Shown piece after piece: positions 1-64,000 of a stretch of DNA of 64,000 nucleotides. Source of the DNA: an uncultured Muribaculaceae bacterium. GTDB taxonomy: Bacteria > Bacteroidota > Bacteroidia > Bacteroidales > Muribaculaceae. The DNA is taken from the NCBI GenBank assembly GCA_905233915.1, contig CAJOFM010000009.1, forward strand, positions 1 through 64,000. Reading direction: 5' to 3'. Numbering within the stretch: the first letter of the stretch is position 1; each line of letters starts with the position of its first letter. The notes under the pieces were generated by a model, which ran no database searches, was not told the DNA's origin, and saw only the letters and a list, made by a program, of their open reading frames with translations. The position numbers and the translations under genes were made by a program.

Positions 1-1176
1 GCGTACGTTAGCAACGGTCTTGCCAGCGAAGAGCTCCTCAACGTCAACCATCTTGGATACGGTGAAGCCGTCCCAGATGTGGTCGCTCTCGGTCTTGCCC
101 TCGGCGACAGCATAAGCCTCGATCATGTAGGTGCCCTCATCGTCGAAGTTCAACTCGCCGGTGTACTCCATCCACTCACCATATACATACTCACCGTCAA
201 CCAGGACACCAACACGGTAGTAAATGGTGCTGGGCTCGGTCGGGATCAGAGTGACGGTGTAAGCGTTGTAGTACAGGTTGCCGTCGTTGTAAACGTAGTT
301 CTCCTTAGCGCTGCTGGGAGCATCGGTCTTCTCATTGGGATTAACGGGGGTATCGTCAGCACCCTTCACCTGGAACTTGTCCATGCAGAAGTAGGCGGCG
401 GTATTCATTCCATAAGGGCCTACATCGGTAGAATTCATGGTGAAGTAAACCGACTCAACCTCGCCCAGGCTCGACAGGTCGAAGAAAGTCCAGTCGTTAG
501 CGGCATGCAGTTCGCCGTTGGTAAAGTCCACCAGGTTCATCGAGACGGTGGTCTCGTTGCCGTCAGCATCAACGCCATGGGCAATCAGCTCAAAGTAGTC
601 GCCCTCGGCAAAACCAGTGCCAAAGCCGTCGCCATGGGCGCAGCCATAATAGGGCCAGGGGTGGTTGCACACGTAAACGCCAACCGGCTCAAAGGTCGTA
701 TTGCCGTCCTTGTCAACAAACATCACCTGGTTGCTGGGACCTTCAGCCGCCCAATTGCTGTAATAAGCCACGAAATAGGGCTGAGTGGCATCGGCAGTCA
801 CCGAGCCATCGGCATTGATGACACAACCGCCACCGGCCATGCAGCCGCCAAACATTGTCGTCCAGCCAGCGCTGCTACCGGCCTGGCCATAGTCGGTCTG
901 GTCACCACCAATGGCGGGTGTGAAACCGTCCCAATAATAGCCACCCCAAGATGCGCCTTCACCATCGATAAGGTGAGAGAGCATGAAGGTGCCGTTCTCG
1001 TTGCCAAACTCCAACCAAGTGTAATCCACGTCATTGTAGCACTCGGTCCACACGCCATTATCACCATACTGGATGCTGGCAGGGTTGATTGGAGCATTCA
1101 TGTCGAGCGTGATCACGCCAGCCCACATGGCCGAAGCCATCAAGGCGCTTGCTGCTAAAGTAAAAATCTTTTTCAT
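1..1176 (-). CDS. DUF4465-like secreted protein, C-terminal end outside window
   Basis: Open minus-strand frame running off the left edge of the window, 392 codons visible. It starts with MKKIFTLAASALMASAMWAG, a clear signal peptide without a lipobox Cys. An in-frame ATG two codons upstream (position 1182) is an alternative start. The body contains the pattern usual for DUF4465 proteins of Bacteroidetes: repeated Gly/Trp/Tyr-rich beta strands, then DWTFFDLSSLGEVESVYFT and MNTAAYFCMD. An Ig-like stretch follows towards the cut end. It is the third gene behind a cobalamin riboswitch, 46 nt after the beta-propeller gene, so a role in corrinoid capture at the cell surface is inferred. The exact ligand is unknown. 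Confidence 0.75.
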   Translation of the reverse strand, partial: MKKIFTLAASALMASAMWAGVITLDMNAPINPASIQYGDNGVWTECYNDVDYTWLEFGNENGTFMLSHLIDGEGASWGGYYWDGFTPAIGGDQTDYGQAGSSAGWTTMFGGCMAGGGCVINADGSVTADATQPYFVAYYSNWAAEGPSNQVMFVDKDGNTTFEPVGVYVCNHPWPYYGCAHGDGFGTGFAEGDYFELIAHGVDADGNETTVSMNLVDFTNGELHAANDWTFFDLSSLGEVESVYFTMNSTDVGPYGMNTAAYFCMDKFQVKGADDTPVNPNEKTDAPSSAKENYVYNDGNLYYNAYTVTLIPTEPSTIYYRVGVLVDGEYVYGEWMEYTGELNFDDEGTYMIEAYAVAEGKTESDHIWDGFTVSKMVDVEELFAGKTVANVR

Positions 1177-1222
1177 TTCCATTAATAAAATTAAAGGTTA
1201 AACAAGTATAGTTTATTCTGTG

Positions 1223-2899
1223 TTATGTTGTTAAAATCATTCTGATGAGCATTGTGACATCGGCCACATTAAGTATACCGTTATGGTCCAAGTCTCCAGC
1301 AGCAGGGTCATAGTCACAAAGGACTGAGCCAAGGACGGCCTGGATGAGTTTTGTGACATCGGCCACATCTACCCTACCATCCATATTCACATCACCCGGT
1401 CTCGAAGACGCGGTCACTGTCAGGGTAAACGAGGTGGTTGCCAGTTTACCATTGCTGTCGGTGATGACATCAACAGTTGTCCTGCCGGCAGCTACGCCCT
1501 TCACATGAAGTTCCAAACCCCTCACCGTGACTCGGGCAACATTCTCATCGACGCCATCAACAGTCGTCACTGCCATCGACACCATGTTGTCGGCATCCTT
1601 GACTGCGTCAAGCAATGAGATCACCTTTTCTTCACCCACAGCAATGACCTGTTCACCGATGTTCACGGTTGGAGCACACAGGTCGGGATAGACTGCCATG
1701 GCTGGGAACCAATAAGCGTCCTGCAGGCGCACCTGGCGTTTGAACTGTCGTGTCGCCATGTCATAGAACAGCACCCAATTGTGATTGAAAATCTGATAGG
1801 CATACATTGGTGCCGCCTCAAGAGTCTGCACCACAAGATCACCAGTATGAGGATCAAAACTCAAGGCTGAGGCATAGAGTCCCTGACGGTTACGGGTTCC
1901 ATCCCAGTTAATCTCGGCTGCCTCGGGCAGGAGAATCAGCGTATCGGTGAAAACGCGGGTCTTGAAGTCATAACTGCTGATGTAGTTCTGGAATTCATCA
2001 TAGCTGTAATATACCTTCTCCTCGACAGGGTCCACACACAACATGCGGGCACGCCATGCGCCCCATGAACTTAATGCTCCACGGGTGTCTTCAAGCTCAA
2101 AGACCTCGGTTGAACACAAGTTAACCGGATCAATCCTGGTGAAATTGGCCTCGTAGGGGCCTGATCCAAAGTCATACACCTCGCGTGAATTGTTTGCCAC
2201 ATACACGTTGCCGCCAGCCGTCACGAAGACCGTCACGATGTGAGGGAACGGCAAGGTCTTCACAACCACATCATTAACGGGATCAATGACGTGGAGCCCC
2301 ACATCCTGCTGAACGGCAAACACATACTGTCCAAAACGCACCATGTCGCCACACTGGCCATGATAGAGGCTGTTGTAGTCACCCTTGGCGCTCGATTGGG
2401 TGCCCTCGATGAGATTTCCCACTTCCATCGCATTGACATCGAACACGAAGATGCCTGCGCTGGTAGCGACATATCCCTTGCTTGGGCTGACGGCACAATA
2501 GCTGCGGCCATCGTACACACTGTCGGGCGATTGGCCGAAGCGCAACACGCTGCCCAACTGCTTGAGGGTAACGGCGTCCAGCACCGCCAGGCGGGAGCCC
2601 ATCGTGCTGCCAGCGGCCTCGTTGCCGTTAGCCTGCTTGCTCACGAGAAAAAGCTTGCCGCCATAGAGTTGCCCTTGTTGGGTGGTCACGCCCAGCTTAG
2701 TGGTAGGATTGACCATGGCATATACATTGTACTCCATCTCGTCATAGTCATAATTGTAGTAATTGATGGAGCCTTGATTGGGTCCATAACGGTCCTCGTT
2801 GATAAAGAAGACGCCGTTGGTGAAGGTCAAGTCCTGACCCCATGCCGCCATTACAGCAAGGCATTCAATCAATATGATGCATATCTTTTTCATCGTCAT
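1223..2899 (-). CDS. Secreted beta-propeller-like protein (BtuG-like candidate) with dockerin-like tail
   Basis: About 558 residues. The signal peptide (MKKICIILIECLAVMAAWGQ) is followed by repeated short blade-like units typical of DUF5074/YncE-type propellers (for example SRLAVLDAVTL, DMVRFGQYVFAVQQDVGLHV, HDGxxVxV-type strands), an Ig-like segment, and a C-terminal dockerin-like pair (GDVNMDGRVDVADVTKLIQ and GDLDHNGILNVADVTMLI). ATGs lie at 2899 and 2893. The stop of the upstream gene ends at 2903, so the two genes are almost contiguous. In Bacteroidetes, beta-propeller proteins behind cobalamin riboswitches include BtuG, a surface corrinoid-binding lipoprotein. Here no lipobox Cys is present and the dockerin-like tail may take over surface retention (inference). 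Confidence 0.75.
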   Translation of the reverse strand: MTMKKICIILIECLAVMAAWGQDLTFTNGVFFINEDRYGPNQGSINYYNYDYDEMEYNVYAMVNPTTKLGVTTQQGQLYGGKLFLVSKQANGNEAAGSTMGSRLAVLDAVTLKQLGSVLRFGQSPDSVYDGRSYCAVSPSKGYVATSAGIFVFDVNAMEVGNLIEGTQSSAKGDYNSLYHGQCGDMVRFGQYVFAVQQDVGLHVIDPVNDVVVKTLPFPHIVTVFVTAGGNVYVANNSREVYDFGSGPYEANFTRIDPVNLCSTEVFELEDTRGALSSWGAWRARMLCVDPVEEKVYYSYDEFQNYISSYDFKTRVFTDTLILLPEAAEINWDGTRNRQGLYASALSFDPHTGDLVVQTLEAAPMYAYQIFNHNWVLFYDMATRQFKRQVRLQDAYWFPAMAVYPDLCAPTVNIGEQVIAVGEEKVISLLDAVKDADNMVSMAVTTVDGVDENVARVTVRGLELHVKGVAAGRTTVDVITDSNGKLATTSFTLTVTASSRPGDVNMDGRVDVADVTKLIQAVLGSVLCDYDPAAGDLDHNGILNVADVTMLIRMILTT

Positions 2900-2902
2900 C
2901 AA

Positions 2903-4024
2903 TTAGTTGTTCAAAACCATGCTGATCAGCAAAGTCACATCAGCCACGTTGACGGTGCTATCGTCATTGACATAGGCCGCACTCTCGTTGAACGGCGACA
3001 CTTCATTGCCAAGGATATAGGAAATCAATGCCGTGACATCACTGACATTAACGATTCCATCCATATTCACATCGCCCTTCTTGGAAGGCACAGCGTCGGG
3101 ATGCAGATCCTCGGCCCCGCAGATTTCGGTCGAGGTCTCTCCCAACCATCCGCAATAGGCCAACTGACCCGTATATACCTTGATAAAGTCGATGTGATCG
3201 AGTTCGACAGGATTGCCTTCTTCATCAACAGCCCAGTCAATCTTGAAGCCGGGTTCCTGATCATTGGGCAGGTTGTCCACATAGCCCTGCCCCAAGAAAG
3301 GCTGGAACCAGTCATTTCCATTGCCACCACTCATATCGATGGCAGTATTAGGCAGCTTGGTTCCCCTGAATGTGAGCACCGTGTCCTCAATCCACAGTGG
3401 CCAGTAGGGCTGACTGTGGAACGAGTTGCGCCACACATATCCGCTGACACTGTCGGGCATCTCATCGTTACTGGTCCAATACACATACTCGATGTCATTA
3501 ATGAACCTCCATCTCGCATGAGGCACGCGCGCCTTGTTCTCGTCGGGCTTGTAATAGGTAATCTCATAACCATGCTGGCAACGGTCGTAGGCATCGCCCT
3601 TGATTTCGTACCATTGGTCAGCATCGCCAGGCACGCCATCGCCGTCCATATCGACACCCACCATGATCACACCGGGCTCGCAGCTACCGCCAGCAACATT
3701 AGGCACAGCCTCGCTCTGGATAGCATTACCGTAGATTTTCACGTCATAACCGTGCATGTTGACCACCGGATGGTCAAAGCCGAACACGACATAGCCACCA
3801 AAGCTGCCTAAACTCACAGAGCCACCTAGTTTTCCGCACAGCGAGGTCTCGACCTGAGCCATGATGCTGTCCTTGGTATAACCAGGCTTGTAGGCAGGGT
3901 AAACGTTGACAAACTGTGCCGGTGCTGGCAGGTAGTCATAGATACGGGCAATGTATGGCGAATTGTTGTCGGCTGCTGCCGTCAACATCGTCAAGGCCGT
4001 TGCAAATAGTAATAATCTCTTCAT
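2903..4024 (-). CDS. Secreted cell-surface protein with dockerin-like tail, first gene of the cobalamin-riboswitch operon
   Basis: About 373 residues. I chose the ATG at 4024 because it opens a standard signal peptide (MKRLLLFATALTMLTAAAD); the frame stays open for 16 codons upstream, but these look like leader. The mature part resembles the 'cell surface protein' family found with DUF5074 and DUF4465 genes in Bacteroidetes: GGYVVFGFDHPVVN, then an Asp-rich Ca-binding-like stretch (DMDGDGVPGDADQWYE). The end is a dockerin-like pair (GDVNMDGIVNVSDVTALI and VNDDSTVNVADVTLLI). It lies about 150 nt downstream of the riboswitch and directly ahead of the propeller gene. A corrinoid-binding or delivery function is inferred from context only. 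Confidence 0.7.
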   Translation of the reverse strand: MKRLLLFATALTMLTAAADNNSPYIARIYDYLPAPAQFVNVYPAYKPGYTKDSIMAQVETSLCGKLGGSVSLGSFGGYVVFGFDHPVVNMHGYDVKIYGNAIQSEAVPNVAGGSCEPGVIMVGVDMDGDGVPGDADQWYEIKGDAYDRCQHGYEITYYKPDENKARVPHARWRFINDIEYVYWTSNDEMPDSVSGYVWRNSFHSQPYWPLWIEDTVLTFRGTKLPNTAIDMSGGNGNDWFQPFLGQGYVDNLPNDQEPGFKIDWAVDEEGNPVELDHIDFIKVYTGQLAYCGWLGETSTEICGAEDLHPDAVPSKKGDVNMDGIVNVSDVTALISYILGNEVSPFNESAAYVNDDSTVNVADVTLLISMVLNN

Positions 4025-4174
4025 GTCACAATATAAATCCAGTTTCACACCACGATGTGAATCCAGCGACACGACAGGCCCTCACCAGGTCAATTCATTT
4101 CGATAAAATGGGCAGATTGCTCCGCATCATCTCACTTAGCCAGGGTCCAAATGCCGCGTGAACCACAATCGTTG

Positions 4175-4382
4175 GCCGTGCGAAGGCAGGTCTTCTGACT
4201 TCTCCCCCATCGCGGTGGCGCCTTCCCGGTGATGATGCTTGGACAAGGGTCCTTACTACCAGTGGCGTGATGCCTCGCGATGTGTTGCGGGGAGTTACAG
4301 CAGCGGGTACTGTTCAGGATTCTCACCTGATTCCCTTTTGATTCCTCTACCCGCTATAGCGGGCGGAAACCTCAACACGTTA
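4175..4382 (-). promoter_or_regulatory. Cobalamin (B12) riboswitch
   Basis: Read on the minus strand, the stretch shows the conserved blocks of the AdoCbl riboswitch in order: AGGTTTCCGCCCGC, GGGAATCAGGTGAGAATCC, GAACAGTACCCGCTGCTGTA, the B12 box GCCACTGG, GGGAAGGCG and GAAGTCAGAAGACCTGCC. Known members repress corrinoid uptake or synthesis genes when cobalamin is present. It controls the three genes that follow on the minus strand. Confidence 0.95.
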
Positions 4383-4391
4383 TTTCAGGCA

Positions 4392-4422
4392 CAAAATTAC
4401 ACACATATTTTTAAAATGGCAA
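4392..4422 (-). promoter_or_regulatory. Bacteroidetes-type promoter of the cobalamin operon
   Basis: Minus strand TTG (4420-4422), 20 nt, TAATTTTG (4392-4399). Transcription would begin close to the 5' end of the riboswitch, which fits. Confidence 0.7.
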
Positions 4423-4488
4423 TACAAAAGGTCGTTTTTTAGATTGAATTAGAGCAAGATTCAAGAATAATGGCTAAATTTGCGGTTT

Positions 4489-7308
4489 ATGATAAGGGCT
4501 ATCAAAGACATAAAAAGACGCCTGAACCCGCTATGGCTATACGCAGCCATCGTGGCATTGATGCTCGTTTGCCCGCTGGCCATGACAGGCAGTGCTGTGG
4601 ATTCACTTTACAACCTTTACATGAATGCCGAGCCTGAATCCAAGGCGGAGATAGCCAATAAGGTGTTCTCTCAACTCAAGCTGGAGCAGTTCAATGACGT
4701 CGATGTCCATTTTGACAAGTCGGTCAATGCAAACCTGATTGATGCCAAGACCCACCAAGCAGTAGCCGAATACTATTTCATACAAGAGCAATTTGAAGCC
4801 TCTATGCAAGCCAGCGAACGCGCCCGAAAGTTGGTAGATCTCATTGATGACGAACGTCTCAAGAGCGAGATCCTGGCTATGCTTGCCAACGGCCACTTCC
4901 GCCTCAGCAACTATGACAAATCACTCGAAGCCATTCTTGCCGCGCTAAAAATAGACAAGGATCTTGGCGACAAGGAACTCATCAGCAGTGACTTTAACAC
5001 ATTAGCTGTCATCTATTTGGCCATTGAGCGGCCCGATCAAGGAATCGTCTATATCGATAAGGCCATCGCCATGGAACGCAAGATGAAGAATAACGGTCAC
5101 TTGTCAACCAGACTGGGTACCGCCTGCGAGTTGTACTTGATGGACGGGCAGATTGACAAAGCCATGCAGCTCATCAAAGAGGCCTATGATATAGATAAAA
5201 AAGAAGGGCGCGAGGAAAAAGCCGCCATTAGGCTTTCACAGATGGGTGCGGTTTATGAAGCCATGTCGATGTTCGATAATGCAAAGGTGTCAGTAACCCA
5301 AGCGCTTAAAGTGCTGGAGTGCAGTTCCAACATCTATTCTACAGCCGTATGCCACAATCAGTTGGGCAGTTTAGCCGCCAAAGCCGGCCATTCCGACGAG
5401 GCCATTGCCCACTACAAGAAAGCGCTGGAGTTGAGCATCAAGTGTGGCGCCCCCAAGGTTGAGTTGACTGCCGAGCGCGGCTTGTGGCAAACCATGCGCG
5501 AAGACAATCCTGCCGTTGCCATGCTGCATCTCGAACGCTACACGGTATTGAACGACTCGCTACACGCACACATCGATGCCATGCAGACTAACGTGATGAG
5601 CACCACTGCCACCAATATGGAGAAAACCGCGCTGATCAAGGATGCCAAGCATGACCGATTACTGCTCACGCTGGGAGGCTGTCTGCTGGCATTGATGACG
5701 CTGGTTACCATAGGAGGCTTGCTCTATGTATGGCGCCGCAACAAGCGTGCCCTGCAACTGCTGCGACAAGCCAGCGGGATGAGGTCACGCTTCATCGACA
5801 ACATCACCCACGAGCTGCAAACGCCGCTCACTGTCATCATCAACGCCGGCGAGCAGCTGAGCAAAGGGGTGAAATCCACAGGCGAGGAGAACCGGCATCT
5901 GGGAGAAATCATACAAAACCACGGCAACAACATGCTGGGCCTTGTCAACCAGTTGCTCGACATCGAGAAATCAAGGGAGCCCCTTTCTTCTAACAAGCCC
6001 ATTACCAGGCAGGGTGACATCATCATGTTTGTGCGGCTTCTCGTCGAAAACTATACCGAGCGGGCACAACAAGAGCACATTCAACTGGAATTCACCTCGC
6101 CCTTGAACACCTTGAACGTGTCCTTCATCCCTGAGAACATCCGCAAAATCACACAACTACTCATTGACAACGCCTTCAAGTTCACGCCACAAGACGGTTC
6201 CATAACAGTTGCTGTTGACGTCCCCGACAAGGGGTGGGTGCGCCTGCGTGTTTCAGACACGGGCAAGGGCATTCCCGTTCAAGAGCAAAACCGCATCTTC
6301 GAGCCATTTTATCAAGGGAACCCAAATCATGAGGCAGTGGACACGGTAATTGACCTTGCGCTGGTCAACCAGCTTGTCCAATCGATGAACGGTAACATCT
6401 CGCTCGATAGTGAACCAGGCCGAGGCACTACATTTACCATCTACCTGCCGGCCCAGCCTTACGAGCCCGAAACGTCCCAGCAATTTGTAGAGAATCGCAT
6501 TCTGACAGGTAATGCCAGCAAGCACAAACCACTCGTGTTCATTGTCGAGAACAACGACGATATCGCATTTCTCATCGGCAGCCACTTGCGCAACGATTAT
6601 GAGTTGCGTTTTGCTAACGATGGTCTCGAAGCGCTGAGCAACGCGCGCAACCTCTCACCCGACCTCATCATCACCAACATTGCAATGCCCGTGATGGACG
6701 GCAAAGAACTGATCAAGCGGCTGCACGAGGACGATGCGCTCACCCACATCCCTATCATCGCTATGACATCCGACCCCAGTGAGCAAGAGCGCATTTCCTG
6801 TATCGAAGCTGGTGCCGATGCCGTGCTGGTCAAGCCATTCAATTCAGCCGAACTGGTATTGTTGACGAGTCACATGGTAAGGTGGCACAATCTCCTGAGG
6901 GAGCGCTTCACCAAGACGATGAGCATGCCCATGAGCGATGCCCAAGCCAAGTTGAGCAAAGAAGACAAAGCCTTCATTAACCGCCTTGTGGACGTTATCC
7001 GCGCCCAGATGACCAAGGGCGATATCGAACTGGATAATATTGCTGCTGCCATGTCCATCAGCCGCAAGCAGCTGCGCACCCGTGTGATGGCAATCACTGG
7101 CTTGACGCCTGTGGCCTATGTTCAACAGGTGAGACTTAACCGTGCCCGCCTGATGATGGCCAAGGGAGACATGTCTCTCACTACCATCGCCAAGAAGTGC
7201 GGATTTCCTGACCCCTCGTATTTTTCCAAGGTGTTCAAGCAGCAATTTGGCGTGAGCCCGACTCAATTCCGCAAAAATGCTGATGACATCCCACACCAAA
7301 TCCAATAA
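4489..7308 (+). CDS. Hybrid two-component regulator (TPR sensor, histidine kinase, receiver, AraC HTH) with degenerate catalytic boxes
   Basis: About 939 residues from the ATG at 4489; a TTG three codons earlier is less likely. Order: N-terminal membrane segment, TPR-rich sensor region (about 35-370), second membrane segment (about 400-420), HisKA with THELQTPL (His about 441), HATPase with intact N box (DNAFKF) and G1 box (DTGKGIP), receiver domain, and a C-terminal AraC-type HTH pair (about 835-930). Two boxes are eroded. The ATP-lid G2 motif, usually GTGIGL, reads DTVIDL (about 618-623). The receiver phospho-acceptor, usually Asp before the MP-MDG motif, is Asn (TNIAMPVMDG, about 730). It may signal without normal phosphotransfer. 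A TAAATTTG box ends seven bases before the ATG. It probably controls the SGNH/M13 genes that follow 5 nt downstream (inference). Confidence 0.85.
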   Translation: MIRAIKDIKRRLNPLWLYAAIVALMLVCPLAMTGSAVDSLYNLYMNAEPESKAEIANKVFSQLKLEQFNDVDVHFDKSVNANLIDAKTHQAVAEYYFIQEQFEASMQASERARKLVDLIDDERLKSEILAMLANGHFRLSNYDKSLEAILAALKIDKDLGDKELISSDFNTLAVIYLAIERPDQGIVYIDKAIAMERKMKNNGHLSTRLGTACELYLMDGQIDKAMQLIKEAYDIDKKEGREEKAAIRLSQMGAVYEAMSMFDNAKVSVTQALKVLECSSNIYSTAVCHNQLGSLAAKAGHSDEAIAHYKKALELSIKCGAPKVELTAERGLWQTMREDNPAVAMLHLERYTVLNDSLHAHIDAMQTNVMSTTATNMEKTALIKDAKHDRLLLTLGGCLLALMTLVTIGGLLYVWRRNKRALQLLRQASGMRSRFIDNITHELQTPLTVIINAGEQLSKGVKSTGEENRHLGEIIQNHGNNMLGLVNQLLDIEKSREPLSSNKPITRQGDIIMFVRLLVENYTERAQQEHIQLEFTSPLNTLNVSFIPENIRKITQLLIDNAFKFTPQDGSITVAVDVPDKGWVRLRVSDTGKGIPVQEQNRIFEPFYQGNPNHEAVDTVIDLALVNQLVQSMNGNISLDSEPGRGTTFTIYLPAQPYEPETSQQFVENRILTGNASKHKPLVFIVENNDDIAFLIGSHLRNDYELRFANDGLEALSNARNLSPDLIITNIAMPVMDGKELIKRLHEDDALTHIPIIAMTSDPSEQERISCIEAGADAVLVKPFNSAELVLLTSHMVRWHNLLRERFTKTMSMPMSDAQAKLSKEDKAFINRLVDVIRAQMTKGDIELDNIAAAMSISRKQLRTRVMAITGLTPVAYVQQVRLNRARLMMAKGDMSLTTIAKKCGFPDPSYFSKVFKQQFGVSPTQFRKNADDIPHQIQ

Positions 7309-7313
7309 TTAGC

Positions 7314-8003
7314 ATGAAACGAATTCTAATCATTACCATCATGTTCTGGAACCTGTTATTCGGCCAAGCAGCCGAGCCAGCCGATTGGGCCAACAAGGCG
7401 CGTTATGCCGAGGATAACAAGACACTGCTTGCCATGCCCGAAGACCCGCTGCGCGTTGTGATGATGGGCAACTCCATCACCGAGTTTTGGGAAGAGACCC
7501 ATCCCGGTTTCTTCACTGCCAACCATCTGGTGTGCCGTGGCATTGGTGGCCAGGTTTCCAGCCAAATGCTGGCTCGTTTCCGCCAAGATGTCATCAACCT
7601 CAAGCCCCGCATCGTTGTCATCAACTGCGGCACCAACGACATTGCCGAGAACAATGGCCCATATGACGAGGATATCACGCTCGACAACATCAAGTCGATG
7701 ACCGAGCTGGCCCTCGCCCATGGCATTGAGGTGGTCCTCACGTCGGTGTTGCCATGTGACAAGTTCATCTGGAACCCGACAGCACAGAGGGTGCCGGAGA
7801 AGATAGCCAACCTGAATAGCCGCATCATGGGTTATATCGCCAAACTGTCCCATGTGTATTACTTGGACTATTTCACTTACATGACGCTTGATGGCCAATC
7901 CATGAACAGCAGTTACACCGACGATGGTGTTCATCCCAACGCGCTGGGATATGAGGTGATGGAAGCCCAACTCCTGAAACGACTAGAACTACTGAACCAA
8001 TAA
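7314..8003 (+). CDS. Secreted SGNH/GDSL-family hydrolase
   Basis: 229 residues with a signal peptide (MKRILIITIMFWNLLFGQAAE). SGNH blocks are visible: GNSIT with the nucleophile Ser (about residue 53), Gly in block II (RGIGGQVSSQ), GTND (block III, about 105) and DGVHPN with the catalytic Asp/His (about 203). This is typical of periplasmic acyl- or acetyl-esterases acting on carbohydrates or lipids. It starts 5 nt after the regulator gene, so both are probably co-transcribed. The substrate is not evident. Confidence 0.85.
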   Translation: MKRILIITIMFWNLLFGQAAEPADWANKARYAEDNKTLLAMPEDPLRVVMMGNSITEFWEETHPGFFTANHLVCRGIGGQVSSQMLARFRQDVINLKPRIVVINCGTNDIAENNGPYDEDITLDNIKSMTELALAHGIEVVLTSVLPCDKFIWNPTAQRVPEKIANLNSRIMGYIAKLSHVYYLDYFTYMTLDGQSMNSSYTDDGVHPNALGYEVMEAQLLKRLELLNQ

Positions 8004-8033
8004 ACATTATTCATATTAAACATTATCACAATT

Positions 8034-10046
8034 ATGAGAAAGATAATTTTTCTTTGCATGGCACTATTAGCGATGACAGTATCTGCCGGCGACCTGGTCA
8101 AGGCCGTCGACCGTGCCAACCTGGACACGAAGACACATCCTGGCACCAATTTCTATCAGTATGCCTGTGGAGGCTGGAAACGTGCCCATCCGCTGGACCC
8201 GCAGTATGCCCGTTTCGGCACCTTTGACCAGCTGGCCGAGAACAGCCGCAACCAGGTTAAGGACATCATCACCAACCTGGGCACCAACAATCCCCGCGGC
8301 AGCCTCAAGCAGAAGGTGGGCGACCTCTATGCCCAAGGCATGGACAGCGTGCGCCTGAACAACGAGGGCATGGCACCGCTCAAGGACTATATCGACAATC
8401 TGAAAACCTTGACCCGCAACTATTTCTCGGCTGCCATTGCCGACATGCACAACGGCATTGCGTCACCCTTCTTCAACTCGTCGGTCATGGCCGACCTGAA
8501 GGACTCTAACTCCAACATGATGTACCTGACGCAAGGAGGCCTGGGCATGGGCGACCGTGACTACTATCTGGACAATGACGCCAACACCGTCAAGGTGCGC
8601 AAGGCCTATGTCAACTATATCCAGCAGCTGTTCCAGCTCATCGGTTACAAAAAAGCCGCTGCCACCAAGGCTGCCCAACACGTGATGGCCATTGAGACCG
8701 AACTTGCCAAGGTAGCGATGACCCGCGAGGAGACCCGTGACTACAGCAAGCTTTATAACGTGATGAGTTATGACCAACTCAAGAAGAGCTATCCCAACAT
8801 CAACTGGGGCCAGTACTTCTCAGTACTGAACATCAGTGAATTGGACAACCTGTGCGTATTCCAGCCCAAGTCAATTGCCAAGGTCAACGAGATGATAAAG
8901 TCGCTCAAGGAAGAGGATGTGCGCGAGTACCTTATCTTCAAGTATGTGGATGCCGCCTCTCCCTACCTGAGTGATGCCTTTGCCGATGCCAACTTCGACA
9001 TGTACAGCCGTGCGATGTCGGGCAAGCAGGTGAAGATGCCGCGCTGGAAACACTCGCTTGACGTGCCCAACACCCTGCTGGGCGAGGCCGTGGGCCAGCT
9101 CTATGTCGAGAAATACTTCCCTGCCGACTCCAAGAAGAAGATGCAGCAGCTGGTTGACAACCTCAAGAAGGCCTTGGGCGAGCACATCGCCACCCTGTCG
9201 TGGATGAGCCCCAAGACCAAGGTCAACGCCCTGGTTAAGCTCAACAGCTTCACGGTCAAGATCGGTTACCCCGACAAGTGGTTTGACTACAGCAAGCTGG
9301 ACATCGACCCCAACAAGAGCTACTGGGAGAATATTATGGCAGCTCGCCGTTTCCAGGCCGAATATGAATACGGCCAGCTGAACAAGCCCGTTGACAAGGA
9401 GCGCTGGTTCATGACGCCCCAGACTGTAAATGCTTATTACGAGCCCTCGAGCAACGAGATCTGCTTCCCCGCAGGCATCCTGCAGGCTCCCTACTTTGAC
9501 CCCAATGCCGACGAGGCTTGCAACTACGGCGCCATCGGCGTTGTTATCGGCCACGAGATGACCCACGGTTTTGACGACCAGGGCCGCAACTTTGACCACA
9601 ACGGCAACATGGTGGACTGGTGGACCCCCGAGGATGCCGCCAAGTTCCAGGAGCTGGCCAACAAGTTGGGTGCCCAGTACAGTGCCGAGATTGTTGCCGA
9701 CGATGTGCATGCCAACGGCACTTTTACCATGGGCGAGAACATCGCTGACCATGGCGGCCTGCGTGTAGCCTACAGCGCCTTCAAGAAGACCGAGCAGGGC
9801 AAGGGCGACGCCATGATTGACGGCTTTACTCCCGACCAGCGCTTCTTCCTGAGCTATGCCAACGTGTGGGCTGCCAACATCACCAAGGAGGAGATGCTGC
9901 GCCGCACCAAGGTCGACCCGCACAGCCTGGGCGTGAACCGTGTGAACGTGGCTATCCGCAACCTGGAGGAATTCTTCAACGCCTTCAACATCCAGCCCGA
10001 GATGCCCATGTGGCGCGACCCCGCCGACCGTGTCATCATCTGGTAA
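8034..10046 (+). CDS. pepO: M13-family zinc metallopeptidase (PepO/neprilysin type)
   Basis: 670 residues, the usual length of bacterial M13 peptidases. A signal peptide (MRKIIFLCMALLAMTVSAGD) leads into a mature region starting with HPGTNFYQYACGGW, a hallmark of the family N-terminal domain. The zinc site HExxH is in VIGHEMTHGFDDQG (about residue 505), the third zinc ligand Glu is in GENIADHGG (about 567), and NAYYEPSSNEICFPAGILQ lies before it, as in the family. It probably cleaves oligopeptides in the periplasm. It follows the SGNH gene by 30 nt on the same strand. Confidence 0.95.
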   Translation: MRKIIFLCMALLAMTVSAGDLVKAVDRANLDTKTHPGTNFYQYACGGWKRAHPLDPQYARFGTFDQLAENSRNQVKDIITNLGTNNPRGSLKQKVGDLYAQGMDSVRLNNEGMAPLKDYIDNLKTLTRNYFSAAIADMHNGIASPFFNSSVMADLKDSNSNMMYLTQGGLGMGDRDYYLDNDANTVKVRKAYVNYIQQLFQLIGYKKAAATKAAQHVMAIETELAKVAMTREETRDYSKLYNVMSYDQLKKSYPNINWGQYFSVLNISELDNLCVFQPKSIAKVNEMIKSLKEEDVREYLIFKYVDAASPYLSDAFADANFDMYSRAMSGKQVKMPRWKHSLDVPNTLLGEAVGQLYVEKYFPADSKKKMQQLVDNLKKALGEHIATLSWMSPKTKVNALVKLNSFTVKIGYPDKWFDYSKLDIDPNKSYWENIMAARRFQAEYEYGQLNKPVDKERWFMTPQTVNAYYEPSSNEICFPAGILQAPYFDPNADEACNYGAIGVVIGHEMTHGFDDQGRNFDHNGNMVDWWTPEDAAKFQELANKLGAQYSAEIVADDVHANGTFTMGENIADHGGLRVAYSAFKKTEQGKGDAMIDGFTPDQRFFLSYANVWAANITKEEMLRRTKVDPHSLGVNRVNVAIRNLEEFFNAFNIQPEMPMWRDPADRVIIW

Positions 10047-10076
10047 AAGTTACTAACCCATAACTACGTCATCAAT

Positions 10077-10688
10077 ATGAAAAGGCTTTTTTCCATTATT
10101 TCCGTCCTGGTCATGTGGACGGCCTGCTGGGCTGACTCGCCGTTGACCTCGACCCACTTTGCCGACGCCTACCTCGACCATGAGATGGTGCAGATGGCCA
10201 ACATGGAGATGCAGGGCAACATCCCCACCACGTTGCTCAATTTCCTTGCCGACAAGCAAGCTCCCATTGACGTGAGACTGGCCGTAGTGAACAAGATCGG
10301 CTGGAATTTCGACGGCACCTCGGTAGGGGCACAGCTAGGCGAATACCTGATGGGACGCTATCGCGTCAAGAACGAGGCCAAGCTTGTCAAGAAACTTGAT
10401 GCCAAGACGCTGGCTGTGTATGCCTATGCCGTGGCCATGAGCGACTATTTCAACGTCAAGAATGCACAAGAGCTGGGCCACAAGGCTGTCAAGAAGAACA
10501 AGGACAAGAGCTTCAGCGTCAATCTGATTGCCGCCCTCATCGATGCCCAGGACTACCTGGACAGCGATTGGTCGATGATCTACAAGGTGGTGTCCGACGT
10601 CCTTCATGACGGCTCATTGCGTCTGGACATGCGCCAGGAGGCCATCGACAACATCATGGATTACATCGGCCTGTATCAGGGCGAGTAA
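10077..10688 (+). CDS. Secreted protein of unknown function, helical
   Basis: 203 residues with a signal peptide (MKRLFSIISVLVMWTACWAD). The rest is alpha-helical, Ala/Asp/Lys-rich and without motifs I recognise; the spacing of helices faintly recalls HEAT-like repeats. It begins 30 nt after the M13 gene and ends ahead of a strong hairpin terminator, so it is the last gene of this plus-strand run. Confidence 0.75.
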   Translation: MKRLFSIISVLVMWTACWADSPLTSTHFADAYLDHEMVQMANMEMQGNIPTTLLNFLADKQAPIDVRLAVVNKIGWNFDGTSVGAQLGEYLMGRYRVKNEAKLVKKLDAKTLAVYAYAVAMSDYFNVKNAQELGHKAVKKNKDKSFSVNLIAALIDAQDYLDSDWSMIYKVVSDVLHDGSLRLDMRQEAIDNIMDYIGLYQGE

Positions 10689-10742
10689 CCTTGAAGCGCT
10701 CACGTTCTAACGCGGCCTTGCCAGGCCATAGGACAAAAAAAT

Positions 10743-10778
10743 ACCAGGCTCCTTGGGGGTGACCCCTTGGAGCCTGGT
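10743..10778. terminator. Bidirectional hairpin terminator between convergent genes
   Basis: Stem ACCAGGCTCC / GGAGCCTGGT, with a GGGGT/ACCCC extension inside and an A-run on the left side. It serves the plus-strand gene ending at 10688 and the minus-strand rplT operon ending at 10821. Confidence 0.85.
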
Positions 10779-10820
10779 TGCATTTTGCGGAATTAATTCT
10801 TTGGAATGAACCTCGGTTGA

Positions 10821-11174
10821 TTAGGCGTGCTTCTTAGCCTCGTCAACGATTGCCTTGAAAGCGGCGGGATTGTTCATAGCCAGGTCGGCGAGCACCTTGC
10901 GGTTGATCTCGATACCAGCCTTGTGAATCAGGCCCATCAGCTTGCTGTAGGAGAGGTCCTCCATGCGAGCGGCAGCGTTGATACGCTGGATCCACAGCGC
11001 GCGGAAGTTGCGTTTTTTCTTCTTACGGTCAGCGTAAGCGTAGGTCAAACCCTTCTCCCAGGTGTTCTTAGCAACGGTCCAGACGTTCTTGCGAGCGCCA
11101 AAGTAACCCCTTGTAAGTTTTAAGATTTTCTTGCGTTTGGCTCTTGAAGCCACGTGATTAACTGATCTTGGCAT
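10821..11174 (-). CDS. rplT: 50S ribosomal protein L20
   Basis: 117 residues, full length. The N-terminus [20 protein letters not shown] and the block GYFGARKN...[13 protein letters not shown] are diagnostic for bL20. It is the last gene of the order thrS-infC-rpmI-rplT. A 113-nt spacer to rpmI holds an imperfect GC-rich hairpin (about 11200-11228) that could belong to L20 autoregulation; that role is not shown. Confidence 0.98.
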
Positions 11175-11287
11175 TTTTTTGAATTGTTTTGATTGCTAGC
11201 GGCCGCCAGGCGGCACTTTGAGCTAGACATTCGGTTAATAATAAAAGATAAAAATCTTGTGATTAAAAGAAAGTTGTTTAGAGTTGT

Positions 11288-11482
11288 TTACTTCACCAGG
11301 AGCTTCTTAACGATGGGCAGGTTGGCTTTTTCAACGATGCTCATCTTACCCAGGTTACGTTTACGCTTCTTGCTCTTCTTGGTCAGGATGTGACTCTTGT
11401 AAGCATGTCTTCTTTTAATCTTTCCGGTGCCGGTAAAGGTGAACCTTTTCTTCGCAGCGGAATTCGTCTTAACTTTTGGCAT
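11288..11482 (-). CDS. rpmI: 50S ribosomal protein L35
   Basis: 64 residues. [20 protein letters not shown], then [24 protein letters not shown] split across the middle, matches bL35 over its full length. It lies between infC and rplT, the usual position. Confidence 0.98.
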
Positions 11483-11564
11483 TTTGTTTTAGTTTAAAAA
11501 ATGTTATTAATTAATCGAGACCAGGCACTTACCAAGCCTGATGCTCTTCTCTCTCACGCGTTGT

Positions 11565-12242
11565 TTACTCCTCGTCGGGAGTGTTGTCCTGCTGCTGAGC
11601 GGCAGCCTCGGGGACTTCCTTGGCCTCTTTCTTCTTGCCGCTGCCGGGCTTCTTGGGCGACAGCATGATGGTCATGCGCTTGCCCTCGAGCACTGGCATC
11701 TGATCCAGCTTACCATATTCTTCCAGGTCGTTGGCGAACCTGAGCAACAGCACCTCGCCCTGTTCCTTGAACAGGATGGAACGTCCCTTGAAGAAGACGT
11801 AGCTCTTCACCTTGGCACCTTCCTTGAGGAAACCGATGGCATGCTTCAGCTTGAAGTTGTAGTCATGCTCGTCGGTCTGTGGTCCGAAACGGATTTCCTT
11901 GACCACGAGTTTGGTGGACTTGGCCTTCTGTTCCTTGGCGTGTTTGCGCTGTTGGAACTTGAACTTCTGGTAGTCCATCACGCGGCACACGGGGGGCTCG
12001 GCTTGGGGCGCGATCAGGATCAGGTCCAGTTCTTGCCCTTCGGCGATTTTCAGGGCCTCCTCGATGGGATAAATGCCCTGCTCCACGTTGTCACCCACCA
12101 GGCGCACCTCACTCGCACGAATTTCATCGTTAATCGGGTTGGTGTCTTTGTCATTTTTGCCGCCCATCTGGCGATTACGGCCTCGGGGCCTGGTGGCATT
12201 GCTCGGGCGCTTGGGCCCGGGACGATACGGTTTTTTGTTCAT
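11565..12242 (-). CDS. infC: Translation initiation factor IF-3
   Basis: 225 residues starting at ATG 12242 ([13 protein letters not shown]). Basic N-terminal extension, the IF3-N domain ([15 protein letters not shown]), the linker [15 protein letters not shown], the IF3-C domain with [17 protein letters not shown], and an Ala/Glu/Gln-rich tail of about 30 residues, as often seen in Bacteroidetes. The spacer to thrS holds a stem (CACTTCC 12284-12290 with GGAAGTG 12309-12315) that overlaps the thrS stop. Confidence 0.97.
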
Positions 12243-12317
12243 TCAGCAGTTTTACAATTGTTAGTATTATCGTGACAATCAAGCACTTCCATACGACACA
12301 CGTCGCACGGAAGTGGC

Positions 12318-14252
12318 TTAAAAGTTGGTCATTTCTGCCACTTCGCGATTAATATCGGCCGCAAAGGTAGTAATTTTTTTCGAACCTTGATCACCTTCGC
12401 CCTGTTTTCTTATCGAAACTTCTTCACATCCTGCCTCTTTTTCACCGACAATGAGGAGGTAAGGGATGCGTTTGAGCTCGTTATCACGGATCTTGCGACC
12501 GATTTTCTCGTTGCGGTCATCGACGATGGCACGCACGTCAAGTTTGTTCAGCTCGTCGGCCACATGGTGGGCATAGTCGTTGAACTTCTCACTGATGGGC
12601 AGCACGACGCACTGGTCGGGCACGAGCCACAGCGGCAGCTTGCCGGCGGTGTGCTCCAGCAGCACGGCAACAAAGCGCTCCAGCGAACCGAAGGGGGCGC
12701 GGTGGATCATCACGGGACGGTGCTTCTGGTTGTCGGCGCCGGTGTACTCGAGCTGGAAGCGCTCGGGCAGGTTGTAGTCCACCTGGATGGTACCCAACTG
12801 CCAGCGGCGGCCCAGGGCGTCCTTAACCATGAAGTCGAGCTTGGGACCGTAGAAGGCGGCCTCGCCGGTCACCTGCTTGGCCACCAGGCCTTTCTCCTCG
12901 CAGGCCTCGATGATGGCACGCTCGGCCTTCTCCCACACCTCGTCGGTGCCCACATACTTCTCCTTGTTGTTGGGGTCACGCAGCGAGATCTGGGCCTCGT
13001 AGTTGAAGCCGAACACCTTAAAGATAAACGAGATGATGTCCATCACACCCAGGAACTCCTGCTTGAGCTGGTCGGGGGTGCAGAACAGGTGGGCATCGTC
13101 CTGAGTGAAGCTGCGCACGCGGGTCAGGCCGTGCAGCTCGCCACTCTGCTCATAGCGGTAAACGGTACCGAACTCGGCATAGCGGATGGGCAGGTCACGG
13201 TAGCTGCGGGGAGCGGTCTTGTAGATCTCGCAGTGGTGGGGGCAGTTCATGGGCTTGAGCATGTACTCCTCGCCCTCCTCAGGAGTAGTGATGGGACGGA
13301 ACGAGTCCTTACCATACTTTGCATAGTGTCCGCTGGTCACATACAGCAGCTTGTTGCCGATGTGCGGCGTGATCACCTGCTGGTAGCCGTAGCGCTTCTG
13401 GATCTTGGCCAGCATGTCCTGCAGGCGGTTGCGCAGGGCGGCACCCTTAGGCAGCCACAGGGGCAGACCCTGACCCACGTTCTGCGAGAAGGCAAACAGC
13501 TCCATCTCCTTACCGATCTTGCGGTGGTCGCGCTTCTTGGCCTCCTCGAGCAGCACCAGGTACTCGTCGAGCATCTTCTTCTTGGGGAAGGAGATACCAT
13601 AGACGCGGGTCAGCTGCGGGCGGGTCTCGTCACCGCGCCAGTAGGCACCGGCAAGCGACATCACCTTCACGGCCTTGATGATGTTGGTCGAGGGGATGTG
13701 CGGGCCACGGCACAGGTCGGTGAAGTTGCCCTGGGTATAAGTAGTGATGTGACCGTCTTCCAGGTCATTGATGAGCTCGCACTTCAAGGTCTGTCCCTTG
13801 TCGCCGAAGAACTTCAAGGCGTCGGCCTTGCTGATGTCGGCACGGACAACGGCCTCGTTCTTCTGCACGAGTTCCATCATCTTCTTCTCAATCTTCTCAA
13901 AGTCGGCGTCGGTCAAGGGGTTGCCACCAGTGTCGATGTCATAGTAGAAACCGTTCTCGATGGCAGGGCCGATACCAAACTGCACGCCGGGGTAGAGTTC
14001 TTGCAGGGCCTCGGCCAGCAGGTGGGCCGATGTGTGCCAGAAGGCGTGCTTGCCCTCGGCGTCCTCCCACTTGAAGAACTTGATCTCGCCATCCATACAA
14101 ATGGGGCGTGAGATATCCCATTCCTCGTCGTTGATTGTTGCGGCCAGGATATTACGCGCCAGGCCTTCGCTAATGCTCTTGGCAATGTCCAGAGGCGTTA
14201 CACCGTCCTCATATTGACGCACATTGCCGTCAGGAAACTTGATGTTAATCAT
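12318..14252 (-). CDS. thrS: Threonyl-tRNA synthetase
   Basis: 644 residues, full length. TGS domain at the N-terminus ([20 protein letters not shown]), editing/SAD domain with HTSAHLL and DLCRGPH, class II core with MNCPHH and [10 protein letters not shown], and the C-terminal anticodon-binding domain. First gene of the thrS-infC-rpmI-rplT operon, 75 nt before infC. Confidence 0.98.
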
Positions 14253-14315
14253 AATAAGTTATTGATAATTAAACGTTTGCGTTGTGCCCTACAACAGCAC
14301 AACAATTTTAACTTG

Positions 14316-14346
14316 CAAATTTAGCACTTCTTCCCCACCCCACAAA
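14316..14346 (-). promoter_or_regulatory. Promoter of the thrS operon
   Basis: Minus strand TTTG (14343-14346), 19 nt, TAAATTTG (14316-14323): an exact match to the Bacteroidetes -33/-7 form. Confidence 0.75.
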
Positions 14347-14440
14347 ATAAAACTCGCAAAAAGGCTAAAAACAACAAAAAAATCCACGGCCACAACCAGG
14401 CGATTGTGAATCAGCTGTTTCGCCCCGAGCGTGCTTGTAA

Positions 14441-14679
14441 GTAGGGCCTCGCCTTGGCGTGGCCGTTTGCCTCACGCTAAGTCGCTAAAACGCTAAGTTT
14501 TTTTATTGAGAGTACGTACAATTAGCGAAATTGACTTCGCCGAGTTAAAGGTTGGCATTGAAGAATTGTGAGGGCAGATGCTAGGCAGGAGCGAAGTGCA
14601 ACTCCTAACTCCTAATGCCTAACTCATACCGTTTCGTCCGCAAGAACACGGCATCGTTGCCCGTGAAAACAAAAAAACT
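14441..14679 (+). repeat. Dispersed intergenic repeat, copy A
   Basis: About 239 nt, highly similar along its length to 20746-20977. It starts GTAGGGCCTCGCCTTGGCGT, includes a CGCTAAG-type triplet repeat, the block TTAGCGAAATTGACTTCG, a GGCAGGAG...CTCC hairpin, and ends GTGAAAACAAAAAAACT. There is no convincing coding content. It fills most of the 491-nt gap between thrS and the BspA-like gene. Confidence 0.85.
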
Positions 14680-14711
14680 GTGGACGCGGCACCTTTCGGC
14701 ACCGCGCCCAC
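14680..14711 (-). terminator. Terminator of the BspA-like operon
   Basis: Stem GTGGGCGCGG / CCGCGTCCAC read on the minus strand (one mismatch), followed by seven Ts. It sits 33 nt beyond the stop codon at 14744. Confidence 0.85.
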
Positions 14712-14743
14712 TCACCATTTTATTCCATTATGAATCAGTTTTT

Positions 14744-16939
14744 TCAGATTCTGAGTTTTGCCACTTGGCCGTTGACACGCACGATGTGGATGCCACTGCA
14801 AGCGGGATAGGTGTTCACACCGGCTTGGGCCTTGACGGTGTGGCTCATGCCGTTGGTCATAATGATCTCGACGGTGGTCTCGACAGGTGTCTCAACGACG
14901 ATGTTGTCGTCCTGAGTATAGATGCGCACATCGCTCTTGATTTCCTTGACACCGCTACCCTCGGCATTCACCTTGAAGGCGGCAACCCTGTGGGTGGTCA
15001 TGTCGGGCTCGGCCATCACGATGTTGTCGAAGGTCACATCGCCGCTGCAATTGTTGTCGAGAGTGAGCGTCAGTAAGGCGCCCTCGTTGCCCAGCAGTTC
15101 GGCATTCATGGGTGAGGAGGCCAGCAACTTGACGCGGCCGTTCTCTTGCTTGTTAACCACCAGATTGTGGCCAGTGGCGCGCGAGGTGAGATTGGCCTGC
15201 CTCAAGCTCATGCCTTCGGGCAGGGTGATGTCCATCTGCCAAGCGGTCAGTGCCATGTCATTATTCAGCTCGAGCGTCATGGTGCATGTATTCTCGCTGT
15301 TGACACAGGAGCCTGTCATCTGCACCTCTCCCTCGGGTTCAGGCTCAACATCAGGCTCATAGTCGCCCAAGATGATGTTGATAATGCCCACCAGGTCACC
15401 CACGTCGATGGTCTCGTTCTCATCGACATCGGCACCCTTGAACATGAACGGGTCGGGATTCAATTCCATGATGTAGTTGGCGGTGGTCACATAGTCACCC
15501 ACATCGACCATGCCGTCGCCGTTGGCGTCACCTCTCAACGTGTTCTTGACGACGAAGCTTGTGGCCACGTCAGGTGCATGGTAGGTCAACGCATTGACGT
15601 CGGCCATCACCACGTTTTTAATCTCCACGGGGTAAATGCCCTCTTGAGCATCGGGAGCGACATTCAAGTGCAATACAAACAACTCACCGTCGTTGCCGTT
15701 GAAAGGCTCGGCCACCAACGAGGTGATGAGCACCCTCATTTCTCCCGACAGAAGTCGCCTGATGTTCAAGGCATGGCTGGGAGCCAAGCGCTCGCCGTTC
15801 ACGTCAATCAGATACTGGCCATCTTCCTGTGCCAGTTCAATGCCCTCGGGCAATACCAGATCGCACTGCAGGGCACTGATGCCCGCCACATTGCGCATCG
15901 TTACAGGCAGGGCATAACTCATCCCCGACTCGGCCATAACCATTGTGGGGAGCGAGAGCACATTGTCGCCCTGAACACTGGTAGAGCGCACACGCACGAC
16001 GCATTGTGCCGACAAGCCGGTTCCGTCGAGCGTGGTAGCTGTAATAACGGCCTCGCCTGCCCCGACTCCGGTCACGACACCATTGGCACTGACTGTTGCC
16101 ACATGGCTGTCACTCGAGGTCCAGTTCAGTGAGTTGTTGGCATCTTGAGGCTCGACGGTCGCCGTGAGCTGTACCTGCTCACCGTCGCCCAGAGTCACCA
16201 GCGTCTGGTCCATAGTGATTGAAGTGGCCCTGGTCAGGCTGGCATAATTACTGAACATTCCCCAGTACTCATCGGCCTGATAGGCGGCCATTGAACTGCC
16301 AGGAACATGCACCGTGACATTGCCAAAATTGGAATCATCAAAACTATACCAGGCATACATTGCGGGAGGCGTCGGAGCCAGGCAGGTGACATTCTCCAAC
16401 GCGTAGTCATAGTAGAACGCCTTGATTGCCAGATAGGTCACCGACGAGCCGATCACCACGTCGGTCAACTGATAGCAATACTGGAAACAATACTCGTCAA
16501 TCACGGGTACCGAGTTACCTATCACGGCCGATTTCAGGCCAGTACACGAGTGGAAAGCACAACGGCCCAAGCTAACGACAGAGTTGGGGATGACAACACT
16601 TTGCAATTTCTCACAACTCCTTATAGCATGGTGGCCAATGCTGACAATCGTGTTAGGAATCTCGATGCTGGTCATATTATGGCAATTGGCGAAAGCCTTA
16701 TATCCAATAGCCGTAACGGCATACTCCACACCATCGTGAACTACGGTCTCGGGAATCACAATGTCGCCGCTGTAGCTGCCCACGTCCTCGATTTCATAGG
16801 TCACCGTGGCTTCATTGCCATTCACATTATAGTAGAAGCCGCCTTCCTTAAAGTCGTAGGCTGACATCGTGGCCGGCACCATTGCCGCGAGCGCGACAAG
16901 CGCCACTGCAACCTTTTTAATGAACAATTTCGTTTCCAT
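14744..16939 (-). CDS. BspA-like leucine-rich-repeat surface protein with Big_2, cohesin-like and dockerin-like modules
   Basis: About 731 residues from the ATG at 16939 (METKLFIKK), which opens a signal peptide; ten upstream codons are probably leader. Order: BspA-type LRR_5 repeats (about 50-200, e.g. SIEIPNTIVSIGHHAI), a Big_2 Ig-like domain (about 240-320), a cohesin-like beta domain (about 335-440), a dockerin-like pair (GDANGDGMVDVGDYVTTANY and VDENETIDVGDLVGIINI), a second cohesin-like domain, and a short C-terminal domain resembling type IX sorting tails (GIHIVRVNGQVAKLRI). Probably an exported adhesin or scaffold. Having cohesin-like and dockerin-like units in one chain is notable. 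It is the last gene of a three-gene run. Confidence 0.8.
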   Translation of the reverse strand: METKLFIKKVAVALVALAAMVPATMSAYDFKEGGFYYNVNGNEATVTYEIEDVGSYSGDIVIPETVVHDGVEYAVTAIGYKAFANCHNMTSIEIPNTIVSIGHHAIRSCEKLQSVVIPNSVVSLGRCAFHSCTGLKSAVIGNSVPVIDEYCFQYCYQLTDVVIGSSVTYLAIKAFYYDYALENVTCLAPTPPAMYAWYSFDDSNFGNVTVHVPGSSMAAYQADEYWGMFSNYASLTRATSITMDQTLVTLGDGEQVQLTATVEPQDANNSLNWTSSDSHVATVSANGVVTGVGAGEAVITATTLDGTGLSAQCVVRVRSTSVQGDNVLSLPTMVMAESGMSYALPVTMRNVAGISALQCDLVLPEGIELAQEDGQYLIDVNGERLAPSHALNIRRLLSGEMRVLITSLVAEPFNGNDGELFVLHLNVAPDAQEGIYPVEIKNVVMADVNALTYHAPDVATSFVVKNTLRGDANGDGMVDVGDYVTTANYIMELNPDPFMFKGADVDENETIDVGDLVGIINIILGDYEPDVEPEPEGEVQMTGSCVNSENTCTMTLELNNDMALTAWQMDITLPEGMSLRQANLTSRATGHNLVVNKQENGRVKLLASSPMNAELLGNEGALLTLTLDNNCSGDVTFDNIVMAEPDMTTHRVAAFKVNAEGSGVKEIKSDVRIYTQDDNIVVETPVETTVEIIMTNGMSHTVKAQAGVNTYPACSGIHIVRVNGQVAKLRI

Positions 16940-16975
16940 AACAATATAATATAAATAAGTTAAACTCATATTTTG

Positions 16976-17563
16976 CTACAATCTCCAGCCGAAGCTGATG
17001 TAGGGGTAGTACCACTTGCGGTAAATACCATATTGGTCGCCGAAATTGAACGACGGGGTCATGCCGGCACGCAACACGAAGCCACGGTTGGTTTGCAGCC
17101 GATAACCGATGTTACCGAACATAAAATAGCCAAACGTGTTGTGTGTCACTTTCTTATAGTAATCGGCATAACCAAAGTATGGTGGCCCACCAACATCGCC
17201 TGGAGGAGGGGCAACAGTGGTCAGCACATGGCACTTCTCGTAATAATAGCCCAAACTGGTTCCAAAGCCCAGTTCCAACTTATGCCGTCCCTTACCGAAA
17301 AGATAGTTGATCTCGATGGGTGCGGCAATACCCTGCAAGGCATAGGAACTGCTAGCGATTGTGCTGGTCTCGCTATAACCATAGCCCACGCCCACGCGAT
17401 AACCCAGGCCGTGATTACCCTTGAAGCGGCTGTCGTAATTGATGCCGACAGTGTTTTGCGCTCCAAAAAGTTCCAGCGACAGACTGCGCTCGGGAGCGTC
17501 CTGTGCCTGAGCGGCAATTTGGCCCATGAGGCATAAAATTGATACAAGTAATATCTTTTTCAT
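16976..17563 (-). CDS. Outer membrane beta-barrel protein
   Basis: About 195 residues from ATG 17563 (MKKILLVSILCLMGQIAAQAQ, a signal peptide). The mature part alternates polar and aromatic residues in about eight strands (LGYRVGVGYGYSE, GYFMFGNIGYRLQ) and ends WYYPYISFGWRL, with an aromatic C-terminus as in outer membrane barrels. It sits 20 nt after the tandem TonB_C gene and 36 nt before the BspA-like gene. The specific role is unknown. Confidence 0.75.
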   Translation of the reverse strand: MKKILLVSILCLMGQIAAQAQDAPERSLSLELFGAQNTVGINYDSRFKGNHGLGYRVGVGYGYSETSTIASSSYALQGIAAPIEINYLFGKGRHKLELGFGTSLGYYYEKCHVLTTVAPPPGDVGGPPYFGYADYYKKVTHNTFGYFMFGNIGYRLQTNRGFVLRAGMTPSFNFGDQYGIYRKWYYPYISFGWRL

Positions 17564-17583
17564 CATAATCTTAATATTGCTTT

Positions 17584-18315
17584 TTATAATTTGAATGTGA
17601 TGGGGAGGGTGAACCATACGCTCACGGGCTCACCATTCTCAAGGGCGGGATAGAAATCAGGCAACAACTTGCAGACGCGAATGGCTTCAGCATCTAAAGC
17701 CTTATCCACCGATTTGGCGACTTTGATTTCAGTCACTTTGCCCGTTTTATCCACGACAAAATTCATTACGACAGTGCCTTGGGCATTTATTTTGGCTGCC
17801 TGTGGCGGATATTTGACATTAGCCTTGAGGAACAGCATCAGCGCTTGCTCTCCTCCAGGAAACATTGGCGGCTGGAAATCATCGGGCATATCAGCAGCGG
17901 TATCTTCACTCGGCAAGAGGGCCTCCATTTCATCGAACAGCTTGAAGTTTACTGGCACCGTGTAAAGCATGTCTACGGTTTTCCCATTTTGTTTGCCGGG
18001 ATGGAAGTCAGGCATCATCTTAATGACTCTGACGGCCTCATCATCCAGGTCCTTGCGCACCGAACGGAGGACTTTGACGTTATCAATCTTTCCAGTCTTT
18101 TTTACCGTAAACTGCACAATAACTCTGCCCTCAATTTTATCTTGTGCCGCCTTGAGAGGGTACTTGACATAAGCATTAAGAAAGCCGATTAACGCAGCAT
18201 CGCCTCCTGGAAATTGAGGCGGACACGTTTCGTCTATCGTTTGGTCTTGAGCACTTACAGTCATGCAAGCCAGCATCACCAGCAGCATCGTCATCAGTTT
18301 CTTTGTCGTGTTCAT
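17584..18315 (-). CDS. Secreted protein with two tandem TonB C-terminal domains
   Basis: About 243 residues starting at ATG 18315, which opens a signal peptide (MNTTKKLMTMLLVMLACMTVSAQ); the frame is open 17 codons further upstream. Two copies of a TonB_C-like domain follow. Each begins with a PPQFPGG or PPMFPGG motif and VKYP, has GRVIVQFTVKKTGKI or GTVVMNFVVDKTGKV, and ends in a P-x-F-x-P, PVNFKL/PITFKL strand. Classic TonB has one such domain, a Pro-rich linker and an inner membrane anchor; both linker and anchor are missing here. A periplasmic partner for an envelope complex is plausible. First gene of the run to 14744. Confidence 0.8.
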   Translation of the reverse strand: MNTTKKLMTMLLVMLACMTVSAQDQTIDETCPPQFPGGDAALIGFLNAYVKYPLKAAQDKIEGRVIVQFTVKKTGKIDNVKVLRSVRKDLDDEAVRVIKMMPDFHPGKQNGKTVDMLYTVPVNFKLFDEMEALLPSEDTAADMPDDFQPPMFPGGEQALMLFLKANVKYPPQAAKINAQGTVVMNFVVDKTGKVTEIKVAKSVDKALDAEAIRVCKLLPDFYPALENGEPVSVWFTLPITFKL

Positions 18316-18419
18316 AATAGAATTTGTTTTTTTGTTATGCAAAGTTCTATCTTGCTCGGCTGTCATGCAATACCCAAATGGGTGTTTTTAGATACCTGTT
18401 TGAGACCATTTGTCGATTG

Positions 18420-18450
18420 CAAAGTTACGGTATTCAGAAGTTACAACCAA
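18420..18450 (-). promoter_or_regulatory. Promoter of the TonB_C/OMP/BspA operon
   Basis: Minus strand TTG (18448-18450), 20 nt, TAACTTTG (18420-18427), about 100 nt ahead of the start codon at 18315. Confidence 0.65.
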
Positions 18451-18726
18451 GGAATTCAGTAGGTTTTTGAGTTCATTTTCAAAATCGCAATAAAATGGTT
18501 ATCAACGATATAAAAAATAAAAATCTCATTTTAAGGAAAATGAGGTTCATTTTCCTATTTTAACCCCCAAATATTGCACTGATTTTTACTAAAAACTTCA
18601 TTCTACATTTCATCTGTTGCAAAAACTATGATGAGTCTCTTTGGTCTAATATCCAAAAGGGTATTAAATGAGCCAAAATGACGAATGCAAAGTAAAATAT
18701 AGTTTTCTGAGTTCAAAAATTTTTCG

Positions 18727-18874
18727 TGTTTCATTGTGTTTCTCTAACGAAATTAACCGATTAGACCCTCAGATACCCCCAACTAAACGCCATGGTATCA
18801 ACCGTTTGCATAATAATTTTGCCTTACAATCTATGAATACGGCATCTGTGTCGTTGAGAAACACAGAGAAACAA
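18727..18874. repeat. Imperfect 24-nt inverted repeats around about 100 nt (possible MITE remnant)
   Basis: The left arm (18727-18750, ending TTTCTCTAACGA) and right arm (18851-18874, starting TCGTTGAGAAA) are inverted copies with about four mismatches. The interior has no convincing gene. The 617-nt gap 18318-18934 otherwise holds two divergent promoters and AT-rich sequence. Confidence 0.45.
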
Positions 18875-18881
18875 ATGTTGC

Positions 18882-18912
18882 TTGGCTGTTCACATTATTC
18901 TACCTAATTTTG
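18882..18912 (+). promoter_or_regulatory. Promoter of the TPR/HTH regulator
   Basis: TTG (18882-18884), 20 nt, TAATTTTG (18905-18912), 22 nt ahead of the ATG at 18935. Confidence 0.7.
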
Positions 18913-18934
18913 CGACCATAAACTAGACTTTGAT

Positions 18935-20701
18935 ATGCGTACAAAGCTATACTTCATTCAGATTGTGTGCGCAACCTGCTTGTGCCTGTTATTCTCATGT
19001 TCTGACAAACGTGATTTGGGGGATTATGAGAAAATAAAAGTGATTGGAGATGAAGACCCTAACCAAGCTCTTGCCATGCTAGATTCGCTGGAAATCAAAA
19101 TCCGAGAAATGGGTGAATATGCCAAGCACAAGTATGATTTATTGCGAATCCGCCTGAATGACAAGGCATTTAATGTGGCGACCTCGGACTTGATGATCAA
19201 AAAGTTGCTCAACTATTTTGAGGACAACGGATCCACGCTTGAAAAACAAGAAGTAACCTACTACGCCGGTAGCGTGTACCGCGATTTGCAAGACGCCCCT
19301 CGTTCCATGGAATATTTCCTCAAGTCATTGGAGTATGCACAAAACGGTGCTGGCGATTGCGACTCAATCATGATGCGCAATGCCTACTCCAACCTCAATG
19401 ACCTCTACTATAAAGTCCAGAACTATGATAAAGCCATCAAGATGGCTCAAGGGGAACTCGAGATTACCCAACGGTTGAAAAAAGACCCGACACTCCCGTA
19501 CATGCACCTCGGCACGGCATATCTTGCACTGCACAAACAGCAGGAGGCCGAAAAAGCTTTTGACGCCGTCCTTGATGAAATCATCCGTTCCAATGATGCG
19601 CCAAGTCATCAGAGCACGCTCCTGTATCTGCTCAATGATTATTCCTATATGGAACAGTATTCCAAAGCTAAGAAGTGTTTTTCAATGATTGACGTGGACC
19701 CGATTAACGACTTCGCTGACTTCCCCTGCATGGCATTTGCCCAATACTACGACATGTGCGGCAAGACGGACTCGGCAATCCTATGCTGTAACCTCGTGTT
19801 GGAAAAAGGGACTGACATCGGCAATCAATACGACGCGTCAAGGCTCTTATGCCGATTATACAATAAACTGGGAGACGTGAAAAATGCCAACCGATATGCC
19901 TCGGTTTATATGGCACTGAGTGATTCATTGGATTTCGGAAAGCGCCAAGAATTGGCAGCGACCGTGAACAACGAGTTTCAGTATCATTTAGACCAAAAGC
20001 GGGAGCAGGACTTGCAAAACCAGAAAGACAAGTACAGGAACATACTCATTATTGTGTCTTTAGCTACTTTGATGCTGGCGAGTGTCGCCTATATCCTTTA
20101 CATCAGGCGGCGCAACAAGCATTTGCAGGAAGTGCTTCATCTGTCGACAAAACTTCGCCAAGTGTCAGATGACGAAAAGCAGCTTCGCAAGGATATTGAA
20201 CAGAAGGAGAAAGACCTGGAAACGTCGAGTACGTCATTGGAACAGACTTCCTCAGAACTCGACAGAGTGAAAAGCGAGCTCCAGCGAGTCTCCGCCGAAC
20301 TGTTAGAATCTGAAGAATCCTTGAAGGAAAAAGAGCAGCAGTTGTCTGAGAAAATGGACCAGAACAAGACCTTCATCAAGTTGCTGCATCAGTCTGAACT
20401 GGAAAACAATGCCGAGGATGTCATTGAAGCCATCAGGCAATCTTCTACGGGCAAGAAAAATATGACATCGGCCGACTGGAAGCAACTTTATCAGGCAGTT
20501 GATGAACTTTATCCCCTATTCCGGGACAGGTTGCTGAACGAGTTAGGTGATTTCACTGAACAGCAGATACAGGTGTGTTACCTCATGCGTATCGGGCTAT
20601 CCAAGCCACAGATACAAAACATCACCAACCTCTCGCGCGTTACCGTCTGGCGATGGAGCAAGAAATATGATTGGGTCCTGACCAGTGACGACGAAAGATG
20701 A
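18935..20701 (+). CDS. Membrane-spanning TPR regulator with coiled coil and C-terminal HTH
   Basis: 588 residues. The N-terminal hydrophobic segment ends in a lipobox-like LLFSCS (Cys about 22). TPR-like helical pairs fill residues 40-350. A transmembrane helix (about 370-390, ILIIVSLATLMLASVAYILY) is followed by a long charged coiled coil (about 395-490). The C-terminal domain has an HTH (TEQQIQVCYLMRIGLSKPQI, then SRVTVWRWSKKYDW). The layout fits the Bacteroidetes group of TPR membrane regulators with a cytoplasmic DNA-binding tail. The combination of lipobox and transmembrane helix is odd. Targets are unknown; it stands alone between two intergenic repeats. Confidence 0.75.
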   Translation: MRTKLYFIQIVCATCLCLLFSCSDKRDLGDYEKIKVIGDEDPNQALAMLDSLEIKIREMGEYAKHKYDLLRIRLNDKAFNVATSDLMIKKLLNYFEDNGSTLEKQEVTYYAGSVYRDLQDAPRSMEYFLKSLEYAQNGAGDCDSIMMRNAYSNLNDLYYKVQNYDKAIKMAQGELEITQRLKKDPTLPYMHLGTAYLALHKQQEAEKAFDAVLDEIIRSNDAPSHQSTLLYLLNDYSYMEQYSKAKKCFSMIDVDPINDFADFPCMAFAQYYDMCGKTDSAILCCNLVLEKGTDIGNQYDASRLLCRLYNKLGDVKNANRYASVYMALSDSLDFGKRQELAATVNNEFQYHLDQKREQDLQNQKDKYRNILIIVSLATLMLASVAYILYIRRRNKHLQEVLHLSTKLRQVSDDEKQLRKDIEQKEKDLETSSTSLEQTSSELDRVKSELQRVSAELLESEESLKEKEQQLSEKMDQNKTFIKLLHQSELENNAEDVIEAIRQSSTGKKNMTSADWKQLYQAVDELYPLFRDRLLNELGDFTEQQIQVCYLMRIGLSKPQIQNITNLSRVTVWRWSKKYDWVLTSDDER

Positions 20702-20745
20702 TGAGACCATAGAAAACGACAACCACCATTTTTAGGCGTCTACTT

Positions 20746-20977
20746 GTAGGGCCTCGCCTTGGCGTGACCGTTTGCCTCACGCTAAGTCGCTAAGACGCTA
20801 AGTTTTTTAATTGAGAGTACGTACTATTAGCGAAATTGACTTCGTCGAGTTAAAGGTTGGCATTGAAGAATTGTTAGGGCAGATGCTAGGCAGGAGCGAA
20901 GTGCAACTCCTAACACCTAACTCATTCCGTTTCGTCAGCAAGTGCAAGGCATCGTTGCCCGTGAAAACAAAAAAACT
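20746..20977 (+). repeat. Dispersed intergenic repeat, copy B
   Basis: About 232 nt matching copy A (14441-14679) with scattered substitutions and a short deletion in the CTCCTAAC part. It ends in the same GTGAAAACAAAAAAACT. A TACCTTTG box follows at 20981-20988 and probably belongs to the promoter of the M50 gene. The open frame that reads through the element into that gene is treated as non-coding here. Confidence 0.85.
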
Positions 20978-21020
20978 TATTACCTTTGCCGATGGTAATT
21001 CATCTTATCAAAGCATAGCT

Positions 21021-22169
21021 ATGAAAACCCTGTTGAAACTCATCGGATATTTGCTCATCGGAGCGTGTATCGGCCTGGTGATTGTCGGCCCCGTCATCGC
21101 CCTGACCGAAGGGGAGTCCATCACGACTGTGTACAGTAAAATCGCCAGCAAACTCTCGCTGGAGGATGTTGCCGGAATCGCCTGGATGGTCATCTCGGTC
21201 CTGATTGCCTTCATCCTGCACATAATCCTGCACGAGGGGGGCCACCTGGTGGCGGGACTGCTCACGGGTTACCGCTTTGTGTCGTTCCGCTTCCTCAACT
21301 TCACCCTCATCAACCAGGATGGGCACTTGCGGTGGCGCAACTTTGAGCTGGCGGGAACAGGAGGCCAATGCCTGATGGCTCCGCCCGACAAGCCACTGGA
21401 AGAGATTGACACGCGCTGGTACAATGCCGGCGGCGTGCTGGCCAACATCCTCATCGCGTTGATATCCTTGGTGCTGATTTGGGCCTTTGACCTGCCCTTC
21501 TGGCTTGATGCGTTGTTGATTAACATGATCATCATCGGCATCTTGGTCGCGCTGACGAACGGCATTCCGATGAAGGTGGGCGGTGTGGCCAACGATGGCC
21601 GCAACCTGCTGCAGTTGGAAAAAGACATCCCTGGCAAGCAGGGCTTCTGCAACATCCTTGACATCAACGCCCGCAGCCAACAGGGGGAGACCTACAGCGA
21701 GATGCCCGAGCGCCTGTTCGCCCTGCCCAAGCCCATCGACTGGACAAACAGCATGCATGTGGGCTGCGTCATGATAGCAGCAACGAGGATGATAGCCCTT
21801 CACCAGTGGGAAGACGCCTACCAGTTGCTTACCGAGGCCCTCAACCACAAGGACGATTACATCAAGCTTTACCAGCTGGAAGTCGAGAACATGATGACCC
21901 AGACTTGCATCCTCACCGGACGCGACGACGAAGCCCGACGGCACTACACCCAGGAAGTCGAGAAATATGTAGTCATGCATTCCTCCACCCAAAGCGACAA
22001 GCAGCTGACAAGCATGGCGGTGGCCCTCGCCTTGAACAACGACCGACCCAAAGCCGAATCGATGCTGCAAAAACTCGAAGCCGACCGCGACAAGTTCGTC
22101 CACCAGGGCGATGTCGCCATGTGCCTCGACCTCATGCACCACCTCCTCACCACCCGCCAATCAAAATAA
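21021..22169 (+). CDS. M50-like membrane zinc metallopeptidase
   Basis: 382 residues from ATG 21021 (MKTLLKLIGYLLIGACIGLV). I chose this start because the upstream part of the frame lies in the intergenic repeat and a TACCTTTG box stands 33 nt before it. The zinc motif HEGGH (residues 71-75) lies in a hydrophobic helix (AFILHIILHEGGHLVAGLL), as in intramembrane S2P/M50 proteases. Further membrane helices follow (about 135-180), with an NG-containing block, and then a soluble helical C-terminal half (about 230-380) resembling TPR units. A second-site DG motif (NDG, VANDGRN) is present. The substrate is unknown. Confidence 0.75.
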   Translation: MKTLLKLIGYLLIGACIGLVIVGPVIALTEGESITTVYSKIASKLSLEDVAGIAWMVISVLIAFILHIILHEGGHLVAGLLTGYRFVSFRFLNFTLINQDGHLRWRNFELAGTGGQCLMAPPDKPLEEIDTRWYNAGGVLANILIALISLVLIWAFDLPFWLDALLINMIIIGILVALTNGIPMKVGGVANDGRNLLQLEKDIPGKQGFCNILDINARSQQGETYSEMPERLFALPKPIDWTNSMHVGCVMIAATRMIALHQWEDAYQLLTEALNHKDDYIKLYQLEVENMMTQTCILTGRDDEARRHYTQEVEKYVVMHSSTQSDKQLTSMAVALALNNDRPKAESMLQKLEADRDKFVHQGDVAMCLDLMHHLLTTRQSK

Positions 22170-22215
22170 ATGAGTAACACAGCGGCGACGGCCACGTAGG
22201 GGCCACGAGGGCATA

Positions 22216-22248
22216 GGCAGGGGTGGAGCGCAGTGAAACCCCTGTAAA
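22216..22248 (+). repeat. Fragment of the dispersed repeat (hairpin module), copy D
   Basis: 33 nt aligning to 27674-27706 with about six differences. The stem is CAGGGGT/ACCCCTG here and CAGGAGT/ACTCCTG there, a compensatory change. A GCCCC-ATC-GGGGC hairpin follows at 22274-22286, possibly the terminator of the M50 gene. Confidence 0.6.
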
Positions 22249-22344
22249 CAACGAACATTTTCAAAAACAATTAGCCCCATCGGGGCGACACAACAACTAC
22301 ACAACCTCGGCGAGAGAGAAAAAAAGTGTACATTTGCAGCTAGA

Positions 22345-24288
22345 ATGAGTAACACGGCGGCCATAGCGCAGCTGCAACGGCAGCGGGAACTGCTCCGGAT
22401 GGAATACCAGGAGGAGAAGGAGGCCTATCGCCTGCACAGCGAGAGCATGGGCCTGGCGCGCAAGGTGACGCGCGGCGACGCGTGGTTCCCGTTGCGTGCG
22501 GGCCACACCTACTACAACTCGCTGAACCAGTTCTGCATCGAGGTGACACGCAAGGCCGACGAGGAGATTGACCACAACTTCGAGTATGGCAAGCCGGTGG
22601 TGTTCTTCAGGGCCGAGGTGCCCGACGGCGACCTCAAGCGGGCAGGTCATATCCATTTCTTCAACTTCACGGGCAGCATCTCCTATGTTGACGGCGACCG
22701 CATGGTGGTGGCCATCCCCGAGGGGCATGCCCTGGAACTGCAGAATGCCGACCTGCCGCTGGGCGTGCAGCTGTTCTTTGACGAGACGAGCTACCGCATG
22801 ATGTTCGACGCGCTAGAGCGGGTCATCGGTGCCAAGGGCAACCGCCTGGCCTACCTGCGCGACCTGTTTTATGGCCGCCAGCGGGCCGAGACCTTCACCT
22901 TTGACGCGATGCGGTTCCCGTGGCTCAACGCGAGCCAGCAACAGGCGGTGAACGACGTGCTGCGGGCCAAGGATGTGCGCGTGCTGCACGGTCCGCCGGG
23001 CACGGGCAAGACGACGACGCTGGTCGAGGCCATCAACGAGACGCTGATGCGCGAGACCCAGGTGCTGGTGTGCGCACAGAGCAATACGGCCGTGGACTGG
23101 ATCAGCGAGAAGCTGGTGGACTGCGGCATCGCAGTGCTGCGCCTGGGCAACCCCACGCGCGTCAACGACAAGATGCTGAGTTTCACCTACGAGCACCGCT
23201 TTGCCGACCATCCCGACTACCCCAAGCTGTGGCAGCTGCGGCGCACCATGCGCGAGATGCGGCGGCGCCGTCGCGAGAAGGGCGAACACTACCACCAGCG
23301 CCTTGAGCGCATGAAGGAAATGGCCGTGGAACTCGAGGTGCGCATCAATGCCGACATCTTCGGGCAGGAGCGCGTCATCGCCTCGACCCTCGTGGGGGCG
23401 GGTAACAAGCTGCTCGACGGGCAGCGGTTCGGCACCCTGTTCATCGACGAGGCGGCCCAGGCGCTCGAGGCGGCCTGTTGGATTCCCATCCGCCGGGCCA
23501 GCCGCGTCATTTTTGCCGGCGACCATTGCCAGCTGCCGCCCACGGTCAAGAGTCTGGAGGCCCTCAAGGGCGGGCTGGGCGTGACGCTGATGGAGCGCAT
23601 CGTCAAGAACAAGCCCGAGTGCGTGTCGCTGCTGCAAGTGCAGTACCGCATGAACGACGAAATTATGCAATTCAGCAGCGACTATTTTTATAACGGGAAG
23701 ATGACCTCAGCCCCCGAGGTGGCCCACCGCCTCGTCCACGAGGGCGACGCGCCCATCCTGTGGTTCGACACCTCGACCATCAACCTGGGCGAGGACGAGC
23801 ACAACAACTTCAGGGAACAGTTTGTGGGCGAAACCTTTGGCCGCATCAACAAGGGCGAGGCCAACCTGACACTGAGTCTGCTGCAGATCTATTTCCAGCG
23901 CATCGGCAAGCAGCGCATCCTGGACGACCGCATCGACGTGGGCATCATCTCGCCCTACCGTGCCCAGGTGCAGTACCTGCGCCGACTGCTCAAGAAGCGC
24001 GCCTTCTTCAAGCCCTATCGCCACCTGATCTCGGTCAACACGGTGGACGGGTTCCAGGGCCAGGAACGCGACGTGATTCTCATCTCGCTGGTGCGGGCTA
24101 ACGATGCGGGCCAAATCGGCTTCCTGCGCGACCTGCGCCGCATGAACGTGGCCATCACCCGTGCCCGCATGAAGCTCTTCATCCTGGGCGACGCCCCCAC
24201 CATGACGCGCCACCCCTTCTACAAACAACTCTACGACTACATCCAGGCCCTCAGGCACCCTAATGCCAAACAACAGGAGCAACAATGA
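22345..24288 (+). CDS. SF1 helicase (UPF1/IGHMBP2-like AAA family)
   Basis: 647 residues. An N-terminal OB-like domain (about 45-135) precedes the helicase core: Walker A GPPGTGKTTT (about 217), motif Ia AQSNTAVD, Walker B LFIDEAAQ (about 371), motif III GDHCQLPPT, motif V VDGFQGQERDVI and motif VI NVAITRAR near the end. This order fits 5'-3' SF1B helicases of nucleic acid metabolism. A TACATTTG box ends eight bases before the ATG, so the leader is very short. The gene is GC-rich and converges with pnuT. Confidence 0.9.
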   Translation: MSNTAAIAQLQRQRELLRMEYQEEKEAYRLHSESMGLARKVTRGDAWFPLRAGHTYYNSLNQFCIEVTRKADEEIDHNFEYGKPVVFFRAEVPDGDLKRAGHIHFFNFTGSISYVDGDRMVVAIPEGHALELQNADLPLGVQLFFDETSYRMMFDALERVIGAKGNRLAYLRDLFYGRQRAETFTFDAMRFPWLNASQQQAVNDVLRAKDVRVLHGPPGTGKTTTLVEAINETLMRETQVLVCAQSNTAVDWISEKLVDCGIAVLRLGNPTRVNDKMLSFTYEHRFADHPDYPKLWQLRRTMREMRRRRREKGEHYHQRLERMKEMAVELEVRINADIFGQERVIASTLVGAGNKLLDGQRFGTLFIDEAAQALEAACWIPIRRASRVIFAGDHCQLPPTVKSLEALKGGLGVTLMERIVKNKPECVSLLQVQYRMNDEIMQFSSDYFYNGKMTSAPEVAHRLVHEGDAPILWFDTSTINLGEDEHNNFREQFVGETFGRINKGEANLTLSLLQIYFQRIGKQRILDDRIDVGIISPYRAQVQYLRRLLKKRAFFKPYRHLISVNTVDGFQGQERDVILISLVRANDAGQIGFLRDLRRMNVAITRARMKLFILGDAPTMTRHPFYKQLYDYIQALRHPNAKQQEQQ

Positions 24289-24356
24289 ACAACTCAAACA
24301 ACATTAATTTATTGTTGTTCAAGTTGTTTACCGTTGTTCAAGTTGTCTGAAAGAAA

Positions 24357-24965
24357 TCAGTTGTCTGAGGCTGGGATCTTCTTGAGCCACTGGCGGTAGC
24401 CCAGGACGGCCATCACCGTGTAGAACGCGTACAGGCAAGCTGTGAACGGAATCTGCTTGTAGATGTACAGCACGGTGCACACGGCATCGACGACGAGCCA
24501 CAGCAGCCATTGCTCGGCATACTTCTGCGCCAGCGCCCACAGCGCCACCATGCTCAGGGCGGTAGTGAAACTGTCGCACACGGGCACGCTGCTGTCGGTC
24601 CAGGTGACCAGTATCCAGTAGATGATGCCCCACAAGGCCAGCCCGATGAGGGCCACTGGCAGCACCTGCCGCAACGGGAACCTGGTGATGGGACGCTCGG
24701 CAGCCTTCTCCCCCGCCCCGCTCTTGCGGCTCCAGCGCCACATCGCGTAGCCGTAGATGGCGGCCAGGACGTAATAGACCTCCATGCCAAAGTCGGCATA
24801 CAGGCCACGCGCCCAGTACAGGTAGCCATGCACGATGGGCATGATAACGCTCACCAGCCACAGCCAGATGCTGGCCTTGAACTCGAGCCACAGGTAAATG
24901 AGCCCGAGCACCAGTCCCGCCATGTCGATGGCCTTAACCCAAGTGAAGTCAGCGAAGTATTCCAT
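24357..24965 (-). CDS. pnuT: PnuC-family transporter, probably thiamine transporter PnuT
   Basis: 202 residues with about seven hydrophobic helices and PnuC-family signatures (LGLIYLWLEFKASIWLW, YYVLAAIYGYAMWRW, and WLLWLVVDAVCTVLYIYK near the end). PnuC proteins move nicotinamide riboside, but members next to TPP-riboswitch TonB receptors in Bacteroidetes are assigned to thiamine (PnuT). The gene follows such a receptor by 96 nt, so PnuT is the better call. The ATG at 24965 is directly preceded by a tandem heptamer array. Thiamine pyrophosphokinase, often the third gene, is absent here. Confidence 0.85.
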   Translation of the reverse strand: MEYFADFTWVKAIDMAGLVLGLIYLWLEFKASIWLWLVSVIMPIVHGYLYWARGLYADFGMEVYYVLAAIYGYAMWRWSRKSGAGEKAAERPITRFPLRQVLPVALIGLALWGIIYWILVTWTDSSVPVCDSFTTALSMVALWALAQKYAEQWLLWLVVDAVCTVLYIYKQIPFTACLYAFYTVMAVLGYRQWLKKIPASDN

Positions 24966-25061
24966 TTTCAGTTTTCAGTCGTCAGTTTTCAGTTTTCAGA
25001 ATGCGGATGCCAACCTTTAACCTCTAACCTCTAAACCCTAAACTGCGAGCACAGCGAGCAT
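24966..25061 (-). repeat. Tandem heptamer leader and short dispersed repeats ahead of pnuT
   Basis: Read on the minus strand, about five CTGAAAA-type heptamers (24966-25000) run up to the pnuT ATG. Before them lie GTTGGCATCCGCAT (also at 36667-36680, and 11 of its bases at 47721-47731) and TTAGAGG-type repeats that recur at 38153-38178. Confidence 0.7.
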
Positions 25062-27317
25062 TTAAAATCGCAACGTGATGTGGCCCAGGGCGTTAATGCC
25101 GGCCATGGGATAGAAGCGGGGATCACTGTACAGGGTGTACTTGGCGTCCTTGCTGCCACCGGGATACATGGCGCTGGTCATCGAGTAGCCGTTGGTCTCG
25201 TAACGCTCGTCAAACAGGTTGTAGATGGTGGCGCCCACCGTGATGCTGCGGATGTGCGGCAGCTTGAAGGTGTAGGCCACGTCCAAATTGTTGACGAAGT
25301 AGGGGTCCAGAGAGTCCTCCTTGCGCTCGAAGTTGTCCAGATATTGGCGCGACACATACTGTGACTGCAGGCTCGCGGTGAAGCCCTTGTAGTCAAAGGC
25401 CAACATGCTGCCCATGGTCAGGCTCGGCGAGAAGGCGATGGTGGTGTTACCGGCCTCGATAGCGGTCTGGGTCCACATGTCGTCCCACGTGTCGGCATCA
25501 TAGTCGCTCACGTAGCCCACATAGTCCTTGATGCGGTTGCGGCTCAACGTGGCGTTCACCTGCCAGCGCAGCCAGTCGGTGAATTGCATTCCTGCCAGCA
25601 GTTCGACACCCATGCGGTAGCTGTTGGGCACGTTCTCGGCCATCAGCTCGCCAATCTCGTTGATCTTGCCGTTGAGCACGAGCTGGTCCTTATAGTTCAT
25701 GTAGTAGAAATTGGCGCCAAACAGGAAACGGCCCGAGCGGAACTCGTAACCGGCCTCCCAGTCATAGAGCTTCTCGCTCTTGGGGTGCTGCAGGAACAGT
25801 CCGTCGGTGTAGTTGTTGCGCGTGGGCTCCTTCTGGGCCACGGCAAACGAGGCATAGGCACGGTGCTTGGCGTTAATTTGCCAGTTCAGACCGGCCTTGG
25901 GGTTGAAGAAGTTGAAGGGCTCGTCGATGTCGAGGCGCTGCAGGCGCTCGGGGTCGGCTGTCCAGTCCCACTTGTCGTTGTTGCCCGTGATGCGGTAGCC
26001 GATGTGGCGGTACTGCAGGTCGGCATAGGCACTCAGGCCGCCCGTGATCACGTAGTTGCCCTTGACGTAGATGTTGATGTCGGTCTTGCGGCCGTTGTTG
26101 CGGTAATACTCATGGTCCGGAGTCAGCTGGCTGGTGTAGTTCTCCACCCAGATGACCTGGCCGTAGTGGTCGTTGCTGTAGCGGTTGATGCCGCCGCCCA
26201 GCGTGGCCGCCAGGCGCTCGCCGGTGTACTGCAGCGAGAACACACCGCCGCCAAAGCCGCTGTCCACGCACTTCTTGCGCACTAGGCTGGCCTTCTTGCT
26301 CGTGCCGGTGGCAGTCACCACGGGCTCCAGGGCATACTCCTTGAGGGTGCGGGCGTTCTTGTACTCCTGGTAGTAGCCGTAGCCGTCGGTATAGTGCAGC
26401 GCCACGTTGAGTTTCCACAAGGGATTGAAGGTCTGGTTCCAGATGAGCTGGTAGTGGGTCTGGCGGTAGATGTCCTTCTGGTCCTTGTAGAAGCCCGTCA
26501 CCTTGCCGTCGTGCTTGATCTCACCGTTGGGGTTGTAGGTGCGGTTATCCTTCAGGTCGTCGCGGCTGATGCCGTCCCAGGCGTGGTAGGTGTCTTCCTT
26601 GCCGCCAAAGGTGACAAAGCGCAGCGAGGTCTTGTCGCCAAAGTAGCCCACCTGCCCGAAGTAGCTCACCAGCTCGCTGGTGGCACGGTCGCGGTAACCG
26701 TCGCTGCCGATGTGCGACAGGCGCGCCTCGACGGCCCAGTGGTCACCCAGCAGGCCGCTGCCCACGCGCAGGGTCTCCTTGTTGGTGTTGAACGAGCCAT
26801 AGCTGCCCGACACCTCGGCATAGGGGTCGCTGGAGAAACTCTGCGTCCTCATGTTCACACTCGCGCCAAAGGCACCCGAGCCGTTGGTCGACGTGCCAGC
26901 GCCGCGCTGCACCTGGATGTCGCGCACACTCGACGCGAAGTCGGGCGTGTTCACCCAGTAGATGCTGTGGCTCTCGGCATCGTTCATCGGGATGTCATTC
27001 ACCGTGATGTTGATGCGGGTGGCATCGGTGCCGCGCACGCGCATCGACGTGTAGCCCACGCCGGCGCCCGCGTCACTGGTGGTGATCACCGAGGGCGTCA
27101 TCGTCAGCAGGAACGGGATATCCAGGCCATGGTTCTCGGCAGCCAGTTGCTTGGCCGTCACGTTAGTAAAAGCTACGGGAGTGTTGTTTGAGGCACGCGT
27201 ACCCAGCACCTCCACCTCGCTCAGCGCGATGGCGGGCACCGTGTCGGTCGCGGCAGGCTGTGCAGCCGCAACAAGGCTTGCCAGCATCGTGGCAGCCATC
27301 AATAAATTCTTCTTCAT
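25062..27317 (-). CDS. TonB-dependent receptor, thiamine-regulated
   Basis: About 751 residues from ATG 27317 (MKKNLLMAATMLASLVAAAQ, a signal peptide); the upstream open frame lies in the riboswitch. A plug domain starts at about residue 35 (ALSEVEVLGTRASN, then RVRGTDATRINITVNDIPMN), followed by the 22-strand barrel, with a typical late strand (NLDVAYTFKLP) and a C-terminus ending in Phe (LGHITLRF). It would import a thiamine compound across the outer membrane with TonB energy. The ligand is inferred from the TPP riboswitch and the adjacent PnuT. Confidence 0.92.
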   Translation of the reverse strand: MKKNLLMAATMLASLVAAAQPAATDTVPAIALSEVEVLGTRASNNTPVAFTNVTAKQLAAENHGLDIPFLLTMTPSVITTSDAGAGVGYTSMRVRGTDATRINITVNDIPMNDAESHSIYWVNTPDFASSVRDIQVQRGAGTSTNGSGAFGASVNMRTQSFSSDPYAEVSGSYGSFNTNKETLRVGSGLLGDHWAVEARLSHIGSDGYRDRATSELVSYFGQVGYFGDKTSLRFVTFGGKEDTYHAWDGISRDDLKDNRTYNPNGEIKHDGKVTGFYKDQKDIYRQTHYQLIWNQTFNPLWKLNVALHYTDGYGYYQEYKNARTLKEYALEPVVTATGTSKKASLVRKKCVDSGFGGGVFSLQYTGERLAATLGGGINRYSNDHYGQVIWVENYTSQLTPDHEYYRNNGRKTDINIYVKGNYVITGGLSAYADLQYRHIGYRITGNNDKWDWTADPERLQRLDIDEPFNFFNPKAGLNWQINAKHRAYASFAVAQKEPTRNNYTDGLFLQHPKSEKLYDWEAGYEFRSGRFLFGANFYYMNYKDQLVLNGKINEIGELMAENVPNSYRMGVELLAGMQFTDWLRWQVNATLSRNRIKDYVGYVSDYDADTWDDMWTQTAIEAGNTTIAFSPSLTMGSMLAFDYKGFTASLQSQYVSRQYLDNFERKEDSLDPYFVNNLDVAYTFKLPHIRSITVGATIYNLFDERYETNGYSMTSAMYPGGSKDAKYTLYSDPRFYPMAGINALGHITLRF

Positions 27318-27337
27318 CGATTTTTTAATTAATAAGT

Positions 27338-27418
27338 TGTTCTCTACGCCGGCATTGTCCGGATCAGATCCGATGGGTATGTTCTCAGCCCCTGATACCA
27401 TTGGGGCACCCCCAAACT
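27338..27418 (-). promoter_or_regulatory. TPP (thiamine) riboswitch, THI element
   Basis: On the minus strand: GGGGGTGCCCCA, GGGGCTGAGAACATACCC, GATCTGATCCGGACAATGCC and GGCGTAGAGA, the conserved THI-box blocks in order. It lies 21 nt ahead of the receptor start and would shut the operon off when TPP is high. Confidence 0.95.
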
Positions 27419-27433
27419 CATTGAATCACGCCG

Positions 27434-27465
27434 CAAAGGTACAACAAATTGACCACCTAATCAAA
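27434..27465 (-). promoter_or_regulatory. Promoter of the thiamine uptake operon
   Basis: Minus strand TTTG (27462-27465), 20 nt, TACCTTTG (27434-27441), just upstream of the riboswitch. Confidence 0.75.
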
Positions 27466-27522
27466 TATCAATTTACCTTATCATTAAAAATTTATAACGC
27501 ATTGGTGCAGAAGCCGCATCAC

Positions 27523-27706
27523 GTAGGGCCTCGCCTTGGCGTGGCCGTTTACCTCACGCCAAGGCGCTAAGCCGCTAAGTTTTTAGTTGAGAGTTCGTAA
27601 AATTAGCGAAATTGTCAATAAAAAACCGTAAGAGCTCAATGAGGGGAAGCCCGTCAGGGCTGGCCAGATTCTAGGCAGGAGTGGAGCGAAGCGCAACTCC
27701 TGTAAA
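27523..27706 (+). repeat. Dispersed intergenic repeat, copy C (diverged, internal part replaced)
   Basis: The first about 95 nt (to TTAGCGAAATTG) match copies A and B, the middle is unrelated, and 27674-27706 again carries the GGCAGGAGT...ACTCCTG hairpin module. The 552-nt gap 27318-27869 holds the riboswitch, its promoter and this element. After it come about 160 nt of AT-rich sequence up to the CRISPR array. Confidence 0.7.
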
Positions 27707-27869
27707 ACGACACATTCCCGACTAAAAAATTGAAAAATTTCCCGAAACCCCACCACGTGCACGCGCGGACGAAACGGACAAAACATGTCTTTGAGACCTT
27801 ATTAATGGTGTCATCTAGCACTACACATCTACAATAGTAGAAACTAATCCAAATTTACGTGATAACGCA

Positions 27870-29622
27870 TTTGCGAATTGCTTTCAAATTTAGTATCTTT
27901 GCAGTTCGACGAGCCGTGCCCGACGGTCGCCGTGCGTTGTGAATTGCTTTCAAATTTAGTATCTTTGCAGTTCAGCATGTAGTAGTGCCAGTAGTTGTCC
28001 AGTTGTGAATTGCTTTCAAATTTAGTATCTTTGCAGTATAGCGGAAATCATTGATAGTGCCAATGTTGTTGTGAATTGCTTTCAAATTTAGTATCTTTGC
28101 AGTAGGGTACCACGGCCATGACGTATTACTGGTGTTGTGAATTGCTTTCAAATTTAGTATCTTTGCAGTCAAGATACCATGTTCCTCAAAGTACTTTTTG
28201 TTGTGAATTGCTTTCAAATTTAGTATCTTTGCAGTTTAGCCACAAATCATGTAGGCTGTCGTCGCGTTGTGAATTGCTTTCAAATTTAGTATCTTTGCAG
28301 TACGAGCCACTGCGATGCGCTGCCCTCGCCAGTTGTGAATTGCTTTCAAATTTAGTATCTTTGCAGTTCAAGGATGAGACGTTGCCCGCCAACCGTGGTT
28401 GTGAATTGCTTTCAAATTTAGTATCTTTGCAGTTCTCCTGGGCGGCGACTTGCGGGTCACGGAGTTGTGAATTGCTTTCAAATTTAGTATCTTTGCAGTC
28501 CATGGGCACCTCGTGCCACTCCTCAAGTTGTTGTGAATTGCTTTCAAATTTAGTATCTTTGCAGTCGCGTGCTCGGCAACGACAAGTGGCGCACCGTTGT
28601 GAATTGCTTTCAAATTTAGTATCTTTGCAGTCAAGCGTATCGTATGACACGCGAGGAGATTGTTGTGAATTGCTTTCAAATTTAGTATCTTTGCAGTATA
28701 CTTGACAGGGACAGGATGGACAACTGGTTGTGAATTGCTTTCAAATTTAGTATCTTTGCAGTTTCATCGGCGGGGCGGTGTCCAGTACTGGAGTTGTGAA
28801 TTGCTTTCAAATTTAGTATCTTTGCAGTAGCATCCAGACAGTCACTGATAGCGCCAGCGTTGTGAATTGCTTTCAAATTTAGTATCTTTGCAGTCACGGC
28901 TGTTGTATCGTGCCGATGACCGATGTTGTGAATTGCTTTCAAATTTAGTATCTTTGCAGTCATTGTGCATCACAGGACAAAGCAGAGGCAGTTGTGAATT
29001 GCTTTCAAATTTAGTATCTTTGCAGTTCTGCGGTATTGATGACACTATCAAGGTATGTTGTGAATTGCTTTCAAATTTAGTATCTTTGCAGTCAATGGGC
29101 ACTCCGCTAAGCCGATGGGGGTAGTTGTGAATTGCTTTCAAATTTAGTATCTTTGCAGTCAGTGACCGGGCGGGGGCCGCAGTGATGCGGTTGTGAATTG
29201 CTTTCAAATTTAGTATCTTTGCAGTGGGCGCATGTATCATGGGATGGGCTAACATTGTTGTGAATTGCTTTCAAATTTAGTATCTTTGCAGTACCCTGCA
29301 CGGCTTCATCAGCGGCGACAGGTTGTGAATTGCTTTCAAATTTAGTATCTTTGCAGTGCCTCTATGCGGGCGATGTTCGGCTGTGCCGTTGTGAATTGCT
29401 TTCAAATTTAGTATCTTTGCAGTGGAGTCGCCGCTGATGAAGCCGTGCAGCGTGTTGTGAATTGCTTTCAAATTTAGTATCTTTGCAGTACGTCATGGTG
29501 TTTGTTCATGTCAAGCCTGGTTGTGAATTGCTTTCAAATTTAGTATCTTTGCAGTCCAATTTTATTTTTGTACTGCCAACGGGACTGTTGTGAATTGCTT
29601 TCAAATTTAGTATCTTTGCAGT
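27870..29622 (+). CRISPR. Type II-C CRISPR array, 27 repeats and 26 spacers
   Basis: The repeat is 36 nt and begins GTTGTGAATTGCTTTC and ends TAGTATCTTTGCAGT. Spacers are 29-31 nt, mostly 30. The first repeat (27870-27905) differs at positions 1 and 5; the other repeats appear identical. The crRNA sense is the plus strand, because the 5' half of the repeat is complementary to the plus-strand tracrRNA anti-repeat. Each repeat holds TTG (positions 2-4), 20 nt, TATCTTTG (25-32), the local promoter form, with expected start near the repeat/spacer border. The degenerate repeat is at the crRNA 5' end, so the acquisition end is probably the cas2 side. Spacers at 29293-29321 and 29424-29453 share a 24-nt core in opposite orientation. 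Confidence 0.98.
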
Positions 29623-29722
29623 ATAATAGTTCCAAAACAATGAAACATAGCCTATTACATTGTTTCTTCAAAAACAATAATTAATCTGCAAGACAAAAAA
29701 ACCTCCTAAAAGGAGGTTTTTA
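29623..29722. promoter_or_regulatory. Presumed leader of the array with inverted repeat and bidirectional terminator
   Basis: AT-rich spacer between the last repeat and cas2. AAACAATG (29635-29642) and CATTGTTT (29658-29665) form an 8-bp inverted repeat. ACCTCCT-AAA-AGGAGGT (29701-29717), flanked by an A-run and a T-run, is a terminator for both cas2 (minus) and the array (plus). Leader status is inferred from the position of the degenerate repeat at the other end. Confidence 0.6.
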
Positions 29723-29726
29723 TTTT

Positions 29727-30080
29727 CTAAAAGATTTCAAGTTGTACTCCAGCCAATTGTTTTTCTTTGACTGAATTGCCATAAAAAAGTTCCATTTCAC
29801 CAAATTGCTTATCAGTCACACATAATATTCCCACATTACCCGAAGGTGGCAACATGGTTTTTACACGTCTAATGTGAGCCTCAGCATTTTCTCTGCTGGT
29901 ACAATGCCTCAAGTAGATGGAAAACTGGAACATGATGAATCCATCACCCATGATGTCTTTGCGGAACTTTGCTGCATCTTTGCGTTGCTTCTTTGTCTCG
30001 GTGGGCAGATCATAAAAAACCATTATCCACATGATACGATATTGGCTAAATCGTTCTTGTTTGATGAGCATGAGGGACAC
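29727..30080 (-). CDS. cas2: CRISPR-associated endoribonuclease Cas2
   Basis: 117 residues. The core MWIMVFYDLPTETKKQRKD carries the Cas2 Asp in YDLP, followed by GFIMFQFSIYLRHC, as in type II-C Cas2. The annotated ATG at 30080 gives a 16-residue extension; ATGs at 30071 and 30032 are alternatives. It follows cas1 by 5 nt. With Cas1 it forms the spacer integration complex. Confidence 0.97.
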   Translation of the reverse strand: MSLMLIKQERFSQYRIMWIMVFYDLPTETKKQRKDAAKFRKDIMGDGFIMFQFSIYLRHCTSRENAEAHIRRVKTMLPPSGNVGILCVTDKQFGEMELFYGNSVKEKQLAGVQLEIF

Positions 30081-30085
30081 TTATT

Positions 30086-31018
30086 CTATAGTTCGGGGTA
30101 AATCAGACATTTTGCCTCTCCTGAGAAACATTTATATAATGATGCCACTGTCTGGTCAACAGCAACCATAAGAGGACGGTCATGGCCATTGATGTGTACG
30201 TCAATTGTGGGTAGAGACAGCAGCTCACGCTTAATCTCGAGAGTGAGTTCTCCTAAATCCTTATGTCTCGCTATGATTCTCCTAACCAAACCATCAACCA
30301 CTGGTCTGTATGGCTCCATGATATCGTCAGTTAGGCAATAGGCATTATAACGATTGTGATGATGAATACCTATAGAAGGCAACAATCCTGCTGCAACAAT
30401 ACTGCGTGCAACAACAGCACGCAGAATCGCATAGCCGTAATTCAAGAGGTTGTTAGGTGGTTCACCATCTCGTCCTCGTGTAAATCCAGAAAACTCGGGA
30501 AAAATATTTTTCCAATAATAGGCTGCAGCACGGGCTTCCAGATTGCCGGCATCATCACTGCGCACTTGCTTCGCCCAGGCATGCATGTTGCCATTATCGG
30601 CTCCGACAAGACATTCCAAATTAGCTGCTTGATTGGCAATCTTGGCCTGAACAGTCTGTTGCCACAACTGCTTACGCAAAGGTTTTGGGCACTCTACCTG
30701 CTGCCGAGAGCGTTCGCCCATTAAAATATTGCCTTCCATAGGCAGCATCAATGCTGTAGGATGATGAGTGCTATCACAAGTTATGAGCGCACAATTATTC
30801 TCGGCCAAACATTCAAGCAAACCTTGAGTAACCGTGATGCGCTTGTCATCAAGAATGACCACGCCAATATTCTCAATGGGAAATGTGCGCTCGGCTTCCT
30901 TCTTGAAGGTTTCGGATAACGACCCATTCTTCTCGACCTGGGGCAGCCTTAACACCATCTGCCCATTACGCAGACTCAGATAGGCCGGGTTGCCGAAATA
31001 TAGCGTTTTCTTCACCAT
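30086..31018 (-). CDS. cas1: CRISPR-associated integrase Cas1
   Basis: 310 residues, normal for type II Cas1. N-terminal beta domain (KKTLYFGNPAYLSLRNGQMV). The C-terminal helical domain carries the metal-binding residues: Glu in GNLEARAAAYYWK, His in SIGIHHHNRYNAY, and Asp/Glu in DDIMEPYRPVVD. It starts 6 nt after the cas9 stop codon. No csn2 or cas4 is present, which defines subtype II-C. Confidence 0.98.
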   Translation of the reverse strand: MVKKTLYFGNPAYLSLRNGQMVLRLPQVEKNGSLSETFKKEAERTFPIENIGVVILDDKRITVTQGLLECLAENNCALITCDSTHHPTALMLPMEGNILMGERSRQQVECPKPLRKQLWQQTVQAKIANQAANLECLVGADNGNMHAWAKQVRSDDAGNLEARAAAYYWKNIFPEFSGFTRGRDGEPPNNLLNYGYAILRAVVARSIVAAGLLPSIGIHHHNRYNAYCLTDDIMEPYRPVVDGLVRRIIARHKDLGELTLEIKRELLSLPTIDVHINGHDRPLMVAVDQTVASLYKCFSGEAKCLIYPEL

Positions 31019-31024
31019 GAGTCG

Positions 31025-34000
31025 TTAATACTCTCCCACATGAACGATCTTGCCTATGTGGTTGAGTCTCACTTTTACTATTCCTTTGAGACCATTGGCA
31101 TTTCTTATTCTGAAAAATGCCACTCCTTGCGGCAGTGAGTTTCCAGCGGTCACGCTGGTCTCATACTGATGCCTAAAGAAATAGTCATTTGATGTCAATT
31201 TCTGCACTCTAAACAGATGAGGAACTATCAGGGCATAGTTGGACTCGTCCATGAGATCTATTTCGCTGGGCACGAAGCCATGTTCCTCATCAGGAAAGAC
31301 AAAATATTCGTTTTGTTTCATCGTGAACTTGAATTTCCATCCCTCGCACTCGTTATGACGCTTATCAACTATGGGCATATCATTATTGATTCGGACAATT
31401 GCTTCATAGTAAGAAACGATTTTCTCTTGCCAGTTGCCTGCAGCATCCTCATAGATAGCCACATGATGATTATTGCTTGTGCTAACGAAATCAACAGGCA
31501 TTGTCTTTCCATCGTCAACGGTCATGACACTTCCGTCACGGTTCAACTTGTCATGCAAGGGGGTTGCCACAGCCACACCAGTGATGGTTACCCTCTTGAT
31601 GGCAATGCCTTTATCCTGATTAAGCCAGATGGGATTTTCATCAAGGTTACTGAAAGCCTTATTTGCATCTTGACCACATTCGTCATATCTGCGTTGTAAG
31701 ATATCCCTCACCTTACGATCAACTACCTTAGATATGTTTAATGAAGGATCGATGGGTTTGCGTACGGTATAATAGGTTTCAAGCCACACAAGCTTCACAC
31801 TCTCAGGCACCTGTTGTGAATGCGCTGCGTCGGTATAGATGGGATTTACCGACAAAGCATTCTTCCCTGTGAAGGCTTTTTTGGCATTGCCTCCACATTC
31901 ATCCAACCTATTCATGAGCGCTTCTCGATAGTCCTTACGAGCAACCATTGCAATCCGCTGGGCATCGAACTTACCCGACACTTTCTCCACTTTGGTGACA
32001 TAACGGTGTCGTTGACCATAAATAGTCTCGTTGTGCAACTGGGCGCGTGGCGTGAGCGTCACTTGACGAACGTTGCTTCCTGTCACATGGTTCACATTAG
32101 GCGTAGCGACTTTATTCTTAGCCTTGATGGAAACTAAGATATCTTCCATGTGTTCAAGAGCGCTTTTGCGGAATTTATCAAGTGGGATTGGAGGCATGAA
32201 ACGACCAGTCTTTTTATTGATAAGTTTTGAACGAAGAGCCATGACCTCGGCATGCAATTCATCTTCATGTGCACTCAAATGATTAAGATAATTCACATGC
32301 TCCAAACGGGTGAATGCAACAGTGAGTGCATCCATCGCATGATGACGATGGTCATTGCGTTTCGACCAGTCCTTGATGATTTTCACTTCTTGCCCATTGC
32401 GGTTGATGTAAGTTTCAACTCGTTCCAGTTTTTTATATTTGGGCAAGTTGAGTTCCTTCATCATGTCAACAAGTTGCCAATCCTCACGCAGACGGGCTGT
32501 GATAGCGCCGATCGTGGGCACAACAGTGCGGCACACTTGCATCAGTATCTCTTTAGCCTTGCGGGCAATATATTGCGTATCCGCAAGGTCACGATTCAAA
32601 AAGTCCTCGGGTATTTCTTGTTCGGTAGTGATAAGATTCTTGTATTTCTTGTTTGTGCCATTCTTGTTCTTGCTATCATACAAGAAAGCAATGCGCTGGC
32701 GGTATTGCTCAGCACCCACTTCACCGTATTTCTCAAGAACATAGTCCATTGCAGTCTTGTTACCTTTCTCTTTATTAGCCTCGCTTGTTTCAAGAGTCTT
32801 ATTGGATTGTGAATCATCAAACAGTTTGGCCTGAGGAATAATGTGCTCTATCTCAAACCTATTACTAAACAGTTGTTCACGGGGGATGTATGTGTCAGAG
32901 TACAGGGTATGGAAACCATTGTCCTTCAACTCTAAATACAGCCTGTAACGGATGATATCATTGCGACTTGGATGGGCGATTCCAAACTGCTCCTGCAGCT
33001 CCTTGATGTATTTTTCATTCTCCTTTGTGCGTCTTTCGATTGATTGGGAAGCCCTATCGCGTTGGTCGCGGGTCTGTTTGAGGCTACGAGCCATCTCCAC
33101 ATGTATCTCATCAAACCGTTTGGTGCCATCACGCATTACGCCATATTCCTGCATCAGGGCATTCACCACATGAATCATTTGGTTCAAAATCTTTTCAACC
33201 ACAGGATTGCGCAAGCTGTTTCTAGGTAGGACTTCAAGAGCCGCTTGCAAGGAGCGAGAATCAAGTTCCTCGCGTGTTAGAGACTGAGCTGAATGCTTAT
33301 ATCCAGCCGCAACACATGCGTCGCTATACTTCTTGCCATCCAGCAAGTGAGGCATGATGTTCTTGATGGCCTTGGAACTCAACGAGCCATAGTCTTGCTC
33401 AAATCGAACGGAGGCAATAACAGCTGCATATTCTTCATTTAACCCAGTGAGTTCTTGTATATGCTCTTTCAAGCGGACATCCCCTGTCTCGCTATTATCT
33501 CCCTCGTAGGAGTAAAGCAGGTGCCAAAGCCTATAGGCGGGCTGGTCAAGGTAATTGTCCAGCTGCTCGGGGTTGAACTCCAAAAAGTCGGTATTTGCGC
33601 CAATGGCTTTGAACACTTGAGTTATAAACTGCATCTTGGAGGCATAGTCCAATTTATCAAAATCATCAACGTCATGGCCACTCCATTCAAGAATTTGCTT
33701 GTAGGCACTGATTAATTGCACCTGAGTCGTATTGCCTTGTAAGGACTTGTGGTTTGTCGAATATTTCTTCGAATTGAGGCCAAGTAACTTTATCATTGCA
33801 GTATTATTCAACTCATTGTTCACAGTTAACTCATTGAACAAGAGTTGACGCTGTTCTTTCGTGAGAAGTGTTGTTTGGCCTGTATTCTTATCCTCGATGA
33901 CTACATTATTCAATTCTTGACTGACCTTAAAGGCCTGGAACAATGGTGAGTTCTTGGGGCACACGCGTGGTCCAGTCATCACCTTCTTAGACTTGCCATC

Positions 34001-35164
34001 AACCTGTACTGTGATTTCCTTACCCTCAAGTTCGCAGAACGAGATAAGGCCTTTCTTAGACTTCAGCTTGCGTTGATAGAAGATAATGGTATCACGCATT
34101 TCCTCTTTAAGTTCGTCGGTCAATTCAGGATGGAACTGTCGCTGAGTCTCCCAAATTTTATTAAACTCATTGAGGTAGTCCTGGCGATAAAAGACACGAT
34201 TCTTCAAGCTGAAGTGAGGGTCAGCATCCAATTTCTGCATCAGATATTGACCCACAGTTAGTTTTTTGAAATACAATTCCTTGCTGTGGTCACTGATTCG
34301 GCCCAGATAGCCACTGGAGTTGGCGATATTGCCATTGATGTCGCAGAGCACTGCAACGACTTCTTCGATGGGCAGTTGCTTGCTCGGAGCCTCACTGCGC
34401 CACCTATAGGACACCTGTAAGCGCGTTTTGCGGTCTTTGACAGTAGCCGATGAGATGCTTTTAGCGCCATTAAAGATCCTTGAGGTGTCGTTTTTGCCAC
34501 GTCCCGTTACCTTATTCCGCATTTCATCATCGAGAATACCAGGATAAAACTGTGCCTGGAAATCCCAAATCGCATTAAACTCGGCTCTCAAGTCTGACTG
34601 GTAAAAAGTGGGAATGTACCTCTTTCCTTGTTGAATAATCTCATAAACTAATTGGCCAGGGGTCAGATGCTCGTCATATAACCTGCGGGCAATCGACATT
34701 CCGTCAATCAGTTGTCCGTCTTCTTGCTTATCTGCTTTGCGGTTACTTTTATAGCCACGTTTTTTATTGATCATGAGCAAGACTCGTGAGAGTTGTTCAA
34801 GCGTGATTTCTTCAGTAGCGGCTTTAGTTCGTAACCGGTAAGTCTCAAACGTGGTATTATTGCCATCCTCATATAAGAGGGTATCCTTTGAGATAAAGCC
34901 TGTTTTCAAGAGCAAGTCGATAAGATGCTTGCGACGCTGTTTATATCGTTGAAGATTAATACGCATGCCATGCTTTTGATTGCGCAAAGCTGTTGAAGAA
35001 ACACTCTTGCCTTTTTCAAAATCATTCTTTTCTTGACTGTCTATTGGAGCGATGCGTACACCCATTTTAATAATTTGGGATTTTTCGCTTGATTCTTCCG
35101 CTTGGTCAACAACAGCCCAGCCGATACTACTTGTTCCCAGGTCTAGTCCTAATATTCTTTTCAT
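31025..35164 (-). CDS. cas9: CRISPR-associated endonuclease Cas9, type II-C
   Basis: 1379 residues, within the range of the long Cas9s of Bacteroidetes. RuvC-I is at the N-terminus (ILGLDLGTSSIGWAVVD, Asp 8), followed by an Arg-rich bridge helix (RMNLQRYKQRRK-type, here RINLQRYKQRRKHL) and the recognition lobe. RuvC-II is IHVEMARSLKQT (Glu about 691), HNH is EIEHIIPQAKLFDDS (His about 774), RuvC-III is DHRHHAMDALTVAF (about 940-950), and a C-terminal PAM-interacting region follows. All catalytic motifs are present, so it should be an active RNA-guided nuclease. PAM preference cannot be read from the sequence. First gene of the cas9-cas1-cas2 operon; codon and base use are more AT-rich than the flanking genes, which suggests transfer as a unit. 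Confidence 0.99.
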   Translation of the reverse strand: MKRILGLDLGTSSIGWAVVDQAEESSEKSQIIKMGVRIAPIDSQEKNDFEKGKSVSSTALRNQKHGMRINLQRYKQRRKHLIDLLLKTGFISKDTLLYEDGNNTTFETYRLRTKAATEEITLEQLSRVLLMINKKRGYKSNRKADKQEDGQLIDGMSIARRLYDEHLTPGQLVYEIIQQGKRYIPTFYQSDLRAEFNAIWDFQAQFYPGILDDEMRNKVTGRGKNDTSRIFNGAKSISSATVKDRKTRLQVSYRWRSEAPSKQLPIEEVVAVLCDINGNIANSSGYLGRISDHSKELYFKKLTVGQYLMQKLDADPHFSLKNRVFYRQDYLNEFNKIWETQRQFHPELTDELKEEMRDTIIFYQRKLKSKKGLISFCELEGKEITVQVDGKSKKVMTGPRVCPKNSPLFQAFKVSQELNNVVIEDKNTGQTTLLTKEQRQLLFNELTVNNELNNTAMIKLLGLNSKKYSTNHKSLQGNTTQVQLISAYKQILEWSGHDVDDFDKLDYASKMQFITQVFKAIGANTDFLEFNPEQLDNYLDQPAYRLWHLLYSYEGDNSETGDVRLKEHIQELTGLNEEYAAVIASVRFEQDYGSLSSKAIKNIMPHLLDGKKYSDACVAAGYKHSAQSLTREELDSRSLQAALEVLPRNSLRNPVVEKILNQMIHVVNALMQEYGVMRDGTKRFDEIHVEMARSLKQTRDQRDRASQSIERRTKENEKYIKELQEQFGIAHPSRNDIIRYRLYLELKDNGFHTLYSDTYIPREQLFSNRFEIEHIIPQAKLFDDSQSNKTLETSEANKEKGNKTAMDYVLEKYGEVGAEQYRQRIAFLYDSKNKNGTNKKYKNLITTEQEIPEDFLNRDLADTQYIARKAKEILMQVCRTVVPTIGAITARLREDWQLVDMMKELNLPKYKKLERVETYINRNGQEVKIIKDWSKRNDHRHHAMDALTVAFTRLEHVNYLNHLSAHEDELHAEVMALRSKLINKKTGRFMPPIPLDKFRKSALEHMEDILVSIKAKNKVATPNVNHVTGSNVRQVTLTPRAQLHNETIYGQRHRYVTKVEKVSGKFDAQRIAMVARKDYREALMNRLDECGGNAKKAFTGKNALSVNPIYTDAAHSQQVPESVKLVWLETYYTVRKPIDPSLNISKVVDRKVRDILQRRYDECGQDANKAFSNLDENPIWLNQDKGIAIKRVTITGVAVATPLHDKLNRDGSVMTVDDGKTMPVDFVSTSNNHHVAIYEDAAGNWQEKIVSYYEAIVRINNDMPIVDKRHNECEGWKFKFTMKQNEYFVFPDEEHGFVPSEIDLMDESNYALIVPHLFRVQKLTSNDYFFRHQYETSVTAGNSLPQGVAFFRIRNANGLKGIVKVRLNHIGKIVHVGEY

Positions 35165-35198
35165 GATAGAGTATTCAATGATAGATTAATAATTTTCA

Positions 35199-35206
35199 CA
35201 AAGGTA
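35199..35206 (-). promoter_or_regulatory. Probable -7 box of the cas9 operon
   Basis: TACCTTTG on the minus strand, 34 nt ahead of the cas9 ATG. The -33 part is weak (CTG at 35227-35229). It lies back to back with the tracrRNA promoter. Confidence 0.5.
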
Positions 35207-35247
35207 ATAATAAATCACTAATTTTTCAGCATTTTATTGCCCATTTT

Positions 35248-35278
35248 TTTGACATTATAATGAAAAGTAGTATCTTTG
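35248..35278 (+). promoter_or_regulatory. tracrRNA promoter, similar to the repeat-borne promoters
   Basis: TTTG (35248-35251), 19 nt, TATCTTTG (35271-35278). The 14 nt TAGTATCTTTGCAG at 35268-35281 are identical to repeat positions 22-35. Confidence 0.8.
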
Positions 35279-35282
35279 CAGA

Positions 35283-35363
35283 ACAAATTTGAAGCAATTC
35301 ACAATAAGGAACAATTCCGTTGTGAAAACATCAAGAGCGGGACAATGTCTCGTTCTTTTTTTT
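35283..35363 (+). ncRNA. tracrRNA
   Basis: The anti-repeat AAATTTGAAGCAATTCACAA (35285-35304) pairs with the 5' half of the crRNA repeat, with one bulged U on the crRNA side. A short GGAA-CAA-TTCC stem follows (about 35308-35318) and may be the nexus. A 9-bp terminator hairpin (GAGCGGGAC / GTCTCGTTC, 35335-35355) ends in eight Ts (35356-35363). The 5' end is estimated from the promoter. It is transcribed away from cas9. It would guide crRNA processing with RNase III and crRNA loading into Cas9. Confidence 0.92.
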
Positions 35364-35451
35364 GTAAAAGCAAATGGGGCAGATGTGATATTTATCATCA
35401 ATTGCCTCAGGGCTGAGGCGGCGTCGCGACATAAAAAAAGAATGGATTCTT

Positions 35452-35482
35452 TTTGTTCTGTGCTCGACTTGCACTAATTTTG
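35452..35482 (+). promoter_or_regulatory. Promoter of the C45-like hydrolase gene
   Basis: TTTG (35452-35455), 19 nt, TAATTTTG (35475-35482), 31 nt ahead of the ATG at 35513. A GCCTCA-GGGC-TGAGGC hairpin (35404-35419) lies between the tracrRNA end and this promoter. Confidence 0.75.
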
Positions 35483-35512
35483 TGGCAGCAACGTAACTAA
35501 AAAGTCAAGGAT

Positions 35513-36649
35513 ATGAAGAAGAGATTGTTGATGGCCCTGGTGGCTGTATTGGGTGTGATCGTGGTGGCCGACGCCTGCACGTCGGCGATCGTGAGCGGCA
35601 AGCTGACGGCCAACGGGCGTCCGCTGATGTGGAAAAACCGCGACACCAACGACCTGAACAACCGTGTGGAACGCATCGTGGCCCACGACGGGCTGATGGA
35701 GTTTGTGGCGCTGTTCGACGCGCGCGACCTGCAGGACACGGCGGCCTGGATGGGCTTTAACGAGGCGGGGTTTGCCATCATGAACACGGCATCCTATAAC
35801 CTGAACGGCAACGACGGCGTGAAGGAGATGGACCGTGAGGGCGAACTGATGCGCTATGCCCTGGAGCGCTGCAAGACGGTGGACGATTTCGAGAACCTGC
35901 TCAAGACGCTGCCCAAGCCCCTGGGCGTGGAGGCCAACTTCGGCGTGATTGACGCCCAAGGCAACGGCGCCTACTTTGAGACGGGCAACTACAAATATGT
36001 GAAGTTTGACCTGGCCGATGCGACCAGCGGCATCCTCACCCGCACCAACTACAGCTACAGCGGCGAGAAGGACAAGGGCATGGGATATGTGCGCGAGCGC
36101 AACGAGAAGGCCCTGCTGGCGCCCCACATCGCAGCCCAGGACATCACCCCAGCCACTTTTACCGAGGAGTTGTCGCGCACGTTCTACAACGCGCAGCTGG
36201 GCAAGGACTTCACCCGCAGCGGCGACAACTGGATTGTGGATCAGGACTTCATCCCGCGCCGCATCTCGAGCGCGAGCGTGGTCATCGAGGGCATCGTGCC
36301 CGGTGAGAATCCCCGCCTGACGACGATGTGGATCGCCCTGGGTTATCCCCCCTGTGCCGAAGTCTATGCCGTGTGGGTGGGCCAGGACGGCGTGGCTCCT
36401 GAACTGACGGGCACGACGGCCGATAACCACTCGGTGCAGTGCGACAAGGTGAACAAGCGCAAGGAGGAAGTATTTCCCGTTACCCGCGGCAACGGCAAGC
36501 AGTACCTGAATCTGTCGAAACTCTACAACAACGACGGCACGGGCTACTGCCAGACCTTGAAGCTGAAAAACCTGCAGGCCTACAAGCGCGGCTACGAGGA
36601 AATTGCCAAGCGCCGCGCCATCTACAACAAGGGGAAGAAGAAGCATTAA
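35513..36649 (+). CDS. Secreted Ntn-hydrolase, C45/choloylglycine-hydrolase-like
   Basis: 378 residues. A signal peptide (MKKRLLMALVAVLGVIVVADA) ends exactly before Cys 22 in ACTSAIV. In Ntn hydrolases of the C45/C59 type, the new N-terminal Cys is the nucleophile. The following GRPLMWKNRDT matches the conserved Arg/Asp region, and GFNEAGFAIMNTAS and NYSYSG are family-like. It probably hydrolyses a linear amide bond (acyl amino acid, bile-salt-like or peptide substrate) outside the cytoplasm; the substrate cannot be told. The gene is GC-rich compared with the CRISPR locus just before it. Confidence 0.8.
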   Translation: MKKRLLMALVAVLGVIVVADACTSAIVSGKLTANGRPLMWKNRDTNDLNNRVERIVAHDGLMEFVALFDARDLQDTAAWMGFNEAGFAIMNTASYNLNGNDGVKEMDREGELMRYALERCKTVDDFENLLKTLPKPLGVEANFGVIDAQGNGAYFETGNYKYVKFDLADATSGILTRTNYSYSGEKDKGMGYVRERNEKALLAPHIAAQDITPATFTEELSRTFYNAQLGKDFTRSGDNWIVDQDFIPRRISSASVVIEGIVPGENPRLTTMWIALGYPPCAEVYAVWVGQDGVAPELTGTTADNHSVQCDKVNKRKEEVFPVTRGNGKQYLNLSKLYNNDGTGYCQTLKLKNLQAYKRGYEEIAKRRAIYNKGKKKH

Positions 36650-36723
36650 CAGTTAGGAGTTAGGAGTTGGCATCCGCATACTAAGGTCCAACGACTGGGG
36701 ACTAAAAACAAAAAACTAAACTG

Positions 36724-37194
36724 ATGAGCATTGAGTGTGGTCATGTCACGGCTGGGAGCTACATGAGGGAGCTGTGCCTGATGTTCCTGGCCGACAACTG
36801 GCTGTGGCTGGTGCTGCCCGTCGCGGTGTGCGCCGTGCTGGCCATCTGGGTGGACGTGCGCTTTGCCATCGTGGCGATGATGGTGCTGTTCATCGTGCTG
36901 CCCATGGTGCTTGCCCTACTCTACTTCTACTACGGCCTGTCACAAGAAGCCCGCTGGTCCATCATGGACAAGTCTGTTACCATCGGCGACGCGGGCATCA
37001 CCCTGGAGTTTACTGACGAGCGAATGAAAACGCACGTCATCCCGAGGGACAACGTGCGACATATCATTGAAAAGGATGATGTGGTGATGCTGATGCTGGA
37101 CGGCAAGCGTTACACCTGCCTGATGCTGCCGGCATCAGTTGTAAATCCAGATGTCGCGCAACGGCTCAGGCAGCTCGTCACGCAAACTCATTAA
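36724..37194 (+). CDS. Small membrane protein with YcxB-like C-terminal domain
   Basis: 156 residues. Two hydrophobic helices (about residues 25-42 and 48-68) are followed by a soluble beta-rich tail (SVTIGDAGITLEF, then IPRDNVRHIIEKDDVVMLML) that resembles YcxB/PH-like domains. The last 60 nt overlap the 3' end of the convergent HU/SPOR gene. Between it and the previous gene lie TTAGGAG repeats and the GGCATCCGCAT motif. Function unknown. Confidence 0.65.
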   Translation: MSIECGHVTAGSYMRELCLMFLADNWLWLVLPVAVCAVLAIWVDVRFAIVAMMVLFIVLPMVLALLYFYYGLSQEARWSIMDKSVTIGDAGITLEFTDERMKTHVIPRDNVRHIIEKDDVVMLMLDGKRYTCLMLPASVVNPDVAQRLRQLVTQTH

Positions 37195-38085
37195 CTGGTT
37201 GTAATCGTCGCTGCGGGCGACATACACACACGTCATGCCCTTGTAGTCAAGCATCTTCATGTAAGGCACAAGTGCCGAATACTTGTTCTTGAACGCATCC
37301 AGCTCCTGCTGGTCGCGCAAGGTGGCTATCACCATATAGTACTTGCCTGAGGTGTTGCCCACGGCAGCCAAAGCGGGGTCGGACTCCACAAACTGGAACG
37401 CCTGGGGAATAACACCCTCCTGAACGGTCACGCTGCTCAAGTGCTGGGTCTGCGGGCCGGTCACCGTGGGTGCCATGCTGGCCATGGCGGACTGGTCGCG
37501 GTTGACGATGATGGGCGTGGTGAGAACGATGCCCAGGCCAATGAGCACAGCCACCGAAGCGGCAATGCGCGTACCTCGACGCGAGAACAGGTTGCGGCGC
37601 TCGGGAACGATGGCTGCGGGAGCCTCAACAACCTCGCGCTCGGCTTGCTCACGCTCGAGCACCTCGACGGTCTTAACGTCAACGTCGGCAAGGCCATAGA
37701 ACTGGTCGGTGGCGTTGTCATAGGAACTCGGCACAAACTCGACATTGCGGCCCTCGCTGCGGCGGAAGTGGCCCAACAGGCCCATTGACACCTCACCGCC
37801 ATGGTTCAACTGCTTGCGGAACGAGGTCACACTGTCGGCAATGAAACGCATGGCCTGATCATAGGTCATGGACTCTCGACGCATGAGCGACTGCACCAGC
37901 AAGCCATCGTTGTGGATGACGCTGGGGTTGAAACCGATGGAACGCAACGGACGCGTCATCACCTCGCGCTCCTCGTCATAGCTCGAGGGGTTGTAATTGG
38001 CAATGAAGGCGCCCCATTCGGGAATCACCACGCAATCGTGGCGCGTCAACAGGTATTCTATATGTTCAATTATCGAAAACATCAT
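37135..38085 (-). CDS. HU-like (CCDC81-type) N-terminal domain protein with membrane helix and SPOR domain
   Basis: 316 residues. The N-terminal region (IEHIEYLLTRHDCVVIPEWG, then GFNPSVIHNDGLLVQSLM) matches the HU-CCDC81 domains of Bacteroidetes. A transmembrane helix follows at about 175-195 (AASVAVLIGLGIVLTTPIIV). The C-terminal SPOR-like domain (about 240-316, YYMVIATLRDQQELDAFKNK) should bind denuded septal peptidoglycan. A link between DNA or cytoplasmic partners and cell division is plausible. A TACCTTTG box (38087-38094) ends only two bases before the first ATG, so the mRNA may be leaderless. Confidence 0.8.
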   Translation of the reverse strand: MMFSIIEHIEYLLTRHDCVVIPEWGAFIANYNPSSYDEEREVMTRPLRSIGFNPSVIHNDGLLVQSLMRRESMTYDQAMRFIADSVTSFRKQLNHGGEVSMGLLGHFRRSEGRNVEFVPSSYDNATDQFYGLADVDVKTVEVLEREQAEREVVEAPAAIVPERRNLFSRRGTRIAASVAVLIGLGIVLTTPIIVNRDQSAMASMAPTVTGPQTQHLSSVTVQEGVIPQAFQFVESDPALAAVGNTSGKYYMVIATLRDQQELDAFKNKYSALVPYMKMLDYKGMTCVYVARSDDYNQLMSLRDELPEPLRDIWIYN

Positions 38086-38086
38086 A

Positions 38087-38119
38087 CAAAGGTACTGATT
38101 TCTGTATCAATCCACCAAA
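38087..38119 (-). promoter_or_regulatory. Promoter of the HU/SPOR gene, nearly abutting the start codon
   Basis: Minus strand TTTG (38116-38119), 21 nt, TACCTTTG (38087-38094). The expected start falls inside or next to the ATGs at 38085 and 38082. Confidence 0.6.
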
Positions 38120-38186
38120 CATCGAAGGGGAAAAAGTTATTAACACCCGCTTTAACCTCTAACCATTAACCTCTAACCAGCGAGCA

Positions 38187-39290
38187 TCACAAGGTGATGA
38201 CACCACTGCCATAGCACAGGTGCCCTTGCGGGTCATAGATGACGGCGAACTGGCCGGGAGCGATGCCCTGAACGTCCTGTTCACTCTCGATGACCCACTG
38301 GCGGTCGCCCGTGCGGGTGAACTTGCCGCGCATGATGTGAGGCGTGTGGCGGTTCTTGAACATGATGTCCACGGGACCCTCAGCGCCCTCCCAGGGATTG
38401 CCCGAGATGAAGTGCATCTCGTCGAGGCGCAACGTGCGGCCATACTGCTTGGCAGTGCCGTAACCGTTGGAAACGTAGATGACGTTCTCGTCAACATTCT
38501 TGCGAACGACATACCACGGCCCGCCGCTCAGGCCCAAGCCCTTGCGCTGACCGATGGTGTGGAACCAGTAGCCACGGTGCTCGCCCAGCTTGCGGCCCGT
38601 TTCCAACTCGATAATCGGGCCGGGACGCTCGCCCAAATGGCGGCGGATGAAGTCGTTATAGTCAATCTGGCCAAGGAAGCAGATGCCCTGACTGTCACGA
38701 CGGTGGGCGTTAGGCAAATGAGCCTCCTCGGCAATGCGGCGCACGTCCTCCTTGGGCAGGTTGCCGATGGGGAAGATGACGTGCTTCAGCTGGTCATAGG
38801 TGATCTGGGCCAGGAAATCGGTCTGGTCCTTGACGGGATCAACGGCCGTAGCCAGGTACTTCACGCCATCGATGACCTCGGTCGTGGCATAGTGGCCCGT
38901 GGCCGTCTGGTCAAAGTCCTTGCCCCACCGCTGCTCAAAGAAGCCGAACTTAATCATGCGGTTGCACATCATGTCGGGGTTGGGCGTGAGACCCGCCTTG
39001 ACCGTGCGCAGGGCATAGTCCATCACATGGTCCCAATACTCCTCATGGAGCGACACCACATCAAGGGGCAACCCGTAGCGGTGGGCGATGAGGGTACACA
39101 TCTCGATATCTTCCTCGGCGCTGCAATCGCCCTCGTCATTGTCCATGCCGATGCGGATGTAAAACAGGTGCAGGTCCTCGCCCCGCTCCTTGAGCAGGTG
39201 AACCACCACGGCGCTATCGACGCCTCCCGATATGAGTACAGCAGTTTTCAGTTTTTCAGTTGTTTGATTGCCATGGCCTGGCCACAGCAT
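38187..39290 (-). CDS. mnmA: tRNA-specific 2-thiouridylase
   Basis: 367 residues. PP-loop SGGVDSAV (about residue 21), catalytic Cys in [13 protein letters not shown] (about 107), TGHYATTE, then the second Cys in QGICFLGQ (about 204) and the C-terminal beta-barrel. It thiolates U34 of tRNA-Lys/Glu/Gln. The first about 15 codons ([15 protein letters not shown]) are unusual for MnmA and run through a CTGAAAA-type repeat; a different start cannot be excluded, but no other in-frame ATG precedes the PP-loop. Confidence 0.93.
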
Positions 39291-39314
39291 GTTATACTTG
39301 GGCTTAAAGCCTGA

Positions 39315-39800
39315 TTAAGCATTATCCACGACAGCCTCGTCGGCCGGGCTCTCGGTGAAATGGGCTGCGATGATGTAATCCAGCGAGATCTTACCGGGCC
39401 CCGAAAGCAGCATAAACACAAAGATGCCAATGAACATCACCGGATAGCCGGGCTGGAAATTGAACAACAGGTCCGACACATTGGCCGGGGATGAGAGAAT
39501 GACATTCTCGGCCACCAGCATCAGGCACAAGGGGAACAGCACCGCCAGACGGGTAAGGAAGCCAAGCATGATGCACACGGCACACAGCAACTCGATGCCC
39601 ACCAGCACAGTAATGGCCGTCTCGGGCGAAAGACCCAGGATACCATTATAGGCATGCACAATCTCGTCGAAGTTGAGCATCTGGCGGATGCACAACTGCA
39701 GGAACATGATACCCGTGAACAGGCGCAGGAACAGACGCGACAGGTTGCTGTAGGTGTGGCCAGCGCTGTAAAGGAAGAGGTTTTTGAAAAATCCAGTCAT
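39315..39800 (-). CDS. DoxX-family membrane protein
   Basis: 161 residues with four hydrophobic helices and the DoxX pattern: LFLRLFTGIMFLQLCIRQ at the start, GIELLCAVCIMLGFLTRLAV in the middle, and PLCLMLVAENVIL. DoxX proteins are small integral membrane proteins often tied to redox or quinone metabolism, with no assigned reaction. It follows the DUF5106 gene by 25 nt on the same strand. Confidence 0.85.
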   Translation of the reverse strand: MTGFFKNLFLYSAGHTYSNLSRLFLRLFTGIMFLQLCIRQMLNFDEIVHAYNGILGLSPETAITVLVGIELLCAVCIMLGFLTRLAVLFPLCLMLVAENVILSSPANVSDLLFNFQPGYPVMFIGIFVFMLLSGPGKISLDYIIAAHFTESPADEAVVDNA

Positions 39801-39825
39801 AGCCTATCTGATGATGTGATATGGT

Positions 39826-40719
39826 TCAATAGTTAGGATTCACAGCCGACATCAGCCCCTCGACCGAAAGGCTCTTGTTGGCTATCGTGCGCTGACCGTC
39901 AAGGACATAACAGCAGGGCAACACACGCAGGTCAAGGTTGCGTTCCAAGTCCTCGCCACAACCCACGATCCAGTCGTCGGCATAGCCTGCAGCCGCAGTC
40001 GCCCATTCGGTGCTGTACTTGTTCAGGCAGATGCACACCAGCTTGGCATGGCCGCTTGCCAACAGGGCATTCAGCGCCACATCGGTGCTCAAGCGCAGAC
40101 GACCGATAGTGCTATCGGTATCGTCATTGATAAAGAACAGAATATAGGTCTCGGACTCAGGAAGTTCACTCAAGCGGTGTTTCTGTCCATCAAGACCCGT
40201 GTAGTCAAAGTCCAGCACAGCGCCCACCTGGACACTATTGATGCGGGCCAGTTGGGAAGCGTAATAGTCACGCAGCGTCTTGGGCAACGACTTGGCTGCG
40301 GCCAGTGGTTTGGCAAAGGCAACATAGACCTCGTCACTCCAGTACTCGGCGTCGGGACCATAGAGCGCACGCTCGGCCACCTCGCCCACCTTGATGAGGT
40401 TCTGCGTGTTGGACTGGGCCTTATTGACAAAATCGCGCACCGTGTTCAACACGATGTTACGATGGGAGTAGCGGAAGAAGTCCACAAAGTCACGGAACGT
40501 CGTCTCAAACGCATCCATATCAGCAATGGGCTTGCTGATATCATAATTGTCCCAAAAGTGAGTAATGATGTAATTGCAGCGGCTCTCGAGTGTTGAACAG
40601 GTGTCGGGAGCCATGGGATAAGCAAACAATGTGCCAGGCTGCTGCGGAGCGACTTCCTGAGCCGTCAGAGCAGGCCATGCAAACAACAATGATGTGAATA
40701 TCAATAATATATGTTTCAT
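39826..40719 (-). CDS. DUF5106 protein with thioredoxin-like C-terminal half
   Basis: 297 residues with a signal peptide (MKHILLIFTSLLFAWPALTAQ). DUF5106-like helical part at about 45-150 (CNYIITHFWDNYDISKP, then FRDFVDFFRYSHRNI), then a TlpA/thioredoxin-like fold (GLDGQKHRLSELPESETYIL, CCYVLDGQRTI). The usual CxxC redox pair is missing at the expected place (FFINDDTDS), so a thiol-disulfide role is doubtful. Exported, probably periplasmic or outer membrane. Confidence 0.8.
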   Translation of the reverse strand: MKHILLIFTSLLFAWPALTAQEVAPQQPGTLFAYPMAPDTCSTLESRCNYIITHFWDNYDISKPIADMDAFETTFRDFVDFFRYSHRNIVLNTVRDFVNKAQSNTQNLIKVGEVAERALYGPDAEYWSDEVYVAFAKPLAAAKSLPKTLRDYYASQLARINSVQVGAVLDFDYTGLDGQKHRLSELPESETYILFFINDDTDSTIGRLRLSTDVALNALLASGHAKLVCICLNKYSTEWATAAAGYADDWIVGCGEDLERNLDLRVLPCCYVLDGQRTIANKSLSVEGLMSAVNPNY

Positions 40720-41206
40720 CTTTCAATAAAAAAACAACCTCATTAGGTATTAACAAACGGCTAAATTACTACAAAACACTCAAACATGAGCCCGTGCTAC
40801 ACCAAAAAAACGCAATGCGCCAACATTTTTTCACACTCCCACACCCAGGACAGAAAAAAACGGAAGCGAGGGGCTAGTCGCTTCCGGGCAAACAGTTTTT
40901 CGTTTGAATTTATAGAATATTTGGAGGATCTGCAATAAGTATTATGTAACTATTTTTATAGAGGGTCGGGGCAATAAATTGACGTGGCAAAAATACTGCC
41001 ATGCCTCCTTACGGTTTTAGGAAAAACAATAAAAACAATTAGGATTATCTGTAATTTTTTTGACCTCCAACTTGTGTTTTTCTTACCCGACAATTACACA
41101 ACTAATTATTTGATAGGTTTTTACAATTTACAACTTACAAACCATAACCAAATCTGATAAATCTTGCATTTTTATGATTTAATAATACTGAATTCGCTAT
41201 TGATAT
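40720..41206. other. AT-rich intergenic stretch, possible minus-strand small RNA
   Basis: No coding frame of note. The only strong structure is the terminator at 40861-40886, oriented for minus-strand transcription although no minus-strand gene lies to its right. A TATTTTTG box on the minus strand (40988-40995) is a candidate -7 element without a good -33 partner. Confidence 0.35.
40861..40886 (-). terminator. Orphan hairpin terminator
   Basis: CGGAAGCG / CGCTTCCG perfect 8-bp stem, loop of 10, followed on the minus strand by a T-run (plus-strand As to 40860). It points at an unseen minus-strand transcript. Confidence 0.7.
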
Positions 41207-41237
41207 TTTGATTTCACCCAAAAGTATCATATCTTTG
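41207..41237 (+). promoter_or_regulatory. Promoter of the dockerin-tailed protein gene
   Basis: TTTG (41207-41210), 19 nt, TATCTTTG (41230-41237). It has the same -7 sequence as the CRISPR repeats; the leader is about 80 nt. Confidence 0.8.
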
Positions 41238-41322
41238 CCAAATCTTCTTTTCACTTCTAATACACAATCAAGGGTGTGATACCCTATTTTATTATCAACA
41301 TTAACTAAACACAATTAGAAGA

Positions 41323-42711
41323 ATGACTAAATTTAATCGTTTAATGGTGATTGCCATCATGGCAATCGCAAGCTTTAATCTTGTGGCTCAAGAACTCACT
41401 TTTCGTGGCATTTACCAAACCAGCCGTGACGACGCTTATCCTAACGGAGAATATAGCGAGTATGTGGGCTGGAGTCTTACCTACATGAAACCCATCTTCA
41501 TCGTTCAGCAAGGCATGTACAAGATGGAATGGGATGGCAACTCGCTCACCGTGCCCGAAAAATACCCCGAAATCAATATTGAAGAGTTTAGCAGCAACGG
41601 AATGATTACCGATGAAGCCAAAGCCTTGTGGGTGAACAATTTCAACATGATGTATGCCAACTCGGGGGCCGTTATCGACAACGGCATCTTGACCACCGTG
41701 ATGTCGCGAACCGACATGGACGGCAACAGCGGCGCATACGTGGAGCCAGGCTCACAGGTCAACGATACCACCCGATTTGCGGTGCGCCAGTGGAATGCCG
41801 AGACTGGCGACCTGATCAGCCAGGAAATCCGTCCGGCATGGGATTGCCTGCAGTCGGCCGGCATGGCCAAAAACCCTATAGACGGTAAAGTTTACGGCCT
41901 TTTCTACATCGCCAACAAGTATCTTCCCGATTCATTGCTCAATGACCCTGACTTCTTCGCCGACGAAGCAGCCGACTCGACCGACAGCGGTTATGCCATC
42001 TGCACGATTAACCTCGAGACGATGGAAATCCACCAGATTACCCCTGGCCTGTATTACCATAATTTCATCACCTTTGCCATCAATAGCGAGGGCCGTGCTT
42101 TTGCCCTGACAAGCGGCGGCACCGCAGCCATGCCCGCCGAGGACGGCAAGTGCTACGACATCAACGGTGAACTCACTGGTGCCCTTTTGTTTGAGTTTGA
42201 CCTGACTAGCGGACGTATCATAGCCGATAACCGCCATAACACAGGCTACATGTCCCAGGTGAAACGCCAGGCAGCTTGCTTCAGCAAGAATGACCCCAAC
42301 AAGATGTACTGGGCGGGATACTACAACAGTGGCATGGGCTACGACGAACATGGCAACTGGAATCCCCTGTCGGACAAGAACTGGGTTGAAAACCGAAAAT
42401 ATGACACCTCGTTCTATGTGGTCGATGTCACTACAGGTGAGGCCGAGCGCATCACCAACTTTGATGATCGCTACATGTTTGCCTACTTGTGGGTTGACGG
42501 TGAGGAGACTGAGGATCCCACAGGTAAGCGCGGTGACGTGAATATGGACGGTCTTATCAATGTTGCAGACGTTACGGCTCTCATTCAGTACGTCCTCAGC
42601 AATGATGCTACCGGTATCAGCGTTGATAACGCAGAATGTGACCAACAGGATGGCATCAATGTCTCGGACGTGACCGCCCTGATCCAGTACGTGCTAAATT
42701 CCCAGTGGTAA
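41323..42711 (+). CDS. Secreted propeller-like protein with dockerin-like tail
   Basis: 462 residues with a signal peptide (MTKFNRLMVIAIMAIASFNLVAQ split after Gln). The mature part has repeated propeller-like strands (GKVYGLFYIANKY, YAICTINLETMEIHQI, FYVVDVTTGEAERI). It ends in two dockerin-like units (GDVNMDGLINVADVTALIQ and DGINVSDVTALIQYVL). The tail is very similar to those of the genes at 1223 and 2903. Monocistronic, with its own promoter and a strong terminator. Ligand unknown. Confidence 0.8.
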   Translation: MTKFNRLMVIAIMAIASFNLVAQELTFRGIYQTSRDDAYPNGEYSEYVGWSLTYMKPIFIVQQGMYKMEWDGNSLTVPEKYPEINIEEFSSNGMITDEAKALWVNNFNMMYANSGAVIDNGILTTVMSRTDMDGNSGAYVEPGSQVNDTTRFAVRQWNAETGDLISQEIRPAWDCLQSAGMAKNPIDGKVYGLFYIANKYLPDSLLNDPDFFADEAADSTDSGYAICTINLETMEIHQITPGLYYHNFITFAINSEGRAFALTSGGTAAMPAEDGKCYDINGELTGALLFEFDLTSGRIIADNRHNTGYMSQVKRQAACFSKNDPNKMYWAGYYNSGMGYDEHGNWNPLSDKNWVENRKYDTSFYVVDVTTGEAERITNFDDRYMFAYLWVDGEETEDPTGKRGDVNMDGLINVADVTALIQYVLSNDATGISVDNAECDQQDGINVSDVTALIQYVLNSQW

Positions 42712-42734
42712 TTCTGCATTTCACAGAATAACCA

Positions 42735-42771
42735 AACAGAGCAAGCCGGCATCAAACCGGCTTGCTCTGTT
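42735..42771. terminator. Bidirectional terminator
   Basis: 15-bp stem AACAGAGCAAGCCGG / CCGGCTTGCTCTGTT with a 7-nt loop, between the convergent genes ending at 42711 and 42801. Confidence 0.9.
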
Positions 42772-42800
42772 TTGAATACCTCAGGTAATCGTGTGCAGAT

Positions 42801-43445
42801 TTACTTGATGTAGGGCTTGATGGCGTCGCGCCAGATGAGGTAGCCTTTACCCATGAGGTGGAGGCCGTCATTGGTTAAATCGGCTCGCAATTTACCCTGA
42901 TTGTCAACAAACAAGGGATACAAGTTAATCCATGTCACACCCTGACGGCGAGCCACCTGCTCAAGCAGCGCATTGGCCTCGACGACGACATGCTCACGCC
43001 CCTTGAGCAATTTCCACTCCCGCACGTCATTATTGAAGGGCAAGAGACTCTGCAGGTAGATTTTGGTCCTTGGAGAACCTTTCTTGACCATCATGATAAG
43101 TTTCTCGGTCACGCGGGCGATGCTGTCGGCGGTCACGTCGTGAGAGATGTCGTTGACGCCACTCATAATGAACAACTTCTTGGGTTGGCCCTCAATAATG
43201 GGACCGATGCGGTCAATCAAGCCCTGCACGATGTCACCCACGATGCCGATGTGGCGGTTATTCAGCAGTTCATTGAACTCGCAGCCGTCGGTGAGGCTGT
43301 TGCCCAGCATCACGATGTCCTTCTTGCCGATGGGCAACTCGTCAAAGAGCGTCGCCCGGCGAGCATAGTAAGGGTCCTGGTTGGCCTGTGCCATGGCTAT
43401 GAGGCACATCAATGCCGTCACTGCCAGTAATGCTATTCTTTTCAT
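42801..43445 (-). CDS. Secreted SGNH hydrolase at the end of the MurNAc salvage run
   Basis: 214 residues with a signal peptide (MKRIALLAVTALMCLIAMAQ). SGNH blocks: GNSLTDG (nucleophile Ser about 49), GVND (about 96) and DGLHL with catalytic Asp/His (about 195). It resembles the hydrolase at 7314 and the sialate O-acetylesterase-like group. Standing directly behind murQ, it may remove O-acetyl groups from muramic acid or another amino sugar (inference). Confidence 0.8.
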   Translation of the reverse strand: MKRIALLAVTALMCLIAMAQANQDPYYARRATLFDELPIGKKDIVMLGNSLTDGCEFNELLNNRHIGIVGDIVQGLIDRIGPIIEGQPKKLFIMSGVNDISHDVTADSIARVTEKLIMMVKKGSPRTKIYLQSLLPFNNDVREWKLLKGREHVVVEANALLEQVARRQGVTWINLYPLFVDNQGKLRADLTNDGLHLMGKGYLIWRDAIKPYIK

Positions 43446-43465
43446 AATCTATTGTCTGTTAAAGG

Positions 43466-43484
43466 GCCGTGACTGAGTCACGGC
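43466..43484. repeat. 19-nt hairpin element, copy 1
   Basis: GCCGTGAC-TGA-GTCACGGC, a perfect 8-bp stem, preceded by GG and followed by CA. See copies at 53563 and 58951. Confidence 0.6.
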
Positions 43485-43514
43485 ACAGATTAACGCTGTG
43501 ACTGCGATGGACGA

Positions 43515-44333
43515 TTAGTTGTTGCCACGGTAGGCGTCGATGGCCTTTTTCACCGAGCCATGAAGCAGGAGCAGGCGTTTGGCGTCCTCATAGGGGAGTT
43601 TCAATTCCTCGACAAGCCAGCGGGTGCCACGGTCCACGAGCTTCTGGTTGGTGAGCTGCATGTTCACCATCTTATTGCCCTTGACACGCCCCATCTGAAT
43701 CATCACGCTGGTCGAAATCATGTTGCAGATGAGTTTCTGACCAGTGCCACTCTTCATGCGGGAGCTGCCGGTGACATACTCAGGACCGACAATCATCTCG
43801 ATGGGGATCTCGGCAGCCTTGCTCACGGGAGCATCGGGATTGCTGGTAATGGCTGCCGTTAAGCAACCGTTGGCACGGGCATCACGCAGAGCGCCGATGA
43901 CATAGGGTGTTGTTCCCGATGCCGCAATGCCGATGACCGTGTCGAGCGGTGTCACGTTATACTCCTGGAGGTCTTTCCAACCTTGGGCGGTATCATCCTC
44001 GGCATTCTCAACCGCGTTGCGCAATGCTATGTCACCACCGGCAATGATACCAATGATCCAGCCAGGCGACATGCCGAAGGTGGGCGGAATCTCACTGGCA
44101 TCGAGCACACCCAGGCGTCCACTGGTGCCCGCGCCTATGTAGAAGATGCGTCCGCCCTTCTTCATGCGCTCGACGATGCCCGTGACGAGTTTCTCAATCT
44201 GAGGAATCGCCTGCTGCACCGCATCGGCCACCTTGTGGTCCTCCTGGTTGATCTCGGTGAGGAGTTCATGCACCGACTTCTGCTCCAGATTATCATATAG
44301 CGAAGGTTGTTCGCTGATTTTCACAAAAGCCAT
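43515..44333 (-). CDS. murQ: N-acetylmuramic acid 6-phosphate etherase
   Basis: 272 residues, normal for MurQ. SIS-domain signatures IFYIGAGTSGRLGVLDASEI (about 62-82), GGDIALRNAVENAEDD and KSGTGQKLICNMISTS. It cleaves the lactyl ether of MurNAc-6-P to give GlcNAc-6-P and lactate in the cytoplasm. It follows the kinase gene by 38 nt, the order seen in the Tannerella MurNAc salvage cluster. Confidence 0.97.
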   Translation of the reverse strand: MAFVKISEQPSLYDNLEQKSVHELLTEINQEDHKVADAVQQAIPQIEKLVTGIVERMKKGGRIFYIGAGTSGRLGVLDASEIPPTFGMSPGWIIGIIAGGDIALRNAVENAEDDTAQGWKDLQEYNVTPLDTVIGIAASGTTPYVIGALRDARANGCLTAAITSNPDAPVSKAAEIPIEMIVGPEYVTGSSRMKSGTGQKLICNMISTSVMIQMGRVKGNKMVNMQLTNQKLVDRGTRWLVEELKLPYEDAKRLLLLHGSVKKAIDAYRGNN

Positions 44334-44371
44334 AATTCAATCAAATTTTATTCTATACTATACAAATGGGG

Positions 44372-45223
44372 TCACTCGGCGGTCGAGTGGTACTTCACAA
44401 GGCCTTCCATCGGGTCCTTAATGATGGTGCCGATGGTGATTCCTTGAGCCTCGGCGGCCTCTTGCAGCACGGCCTTTTCACACAATGCGATAGAGCCGAC
44501 AAAGTTGCAGGGCAACTCCTTGTAGTTGGGATAGCTGGCAACGTTGCGCTTGAAGAAATCGGTGAATGAACGGAAGACGATGTCGTGGATTGAAGGCTCC
44601 TCGATATTGTGCTCCAGGAACGGTGCGAACTGTGCCAGAAAACGGTTGGCTGCAGGCTTGCGGTACACCGACGTGATGATGGTGGTGTAGTCCAGATTGT
44701 ACTCCTTCATGAACTTGTCACACAGGTGCTGTGGCAACTGTTTCTTGAGCACATCACCCACGAGCAGTTTGCCCAAAACGGCACCGCTGCCCTCGTCACC
44801 CAAGATGTAGCCAAGGGGCGACACATTCATCACCACCTTCTCGCCATCGTAATAGCACGAGTTGCTGCCCGTGCCCAGAATGCAGGCGATACCCGGTTTG
44901 CGACCGCACACGGCGCGCGCTGCAGCGAGCAGGTCGCTGGCCACCTCGATGCGCTGAGCGGTGGGCAGGTTGGCCTTGAGGGCATTCACCACCTGCTGCT
45001 TGATCTCGTCCGAGATGATGCCAGCGCCATAGTAGTGAATCTCGTCAACCTTGTAATTGGTCAGATGAGGTATCAGCTCACGCCTGATTTGTTCCTTCAT
45101 CTCTTCCTCGGTGAGCAGCAAGGCATTCATGCCGGTGGTGAAAATCTGCGCCACCTTCTCCTTGTCGTTGAGCAGCGTCCAGTTAATCTTGGTGGAGCCG
45201 CAGTCAGCAATTAAAATCATCAT
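44372..45223 (-). CDS. murK: BadF/BadG-family sugar kinase, probably MurNAc kinase
   Basis: About 283 residues from ATG 45223 (MMILIADCGSTKINWTLL); the upstream 19 codons overlap the previous gene and are left out. ASKHA fold with phosphate-1 loop DCGSTKINW, the ATP-binding motif CILGTGSNSCYYDG (about 107) and GDEGSGAVLGK. This family includes N-acetylglucosamine kinases and the MurNAc kinase MurK of Tannerella. Its place between MurT and MurQ makes MurK most likely. Confidence 0.85.
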   Translation of the reverse strand: MMILIADCGSTKINWTLLNDKEKVAQIFTTGMNALLLTEEEMKEQIRRELIPHLTNYKVDEIHYYGAGIISDEIKQQVVNALKANLPTAQRIEVASDLLAAARAVCGRKPGIACILGTGSNSCYYDGEKVVMNVSPLGYILGDEGSGAVLGKLLVGDVLKKQLPQHLCDKFMKEYNLDYTTIITSVYRKPAANRFLAQFAPFLEHNIEEPSIHDIVFRSFTDFFKRNVASYPNYKELPCNFVGSIALCEKAVLQEAAEAQGITIGTIIKDPMEGLVKYHSTAE

Positions 45224-45236
45224 AATGTCTATATTT

Positions 45237-46397
45237 TTAGATTTTGATATAAATTTTCTTCTTGTAAAGGATGTGACCAATCACCCAGTTGAGCAGCACA
45301 AAGCAGATGGCGTACAAGGCAGAGGCCGTGTACTCATTGCAGAACGAGGTGAAGAAATTGTACACCGCGCTGTGGATGCTGATGTTTCCGCCCTCGGCGT
45401 CATGGCCAATGGGGATAGCAGAGAACAGGATAGCCATAATGGTGCCAATCAAGTATAGAGCCAATGGGTTCACGCCAAACGATTCGAAGAAACGGGTCCA
45501 TGAGCCCTTCTTGCCCTTGACATCAACGAAGTAGATAAGCATGGCCTGGATGCACATCGCCATACCACAGGTGATGAGCACAAACGTCGATGACCACATC
45601 TTCTTGCCACAGGGAATACCATATTGCAACAACCAGCCAGCTAGCAGCATCATTGTGCCCCACAGGAGCATCGTCGTGATGCGCTCGGTGTTGTTGTGGA
45701 CGTTGAGTATCATGCGGCCCACCGTGTAACCGATGAGCACATGGGCGATGCAAGGCAAGGTGCTCAAGATACCCTCAGGATCAAACGAGAGTTGCTCGCC
45801 ATAGGCCCACTCGTGATACATGTGATTGGTGCCCAAGACGCTGTTATCAATCTGGGCGATAATGTTCTCGAGCGAGAATTCATAACCGTTGCCAAATCCC
45901 AAAATGAAGGCATACACAACCAAGATGATGCCGATGAGCCACGGGATGAACTTACGCTTAAACAGCACGGCACATAAGGAGCCGAAGAAATAAACCAGGG
46001 CAAGACGCTGGAATACGCCCAGATATCGCAACGTGTCGAGGTTATTGACCGCCTCGCTGAAGGGGTCGCCCTTGCACAGGCCGCGCACCAAGTGGCCGAA
46101 CCACTGCACCGCCCACCCGATGAGGAAGAGGACAACGGTGCGGATCACAACCTTCTTGATCAGCGCGCCCGACATCTTGTAGTTGAACTTCTTCAACGAG
46201 AACGCCATCGAAACGCCCATACAGAAGACGAAGAACGGGAACACCAGGTCGGTGGGCGTGAGCCCTATCCAGTCGGCATGCTCCAGCGGGCGGTAGATAT
46301 AACTCCATGTGCCCGGATTATTCACAAGCAACATGCCCGCGATAGTGATACCACGCAGGATGTCGAGTGACAGCAATCGTTTATTGTCTTTAGCCAT
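45237..46397 (-). CDS. murT: DUF5009/COG4299 membrane protein, probable MurNAc transporter MurT
   Basis: About 386 residues from ATG 46397 (MAKDNKRLLSLDILRGITIA). About ten membrane helices. The N-terminal motif RLLSLDILRGITIAGMLLVN is typical of the COG4299 group, related to heparan-alpha-glucosaminide acetyltransferase. A member in Tannerella forsythia imports MurNAc across the inner membrane without a PTS (established for that species, from memory). It lies 11 nt after namZ and 13 nt before the kinase gene, which supports the same job here. Confidence 0.8.
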   Translation of the reverse strand: MAKDNKRLLSLDILRGITIAGMLLVNNPGTWSYIYRPLEHADWIGLTPTDLVFPFFVFCMGVSMAFSLKKFNYKMSGALIKKVVIRTVVLFLIGWAVQWFGHLVRGLCKGDPFSEAVNNLDTLRYLGVFQRLALVYFFGSLCAVLFKRKFIPWLIGIILVVYAFILGFGNGYEFSLENIIAQIDNSVLGTNHMYHEWAYGEQLSFDPEGILSTLPCIAHVLIGYTVGRMILNVHNNTERITTMLLWGTMMLLAGWLLQYGIPCGKKMWSSTFVLITCGMAMCIQAMLIYFVDVKGKKGSWTRFFESFGVNPLALYLIGTIMAILFSAIPIGHDAEGGNISIHSAVYNFFTSFCNEYTASALYAICFVLLNWVIGHILYKKKIYIKI

Positions 46398-46408
46398 AAT
46401 GAGTCTTA

Positions 46409-47662
46409 TTAATGATAAAGGTAGTACTTGGAGGAACGGGCACGGAAAGCATCGGCGTCCTTGTTCCAATAATCGGCCATGTCCTCAACACGGTAACGCT
46501 TGACAAAGCGTTCACGGATTTCCTTGCTGCCACACACCTTATCGAACATGTTGTAGCGCTTGGGGTTCTGCTCAAACAGCTCCACCTGGGGGTACATCTC
46601 ATGGATGACCTGCAGGAAATAGAACTGCGTGAGTGTCAAGTTAGCGGCATCCACATCGGTGATGTAGGTCTGCACGCCATGCACCTCCTGCAACGACTTG
46701 TCCACAGCCACGCTCAATGCGAAGAACGGCTTGTAGTTGATGGGACGGAAATGCAGTCCCGGCAGATTCAAGGCATTCATGTTCATCGCCAGCGAGTCGG
46801 CATTGATCCACGATGCGGCAAACGTCTGGAACGGCAATGTGTAACCGATGCCGGTGTTGAAGATGTACAACTCGCCTAGAATGCCCGACAGGGGATAGAA
46901 ATAGGCGCTCTCGGGCGTGGGGATCTGCGGTGAAGGCAGCACCCAAGGCATACCCGTGTCACGGAACTTCATGTCGCGCGTCCAGCCCTCCATAGGGATG
47001 ACGGTTAGTTTGCACTTACGGCCCGTTTTGGACTCCTGACCGATGATTCCCTCCTCGTTGAGGAAAGTGGCCAACTCGCCAGGGGTGAGACCATAGACAT
47101 AGGGGATGGCATACTTGCTCACGAATGAGAAATAGCCAGGCTCCACGAGGTTACCCTCCACCTTGTAACCACCCAGCGGATTGGGGCGGTCCAGCACCAT
47201 GAACTCGGTACCGTATTTGGCACAGGCCTGCATACACACGCCCATCGTGGCATAGAACGTGTAGCTGCGGCAACCCACGTCCTGGATGTCATAAATCAGC
47301 ACGTCGATGTCCTGAAGCATCTCGGCAGTGGGCTCATGGGTCTTACCGAAAAGCGAGTACATCTTGATGCCCGTCAACGGGTCAACGGCATCGCCCACGG
47401 CATCGCCGGCATGCGCATTACCACGCACACCGTGTTCAGGGCCGAACAGCGCCACGAGCTTCACACCCGGTGCCTCATTGAGAATATCAACGGTGCTCTT
47501 GAGGTTGTTGTCGATGCCGCTGGGATTGGTCACCAAGCCCACACGCTTGCCCTGCAACGGCGCGAACCCGCCGTCACGCAGCACCTCGACACCCGGCTTG
47601 ACAACCGCTCCAGCAGCCACCGCCGCCATCACCATACACACTACAAATAATATCTTTTTCAT
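46409..47662 (-). CDS. namZ: Exo-beta-N-acetylmuramidase NamZ (DUF1343)
   Basis: About 417 residues from ATG 47662, which opens a signal peptide (MKKILFVVCMVMAAVAAGA). DUF1343 signatures: LVTNPSGID, LVALFGPEHGVRGNAHAGD (about 65-85, with the conserved Glu), DVLIYDIQDVGCRSYTFY, and LDRPNPLGG. NamZ removes terminal MurNAc from peptidoglycan fragments in the periplasm and would feed the transporter encoded next. Upstream lie an AACAACTGATT direct repeat and the GGCATCCGCATTCT motif. Confidence 0.92.
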   Translation of the reverse strand: MKKILFVVCMVMAAVAAGAVVKPGVEVLRDGGFAPLQGKRVGLVTNPSGIDNNLKSTVDILNEAPGVKLVALFGPEHGVRGNAHAGDAVGDAVDPLTGIKMYSLFGKTHEPTAEMLQDIDVLIYDIQDVGCRSYTFYATMGVCMQACAKYGTEFMVLDRPNPLGGYKVEGNLVEPGYFSFVSKYAIPYVYGLTPGELATFLNEEGIIGQESKTGRKCKLTVIPMEGWTRDMKFRDTGMPWVLPSPQIPTPESAYFYPLSGILGELYIFNTGIGYTLPFQTFAASWINADSLAMNMNALNLPGLHFRPINYKPFFALSVAVDKSLQEVHGVQTYITDVDAANLTLTQFYFLQVIHEMYPQVELFEQNPKRYNMFDKVCGSKEIRERFVKRYRVEDMADYWNKDADAFRARSSKYYLYH

Positions 47663-47745
47663 AACATTTATACTTAACAACTGATTATTATTGAACAACT
47701 GATTTATCTGAACTTTCTGATGGCATCCGCATTCTTTGCGCCTGA

Positions 47746-48147
47746 TTATTCTGAAACTTTTCTTGTCTTCATAAAGTTAAACAAACGCTTAATTTTAACT
47801 GGAGTTTCGCCAAAATTAACCAGCAGAGCGACATCATATCCTGTTGCTTTCAGATAATTAAAAACTTGAGCTTCATGAACCTCATTCAATTGAGATATCG
47901 CTTTTAGTTCAATAATAATTTTACCAAAGCAAACAAAATCAGCTATATACTCTTGTTGAAGCGCTTTACCCTTATAAGAAATATTCAACTTCACCTCACG
48001 TTGATAAGGAATTCCGGCTTCCTGAAACTCAATTTCTAATGCTTCTTGATAAACTTTTTCAAGAAACCCACTACCCAATTCATTAGCAACCGTTTTCAAA
48101 CAACCTCTAATAGCATATGTCTCGTCCTGAAATAAATACTTCACCAT
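47746..48147 (-). CDS. GxxExxY protein (PD-(D/E)XK-like)
   Basis: 133 residues. The name-giving motif is in GSGFLEKVYQEALEIEF (Gly 27, Glu 31, Tyr 34 roughly). The nuclease-like core YIADFVCFGKIIIELKA has the D...ExK arrangement of PD-(D/E)XK enzymes. The family is widespread and without firm function. It is more AT-rich than its neighbours and sits inside the salvage run between ampG and namZ, so it looks inserted. CTGATTT-type short repeats abut its start codon. Confidence 0.85.
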   Translation of the reverse strand: MVKYLFQDETYAIRGCLKTVANELGSGFLEKVYQEALEIEFQEAGIPYQREVKLNISYKGKALQQEYIADFVCFGKIIIELKAISQLNEVHEAQVFNYLKATGYDVALLVNFGETPVKIKRLFNFMKTRKVSE

Positions 48148-48198
48148 ATCAAATCAGAAAAATCAGAGAAATCAGCTGTTTTTATAACATGTTGTTGG

Positions 48199-49539
48199 TT
48201 AATCGGTTTTCTTGCCGTAGTTGGGATCTATGGTGCGGTCCACAAAGTAGGTGACTATCAGCGTGGCAAAGCAGCAAGCCATTACCATCCAGAAGAAGTT
48301 CACATAGCCGATGGCCTCCTGGATGTAACCGGCGACAAAGCCCGGCAACATCATACTCAATGCCATGAAAGCCGTGCAGATGGCATAGTGTGACGTCTTA
48401 AACTCGCCCTCGCTGAAGTACATCATGTACAACATGTAGGCAGTGAAGCCAAAGCCGTAACCAAACTGCTCTATGCACAGGGCAATGGTGATGATGACAA
48501 TGTTAGTGGGCTGTGCGATAGCCAGATAAACGAATGTCAGGCAAGGCAGCGTCATACATGCCGCCATCACCCACAATGACTTCTTCAAGCCCACACGCGA
48601 GGAGTAGATTCCTCCCAGGATACCACCCAGCAACAAGGCAATGACGCCAAACACGCCATAGACGGTACCCACCATCTCGGTGCTCAAACCCAAGCCGCCC
48701 TGCTCAGTACTGTGAACAAGGAAGGGTTGGCACAGCTTGATGAGGAAGCCCTCGGGAAGGCGGTACAGCAACATGAAGGCAATAGCCAACAAGCATCCAG
48801 GCTTCTTGACAAAGGTCACGAAAGAGTTGCCCAGTTCGGCCAGATTGCTCTTGGCAGCTCCGTCAGCGCCCTCGTTGCGGGGTTTATCGTCAGCCGAATG
48901 CGGAAGTGCGAAGGTGTGGTACAAAGTGATCAGGAAGAATACAGCAGCCGAAACACCCAGCGTGATTTGCCACGACATGGGGATGTTGCCCGTCTTGCTC
49001 TCGATAAGACCGGCGATGAATACCAGTCCACCTTGACCGAAGACCGAAGCCACACGGTAGAACACGCTGCGGATGCCGATAAAGGCAGCCTGACTGCTTG
49101 GGCTATGAGCCAGCATGTAGTAACCATCGGCCGCGATATCATGAGTTGCCGAAGCAAAAGCCGCAATAATGAACAGCACCAGCGTAAACCAAAAAATGCT
49201 GATTGATGTGTTACCGCCAGCGATGGTTGCAGTATCGGGGTGCGGCAGGGTCAAGGTAAGCAGTATCAACATGGCTGTCATGATGACCTGCATGGCGATA
49301 ATCCACCAGCGCTTGGTCTTCACCACATCAACGATGGGACTCCAGATACCCTTTAAGAACCAAGGGAAGTAGAGCAACGTCGTGAAAAATGACATGTCAC
49401 CGTTGGGAACGCCCATCTTGGTGAACATCATCACCGAGATGTTGTTGACCACAAAGTAAGGAACACCCTCAGCGAAATAGAGAGTCGGCACCCACCACCA
49501 CGGGGTCTTCTGTCTGGGTTCAATCTGAACTTCTTTCAT
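48199..49539 (-). CDS. ampG: MFS muropeptide permease AmpG
   Basis: About 446 residues from ATG 49539 (MKEVQIEPRQKTPWWWVPTL). Twelve hydrophobic helices. The N-terminal YFAEGVPYFVVNNISVMMF and the later HDIAADGYYML and CIEQFGYGFGFTAYMLYMM are typical of the AmpG/RhtX group. It imports anhydro-muropeptides or related fragments from the periplasm. Located between the SpoIID-like gene and the rest of the salvage genes. Degenerate CTGAAAA/CTTAAAA heptamers run up to the start. Confidence 0.92.
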   Translation of the reverse strand: MKEVQIEPRQKTPWWWVPTLYFAEGVPYFVVNNISVMMFTKMGVPNGDMSFFTTLLYFPWFLKGIWSPIVDVVKTKRWWIIAMQVIMTAMLILLTLTLPHPDTATIAGGNTSISIFWFTLVLFIIAAFASATHDIAADGYYMLAHSPSSQAAFIGIRSVFYRVASVFGQGGLVFIAGLIESKTGNIPMSWQITLGVSAAVFFLITLYHTFALPHSADDKPRNEGADGAAKSNLAELGNSFVTFVKKPGCLLAIAFMLLYRLPEGFLIKLCQPFLVHSTEQGGLGLSTEMVGTVYGVFGVIALLLGGILGGIYSSRVGLKKSLWVMAACMTLPCLTFVYLAIAQPTNIVIITIALCIEQFGYGFGFTAYMLYMMYFSEGEFKTSHYAICTAFMALSMMLPGFVAGYIQEAIGYVNFFWMVMACCFATLIVTYFVDRTIDPNYGKKTD

Positions 49540-49605
49540 ATATTTCAGTATTAAGTTGTTAGTTTTCAGTTTTAAGTACAACTACCATCGCCCGGAGGCA
49601 ATCGG

Positions 49606-50940
49606 TTAATATCTCTTCTCAATCGATGCACCCACAAAGTAGTGCAGCAGGATTTGCTTGTAGTCATAGCCCTTGGCTCCCATCACGGCGGCACCAATCT
49701 GGCACAGGCCGGCACCATGGCCCCACCCTGCTCCACGCAGCACAAACTTGGCGGGATAACCTTCCTCGTTCTTGTCATGCTTCTCGACAACGAAAGCCGA
49801 ACTGTACAAGCACGAGGGCGACAAGGCGTAGCGAATGGTCAGTTCCTTGCCGATGATGCGCTCTCGTTTCTCACCCACGATGCGCAGGCGATACAAGCGG
49901 CCGCTGGTGCCACGAGCCACGGGCTGCAGGTCACGTATACGACCGTAATCGATACCCGTGCGCTCATGGATGAGCTTAGATATTTCTTCTTGGGTGTATT
50001 CCACTTTCCAACGATAGAAATCCTTGGTCTCCTGGTCATAATCGTTGAGTACCTGGGAAAGGATTTCGGGATCGGTGGTGTTACAGAAGGCGCTTGGACT
50101 CGACAGAATCCACTCGGCGGCGTTGTCCTCACGGGTGAGGTCGGGGAAGTCCTCTTCGTTCTCACCGTCACGACGTGCCTCCAAGTAGTCGTGGTGATGC
50201 GGTTCCCAACAGTTCTCAAACTCTTCCATCACGCCACCACAGGACTTACTGAAACGGGCGTCGCACAAGGCCCCGCCATGCATGAGGACCTGTCCCCATG
50301 TGGCGCGGACTGCCTGCTCCACTTTCTCGGTCGTGGCGCGCGTGATGCCCTGATAGCGCTGGCAATGGTCGTCGGCACACACGTCGAAATTCACATGATC
50401 GTCGCGGTCCCACCATTTTACCAGTTCCTCGGGCGTATCCATCATTTCTCCTGGCGCATCGGGATTGCGCTCAGCAGGCTTGACGGTCTCCTCGGTGTGA
50501 ATCTGTGCCAGCAGCCAACTGCGGGAGATGACGGCATGGGCTTTCAAGAGTTCGAGCGAAGCGTTGGCACTCATCTCACTTGAGATAACGCTCAGCAGGT
50601 AGTCCTCGACACTCAGCACGTTGACAGGCGTCAGCTTGCCATCCTCGACGATAAGGTGAAGCGCGCCCTTGAAAGTCTGGTCTTCCTGGCGTTTCCAGTG
50701 AAAGCTGACACCGATGGTGACCGCTTTCAGTGTAAATGAGGCGTTCTCGGTATCGACTGGCTCAAACAGCAGTTCGCCATATCGATTGCCGTTCCACTCA
50801 ACCTGTCCATCAACACAGCAGGCCGTTTGGGCACCGCTGCAGACGGTTCCATTCACGCGGTAGTCACCATTGAGCACGAAGTCAATCGTCGGCTCATTCA
50901 TGATGCCCACTCTCACTTGCGGTATCTGTTTCTCGTCCAT
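49606..50940 (-). CDS. SpoIID/LytB-domain protein
   Basis: 444 residues. The SpoIID core is clear: VNVLSVEDYLLSVISSEMSA (about 107-127) and LLKAHAVISRSWLL, a second block with SCGGVMEEFENCW, and the C-terminal GAGWGHGAGLCQIGAAVMGAKGY. SpoIID proteins are lytic transglycosylases acting on denuded glycan, or amidase enhancers. No signal peptide is visible (start MDEKQIPQVRVGI), so action in the cytoplasm on imported fragments is possible. That would fit the ampG gene next door. Confidence 0.9.
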   Translation of the reverse strand: MDEKQIPQVRVGIMNEPTIDFVLNGDYRVNGTVCSGAQTACCVDGQVEWNGNRYGELLFEPVDTENASFTLKAVTIGVSFHWKRQEDQTFKGALHLIVEDGKLTPVNVLSVEDYLLSVISSEMSANASLELLKAHAVISRSWLLAQIHTEETVKPAERNPDAPGEMMDTPEELVKWWDRDDHVNFDVCADDHCQRYQGITRATTEKVEQAVRATWGQVLMHGGALCDARFSKSCGGVMEEFENCWEPHHHDYLEARRDGENEEDFPDLTREDNAAEWILSSPSAFCNTTDPEILSQVLNDYDQETKDFYRWKVEYTQEEISKLIHERTGIDYGRIRDLQPVARGTSGRLYRLRIVGEKRERIIGKELTIRYALSPSCLYSSAFVVEKHDKNEEGYPAKFVLRGAGWGHGAGLCQIGAAVMGAKGYDYKQILLHYFVGASIEKRY

Positions 50941-51005
50941 TATAATTACGTTTCTAGCTTCAATTCAATCTTTATGTCATCAAAAGAGCCGTCCCCCTTT
51001 TTACT

Positions 51006-51965
51006 CTAAAAAGGCTGGAAGTTTTCCCAATGTTGGGTAAAACCATTGAAAACGGGGGTGAGTTCCTTGCGGGACATGCACAGTTCGTTATACAAGGCCT
51101 GAATGGTCTCGGGGGTGAGAACATCGTAGTCCTTCATCTCGGGTATGGGCCACAAGCCGCCCATATCGACGGCACCGGGACTGAGCAACAAGCGGCCTTC
51201 TCCCTCGCCATAGCAATCGGGACGATGCTTGCGACGCGGGAAAATGACCAGGTGCCACAGGCGATGAGTCGTATCCCACCAGCACAGCGCATTGACCATA
51301 GGCTCATCATCACCTTCAAGGATAGGCAACAAGTCCAGCAGTCTCAACGCATATCGCTCGGCAGTGCGTTGAGTCGAGGTCTCGATGGTGAACAGGTTGC
51401 GACCCAGCGAATCCACATAACCGATAAAGCCCTCATCGCCGTCGGCAAGCAAATGGGTTGTGGCATGAGCCATCTCGTCACACAACGGCATTTCGCCCTT
51501 GATGCCAGCCTGAAAGTGCATGTGGTCAGGAGCCGAAGCGCCACATCGCGGACCGTTGTAGAAGATGACAAAATCGGGCAACGACTTGGCCAACTTCAAC
51601 ATATCCCCCACTCTGCCTGACAAGCGTTGCGGCACATGGTGCAGGTTGGCGATCGTGAGGTGTCGCTTGAAAATGGGATAAGGATTGACCTGTATCTTGT
51701 AGTGGTCACCCCACAGCACGGCCTTCTGCTTTGCGGGTTGGTTCTCGGAACACAGGAAGCACTTGCGACTCGCCAGCGACTTCTTGTCGAGGGCGGTAGC
51801 CGACGAACGGCGGCGTTCGGGATTGAACTGCAGCGTGACAGTTGACTCACCCAGCTGCAACGTGCGCGTGACGGCAGTGGCGAGCGCCGCATAATTGGCG
51901 CCAGCCATGTCCCAGTCGCGCAGTTGCCTGGCAATCAGTTTATCAACAATCTTGCTATAGTCCAT
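51006..51965 (-). CDS. DUF4922 protein, HIT/GalT-like nucleotidyl transferase fold
   Basis: 319 residues. Features of DUF4922/GDP-hexose phosphorylase-like proteins: CFLCSENQPAKQKAVLWGD, the region VNPYPIFKRHLTIANLHHVP, and a HIT-type active-site block ASAPDHMHFQAG (about 158-170). A nucleotidyl transfer or phosphorolysis reaction is likely; the substrate is unknown. It is commonly near SpoIID-like and glycosyltransferase genes, as here. The leader carries CTAGATA-type tandem repeats up to the ATG. Confidence 0.8.
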   Translation of the reverse strand: MDYSKIVDKLIARQLRDWDMAGANYAALATAVTRTLQLGESTVTLQFNPERRRSSATALDKKSLASRKCFLCSENQPAKQKAVLWGDHYKIQVNPYPIFKRHLTIANLHHVPQRLSGRVGDMLKLAKSLPDFVIFYNGPRCGASAPDHMHFQAGIKGEMPLCDEMAHATTHLLADGDEGFIGYVDSLGRNLFTIETSTQRTAERYALRLLDLLPILEGDDEPMVNALCWWDTTHRLWHLVIFPRRKHRPDCYGEGEGRLLLSPGAVDMGGLWPIPEMKDYDVLTPETIQALYNELCMSRKELTPVFNGFTQHWENFQPF

Positions 51966-52029
51966 TATCTTGAATCACTATCTAGATCATCTAGTATCTC
52001 TAGATATTCTAGAACTAATATCTAACGGC

Positions 52030-53514
52030 TCAACCTTTATTCATCGCGATGCGGGCCTGGAGTTCCCAGGTGCGGATGCGATCCTTGTACAGGTTGTTGC
52101 GGTTCATCTTCTCGACATCAAGCGAAGCATCGCTGTTGTCGTCCCAACGGCGGCACAGATAAACGGGAGTGTAAACGCGACCGATCTGGTAGTTGCGCGA
52201 GATGTTAAGACCCAGAGCATAGTCCTCGCCATAGCTGGTGTTAGGAATCTTCACATCACGCAGCACGGGGGTATAGAAAGCACGGGGAGCGCCCAGGCCG
52301 TTGATGCGCAGGGCGTTGTTGCGGCCGTTCTCAGGAGTCCACTCCTTGTGGTCGATGATGCCGGGAGGAATGGGATTGAGGTGGATGTCGGTCATCTGAT
52401 AGGTACCTACCACCATGGCCACATTCTGCTCATAGAAAGCGTTAACCATCGTCTGCAGGGTGTGCTCATCCTTGTACATGTCGTCGCTATCGAGCTGCAC
52501 AATGAATTTGCCGACGTTCTTGCGGTGAGCAGCCAGATTCCAGTAACCACCAATGCCCATGTCATAGAAATCGGCGATAATGTGGATGAGGCGCGGGTCA
52601 TTGTACTCGGCAATGGCCTCACGGGTGCCGTCGGTCGAGAAGTTGTCCACCACCATCAGGTTGAACTTGAAATCGCACTCCTGCTTGAGCACCGAATCGA
52701 TGGCGTCACGGATGGTGCGGATGCGGTTGCGCACAGGAATCATCACCGTTGCCTCGACCTCAAAATCGCCCTGGTCAAACTCGATGTGGCGGAAGTTGGG
52801 AACTTCCTTGCCATCCTCGATGCGCGTTGGAGCCAAATAACCGCCCACCTCCTTGAGGTGCTCGGTGCAGGCCTGCTCCATCTCGATCTGGCGGCCGCGA
52901 TTACGCGGGTCCACATAGTCAAAAATCTTCTCACCACTCTTGCGGGTGTCGAGCTCAACATCGCTATAGAGGAACTCGTTGATGTGGGTGATGGCGGCAA
53001 ACTGCGACAACTTGAGGCGCAGGTCATACAGGCCGGCAAACTCATAGTCGGCCTTCATCGCCCCAGCAGCGCGCTTGAAGCACTTGCCACAGAAGAACAA
53101 TACCGATCCGAAGTCAAAGTCGTCACGCAAACTACCCATCTGATAGTCGATGACGGGAGCCTTGTCGGCACCCTTCTCGGTAACGTTGTAGTGGTCGGCA
53201 TAGAGCATGCCCGAGCAGGTATCGTCGCCCAACTTGGCAAAGCGTTCCATGGAGAAAGGACCCATCTTGAGGGTGTCAAACTTGGTGTAGAGCAGCACAT
53301 AATCGGCGTCTGCATGCTCAGCGACAGCGCGCATTGTTGCACTCGAGGTCAAGCCCTTGATGGGCAGCAATTCGCAACCCTCGACGGCGGTAGCGCCTTC
53401 CTCGGTAGCGAGGAGATAGATCTTGTTCACCAGTTCCTGTTCCTTGAGGTTCTGGATGGTTTGCGCTGCCTGCTCGGCATTGGCAAACGGGATAAAGCAA
53501 TTAATTCTTCCCAT
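52030..53514 (-). CDS. Family 2 glycosyltransferase with a second GT-like N-terminal half
   Basis: 494 residues. The C-terminal half is a typical GT-A domain: VMIPVRNRIRTIRDAIDSVL (about 240-260), LMVVDNFSTDGT, and the DxD motif in IVQLDSDDMYKDE (about 335). The N-terminal half also looks like a degenerate GT fold (INCFIPFANAEQAAQTIQNL). Cytoplasmic or membrane-associated; donor and acceptor are unknown. It lies 64 nt before the DUF4922 gene on the same strand and downstream of the amidase-like gene. Confidence 0.85.
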   Translation of the reverse strand: MGRINCFIPFANAEQAAQTIQNLKEQELVNKIYLLATEEGATAVEGCELLPIKGLTSSATMRAVAEHADADYVLLYTKFDTLKMGPFSMERFAKLGDDTCSGMLYADHYNVTEKGADKAPVIDYQMGSLRDDFDFGSVLFFCGKCFKRAAGAMKADYEFAGLYDLRLKLSQFAAITHINEFLYSDVELDTRKSGEKIFDYVDPRNRGRQIEMEQACTEHLKEVGGYLAPTRIEDGKEVPNFRHIEFDQGDFEVEATVMIPVRNRIRTIRDAIDSVLKQECDFKFNLMVVDNFSTDGTREAIAEYNDPRLIHIIADFYDMGIGGYWNLAAHRKNVGKFIVQLDSDDMYKDEHTLQTMVNAFYEQNVAMVVGTYQMTDIHLNPIPPGIIDHKEWTPENGRNNALRINGLGAPRAFYTPVLRDVKIPNTSYGEDYALGLNISRNYQIGRVYTPVYLCRRWDDNSDASLDVEKMNRNNLYKDRIRTWELQARIAMNKG

Positions 53515-53562
53515 GATTGATTTTTCTTTTAGTTATTATAGTTTAATTTTTATCGTTTAATG

Positions 53563-53581
53563 GCCGCCACTGAGTGGCGGC
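53563..53581. repeat. 19-nt hairpin element, copy 2
   Basis: GCCGCCAC-TGA-GTGGCGGC, perfect 8-bp stem with the same TGA loop as copy 1. A half copy (AATGGCCGCCATT) lies at 53608-53620. Confidence 0.6.
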
Positions 53582-53638
53582 ATGGAGAACCGTGAGGATT
53601 CTTAATAATGGCCGCCATTAAAAGCGACAGGACCCTCA

Positions 53639-56600
53639 TCACTTCTTGAGGTACTCCATGATGCGGCTCATGAGGCTGGTGCGCTCTTGGGTAGTGGTCA
53701 CCGCTTCGAGGGGGAAGCCCATGATGACGGTGCGGTAGTTTCCGCGGTCACTGGCGATAGCGGCGGGCAAGCCGTTCTCGCTGTAACGCATCCAAGTAAA
53801 GCCGTTGTCATCGCTGGCACGAATGGCATCGGGCGACTCCACTGCATAGGCCTTGTCGTTCAATTTGTTGACAAAGGTCCATGCACCGGGAGACGACAAA
53901 CGGATATCGGGACTGTCAACTGAATTGACAGTGCCATCGAGTGATGCGCGACCGTGCAAACCCTCGTAGCCCAGCACATTCTTGACGAAGGACTTACCGC
54001 CTTCATCGTTATTGCCGGCGGCATTGTCCCACAAGTCGCTGCCCACATAGGCACCCGACAGGAGCACGCTGCCACCCTTGCCTGTAAATGAGCGCAGGGC
54101 TTCCTTCAAGTCGGTTGTAAATATCTTAAACCGGTTGGGCATCAGGCCGCTACCGGTCTTGATTTCCTTCTGTTTGCCCAAAATAAGGTCCATCAGGCGG
54201 TAATCATCGGTATAATAACCAGCCTCCAGGGCCTGCAGGCTGCATGAAACGAAGGAGTAGCCGATGTTCATCAGCGCCTCGCCATGCACAGCGGGATAGT
54301 CAAAGGTATTGCCTGCCACGTTAATCGTCTCGTGGTCGCTGCGACTCGAGCCGAAGCCTGGCGCATCGTCATCCTTCCACTCGATAGCGCGGCGGAACTC
54401 ATACTGTGAGCCCAGGTAATTGATCTGCTGGATATAGGGAACGCCATGATCCTTATTGTCGTCAAAGCCCGCACGCTCAGGTCCGTCAAACCAGTCGGGG
54501 GCGCTCACACGGGTGAAACCGTTCACCACCAGCACGTCGCCCTGACTGCCTGCCGCTTCACCCAGACTCAAGGTCTCGCTGGGGAAACTGCGGCCACCAT
54601 CATTCACAGCGATGATGCGGTAGCTGTGTATCTTATTGTCGTCGATGCGCACACTATATTGCGGACCGCGTGCGACAGCAATCTCCTTGAATGCGCCATC
54701 CAGACCCACGCGTTCACACACGATGTAACTCGTGGCATCGGCATTGTCGCTCAAGTCATCATGAGTGGGATTCCACGTGAGCAGATAATGATGCTTGTCG
54801 GTCTTGCTGATGGCAAATGAGTTGACGGGCAAAGGCTGAACCACATAGGAACGGTGGTCACGCTGGGCAATGAACTTTAACATGCCCTTGTAGATGGCAC
54901 GGCTCACGTCAAAGCGGAACATCGGGTCAAGACCATATTTCATGTCGGCAAAATTCTGATGCGAGAGCAGCTCCATGAGCACAGCGGGCACCTCGGGTAC
55001 GCGCGCCTCATAATAGCTCTTGTCCCACATGCCGCGGCGGGTCCAATTGGGCTCCCACTTGGCGCGGATATCCTTGACAATCTCGGTCGAGAGCAGGTTG
55101 CAGTAACGACGTGAAAGCTCGCGCGGGGTGCCGTTGGCATACTTGCCGAACCGCTTGCCGCCGCTGTTGGTGCAATAAATGAGCAAGGTGCCTACAATCT
55201 CGTCATCGGGTGTGCTGCCGGCATCGGTGTGCAGACAGAAGGAGATGTCCACCGGCACCTTCAAGCCACCACGCTTGGGCAGCACCTCGCTACCGCCAGC
55301 CAAGTAGTTGACCCACTCGCCACGGCTGCGGTAATCGTCGGTATAGTCGTTGATGCCATGAGAAGTTGAATAGACGCTGTCGGGAAAACCTGCCCACTGC
55401 AGGTAATAACGCGACCCCAAGTGGAACCAGGGATGCTCACCGCTGCCGACGTAGCTGTAATCCATGCCTTCCTTCCCCAGGTATTTTTCATTCTCCTGCT
55501 CGGCAGCAAGCCTTCTGTTTTCCTCGGTGGGCAAGGCCACGCGACGCGCGATGTTACCCTTTCCGCCACCCACCTTGATCGCATCGGCGGTGATGACAGC
55601 GTCCTTATCGGCACTGAGGTTTGAAACCTCCACAACAGCCTTGTTCATGCCCTTGGCAAGGGGGAATGTGCCCAGATAAACCCACACGCCGCCAGCCATC
55701 GTCTGGTCCACACGGAATTGGCGTGTTCCACTCAGGCTATTGACGGTGTAGTTCACATCACGGGCGCTGTTGGGTAGCGACTTATAAGAGATGTAGATGG
55801 CAAATTCGCCAGCCTCGGGCATGTCCACATCCCACGAAGCCGTCGAGAGTTTCTTCTTGTCCTTCTCGGCCTTGACCATGCGGTAAGTGCCCTCGGCAAA
55901 TGGATTTTCAAAGTCCTTGTATTGCGGACGCAGGTAGGCAAAGCCTGCATCAGTACCCGTCTCCCACCTCTGCTTGCCGTTATGCTCGGCATAGCCCTGC
56001 TGGGCGTTACCGCCGTCATTATCAACTACAGCGCCAAAGTTGTGGGTGTCGCGCTCGCGGGCATTCCACACATAGGCACCCGCATTCTCCAGCATCGGGA
56101 TAAGGAAAGGAAGCACATAGCTGTGGGTGTACATGTCCTCGACGGTCTGCATCAAGCGGGCACGCTGCCACTCCCAGCGGTTGAGTTTTGGCTCGAAATA
56201 CCAGCCGTGACTGGGCCACATAGCTACGATATTGCCATCCAGGCCGTGCTTGTAGTGCCTGTTGGCATCCATCTCACTGATGAACGGCTTGTGGCTGCGC
56301 TTATAGGCAGGTTCATAATCGGCAAAATACTGATTGATGTCGTTGCCCACGATGGTGATAAGCACCGGGTAGTCACTGTAGCCTTCTCCCAGCGCATCGC
56401 GAATCTCGCCACGCATCCTCTCCACACCGTCTTGGGTGAACGGCACGTCGCCAAAGTTCTCACTCACGTCCACCTTGAGAGTGTCGTTCTCGAGCATCAG
56501 GGAACGCAGCTTGAGGGCACCCACGCCCATGTGCTCAGGCAGTTTACTGGCTACCACCTCCTGAACAGCATCCTGCTGCTCTTGGGTAAACATCTGTGCT

Positions 56601-56665
56601 TGCGCAGGGGTCGTCACCGCCATGCAAGCAGCAACAATCAATAGGACTTTGCTCAATCTCTTCAT
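53639..56665 (-). CDS. Exported N-acetylmuramoyl-alanine amidase-like protein with golvesin-type domain
   Basis: About 1008 residues from ATG 56665 (MKRLSKVLLIVAACMAVTTPAQAQ, a signal peptide). A split Amidase_3-like domain is suggested by MWPSHGWYFEP (about 155), ENAGAYVWNARE, SFCLHTDAGS (about 475) and PAVLMELLSHQNFADMK (about 555), which place the usual His, Glu, His and Glu. A golvesin C-terminal-like beta domain is inserted at about 255-365. A fibronectin III-like segment and a large C-terminal domain with GAT-like strands follow. It probably acts on cell wall peptides and may open the salvage run. Homologues are sometimes labelled xanthan lyase, which the motifs here do not support. Confidence 0.8.
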   Translation of the reverse strand: MKRLSKVLLIVAACMAVTTPAQAQMFTQEQQDAVQEVVASKLPEHMGVGALKLRSLMLENDTLKVDVSENFGDVPFTQDGVERMRGEIRDALGEGYSDYPVLITIVGNDINQYFADYEPAYKRSHKPFISEMDANRHYKHGLDGNIVAMWPSHGWYFEPKLNRWEWQRARLMQTVEDMYTHSYVLPFLIPMLENAGAYVWNARERDTHNFGAVVDNDGGNAQQGYAEHNGKQRWETGTDAGFAYLRPQYKDFENPFAEGTYRMVKAEKDKKKLSTASWDVDMPEAGEFAIYISYKSLPNSARDVNYTVNSLSGTRQFRVDQTMAGGVWVYLGTFPLAKGMNKAVVEVSNLSADKDAVITADAIKVGGGKGNIARRVALPTEENRRLAAEQENEKYLGKEGMDYSYVGSGEHPWFHLGSRYYLQWAGFPDSVYSTSHGINDYTDDYRSRGEWVNYLAGGSEVLPKRGGLKVPVDISFCLHTDAGSTPDDEIVGTLLIYCTNSGGKRFGKYANGTPRELSRRYCNLLSTEIVKDIRAKWEPNWTRRGMWDKSYYEARVPEVPAVLMELLSHQNFADMKYGLDPMFRFDVSRAIYKGMLKFIAQRDHRSYVVQPLPVNSFAISKTDKHHYLLTWNPTHDDLSDNADATSYIVCERVGLDGAFKEIAVARGPQYSVRIDDNKIHSYRIIAVNDGGRSFPSETLSLGEAAGSQGDVLVVNGFTRVSAPDWFDGPERAGFDDNKDHGVPYIQQINYLGSQYEFRRAIEWKDDDAPGFGSSRSDHETINVAGNTFDYPAVHGEALMNIGYSFVSCSLQALEAGYYTDDYRLMDLILGKQKEIKTGSGLMPNRFKIFTTDLKEALRSFTGKGGSVLLSGAYVGSDLWDNAAGNNDEGGKSFVKNVLGYEGLHGRASLDGTVNSVDSPDIRLSSPGAWTFVNKLNDKAYAVESPDAIRASDDNGFTWMRYSENGLPAAIASDRGNYRTVIMGFPLEAVTTTQERTSLMSRIMEYLKK

Positions 56666-56743
56666 ATTATTCATTTGTTTGCCTTAAATCAAATTGCAGT
56701 GCCGTTGGCTTCTCGGGCCCAAATCGGCAAAAAACTTATGCAA

Positions 56744-56775
56744 CAAAATTAGTATAAACAAATGAAAAACCCAAA
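56744..56775 (-). promoter_or_regulatory. Promoter of the amidase-like gene and perhaps the whole salvage run
   Basis: Minus strand TTTG (56772-56775), 20 nt, TAATTTTG (56744-56751), about 80 nt ahead of the start codon. Confidence 0.7.
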
Positions 56776-56903
56776 CAGTAACCCCTCTAAGCCCTGTTTT
56801 ACAACATTTTTTATGAATTAACTACATATTTTAAGGATTTTGCGCAAGATGATAAAACGACAGACTACCGAGAAATTGCAATCATTAGGATAACCGATTA
56901 GCC

Positions 56904-57896
56904 TTACCGCATTTTGAATAACGGCGAGGAAGGATTGGTCATTCGTTCAGTGATAAGCAACACGCCTATAAGCAACAAGACCAGAATACCATATAGGATT
57001 AGTAAATTGAATGTTACCACAATGGTCTTCCATAAAGCTTTTTTCCATGTGATTCCATATAGCTGATGGAAATCATAGGTCAGAACAATTGCCGGATTAA
57101 TCAGGCCCTCCAAATAGGGGAAAATGACAAAGGAGCCTGGAATGCTCCATGTGAGCAGCATACTGATAAAGGCCAATATATGAAACTGGCAATTGATATA
57201 GATTTGAGAAATGAAGGTCTCGACCATGTTGAAGTCACTCACCTTGCTGAAGGCCCACTTCACAGCCAACACCACCAAGATGTTCCTGACAATAATGCTG
57301 TAAAGCATGTGGTCCTGCAAAAATGCCATCGCCATTTCAATCTGACCGAGGAACAGAGAAGTCGTTGATGAGACATTTCTGCCCGCCCCCATCGAATCCT
57401 TTATCCCTCGCGTAAATGACGTCGCATCTTCAGGAGTAGCACCTGTAAAGTGTCCTAGCAGCCACATCATGAAAAGCAGCAATACCGTCCACACCGCCAG
57501 CATCTTGAAGGGAGGGAAATAAGAAAGATGATGGCCACGCAGGTAGTCCCGGATCATGTAACCCGGTCGCCAGAAGAGATCTCGGACAGTGCGGAACATG
57601 GGACGGTTACCCAGGCCCCAGATGTCCATGAAATTCAAGAACAACAGTTTCCAGTTGAAGCGTTTCCATCGTGCCGGCATGCCGCACTTGGGACAGAATG
57701 CGCCCGTGTACTCTACCCCGCAATGCTGACAGACGAGTGTCTCGGCATCATGCAGAACGACAGGCGGTGTGTCGTTCTTCTGACGGCGATCCAGACGCAA
57801 CACCATAGCGCGGAAGTTGCGGTACCACGAGTTCTTCTTGACAGGTTTCCGCCTCTTAGGCTGCTTTGCTATTTTGGCTTGCTTTATTTTTTTCAT
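56904..57896 (-). CDS. DUF3667 membrane protein with zinc-ribbon
   Basis: 330 residues. A basic N-terminus is followed by a zinc-ribbon (CQHCGVEYTGAFCPKCG, about 54-70) and the DUF3667 block FNFMDIWGLGNRPMFRTVRD, then GYMIRDYLRGHHLSYFPPFK. About four membrane helices follow. The function of the family is not known. A TACCTTTG box (57901-57908) ends five bases before the ATG, so the mRNA is nearly leaderless. Confidence 0.88.
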   Translation of the reverse strand: MKKIKQAKIAKQPKRRKPVKKNSWYRNFRAMVLRLDRRQKNDTPPVVLHDAETLVCQHCGVEYTGAFCPKCGMPARWKRFNWKLLFLNFMDIWGLGNRPMFRTVRDLFWRPGYMIRDYLRGHHLSYFPPFKMLAVWTVLLLFMMWLLGHFTGATPEDATSFTRGIKDSMGAGRNVSSTTSLFLGQIEMAMAFLQDHMLYSIIVRNILVVLAVKWAFSKVSDFNMVETFISQIYINCQFHILAFISMLLTWSIPGSFVIFPYLEGLINPAIVLTYDFHQLYGITWKKALWKTIVVTFNLLILYGILVLLLIGVLLITERMTNPSSPLFKMR

Positions 57897-57917
57897 GGCT
57901 CAAAGGTATAAAAAATT

Positions 57918-57939
57918 CCGCAATAACATTATATTGCGG
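57918..57939 (-). terminator. Terminator of the galactose cluster
   Basis: CCGCAAT / ATTGCGG stem with an 8-nt loop, followed on the minus strand by a T-run. It lies 58 nt beyond the nucleotidyltransferase stop and next to the DUF3667 promoter box. Confidence 0.75.
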
Positions 57940-57997
57940 GATTTTTCTTTACAGCGGCGGGGCCGCTGTTTACTTAACGGAACTAATGGTGGCGCGA

Positions 57998-58903
57998 TCA
58001 GAACATCTTGTTGGGATATACACCAGTAGCGTGCAGTTCTGCAAACTTGTCCACTACACCCTGGCGGTCGGCAGCATAGGTCACTCCAAACCACTTGCTC
58101 TCGGTGGTGAGGACCTTAACCTGGACCGTGCCTGCGGTAACCATCTCGTTGACAACGGTGGGAATGAAGAATTCGGCCTTGGGCTTATCCAGATTCTCCT
58201 TAAGGAAATCCACAAAACATCTCTCGCTGTGCGCAAAGTAATCGGGGGTAAAGCCCCAGAAGTTCATCGACACGGGAGTGTCGAATTCAAGATGCTGCAC
58301 ATCGCCGTTCTCGTCGGTGAAGACGATGTTGTGGTCGGCATCATAGCCGATGCTCGTGCGCTCCACCACACCAGTGAGCAATCCGTCACGGGTCTCACAG
58401 ACTCCACGGGCCACGGTGCCGCTCTCGCTCAACGTGTTACCCACCTTGAAGCCCACCATGCTATAATGGCCCTTACTGCCCTCGGGCAGTGAGGAAAGTT
58501 CGTTGGCCATGACCTCAAAACTGTTACGGCCATAGTAATCATCGGCATTGATGATGGCGAAGGGCTCATTGATGACGTTCTTGCCCATGAGCAAGGCATG
58601 GTTGGTTCCCCAAGGTTTGGCACGCTCGGCGGGACAAGTAAAGCCCTCGGGCAGATCGTTCAGGCCCTGGAAGACGAGTTCAACGGGAATGTGACCCTCG
58701 TATTTGGATAAGATCTTCTCGCGGAAGTCGGCCTCAAAGTCTTTGCGGATCACAAAAACGACCTTGCCAAATCCGCTCTGAATGGCGTCATAAATCGAAT
58801 AGTCCATGATGGTCTCGCCATGAGGGCCAAGACCGTCAAGCTGCTTGAGGCCGCCATAACGGCTACCCATACCAGCAGCGAGCACAAATAATGTCGGTTT
58901 CAT
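57998..58903 (-). CDS. Sugar-phosphate nucleotidyltransferase, candidate UTP:hexose-1-P uridylyltransferase
   Basis: 301 residues. NTP-transferase fold with the signature LVLAAGMGSRYGGLKQL-like start (FVLAAGMGSRYGGLKQLDG), PWGTNHALLMGKN (about 95) and the metal-binding INADDYYG (about 116). It differs from classical GalU, which is closer to GKGTRFLP-type starts. As the third gene behind galK and galM, with no galT in view, it may make UDP-galactose or another UDP-sugar directly from the 1-phosphate. The leader carries four CTGAAAA-type heptamers. Confidence 0.8.
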   Translation of the reverse strand: MKPTLFVLAAGMGSRYGGLKQLDGLGPHGETIMDYSIYDAIQSGFGKVVFVIRKDFEADFREKILSKYEGHIPVELVFQGLNDLPEGFTCPAERAKPWGTNHALLMGKNVINEPFAIINADDYYGRNSFEVMANELSSLPEGSKGHYSMVGFKVGNTLSESGTVARGVCETRDGLLTGVVERTSIGYDADHNIVFTDENGDVQHLEFDTPVSMNFWGFTPDYFAHSERCFVDFLKENLDKPKAEFFIPTVVNEMVTAGTVQVKVLTTESKWFGVTYAADRQGVVDKFAELHATGVYPNKMF

Positions 58904-58937
58904 ATTTTTCAGTTCTCAGTTTTCAGTTTTCAGTTCT
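58904..58937 (-). repeat. Tandem heptamers abutting the nucleotidyltransferase start
   Basis: On the minus strand CTGAAAA, CTGAAAA, CTGAGAA, CTGAAAA, then AT and the ATG. This is the same unit as in front of pnuT (24966-25000). Confidence 0.75.
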
Positions 58938-58950
58938 TGTTTTTTTACCG

Positions 58951-58969
58951 GCCGTGGCTATAGCACGGC
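58951..58969. repeat. 19-nt hairpin element, copy 3
   Basis: GCCGTG-GCTATAG-CACGGC, preceded by CGG... and followed by CA; same length and outer bases as copies 1 and 2. Confidence 0.5.
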
Positions 58970-58980
58970 ACAATGAACAA

Positions 58981-60033
58981 TTATTTATTTACCTTGAAGT
59001 CAAAGAAGATGATGCGGCGGTACTCCTCATCGGGACGGAGCAGCTGTGACGGGAAATTGTCATGGTTTGGCGCGTCGGGCATACCTTGGCACTCGATAGC
59101 CACACCATCGTAATCGCGATACTGCTTGCCGCTCTTGCTCAGGGGGCAGCCCCCCAGCCAATTGCCAGTGTAAACCTGAACCGCTGGCTGGTCGGTACTG
59201 ACTTCCACCATGCGACCCGATTTCTCGTCGCAAAGCACAGCAGCCAGATGCACATCACCGTCCTCATAGCCGTCAATGACCCAGCAGTTGTCATAGCCCT
59301 TGCCATAGTTGAGTGCGGGGAAATCCTGCTTGATATCCTTGCCGGCTGCCTTGGGCTGGGTGAAATCCATAGGTGTGCCCTCAACCGGAGCCATCTCTCC
59401 GGTGGGGATGAGCGAGTCATCGGTGGGCAAGTAGCGTGAGCAGTTGAGCTGGAGCACTTGATTGAGTGCGGTTCCCTCCTTGTCCTCGCCAGCCATGTTG
59501 AAATAGGTGTGGTTGGTCAGGTTGACAACGGTGGGGGCATCGGTCACGGCACCAAGTTCAACCTTGAGCACGTTGTCATCGTTCCAGGTGTAGGCGACGC
59601 GTGCAGTGAGGTTGCCGGGATAATTCTCGTCACCATCGGGACTCTCCAGCGAGAACACGACGGTGTCGCCGTCCATCTCGCAATCCCAAATCTTGTTGGA
59701 GAAGTTCTCGGGGCCTCCATGCAAGTGGTTGGGGCCGTTATTGATGTTTAACTGATAGACTTTGCCGTCGATGTCGAGGTGCCCCTTGCAGATGCGGTTG
59801 GCATAGCGGCCAGGCACCTTACCAGCACACGGGCCGTCATAGAAGTAGTCTTTAACATCCTTGTAGCCCAGCACCACGTCGGCAAGATTGCCATCACGGT
59901 CGGGCACCTTGATTTCCAGAATTCCAGCACCTAACGAAGACAGTTTTACACTAGCGCCACTGGCATTAATGAGTTCATAGGTGGTGATTTCGCCACGCTC
60001 GGTCTCAAAAGTGTCGATACGGATGCTCTTCAT
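58981..60033 (-). CDS. galM: Aldose 1-epimerase (galactose mutarotase)
   Basis: 350 residues, full length. Mutarotase signatures: GRYANRICKG, NNGPNHLHGG with the catalytic His (about 95), VNLTNHTYFNMAG with the second His (about 170), and GIAIECQGMPDAPN-type end (VAIECQGMPDAPNHDNFPS). No signal peptide, so cytoplasmic. Its start lies one base after the galK stop, so the two are translated together. Confidence 0.95.
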   Translation of the reverse strand: MKSIRIDTFETERGEITTYELINASGASVKLSSLGAGILEIKVPDRDGNLADVVLGYKDVKDYFYDGPCAGKVPGRYANRICKGHLDIDGKVYQLNINNGPNHLHGGPENFSNKIWDCEMDGDTVVFSLESPDGDENYPGNLTARVAYTWNDDNVLKVELGAVTDAPTVVNLTNHTYFNMAGEDKEGTALNQVLQLNCSRYLPTDDSLIPTGEMAPVEGTPMDFTQPKAAGKDIKQDFPALNYGKGYDNCWVIDGYEDGDVHLAAVLCDEKSGRMVEVSTDQPAVQVYTGNWLGGCPLSKSGKQYRDYDGVAIECQGMPDAPNHDNFPSQLLRPDEEYRRIIFFDFKVNK

Positions 60034-60034
60034 C

Positions 60035-61171
60035 TTAATCCTCCACCTTGTGAGCGCCGTCGCTGATGATAACGTTGATCACCTCGGGCTCATGTCCGTA
60101 TTTAGCATTGAATTTCTCCTTGGCTGTGGCAATGAAGTTGTCATAGCGGTCATCCTTAACCAAGTTGATGGTGCAGCCGCCAAAGCCGCCGCCCATGATG
60201 CGTGAACCGGTCACACCGCACTCGCGGGCCACATCGTTGAGGTAGTCCAGTTCCTCGCAGCTCACCTCGTAATCGCGCGACAGGCCATCGTGGGTCTCAA
60301 ACATGCAGCGGCCAACGGTCTCGTAGTCGCCACGCTCCAAGGCGTCGCACACGTCGAGCACACGCTGTTTCTCACCAATGACGAAGCGCGCACGGCGATA
60401 GTCCTCGTCGCTCACCTTGTCACGCACATCGGCCAGCATGGTATAGGTAGCGTCACGCAGGGTCTCCACACCCAGCGTTGCAGCCACGCGCTCGCATGAC
60501 TCACGGCGCTTGTTATAGGGCGAGTCCACCAGCTCGTGCTTCACCTTGCTGTTGAGCAGCACCAGTTTGTATCCTTCGGGGTGGAAGGGGAAGTAAGCAT
60601 GCTCGAGCGAACGGCAGTCAAGACGCATCAGGCAGTCCTTCTTGCCGAACACGCTGGCGAACTGGTCCATGATACCGCAGTTCACGCCGCAATAGTTATG
60701 CTCGGTGCTCTGACCGATTTTGGCCAACTCGAACTTGTCGATCTTGTTTTCGTTAAACAGGTCGTTCAAAGCAAAAGCGAAACATGACTCTAATGCAGCC
60801 GATGACGACAAGCCTGCTCCAAGGGGCACGTTACCAGCAAACACGGTGTCAAAGCCCTTAACCACGCCACCGCGCTTGATGGTCTCGCGGCAAACGCCAA
60901 AGATATAGCGTGCCCACTGTTCCTGGGGTGCGTCCTCCTCATTGAGGCCGAACTCGCAGTAGGCATCCATATCCATACTATAAACACGCACCTTGTCGGT
61001 ACCATTAATGTTGATGGCAGCCATGATGTACTTGTCGATGGCACCAGGGAACACAAAACCGCCATTGTAGTCGGTGTGCTCGCCGATGAGGTTAATACGT
61101 CCTGCCGACGCATAGACCACACAGTCAGTGCCAAAGCGCTGCTTGAACTGATTCTTAATCTGTTCTTTCAT
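60035..61171 (-). CDS. galK: Galactokinase
   Basis: 378 residues. GHMP kinase motifs: the galactose-binding GRINLIGEHTDYNGG (about 25), the ATP loop NVPLGAGLSSSAALE (about 115), the catalytic Asp in CGIMDQFASVFG (about 170) and GSRIMGGGFGGCTI (about 330). First gene of galK-galM-nucleotidyltransferase. No galactose transporter is adjacent. Confidence 0.97.
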   Translation of the reverse strand: MKEQIKNQFKQRFGTDCVVYASAGRINLIGEHTDYNGGFVFPGAIDKYIMAAININGTDKVRVYSMDMDAYCEFGLNEEDAPQEQWARYIFGVCRETIKRGGVVKGFDTVFAGNVPLGAGLSSSAALESCFAFALNDLFNENKIDKFELAKIGQSTEHNYCGVNCGIMDQFASVFGKKDCLMRLDCRSLEHAYFPFHPEGYKLVLLNSKVKHELVDSPYNKRRESCERVAATLGVETLRDATYTMLADVRDKVSDEDYRRARFVIGEKQRVLDVCDALERGDYETVGRCMFETHDGLSRDYEVSCEELDYLNDVARECGVTGSRIMGGGFGGCTINLVKDDRYDNFIATAKEKFNAKYGHEPEVINVIISDGAHKVED

Positions 61172-61305
61172 TTTGATTTCAATATTAATAAGTTACATAA
61201 TCATTCTATTAAATGGCACAAAGGCCTGAGGGGTTAAAGCCCACAAAAACCCTGGAATCTGCCCAAAAGCAATTCCTGTACCTCACCAATTACTCGATTA
61301 AAGCA

Positions 61306-61812
61306 CTACTTGATGGTGTAGATGCTCTGGTCATTGATGATGCGCTCCAGGTTTTCAAGATTGATGTGACCGAATATCAACACCATCACATCAGTCATGT
61401 CGCTAGCATTCACTAAAACCATCTCGCTGACATACTGACCATCACGGCGAATGAGAGCGGTCCTGGTATCATAGCCAGCCTGCTTGGTCACGATTTCCTC
61501 ATAGGAACGGTTCTTGGTCAGGTTCATGACGCGCTTGCGGAACTTTTCACGATCGCCCACACTGCACTTGCTCAAGTCAAGCACCTGCACCGACGTGATG
61601 CCAAGGGCGGCTTCGGACAACGTGGGAGAAATCAGGCGTCCAAGGCCCAACAAGCCACTGCCCACATTGACGTACTGGGCATGTCTGGCATCCCGCATGT
61701 CATTAATGATATCATCGGCATTATGATAGAACATGCCGCAGGACATCACAATGACCGACAGCATCAGCATTGTTGCCGTTTTCATCATTCTGTTTATAAA
61801 TCTCTCTTTCAT
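61306..61812 (-). CDS. DUF4252 lipoprotein
   Basis: About 168 residues from ATG 61812 (MKERFINRMMKTATMLMLSV). I chose this start because a TATATTTG box on the minus strand (61840-61847) puts the mRNA start downstream of the first ATG of the open frame. Lipobox VIVMSCGMF with the modified Cys about residue 25. The rest matches DUF4252 (VQVLDLSKCS, then YEEIVTKQAGYDTRTALIR and DVMVLIFGHIN). Probably an outer membrane lipoprotein of unknown role. Confidence 0.8.
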   Translation of the reverse strand: MKERFINRMMKTATMLMLSVIVMSCGMFYHNADDIINDMRDARHAQYVNVGSGLLGLGRLISPTLSEAALGITSVQVLDLSKCSVGDREKFRKRVMNLTKNRSYEEIVTKQAGYDTRTALIRRDGQYVSEMVLVNASDMTDVMVLIFGHINLENLERIINDQSIYTIK

Positions 61813-61962
61813 AACAATAAACATTTGTTTTTGTGCTGACAAATATAACACTAAAACTTCATTTTGGATAAAAGGCAATTCTTAAAAATGGCAAAATAGT
61901 AAAAAAACACAATAAATAATTATTTTTCTCCATAAATGACGGTCACTTTGAGAATAAATTCC

Positions 61963-61970
61963 TATATTTG
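61963..61970 (+). promoter_or_regulatory. -7 box of pgk
   Basis: TATATTTG, about 57 nt ahead of the pgk start codon. No good -33 partner at 19-21 nt. Confidence 0.55.
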
Positions 61971-62027
61971 CAGTTTAGTTTGTAAAAGCAAATCACAAAT
62001 CAACATCTACAATTATAAGATAGTAAA

Positions 62028-63281
62028 ATGGCTAAAATCAATGACTTTAACTTTGCCGGAAAGAAGGCAATCGTGCGCGTTGACTTTAACGTGCCCCTGA
62101 ACGAGAAAGGTGAAATTACCGACGATACCCGCATCCGCGGCGCGGTGCCCACCCTGAAAAAAATCCTTGCTGACGGCGGAGCCCTGATCATCATGTCGCA
62201 CATGGGCAAGCCCAAGGGAAAAATCAATCCCAAGTTCTCTTTGAGTCAAATCACAAGCGCCGTTGCCGCTGCGCTCGAGCGCCCCGTGATGTTCGCTCAG
62301 GACAGTGCCGATGCCAAGAGCCAGGCCGACGCCTTGAATCCCGGCGAGGTCCTCTTGCTGGAGAACCTGCGCTTCCACCCCGAGGAGGAAGGCAAGCCCG
62401 TGGGCATTGAGAAAGACGATCCCAATTATGACGCTGCCAAGAAGGAGATGAAGGCTCGTCAGACCGAGTTCGCCAAGACATTGGCCAGCTATGCCGACGT
62501 GTATGTGAACGACGCCTTCGGTACGGCACACCGCCGTCATGCATCAACCGCCGTTATCGCCGACTTCTTTGATGACGACCACAAGATGCTTGGTTTCCTC
62601 ATGGAGAAGGAAGTTACCGCTATCAACAACGTGATGAAGAACGCTCAGCATCCCTTCACCGCCATCATTGGCGGCAGCAAGGTGTCATCCAAGCTGTCGG
62701 TTATCAAGAACCTGCTCGACAAGGTGGATAACCTCATCATCGGCGGTGGCATGGGCTTTACCTTTATCAAGGCCCAGGGTGGCCACATCGGCGACTCGCT
62801 GCACGAGGACGACCTCATGCCCGAGGCCCTGAACGTGATTGCAGCCGCCAAGGAGAAAGGCGTGAAACTGAGCCTGTCGGTACAGACCATTGCCGCCGAC
62901 AAGTTTGACAACGATGCCAACCGCCAACCCGTTGACATCTTCAATATCCCCGACGGATGGGAAGGCATGGATGCCGGCGAAGAGTCGCTCAAGAACTGGA
63001 AGGAGATTATCCTCAATTCCAAGACCATCCTGTGGAACGGTCCCGTAGGCGTATTTGAGTTTGAGAACTTCGCTCACGGTACCGGCGAAATCGCCAAGTA
63101 TGTTGCCGAAGCCACCAAGAACGGTGCCTACTCGCTCGTGGGCGGCGGTGATTCGGTAGCTGCTGTCAACAAGTTCGGCCTTGCCGACGAGGTATCCTAC
63201 GTCTCGACCGGTGGCGGCGCCATGCTCGAAGCCATCGAGGGCAAGACACTGCCTGGTGTTGCAGCCATCTTGGGCGAGTAA
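62028..63281 (+). CDS. pgk: Phosphoglycerate kinase
   Basis: 417 residues. Signatures: [20 protein letters not shown] (about 17-36), [38 protein letters not shown] and the C-terminal ATP-binding GGGDSVAAV. Cytoplasmic glycolytic enzyme. Monocistronic with its own promoter and terminator. Confidence 0.98.
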
Positions 63282-63303
63282 TCCCCAGTGATATAGAATT
63301 ATC

Positions 63304-63337
63304 AAGCGATTTGGACTTTCTCTGGTCCAAATCGCTT
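63304..63337 (+). terminator. Terminator of pgk
   Basis: 13-bp stem AAGCGATTTGGAC / GTCCAAATCGCTT with an 8-nt loop, then GTTTTG. Confidence 0.85.
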
Positions 63338-63339
63338 GT

Positions 63340-63372
63340 TTTGTGTCATATCAAGAAAAAAGTGTAACTTTG
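63340..63372 (+). promoter_or_regulatory. Promoter of msrA
   Basis: TTTG (63340-63343), 21 nt, TAACTTTG (63365-63372), 33 nt ahead of ATG 63406. It supports that start over the ATG at 63343. Confidence 0.65.
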
Positions 63373-63405
63373 TGGCAAATAACCAAGCCAAACGATATTG
63401 TAGCG

Positions 63406-63909
63406 ATGAAAGAAATCTATTTTGCAGGAGGATGTTTCTGGGGAACAGAGCATTACTTTAAGTTGGTGAATGGTGTGATTGAGACCCAGGTGGGCTATGC
63501 CAACGGGCATACCGAGAACCCGACTTATCAGGACGTGTGTACCGACAAGACAGGTTTTGCCGAGACCGTGCGGGTAGCCTATGACCCCGAAGTCATCTCG
63601 CTGGAGTTCCTCACCGAAATGTATTTCAAGGCCATTGACCCTACGAGCGTCAACCAGCAGGGTCACGACAAGGGCACCCAGTACCGCACGGGCATCTACT
63701 ATACCGACGAAGCCGATGTGCCGACGCTGCAAGCGGTTTATAACCGTGTACAGGCCGAGGTGCGCTTGCGCCTTGCGGTAGAGTTGCTGCCGCTCAAGAA
63801 CTTCTACTCTGCCGAGGAATACCATCAGGATTACCTCGACAAGAACCCTGACGGCTACTGTCATCTACCCTTGGAACTGTTTGAAATGGCCAAGCGCGCC
63901 AACCGATAA
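63406..63909 (+). CDS. msrA: Peptide methionine-S-oxide reductase A
   Basis: 167 residues from ATG 63406 (MKEIYFAGGCFWGTEHYFKL). The catalytic Cys lies in GGCFWG (about residue 10). YANGHTENPTYQDVCTDKTG, DPTSVNQQGHDKGTQYRTGI and AEEYHQDYLDKNPDGYCH match MsrA over its length. It repairs oxidised methionine in proteins. The next gene starts 9 nt after its stop. Confidence 0.96.
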   Translation: MKEIYFAGGCFWGTEHYFKLVNGVIETQVGYANGHTENPTYQDVCTDKTGFAETVRVAYDPEVISLEFLTEMYFKAIDPTSVNQQGHDKGTQYRTGIYYTDEADVPTLQAVYNRVQAEVRLRLAVELLPLKNFYSAEEYHQDYLDKNPDGYCHLPLELFEMAKRANR

Positions 63910-63917
63910 CTACGGTC

Positions 63918-64000
63918 ATGACGATTGAGCAATTCAAACGCACACTGCAGCAGTGGAGCGACCGCGACCATCGATGGATGTCGGTGCCCGTTGCTGTCGC
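63918..64000 (+). CDS. Start of an unidentified gene, cut by the window end
   Basis: Open frame from ATG 63918 (MTIEQFKRTLQQWSDRDHRW), 27 codons visible, no signal peptide. Too little is visible for a family call. Its closeness to msrA suggests co-transcription. Confidence 0.5.
   Translation, partial: MTIEQFKRTLQQWSDRDHRWMSVPVAV

Follow-up and report, generated by a model that had tools for sequence, protein, structure and literature searches.

Each repeat of the CRISPR array described here probably has two roles, as the handle that pairs with the tracrRNA and as a housekeeping promoter for the next spacer. We put the probability of this reading, which is drawn from sequence analysis, at roughly 80%. 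The array lies in the window, that is, the whole 64,000-nucleotide stretch of DNA that was analysed, which belongs to a Bacteroidales genome of 2.8 Mb in 24 contigs. The promoter reading appears likely both here and in the majority of the Bacteroidales II-C arrays that were compared; in its exact-box form it is not universal in the phylum.

Promoter-like elements lie at a fixed place in every repeat

The array and the features around it are as follows.

27870..29622, + strand: CRISPR array of 27 repeats of 36 nt with spacers of 29-31 nt; the crRNA strand is +
27871..27873, + strand: TTG resembling a -33 element in the first repeat (there part of TTTG), at the same place in 27/27 repeats
27894..27901, + strand: -7 box TATCTTTG of the first repeat, at repeat positions 25-32 in 27/27
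29623..29726, no strand: leader side, from the array to cas2, with a terminator-like hairpin and T-run on both strands at about 29698-29726 (from folds)
29727..30080, - strand: cas2 (TIGR01573, 1.8e-19; PADLOC Cas2_II)
30086..31018, - strand: cas1, type II (TIGR03639, 2.4e-86)
31025..35164, - strand: cas9, 1379 aa (TIGR01865, 1.1e-150)
35249..35281, + strand: putative tracrRNA promoter, TTG-N19-TATCTTTGCAG, with the box at 35271-35278 and a matrix score of 21.7
35282..35362, + strand: tracrRNA candidate, an anti-repeat followed by a terminator hairpin and T-run, with predicted ends

The original prediction placed a TTG at positions 2-4 and a box at positions 25-32 of the 36-nt repeat, 20 nt apart, and TTG-N20-TATCTTTG was found in exactly this arrangement in 27/27 repeats. 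All 27 boxes have the form TAnnTTTG, the -7 form of sigma-ABfr promoters, and inside every repeat of the window the elements stand at a fixed distance from the spacer. Both elements are kept in the first repeat, whose only departures from the other 26 are at position 1 (G to T) and position 5 (T to C). As a result of the base that precedes it, the TTG reads GTTG in 26/27 repeats and TTTG in the first.

Apart from cas9, cas1 and cas2, no gene-like ORF lies between the array and position 35164, and the operon contains no csn2 or cas4. This is the gene content of subtype II-C, although the Cas9 models used cannot tell subtypes A, B and C apart. Beyond cas9, the nearest ORF (35513) has a match to a C45 hydrolase model that falls short of the curated cut-off. 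Three exact scans of viral_contigs for protospacers, intended as a check on the strand, gave no match (pieces of 4/26 spacers were covered, one piece being common to two). Over 24 nt, the spacer at 29293-29321 is the reverse complement of the one at 29424-29453; the two crRNAs would therefore target a single stretch from opposite strands and could pair with each other. Elsewhere in the window, a TPP riboswitch (RF00059, 63.8 bits) lies at 27323-27423 (-), and the ORF that follows it resembles a TonB-dependent receptor on visual inspection. The listed start of this ORF (27401) falls within the riboswitch, and the true start is therefore probably the downstream methionine of MKKNLL.

The repeat matches promoter-like sites of the host genome

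To avoid leaning on a remembered consensus, the promoter was learned from the genome itself, using 300 kb in 15 stretches together with the window (364 kb in all). In the 32 kb that precede 182 called gene starts, with array regions excluded, TAnnTTTG occurred 105 times in the sense direction compared to 50 times in antisense. The distance from an upstream TTG peaked at N=20 (22 sites) and N=19 (12) among the 98 TAnnTTTG sites with room for one, and the three bases that follow the motif ahead of genes were preferentially C (70/105), A (47) and G (46), in this order. The window repeat has both features of these promoter-like sites, namely N=20, the commonest spacing in the genome, and CAG after the box. 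A scoring matrix trained on the 98 sites, which lie outside the CRISPR locus, gave the repeat a score of 20.6 (26 repeats). This is above 83% of the training sites, and it was reached at 25 other places in ~728,000 positions and by 0/20,000 dinucleotide shuffles. The first repeat scored highest in the array (23.3) because its G1-to-T change creates TTTG.

We also located TTG-N19-21-TAnnTTTG elsewhere in the window. Twelve sites were found, one of them antisense inside the array (28245-) and 11 outside it, compared to a mean of 1.5 and a maximum of 5 when the window, with the array taken out, was dinucleotide-shuffled 40 times. The putative tracrRNA promoter (35249+) is one of the 11. By simple ORF calls, 7 of the remaining 10 lie directly ahead of a gene; 35453 is just ahead of ORF 35513. 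The earlier statement that the same form precedes at least eight ordinary genes is a fair one, and the four places it named were recovered (14345-, 27464-, 35453+ and 41208+).

These data bear on the alternative that a single precursor is transcribed from an outside promoter, with the repeat boxes silent or minor. Read-through from upstream is possible, and TAnnTTTG was found in the 150 nt upstream of 8/41 exact-box Bacteroidales arrays (shuffles give 2.4, and the opposite strand has 9) and of 3/5 Bacteroidales arrays without an exact box. The other 33/41 exact-box arrays have no such upstream motif, however, and the 5' flank of the window array (27300-27869) holds no comparable site, the best scoring 4.2 compared to 20.6 for the repeat. 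We consider transcription from outside the array quite improbable.

The tracrRNA candidate has a putative promoter of the same class

The anti-repeat of the tracrRNA candidate is complementary to the 5' two thirds of the repeat, with a predicted duplex of -25.2 kcal/mol in which five of the eight box bases are unpaired. A tracrRNA search upstream of cas9 in 114 loci yielded 96 accepted candidates. TAnnTTTG was present just upstream of the anti-repeat in 59/63 Bacteroidales candidates and 9/33 others. Among the 68 candidates with the box, it ends 3-5 nt before the anti-repeat in 55 and is preceded by a TTG at N 19-20 in 49; an equally large stretch further upstream holds the box in 5. Twelve different nn pairs occur in these tracrRNA promoters, and nn is identical in the repeat box and the tracrRNA box in only 5/53 loci, so neither box is a copy of the other.

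The exact box is common in Bacteroidales and rare in the rest of the phylum

A first set of relatives comprised 154 loci plus the window. An array was detected in 130/155; once three duplicates were removed, cas1 was located in 126/127. In 125/126 the array is found on the downstream side of cas1 (the exception is L072), and its orientation by repeat sequence is opposite to the cas genes in these 126 arrays except L031. Three arrays (L194, L199 and L201) were oriented by gene order, with which their tracrRNA candidates agree. The array L031:12150-12491 is the only one of the 126 whose repeats run in the cas1 direction; L290-L293, from the second set, are similar by their ends. The exact box was found at the expected place in 66/73 Bacteroidales arrays. 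Outside this order but in the same phylum, 7/53 arrays had the exact box, 16 a relaxed form and 30 none. The distance from TTG to box in distinct exact-box repeats ranged over N 16-23, with N=19 in 43/70.

A second set of 60 Bacteroidales regions from 59 genomes was chosen from the 136/393 genomes with a Cas1 match. After 2 duplicates and 8 regions without an array were set aside, 50 remained, which were oriented by gene order only. The exact box was present in 34/50, a relaxed form in 4 and none in 12. These 12 include L303, a partial consensus that actually holds TATCTTTG, and five loci (L290-L294) whose 36-nt repeats differ in sequence from the rest. Four of these (L290-L293) seem to be reversed; none of the five has the exact box either way. 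The original prediction had called for a search of other Bacteroidetes II-C repeats for this motif, and the exact box is indeed present in most of the Bacteroidales arrays and absent from most others in the phylum. The counter-evidence that it named, related repeats that keep pairing ability but lack the -7 box, is found in part: the exact box is missing from most of the repeats outside Bacteroidales and from one group within the order (L028, L029, L032, L033 and L035) that has CATCTTTG or CGTCTTTG instead. As a control, other CRISPR types (assigned by sequence) in the phylum were searched; an array was present at 24/30 other Cas2 loci, and the motif was found in 0/14 of their distinct repeats on either strand.

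Two further kinds of repeat were noted. The three arrays from one distant genus (g115; L194, L199 and L201) have TAGATTTG, TAATTTTG and TAGTTTTG, which within the box differ at nn only, with N=16. A number of 36-nt repeats without TAnnTTTG (L180, L185, L187-L189, L191-L193, L195-L198, L200 and L202-L206) end in GATATT, TAGATT or TACATT at the spacer. The -10 element of the Neisseria repeat is positioned at the repeat end that adjoins the spacer, and these ends are possibly another promoter element in the same place.

Substitutions in the box follow the pattern of a -7 element

Since the repeats are homologous, raw counts prove little, and we therefore counted changes on a Cas1 tree. The tree held 114 loci; L031, L136 and L303 had been excluded from the start, and six more were dropped for a poor or short repeat. 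Changes in the box columns T,A,n,n,T,T,T,G numbered 5,2,18,10,1,0,3,5, compared to 11-29 in the eight columns before the box and 30-42 in each of the seven after it. The alignment used for these counts took the best match to the box as its anchor and so is biased towards the box. A MAFFT alignment of 115 loci without box anchoring gave 5,1,17,12,1,1,5,6, with a difference between nn and the fixed positions at p ~2e-7. The nn positions change about five times as often as the fixed ones. Two fixed, two freer and four fixed positions are what is expected of a TAnnTTTG -7 element, suggesting that the substitution pattern across Bacteroidales is the footprint of one.

The footprint also helps to weigh two other explanations of the box. 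It is very improbable, in our view, that the motif is a functionless by-product of an AT-rich repeat inherited by descent. The homology of the repeats across the order means that counts overstate the number of independent cases, but uneven rates within the box and a fast-changing tail directly after it would not be expected without selection. A box that serves mainly as a recognition element for Cas1-Cas2 or another protein, with its -7 likeness secondary and transcription starting from elsewhere, is unlikely. This explanation would account for nn being mostly TC in the repeats (T in 95/114, C in 102/114), less varied than in the tracrRNA promoters, though a -7 box does not need it; the constancy suggests that the box is constrained by more than a promoter role or that ancestry weighs heavily. 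Other conserved blocks of the repeat (5' GTTGTGA and 3' terminal ACA) probably do serve integration and pairing. Recognition would not account for the match to the host's TTG spacing and to CAG after the box, for nn changing more often than the fixed positions, for the variable distance between the box and the 5' TTG, or for the absence of the motif from the 14 other repeats of the phylum. Among these 114 repeats, nearly all of which are of the 47-nt kind, just 34 have C directly after the box, so CAG is not conserved in them.

The prediction of a Bacteroidetes promoter in each repeat is supported by sequence evidence: the elements are well formed and match the host's own promoter type, no comparable site lies in the 5' flank, the repeat is predicted to pair with the anti-repeat, and the box has the footprint of a -7 element.

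Retention of the box in the oldest repeats

The first repeat of an array is its oldest and has no pairing job, yet under the promoter reading it must keep the box. In II-C arrays the first repeat is described as decaying mostly in its first 15 nt (PMC12080349). Among 29 degenerate first repeats with the exact box in the first set, the fixed box positions had changed at 0/174 compared to 31/684 in the rest of the 3' half (p=0.001), and box and tail differed (p=0.014). The second set, with 21 degenerate first repeats, did not reproduce this: the box had changed at 4/126 compared to 40/496 (p=0.08), and box and tail did not differ (p=0.74). The identity cut-off used in detection had also concealed repeats that were decayed past the box. 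A search by the tail only, in 77 arrays, removed this bias, and TAnnTTTG was kept in 45/53 degenerate first repeats and lost in 8/53. Truncation blocks reached into or past the box in 9/42 cases, with no clear departure from a uniform spread. Of 20 first repeats without the 5' TTG, 13 have no TTG at N18-22.

In the first repeats of many Bacteroidales II-C arrays, the first 4-25 nt are often replaced, with a sharp boundary and an intact sequence beyond it. Such sharp replacement points to recombination more than to decay by single changes. Exchange between repeats would, in addition, refresh the 3' portion of the first repeat. Taken together, the first repeats speak clearly neither for nor against a promoter.

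Transcription would start at or near the spacer border

We infer the use of the repeat elements by RNA polymerase, the exact start and the processing of the transcripts as follows. Each repeat would act as the tracrRNA-pairing handle of the upstream crRNA and as a housekeeping promoter of the sigma-ABfr type, TTG-N20-TATCTTTGCAGT, for the downstream spacer. Motif 1 of Bacteroides thetaiotaomicron is described as centred at -7 (PMC7366714), which would place +1 about four bases past the box, at repeat position 36 on the spacer border. The gap of 3-5 nt between box and anti-repeat in the tracrRNA candidates also points to a start about 4 nt past the box. The RNA would then begin at about the last repeat base or the first spacer base, and transcription would run towards the leader and cas2, where the hairpin with its T-run could end it. 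The tracrRNA would come from the promoter of the same class upstream of cas9. Initiation would set the 5' end of the crRNA, leaving only 3' processing, in the downstream repeat.

The start at the repeat/spacer border that was originally proposed fits the 36-nt repeat but not most of the relatives, which have 47-nt repeats. These usually have 16 nt after the box (44/70 distinct exact-box repeats), so that their RNAs would open with about 12-13 nt of repeat. The nearest relative (G020, with a Cas9 76% identical) has 77-nt units, like the 47-nt class, suggesting that the window repeat is a shortened form. A tentative explanation, which we hold to be possible but somewhat doubtful, is that the 36-nt repeat is a 47-nt repeat that has lost its 11-nt fast-changing tail, about one helical turn. 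The -7 box would thereby have been joined to the terminal integration motif, with CAGT serving both integration and the CAG of the promoter. If so, loss of the tail brought the RNA start to the spacer border from a point about 12-13 nt within the repeat, the crRNAs of the window need no 5' trimming, and the promoters of repeat and tracrRNA are both tuned to the host sigma factor. The long and short repeats would then form a natural pair in which the importance of repeat sequence at the 5' end of a II-C guide could be studied.

Comparison with known systems

The promoter reading would extend to Bacteroidales, with the box of the host sigma factor, a II-C feature known by experiment in Campylobacter and Neisseria. 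It predicts crRNA start points in Bacteroides-type Cas9 systems and suggests that the need to maintain a promoter helps to shape CRISPR repeats. By implication, an array of guides that uses native Bacteroidales repeats may work without a promoter outside it.

Repeat-borne promoters in II-C systems are already known, and a role for the TTG in Flavobacterium repeats was proposed in 2021. What appears to be new here, from the sequence evidence, is the -7 box, its fit to promoter-like sites of the host, the footprint on the tree and the matching tracrRNA promoters. A statement on a TAnnTTTG box in repeats was not found in searches of the open-licence PMC literature.

Within the phylum, the closest precedent is Flavobacterium columnare, for whose II-C array the repeat TTG was proposed as a -33 promoter element for each spacer (Hoikkala et al. 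2021, PMC8092290). In the same account, transcripts within the array run towards the leader, as judged from only eight reads. The TTG proposal is restated for F. psychrophilum (PMC10309648). Both species share with the window the phylum and the repeat TTG, but the available text of these papers names no -7 box for their repeats and gives TAnnTTTG only for the cas9 gene of F. psychrophilum. The sigma-ABfr promoters of Bacteroides are described with TAnnTTTG centred at -7 and TTTG at about -33 (PMC7366714). In contrast, the promoter of the window sits in a CRISPR repeat, and its -33 element reads GTTG, with TTTG only in the first repeat. Further afield, the II-C repeat of Clostridium cellulolyticum has a promoter-like element at its 3' end, and crRNAs are reported from every spacer (PMC7038990). 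According to that source, this element is of the extended -10 type and was noted by sequence, and the small RNAs came from E. coli carrying the locus.

The best-established cases are the II-C systems of Campylobacter jejuni, where repeat-borne promoters were described with mapped starts (Dugar et al. 2013, PMC3656092), and of Neisseria meningitidis (Zhang et al. 2013, as cited in PMC5006608, PMC7038990 and PMC5052741). The window resembles both in that every repeat has a promoter (here a putative one) towards its 3' end and the crRNA 5' end is set by initiation (here predicted), in having only cas9, cas1 and cas2, and in new spacers joining the 3' end of the array. It differs, as far as the published descriptions set them apart, in the box, which is of the housekeeping -10 type in C. 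jejuni and N. meningitidis and, from sequence alone, of the Bacteroidetes -33/-7 type here. The original prediction took this difference as a sign of a separate origin, which our analysis does not support. An array antisense to the cas genes, a leader at the 3' end and a promoter at the 3' end of the repeat make up the general II-C layout, and since this layout is shared, it would be simpler to suppose that an inherited promoter was retuned.
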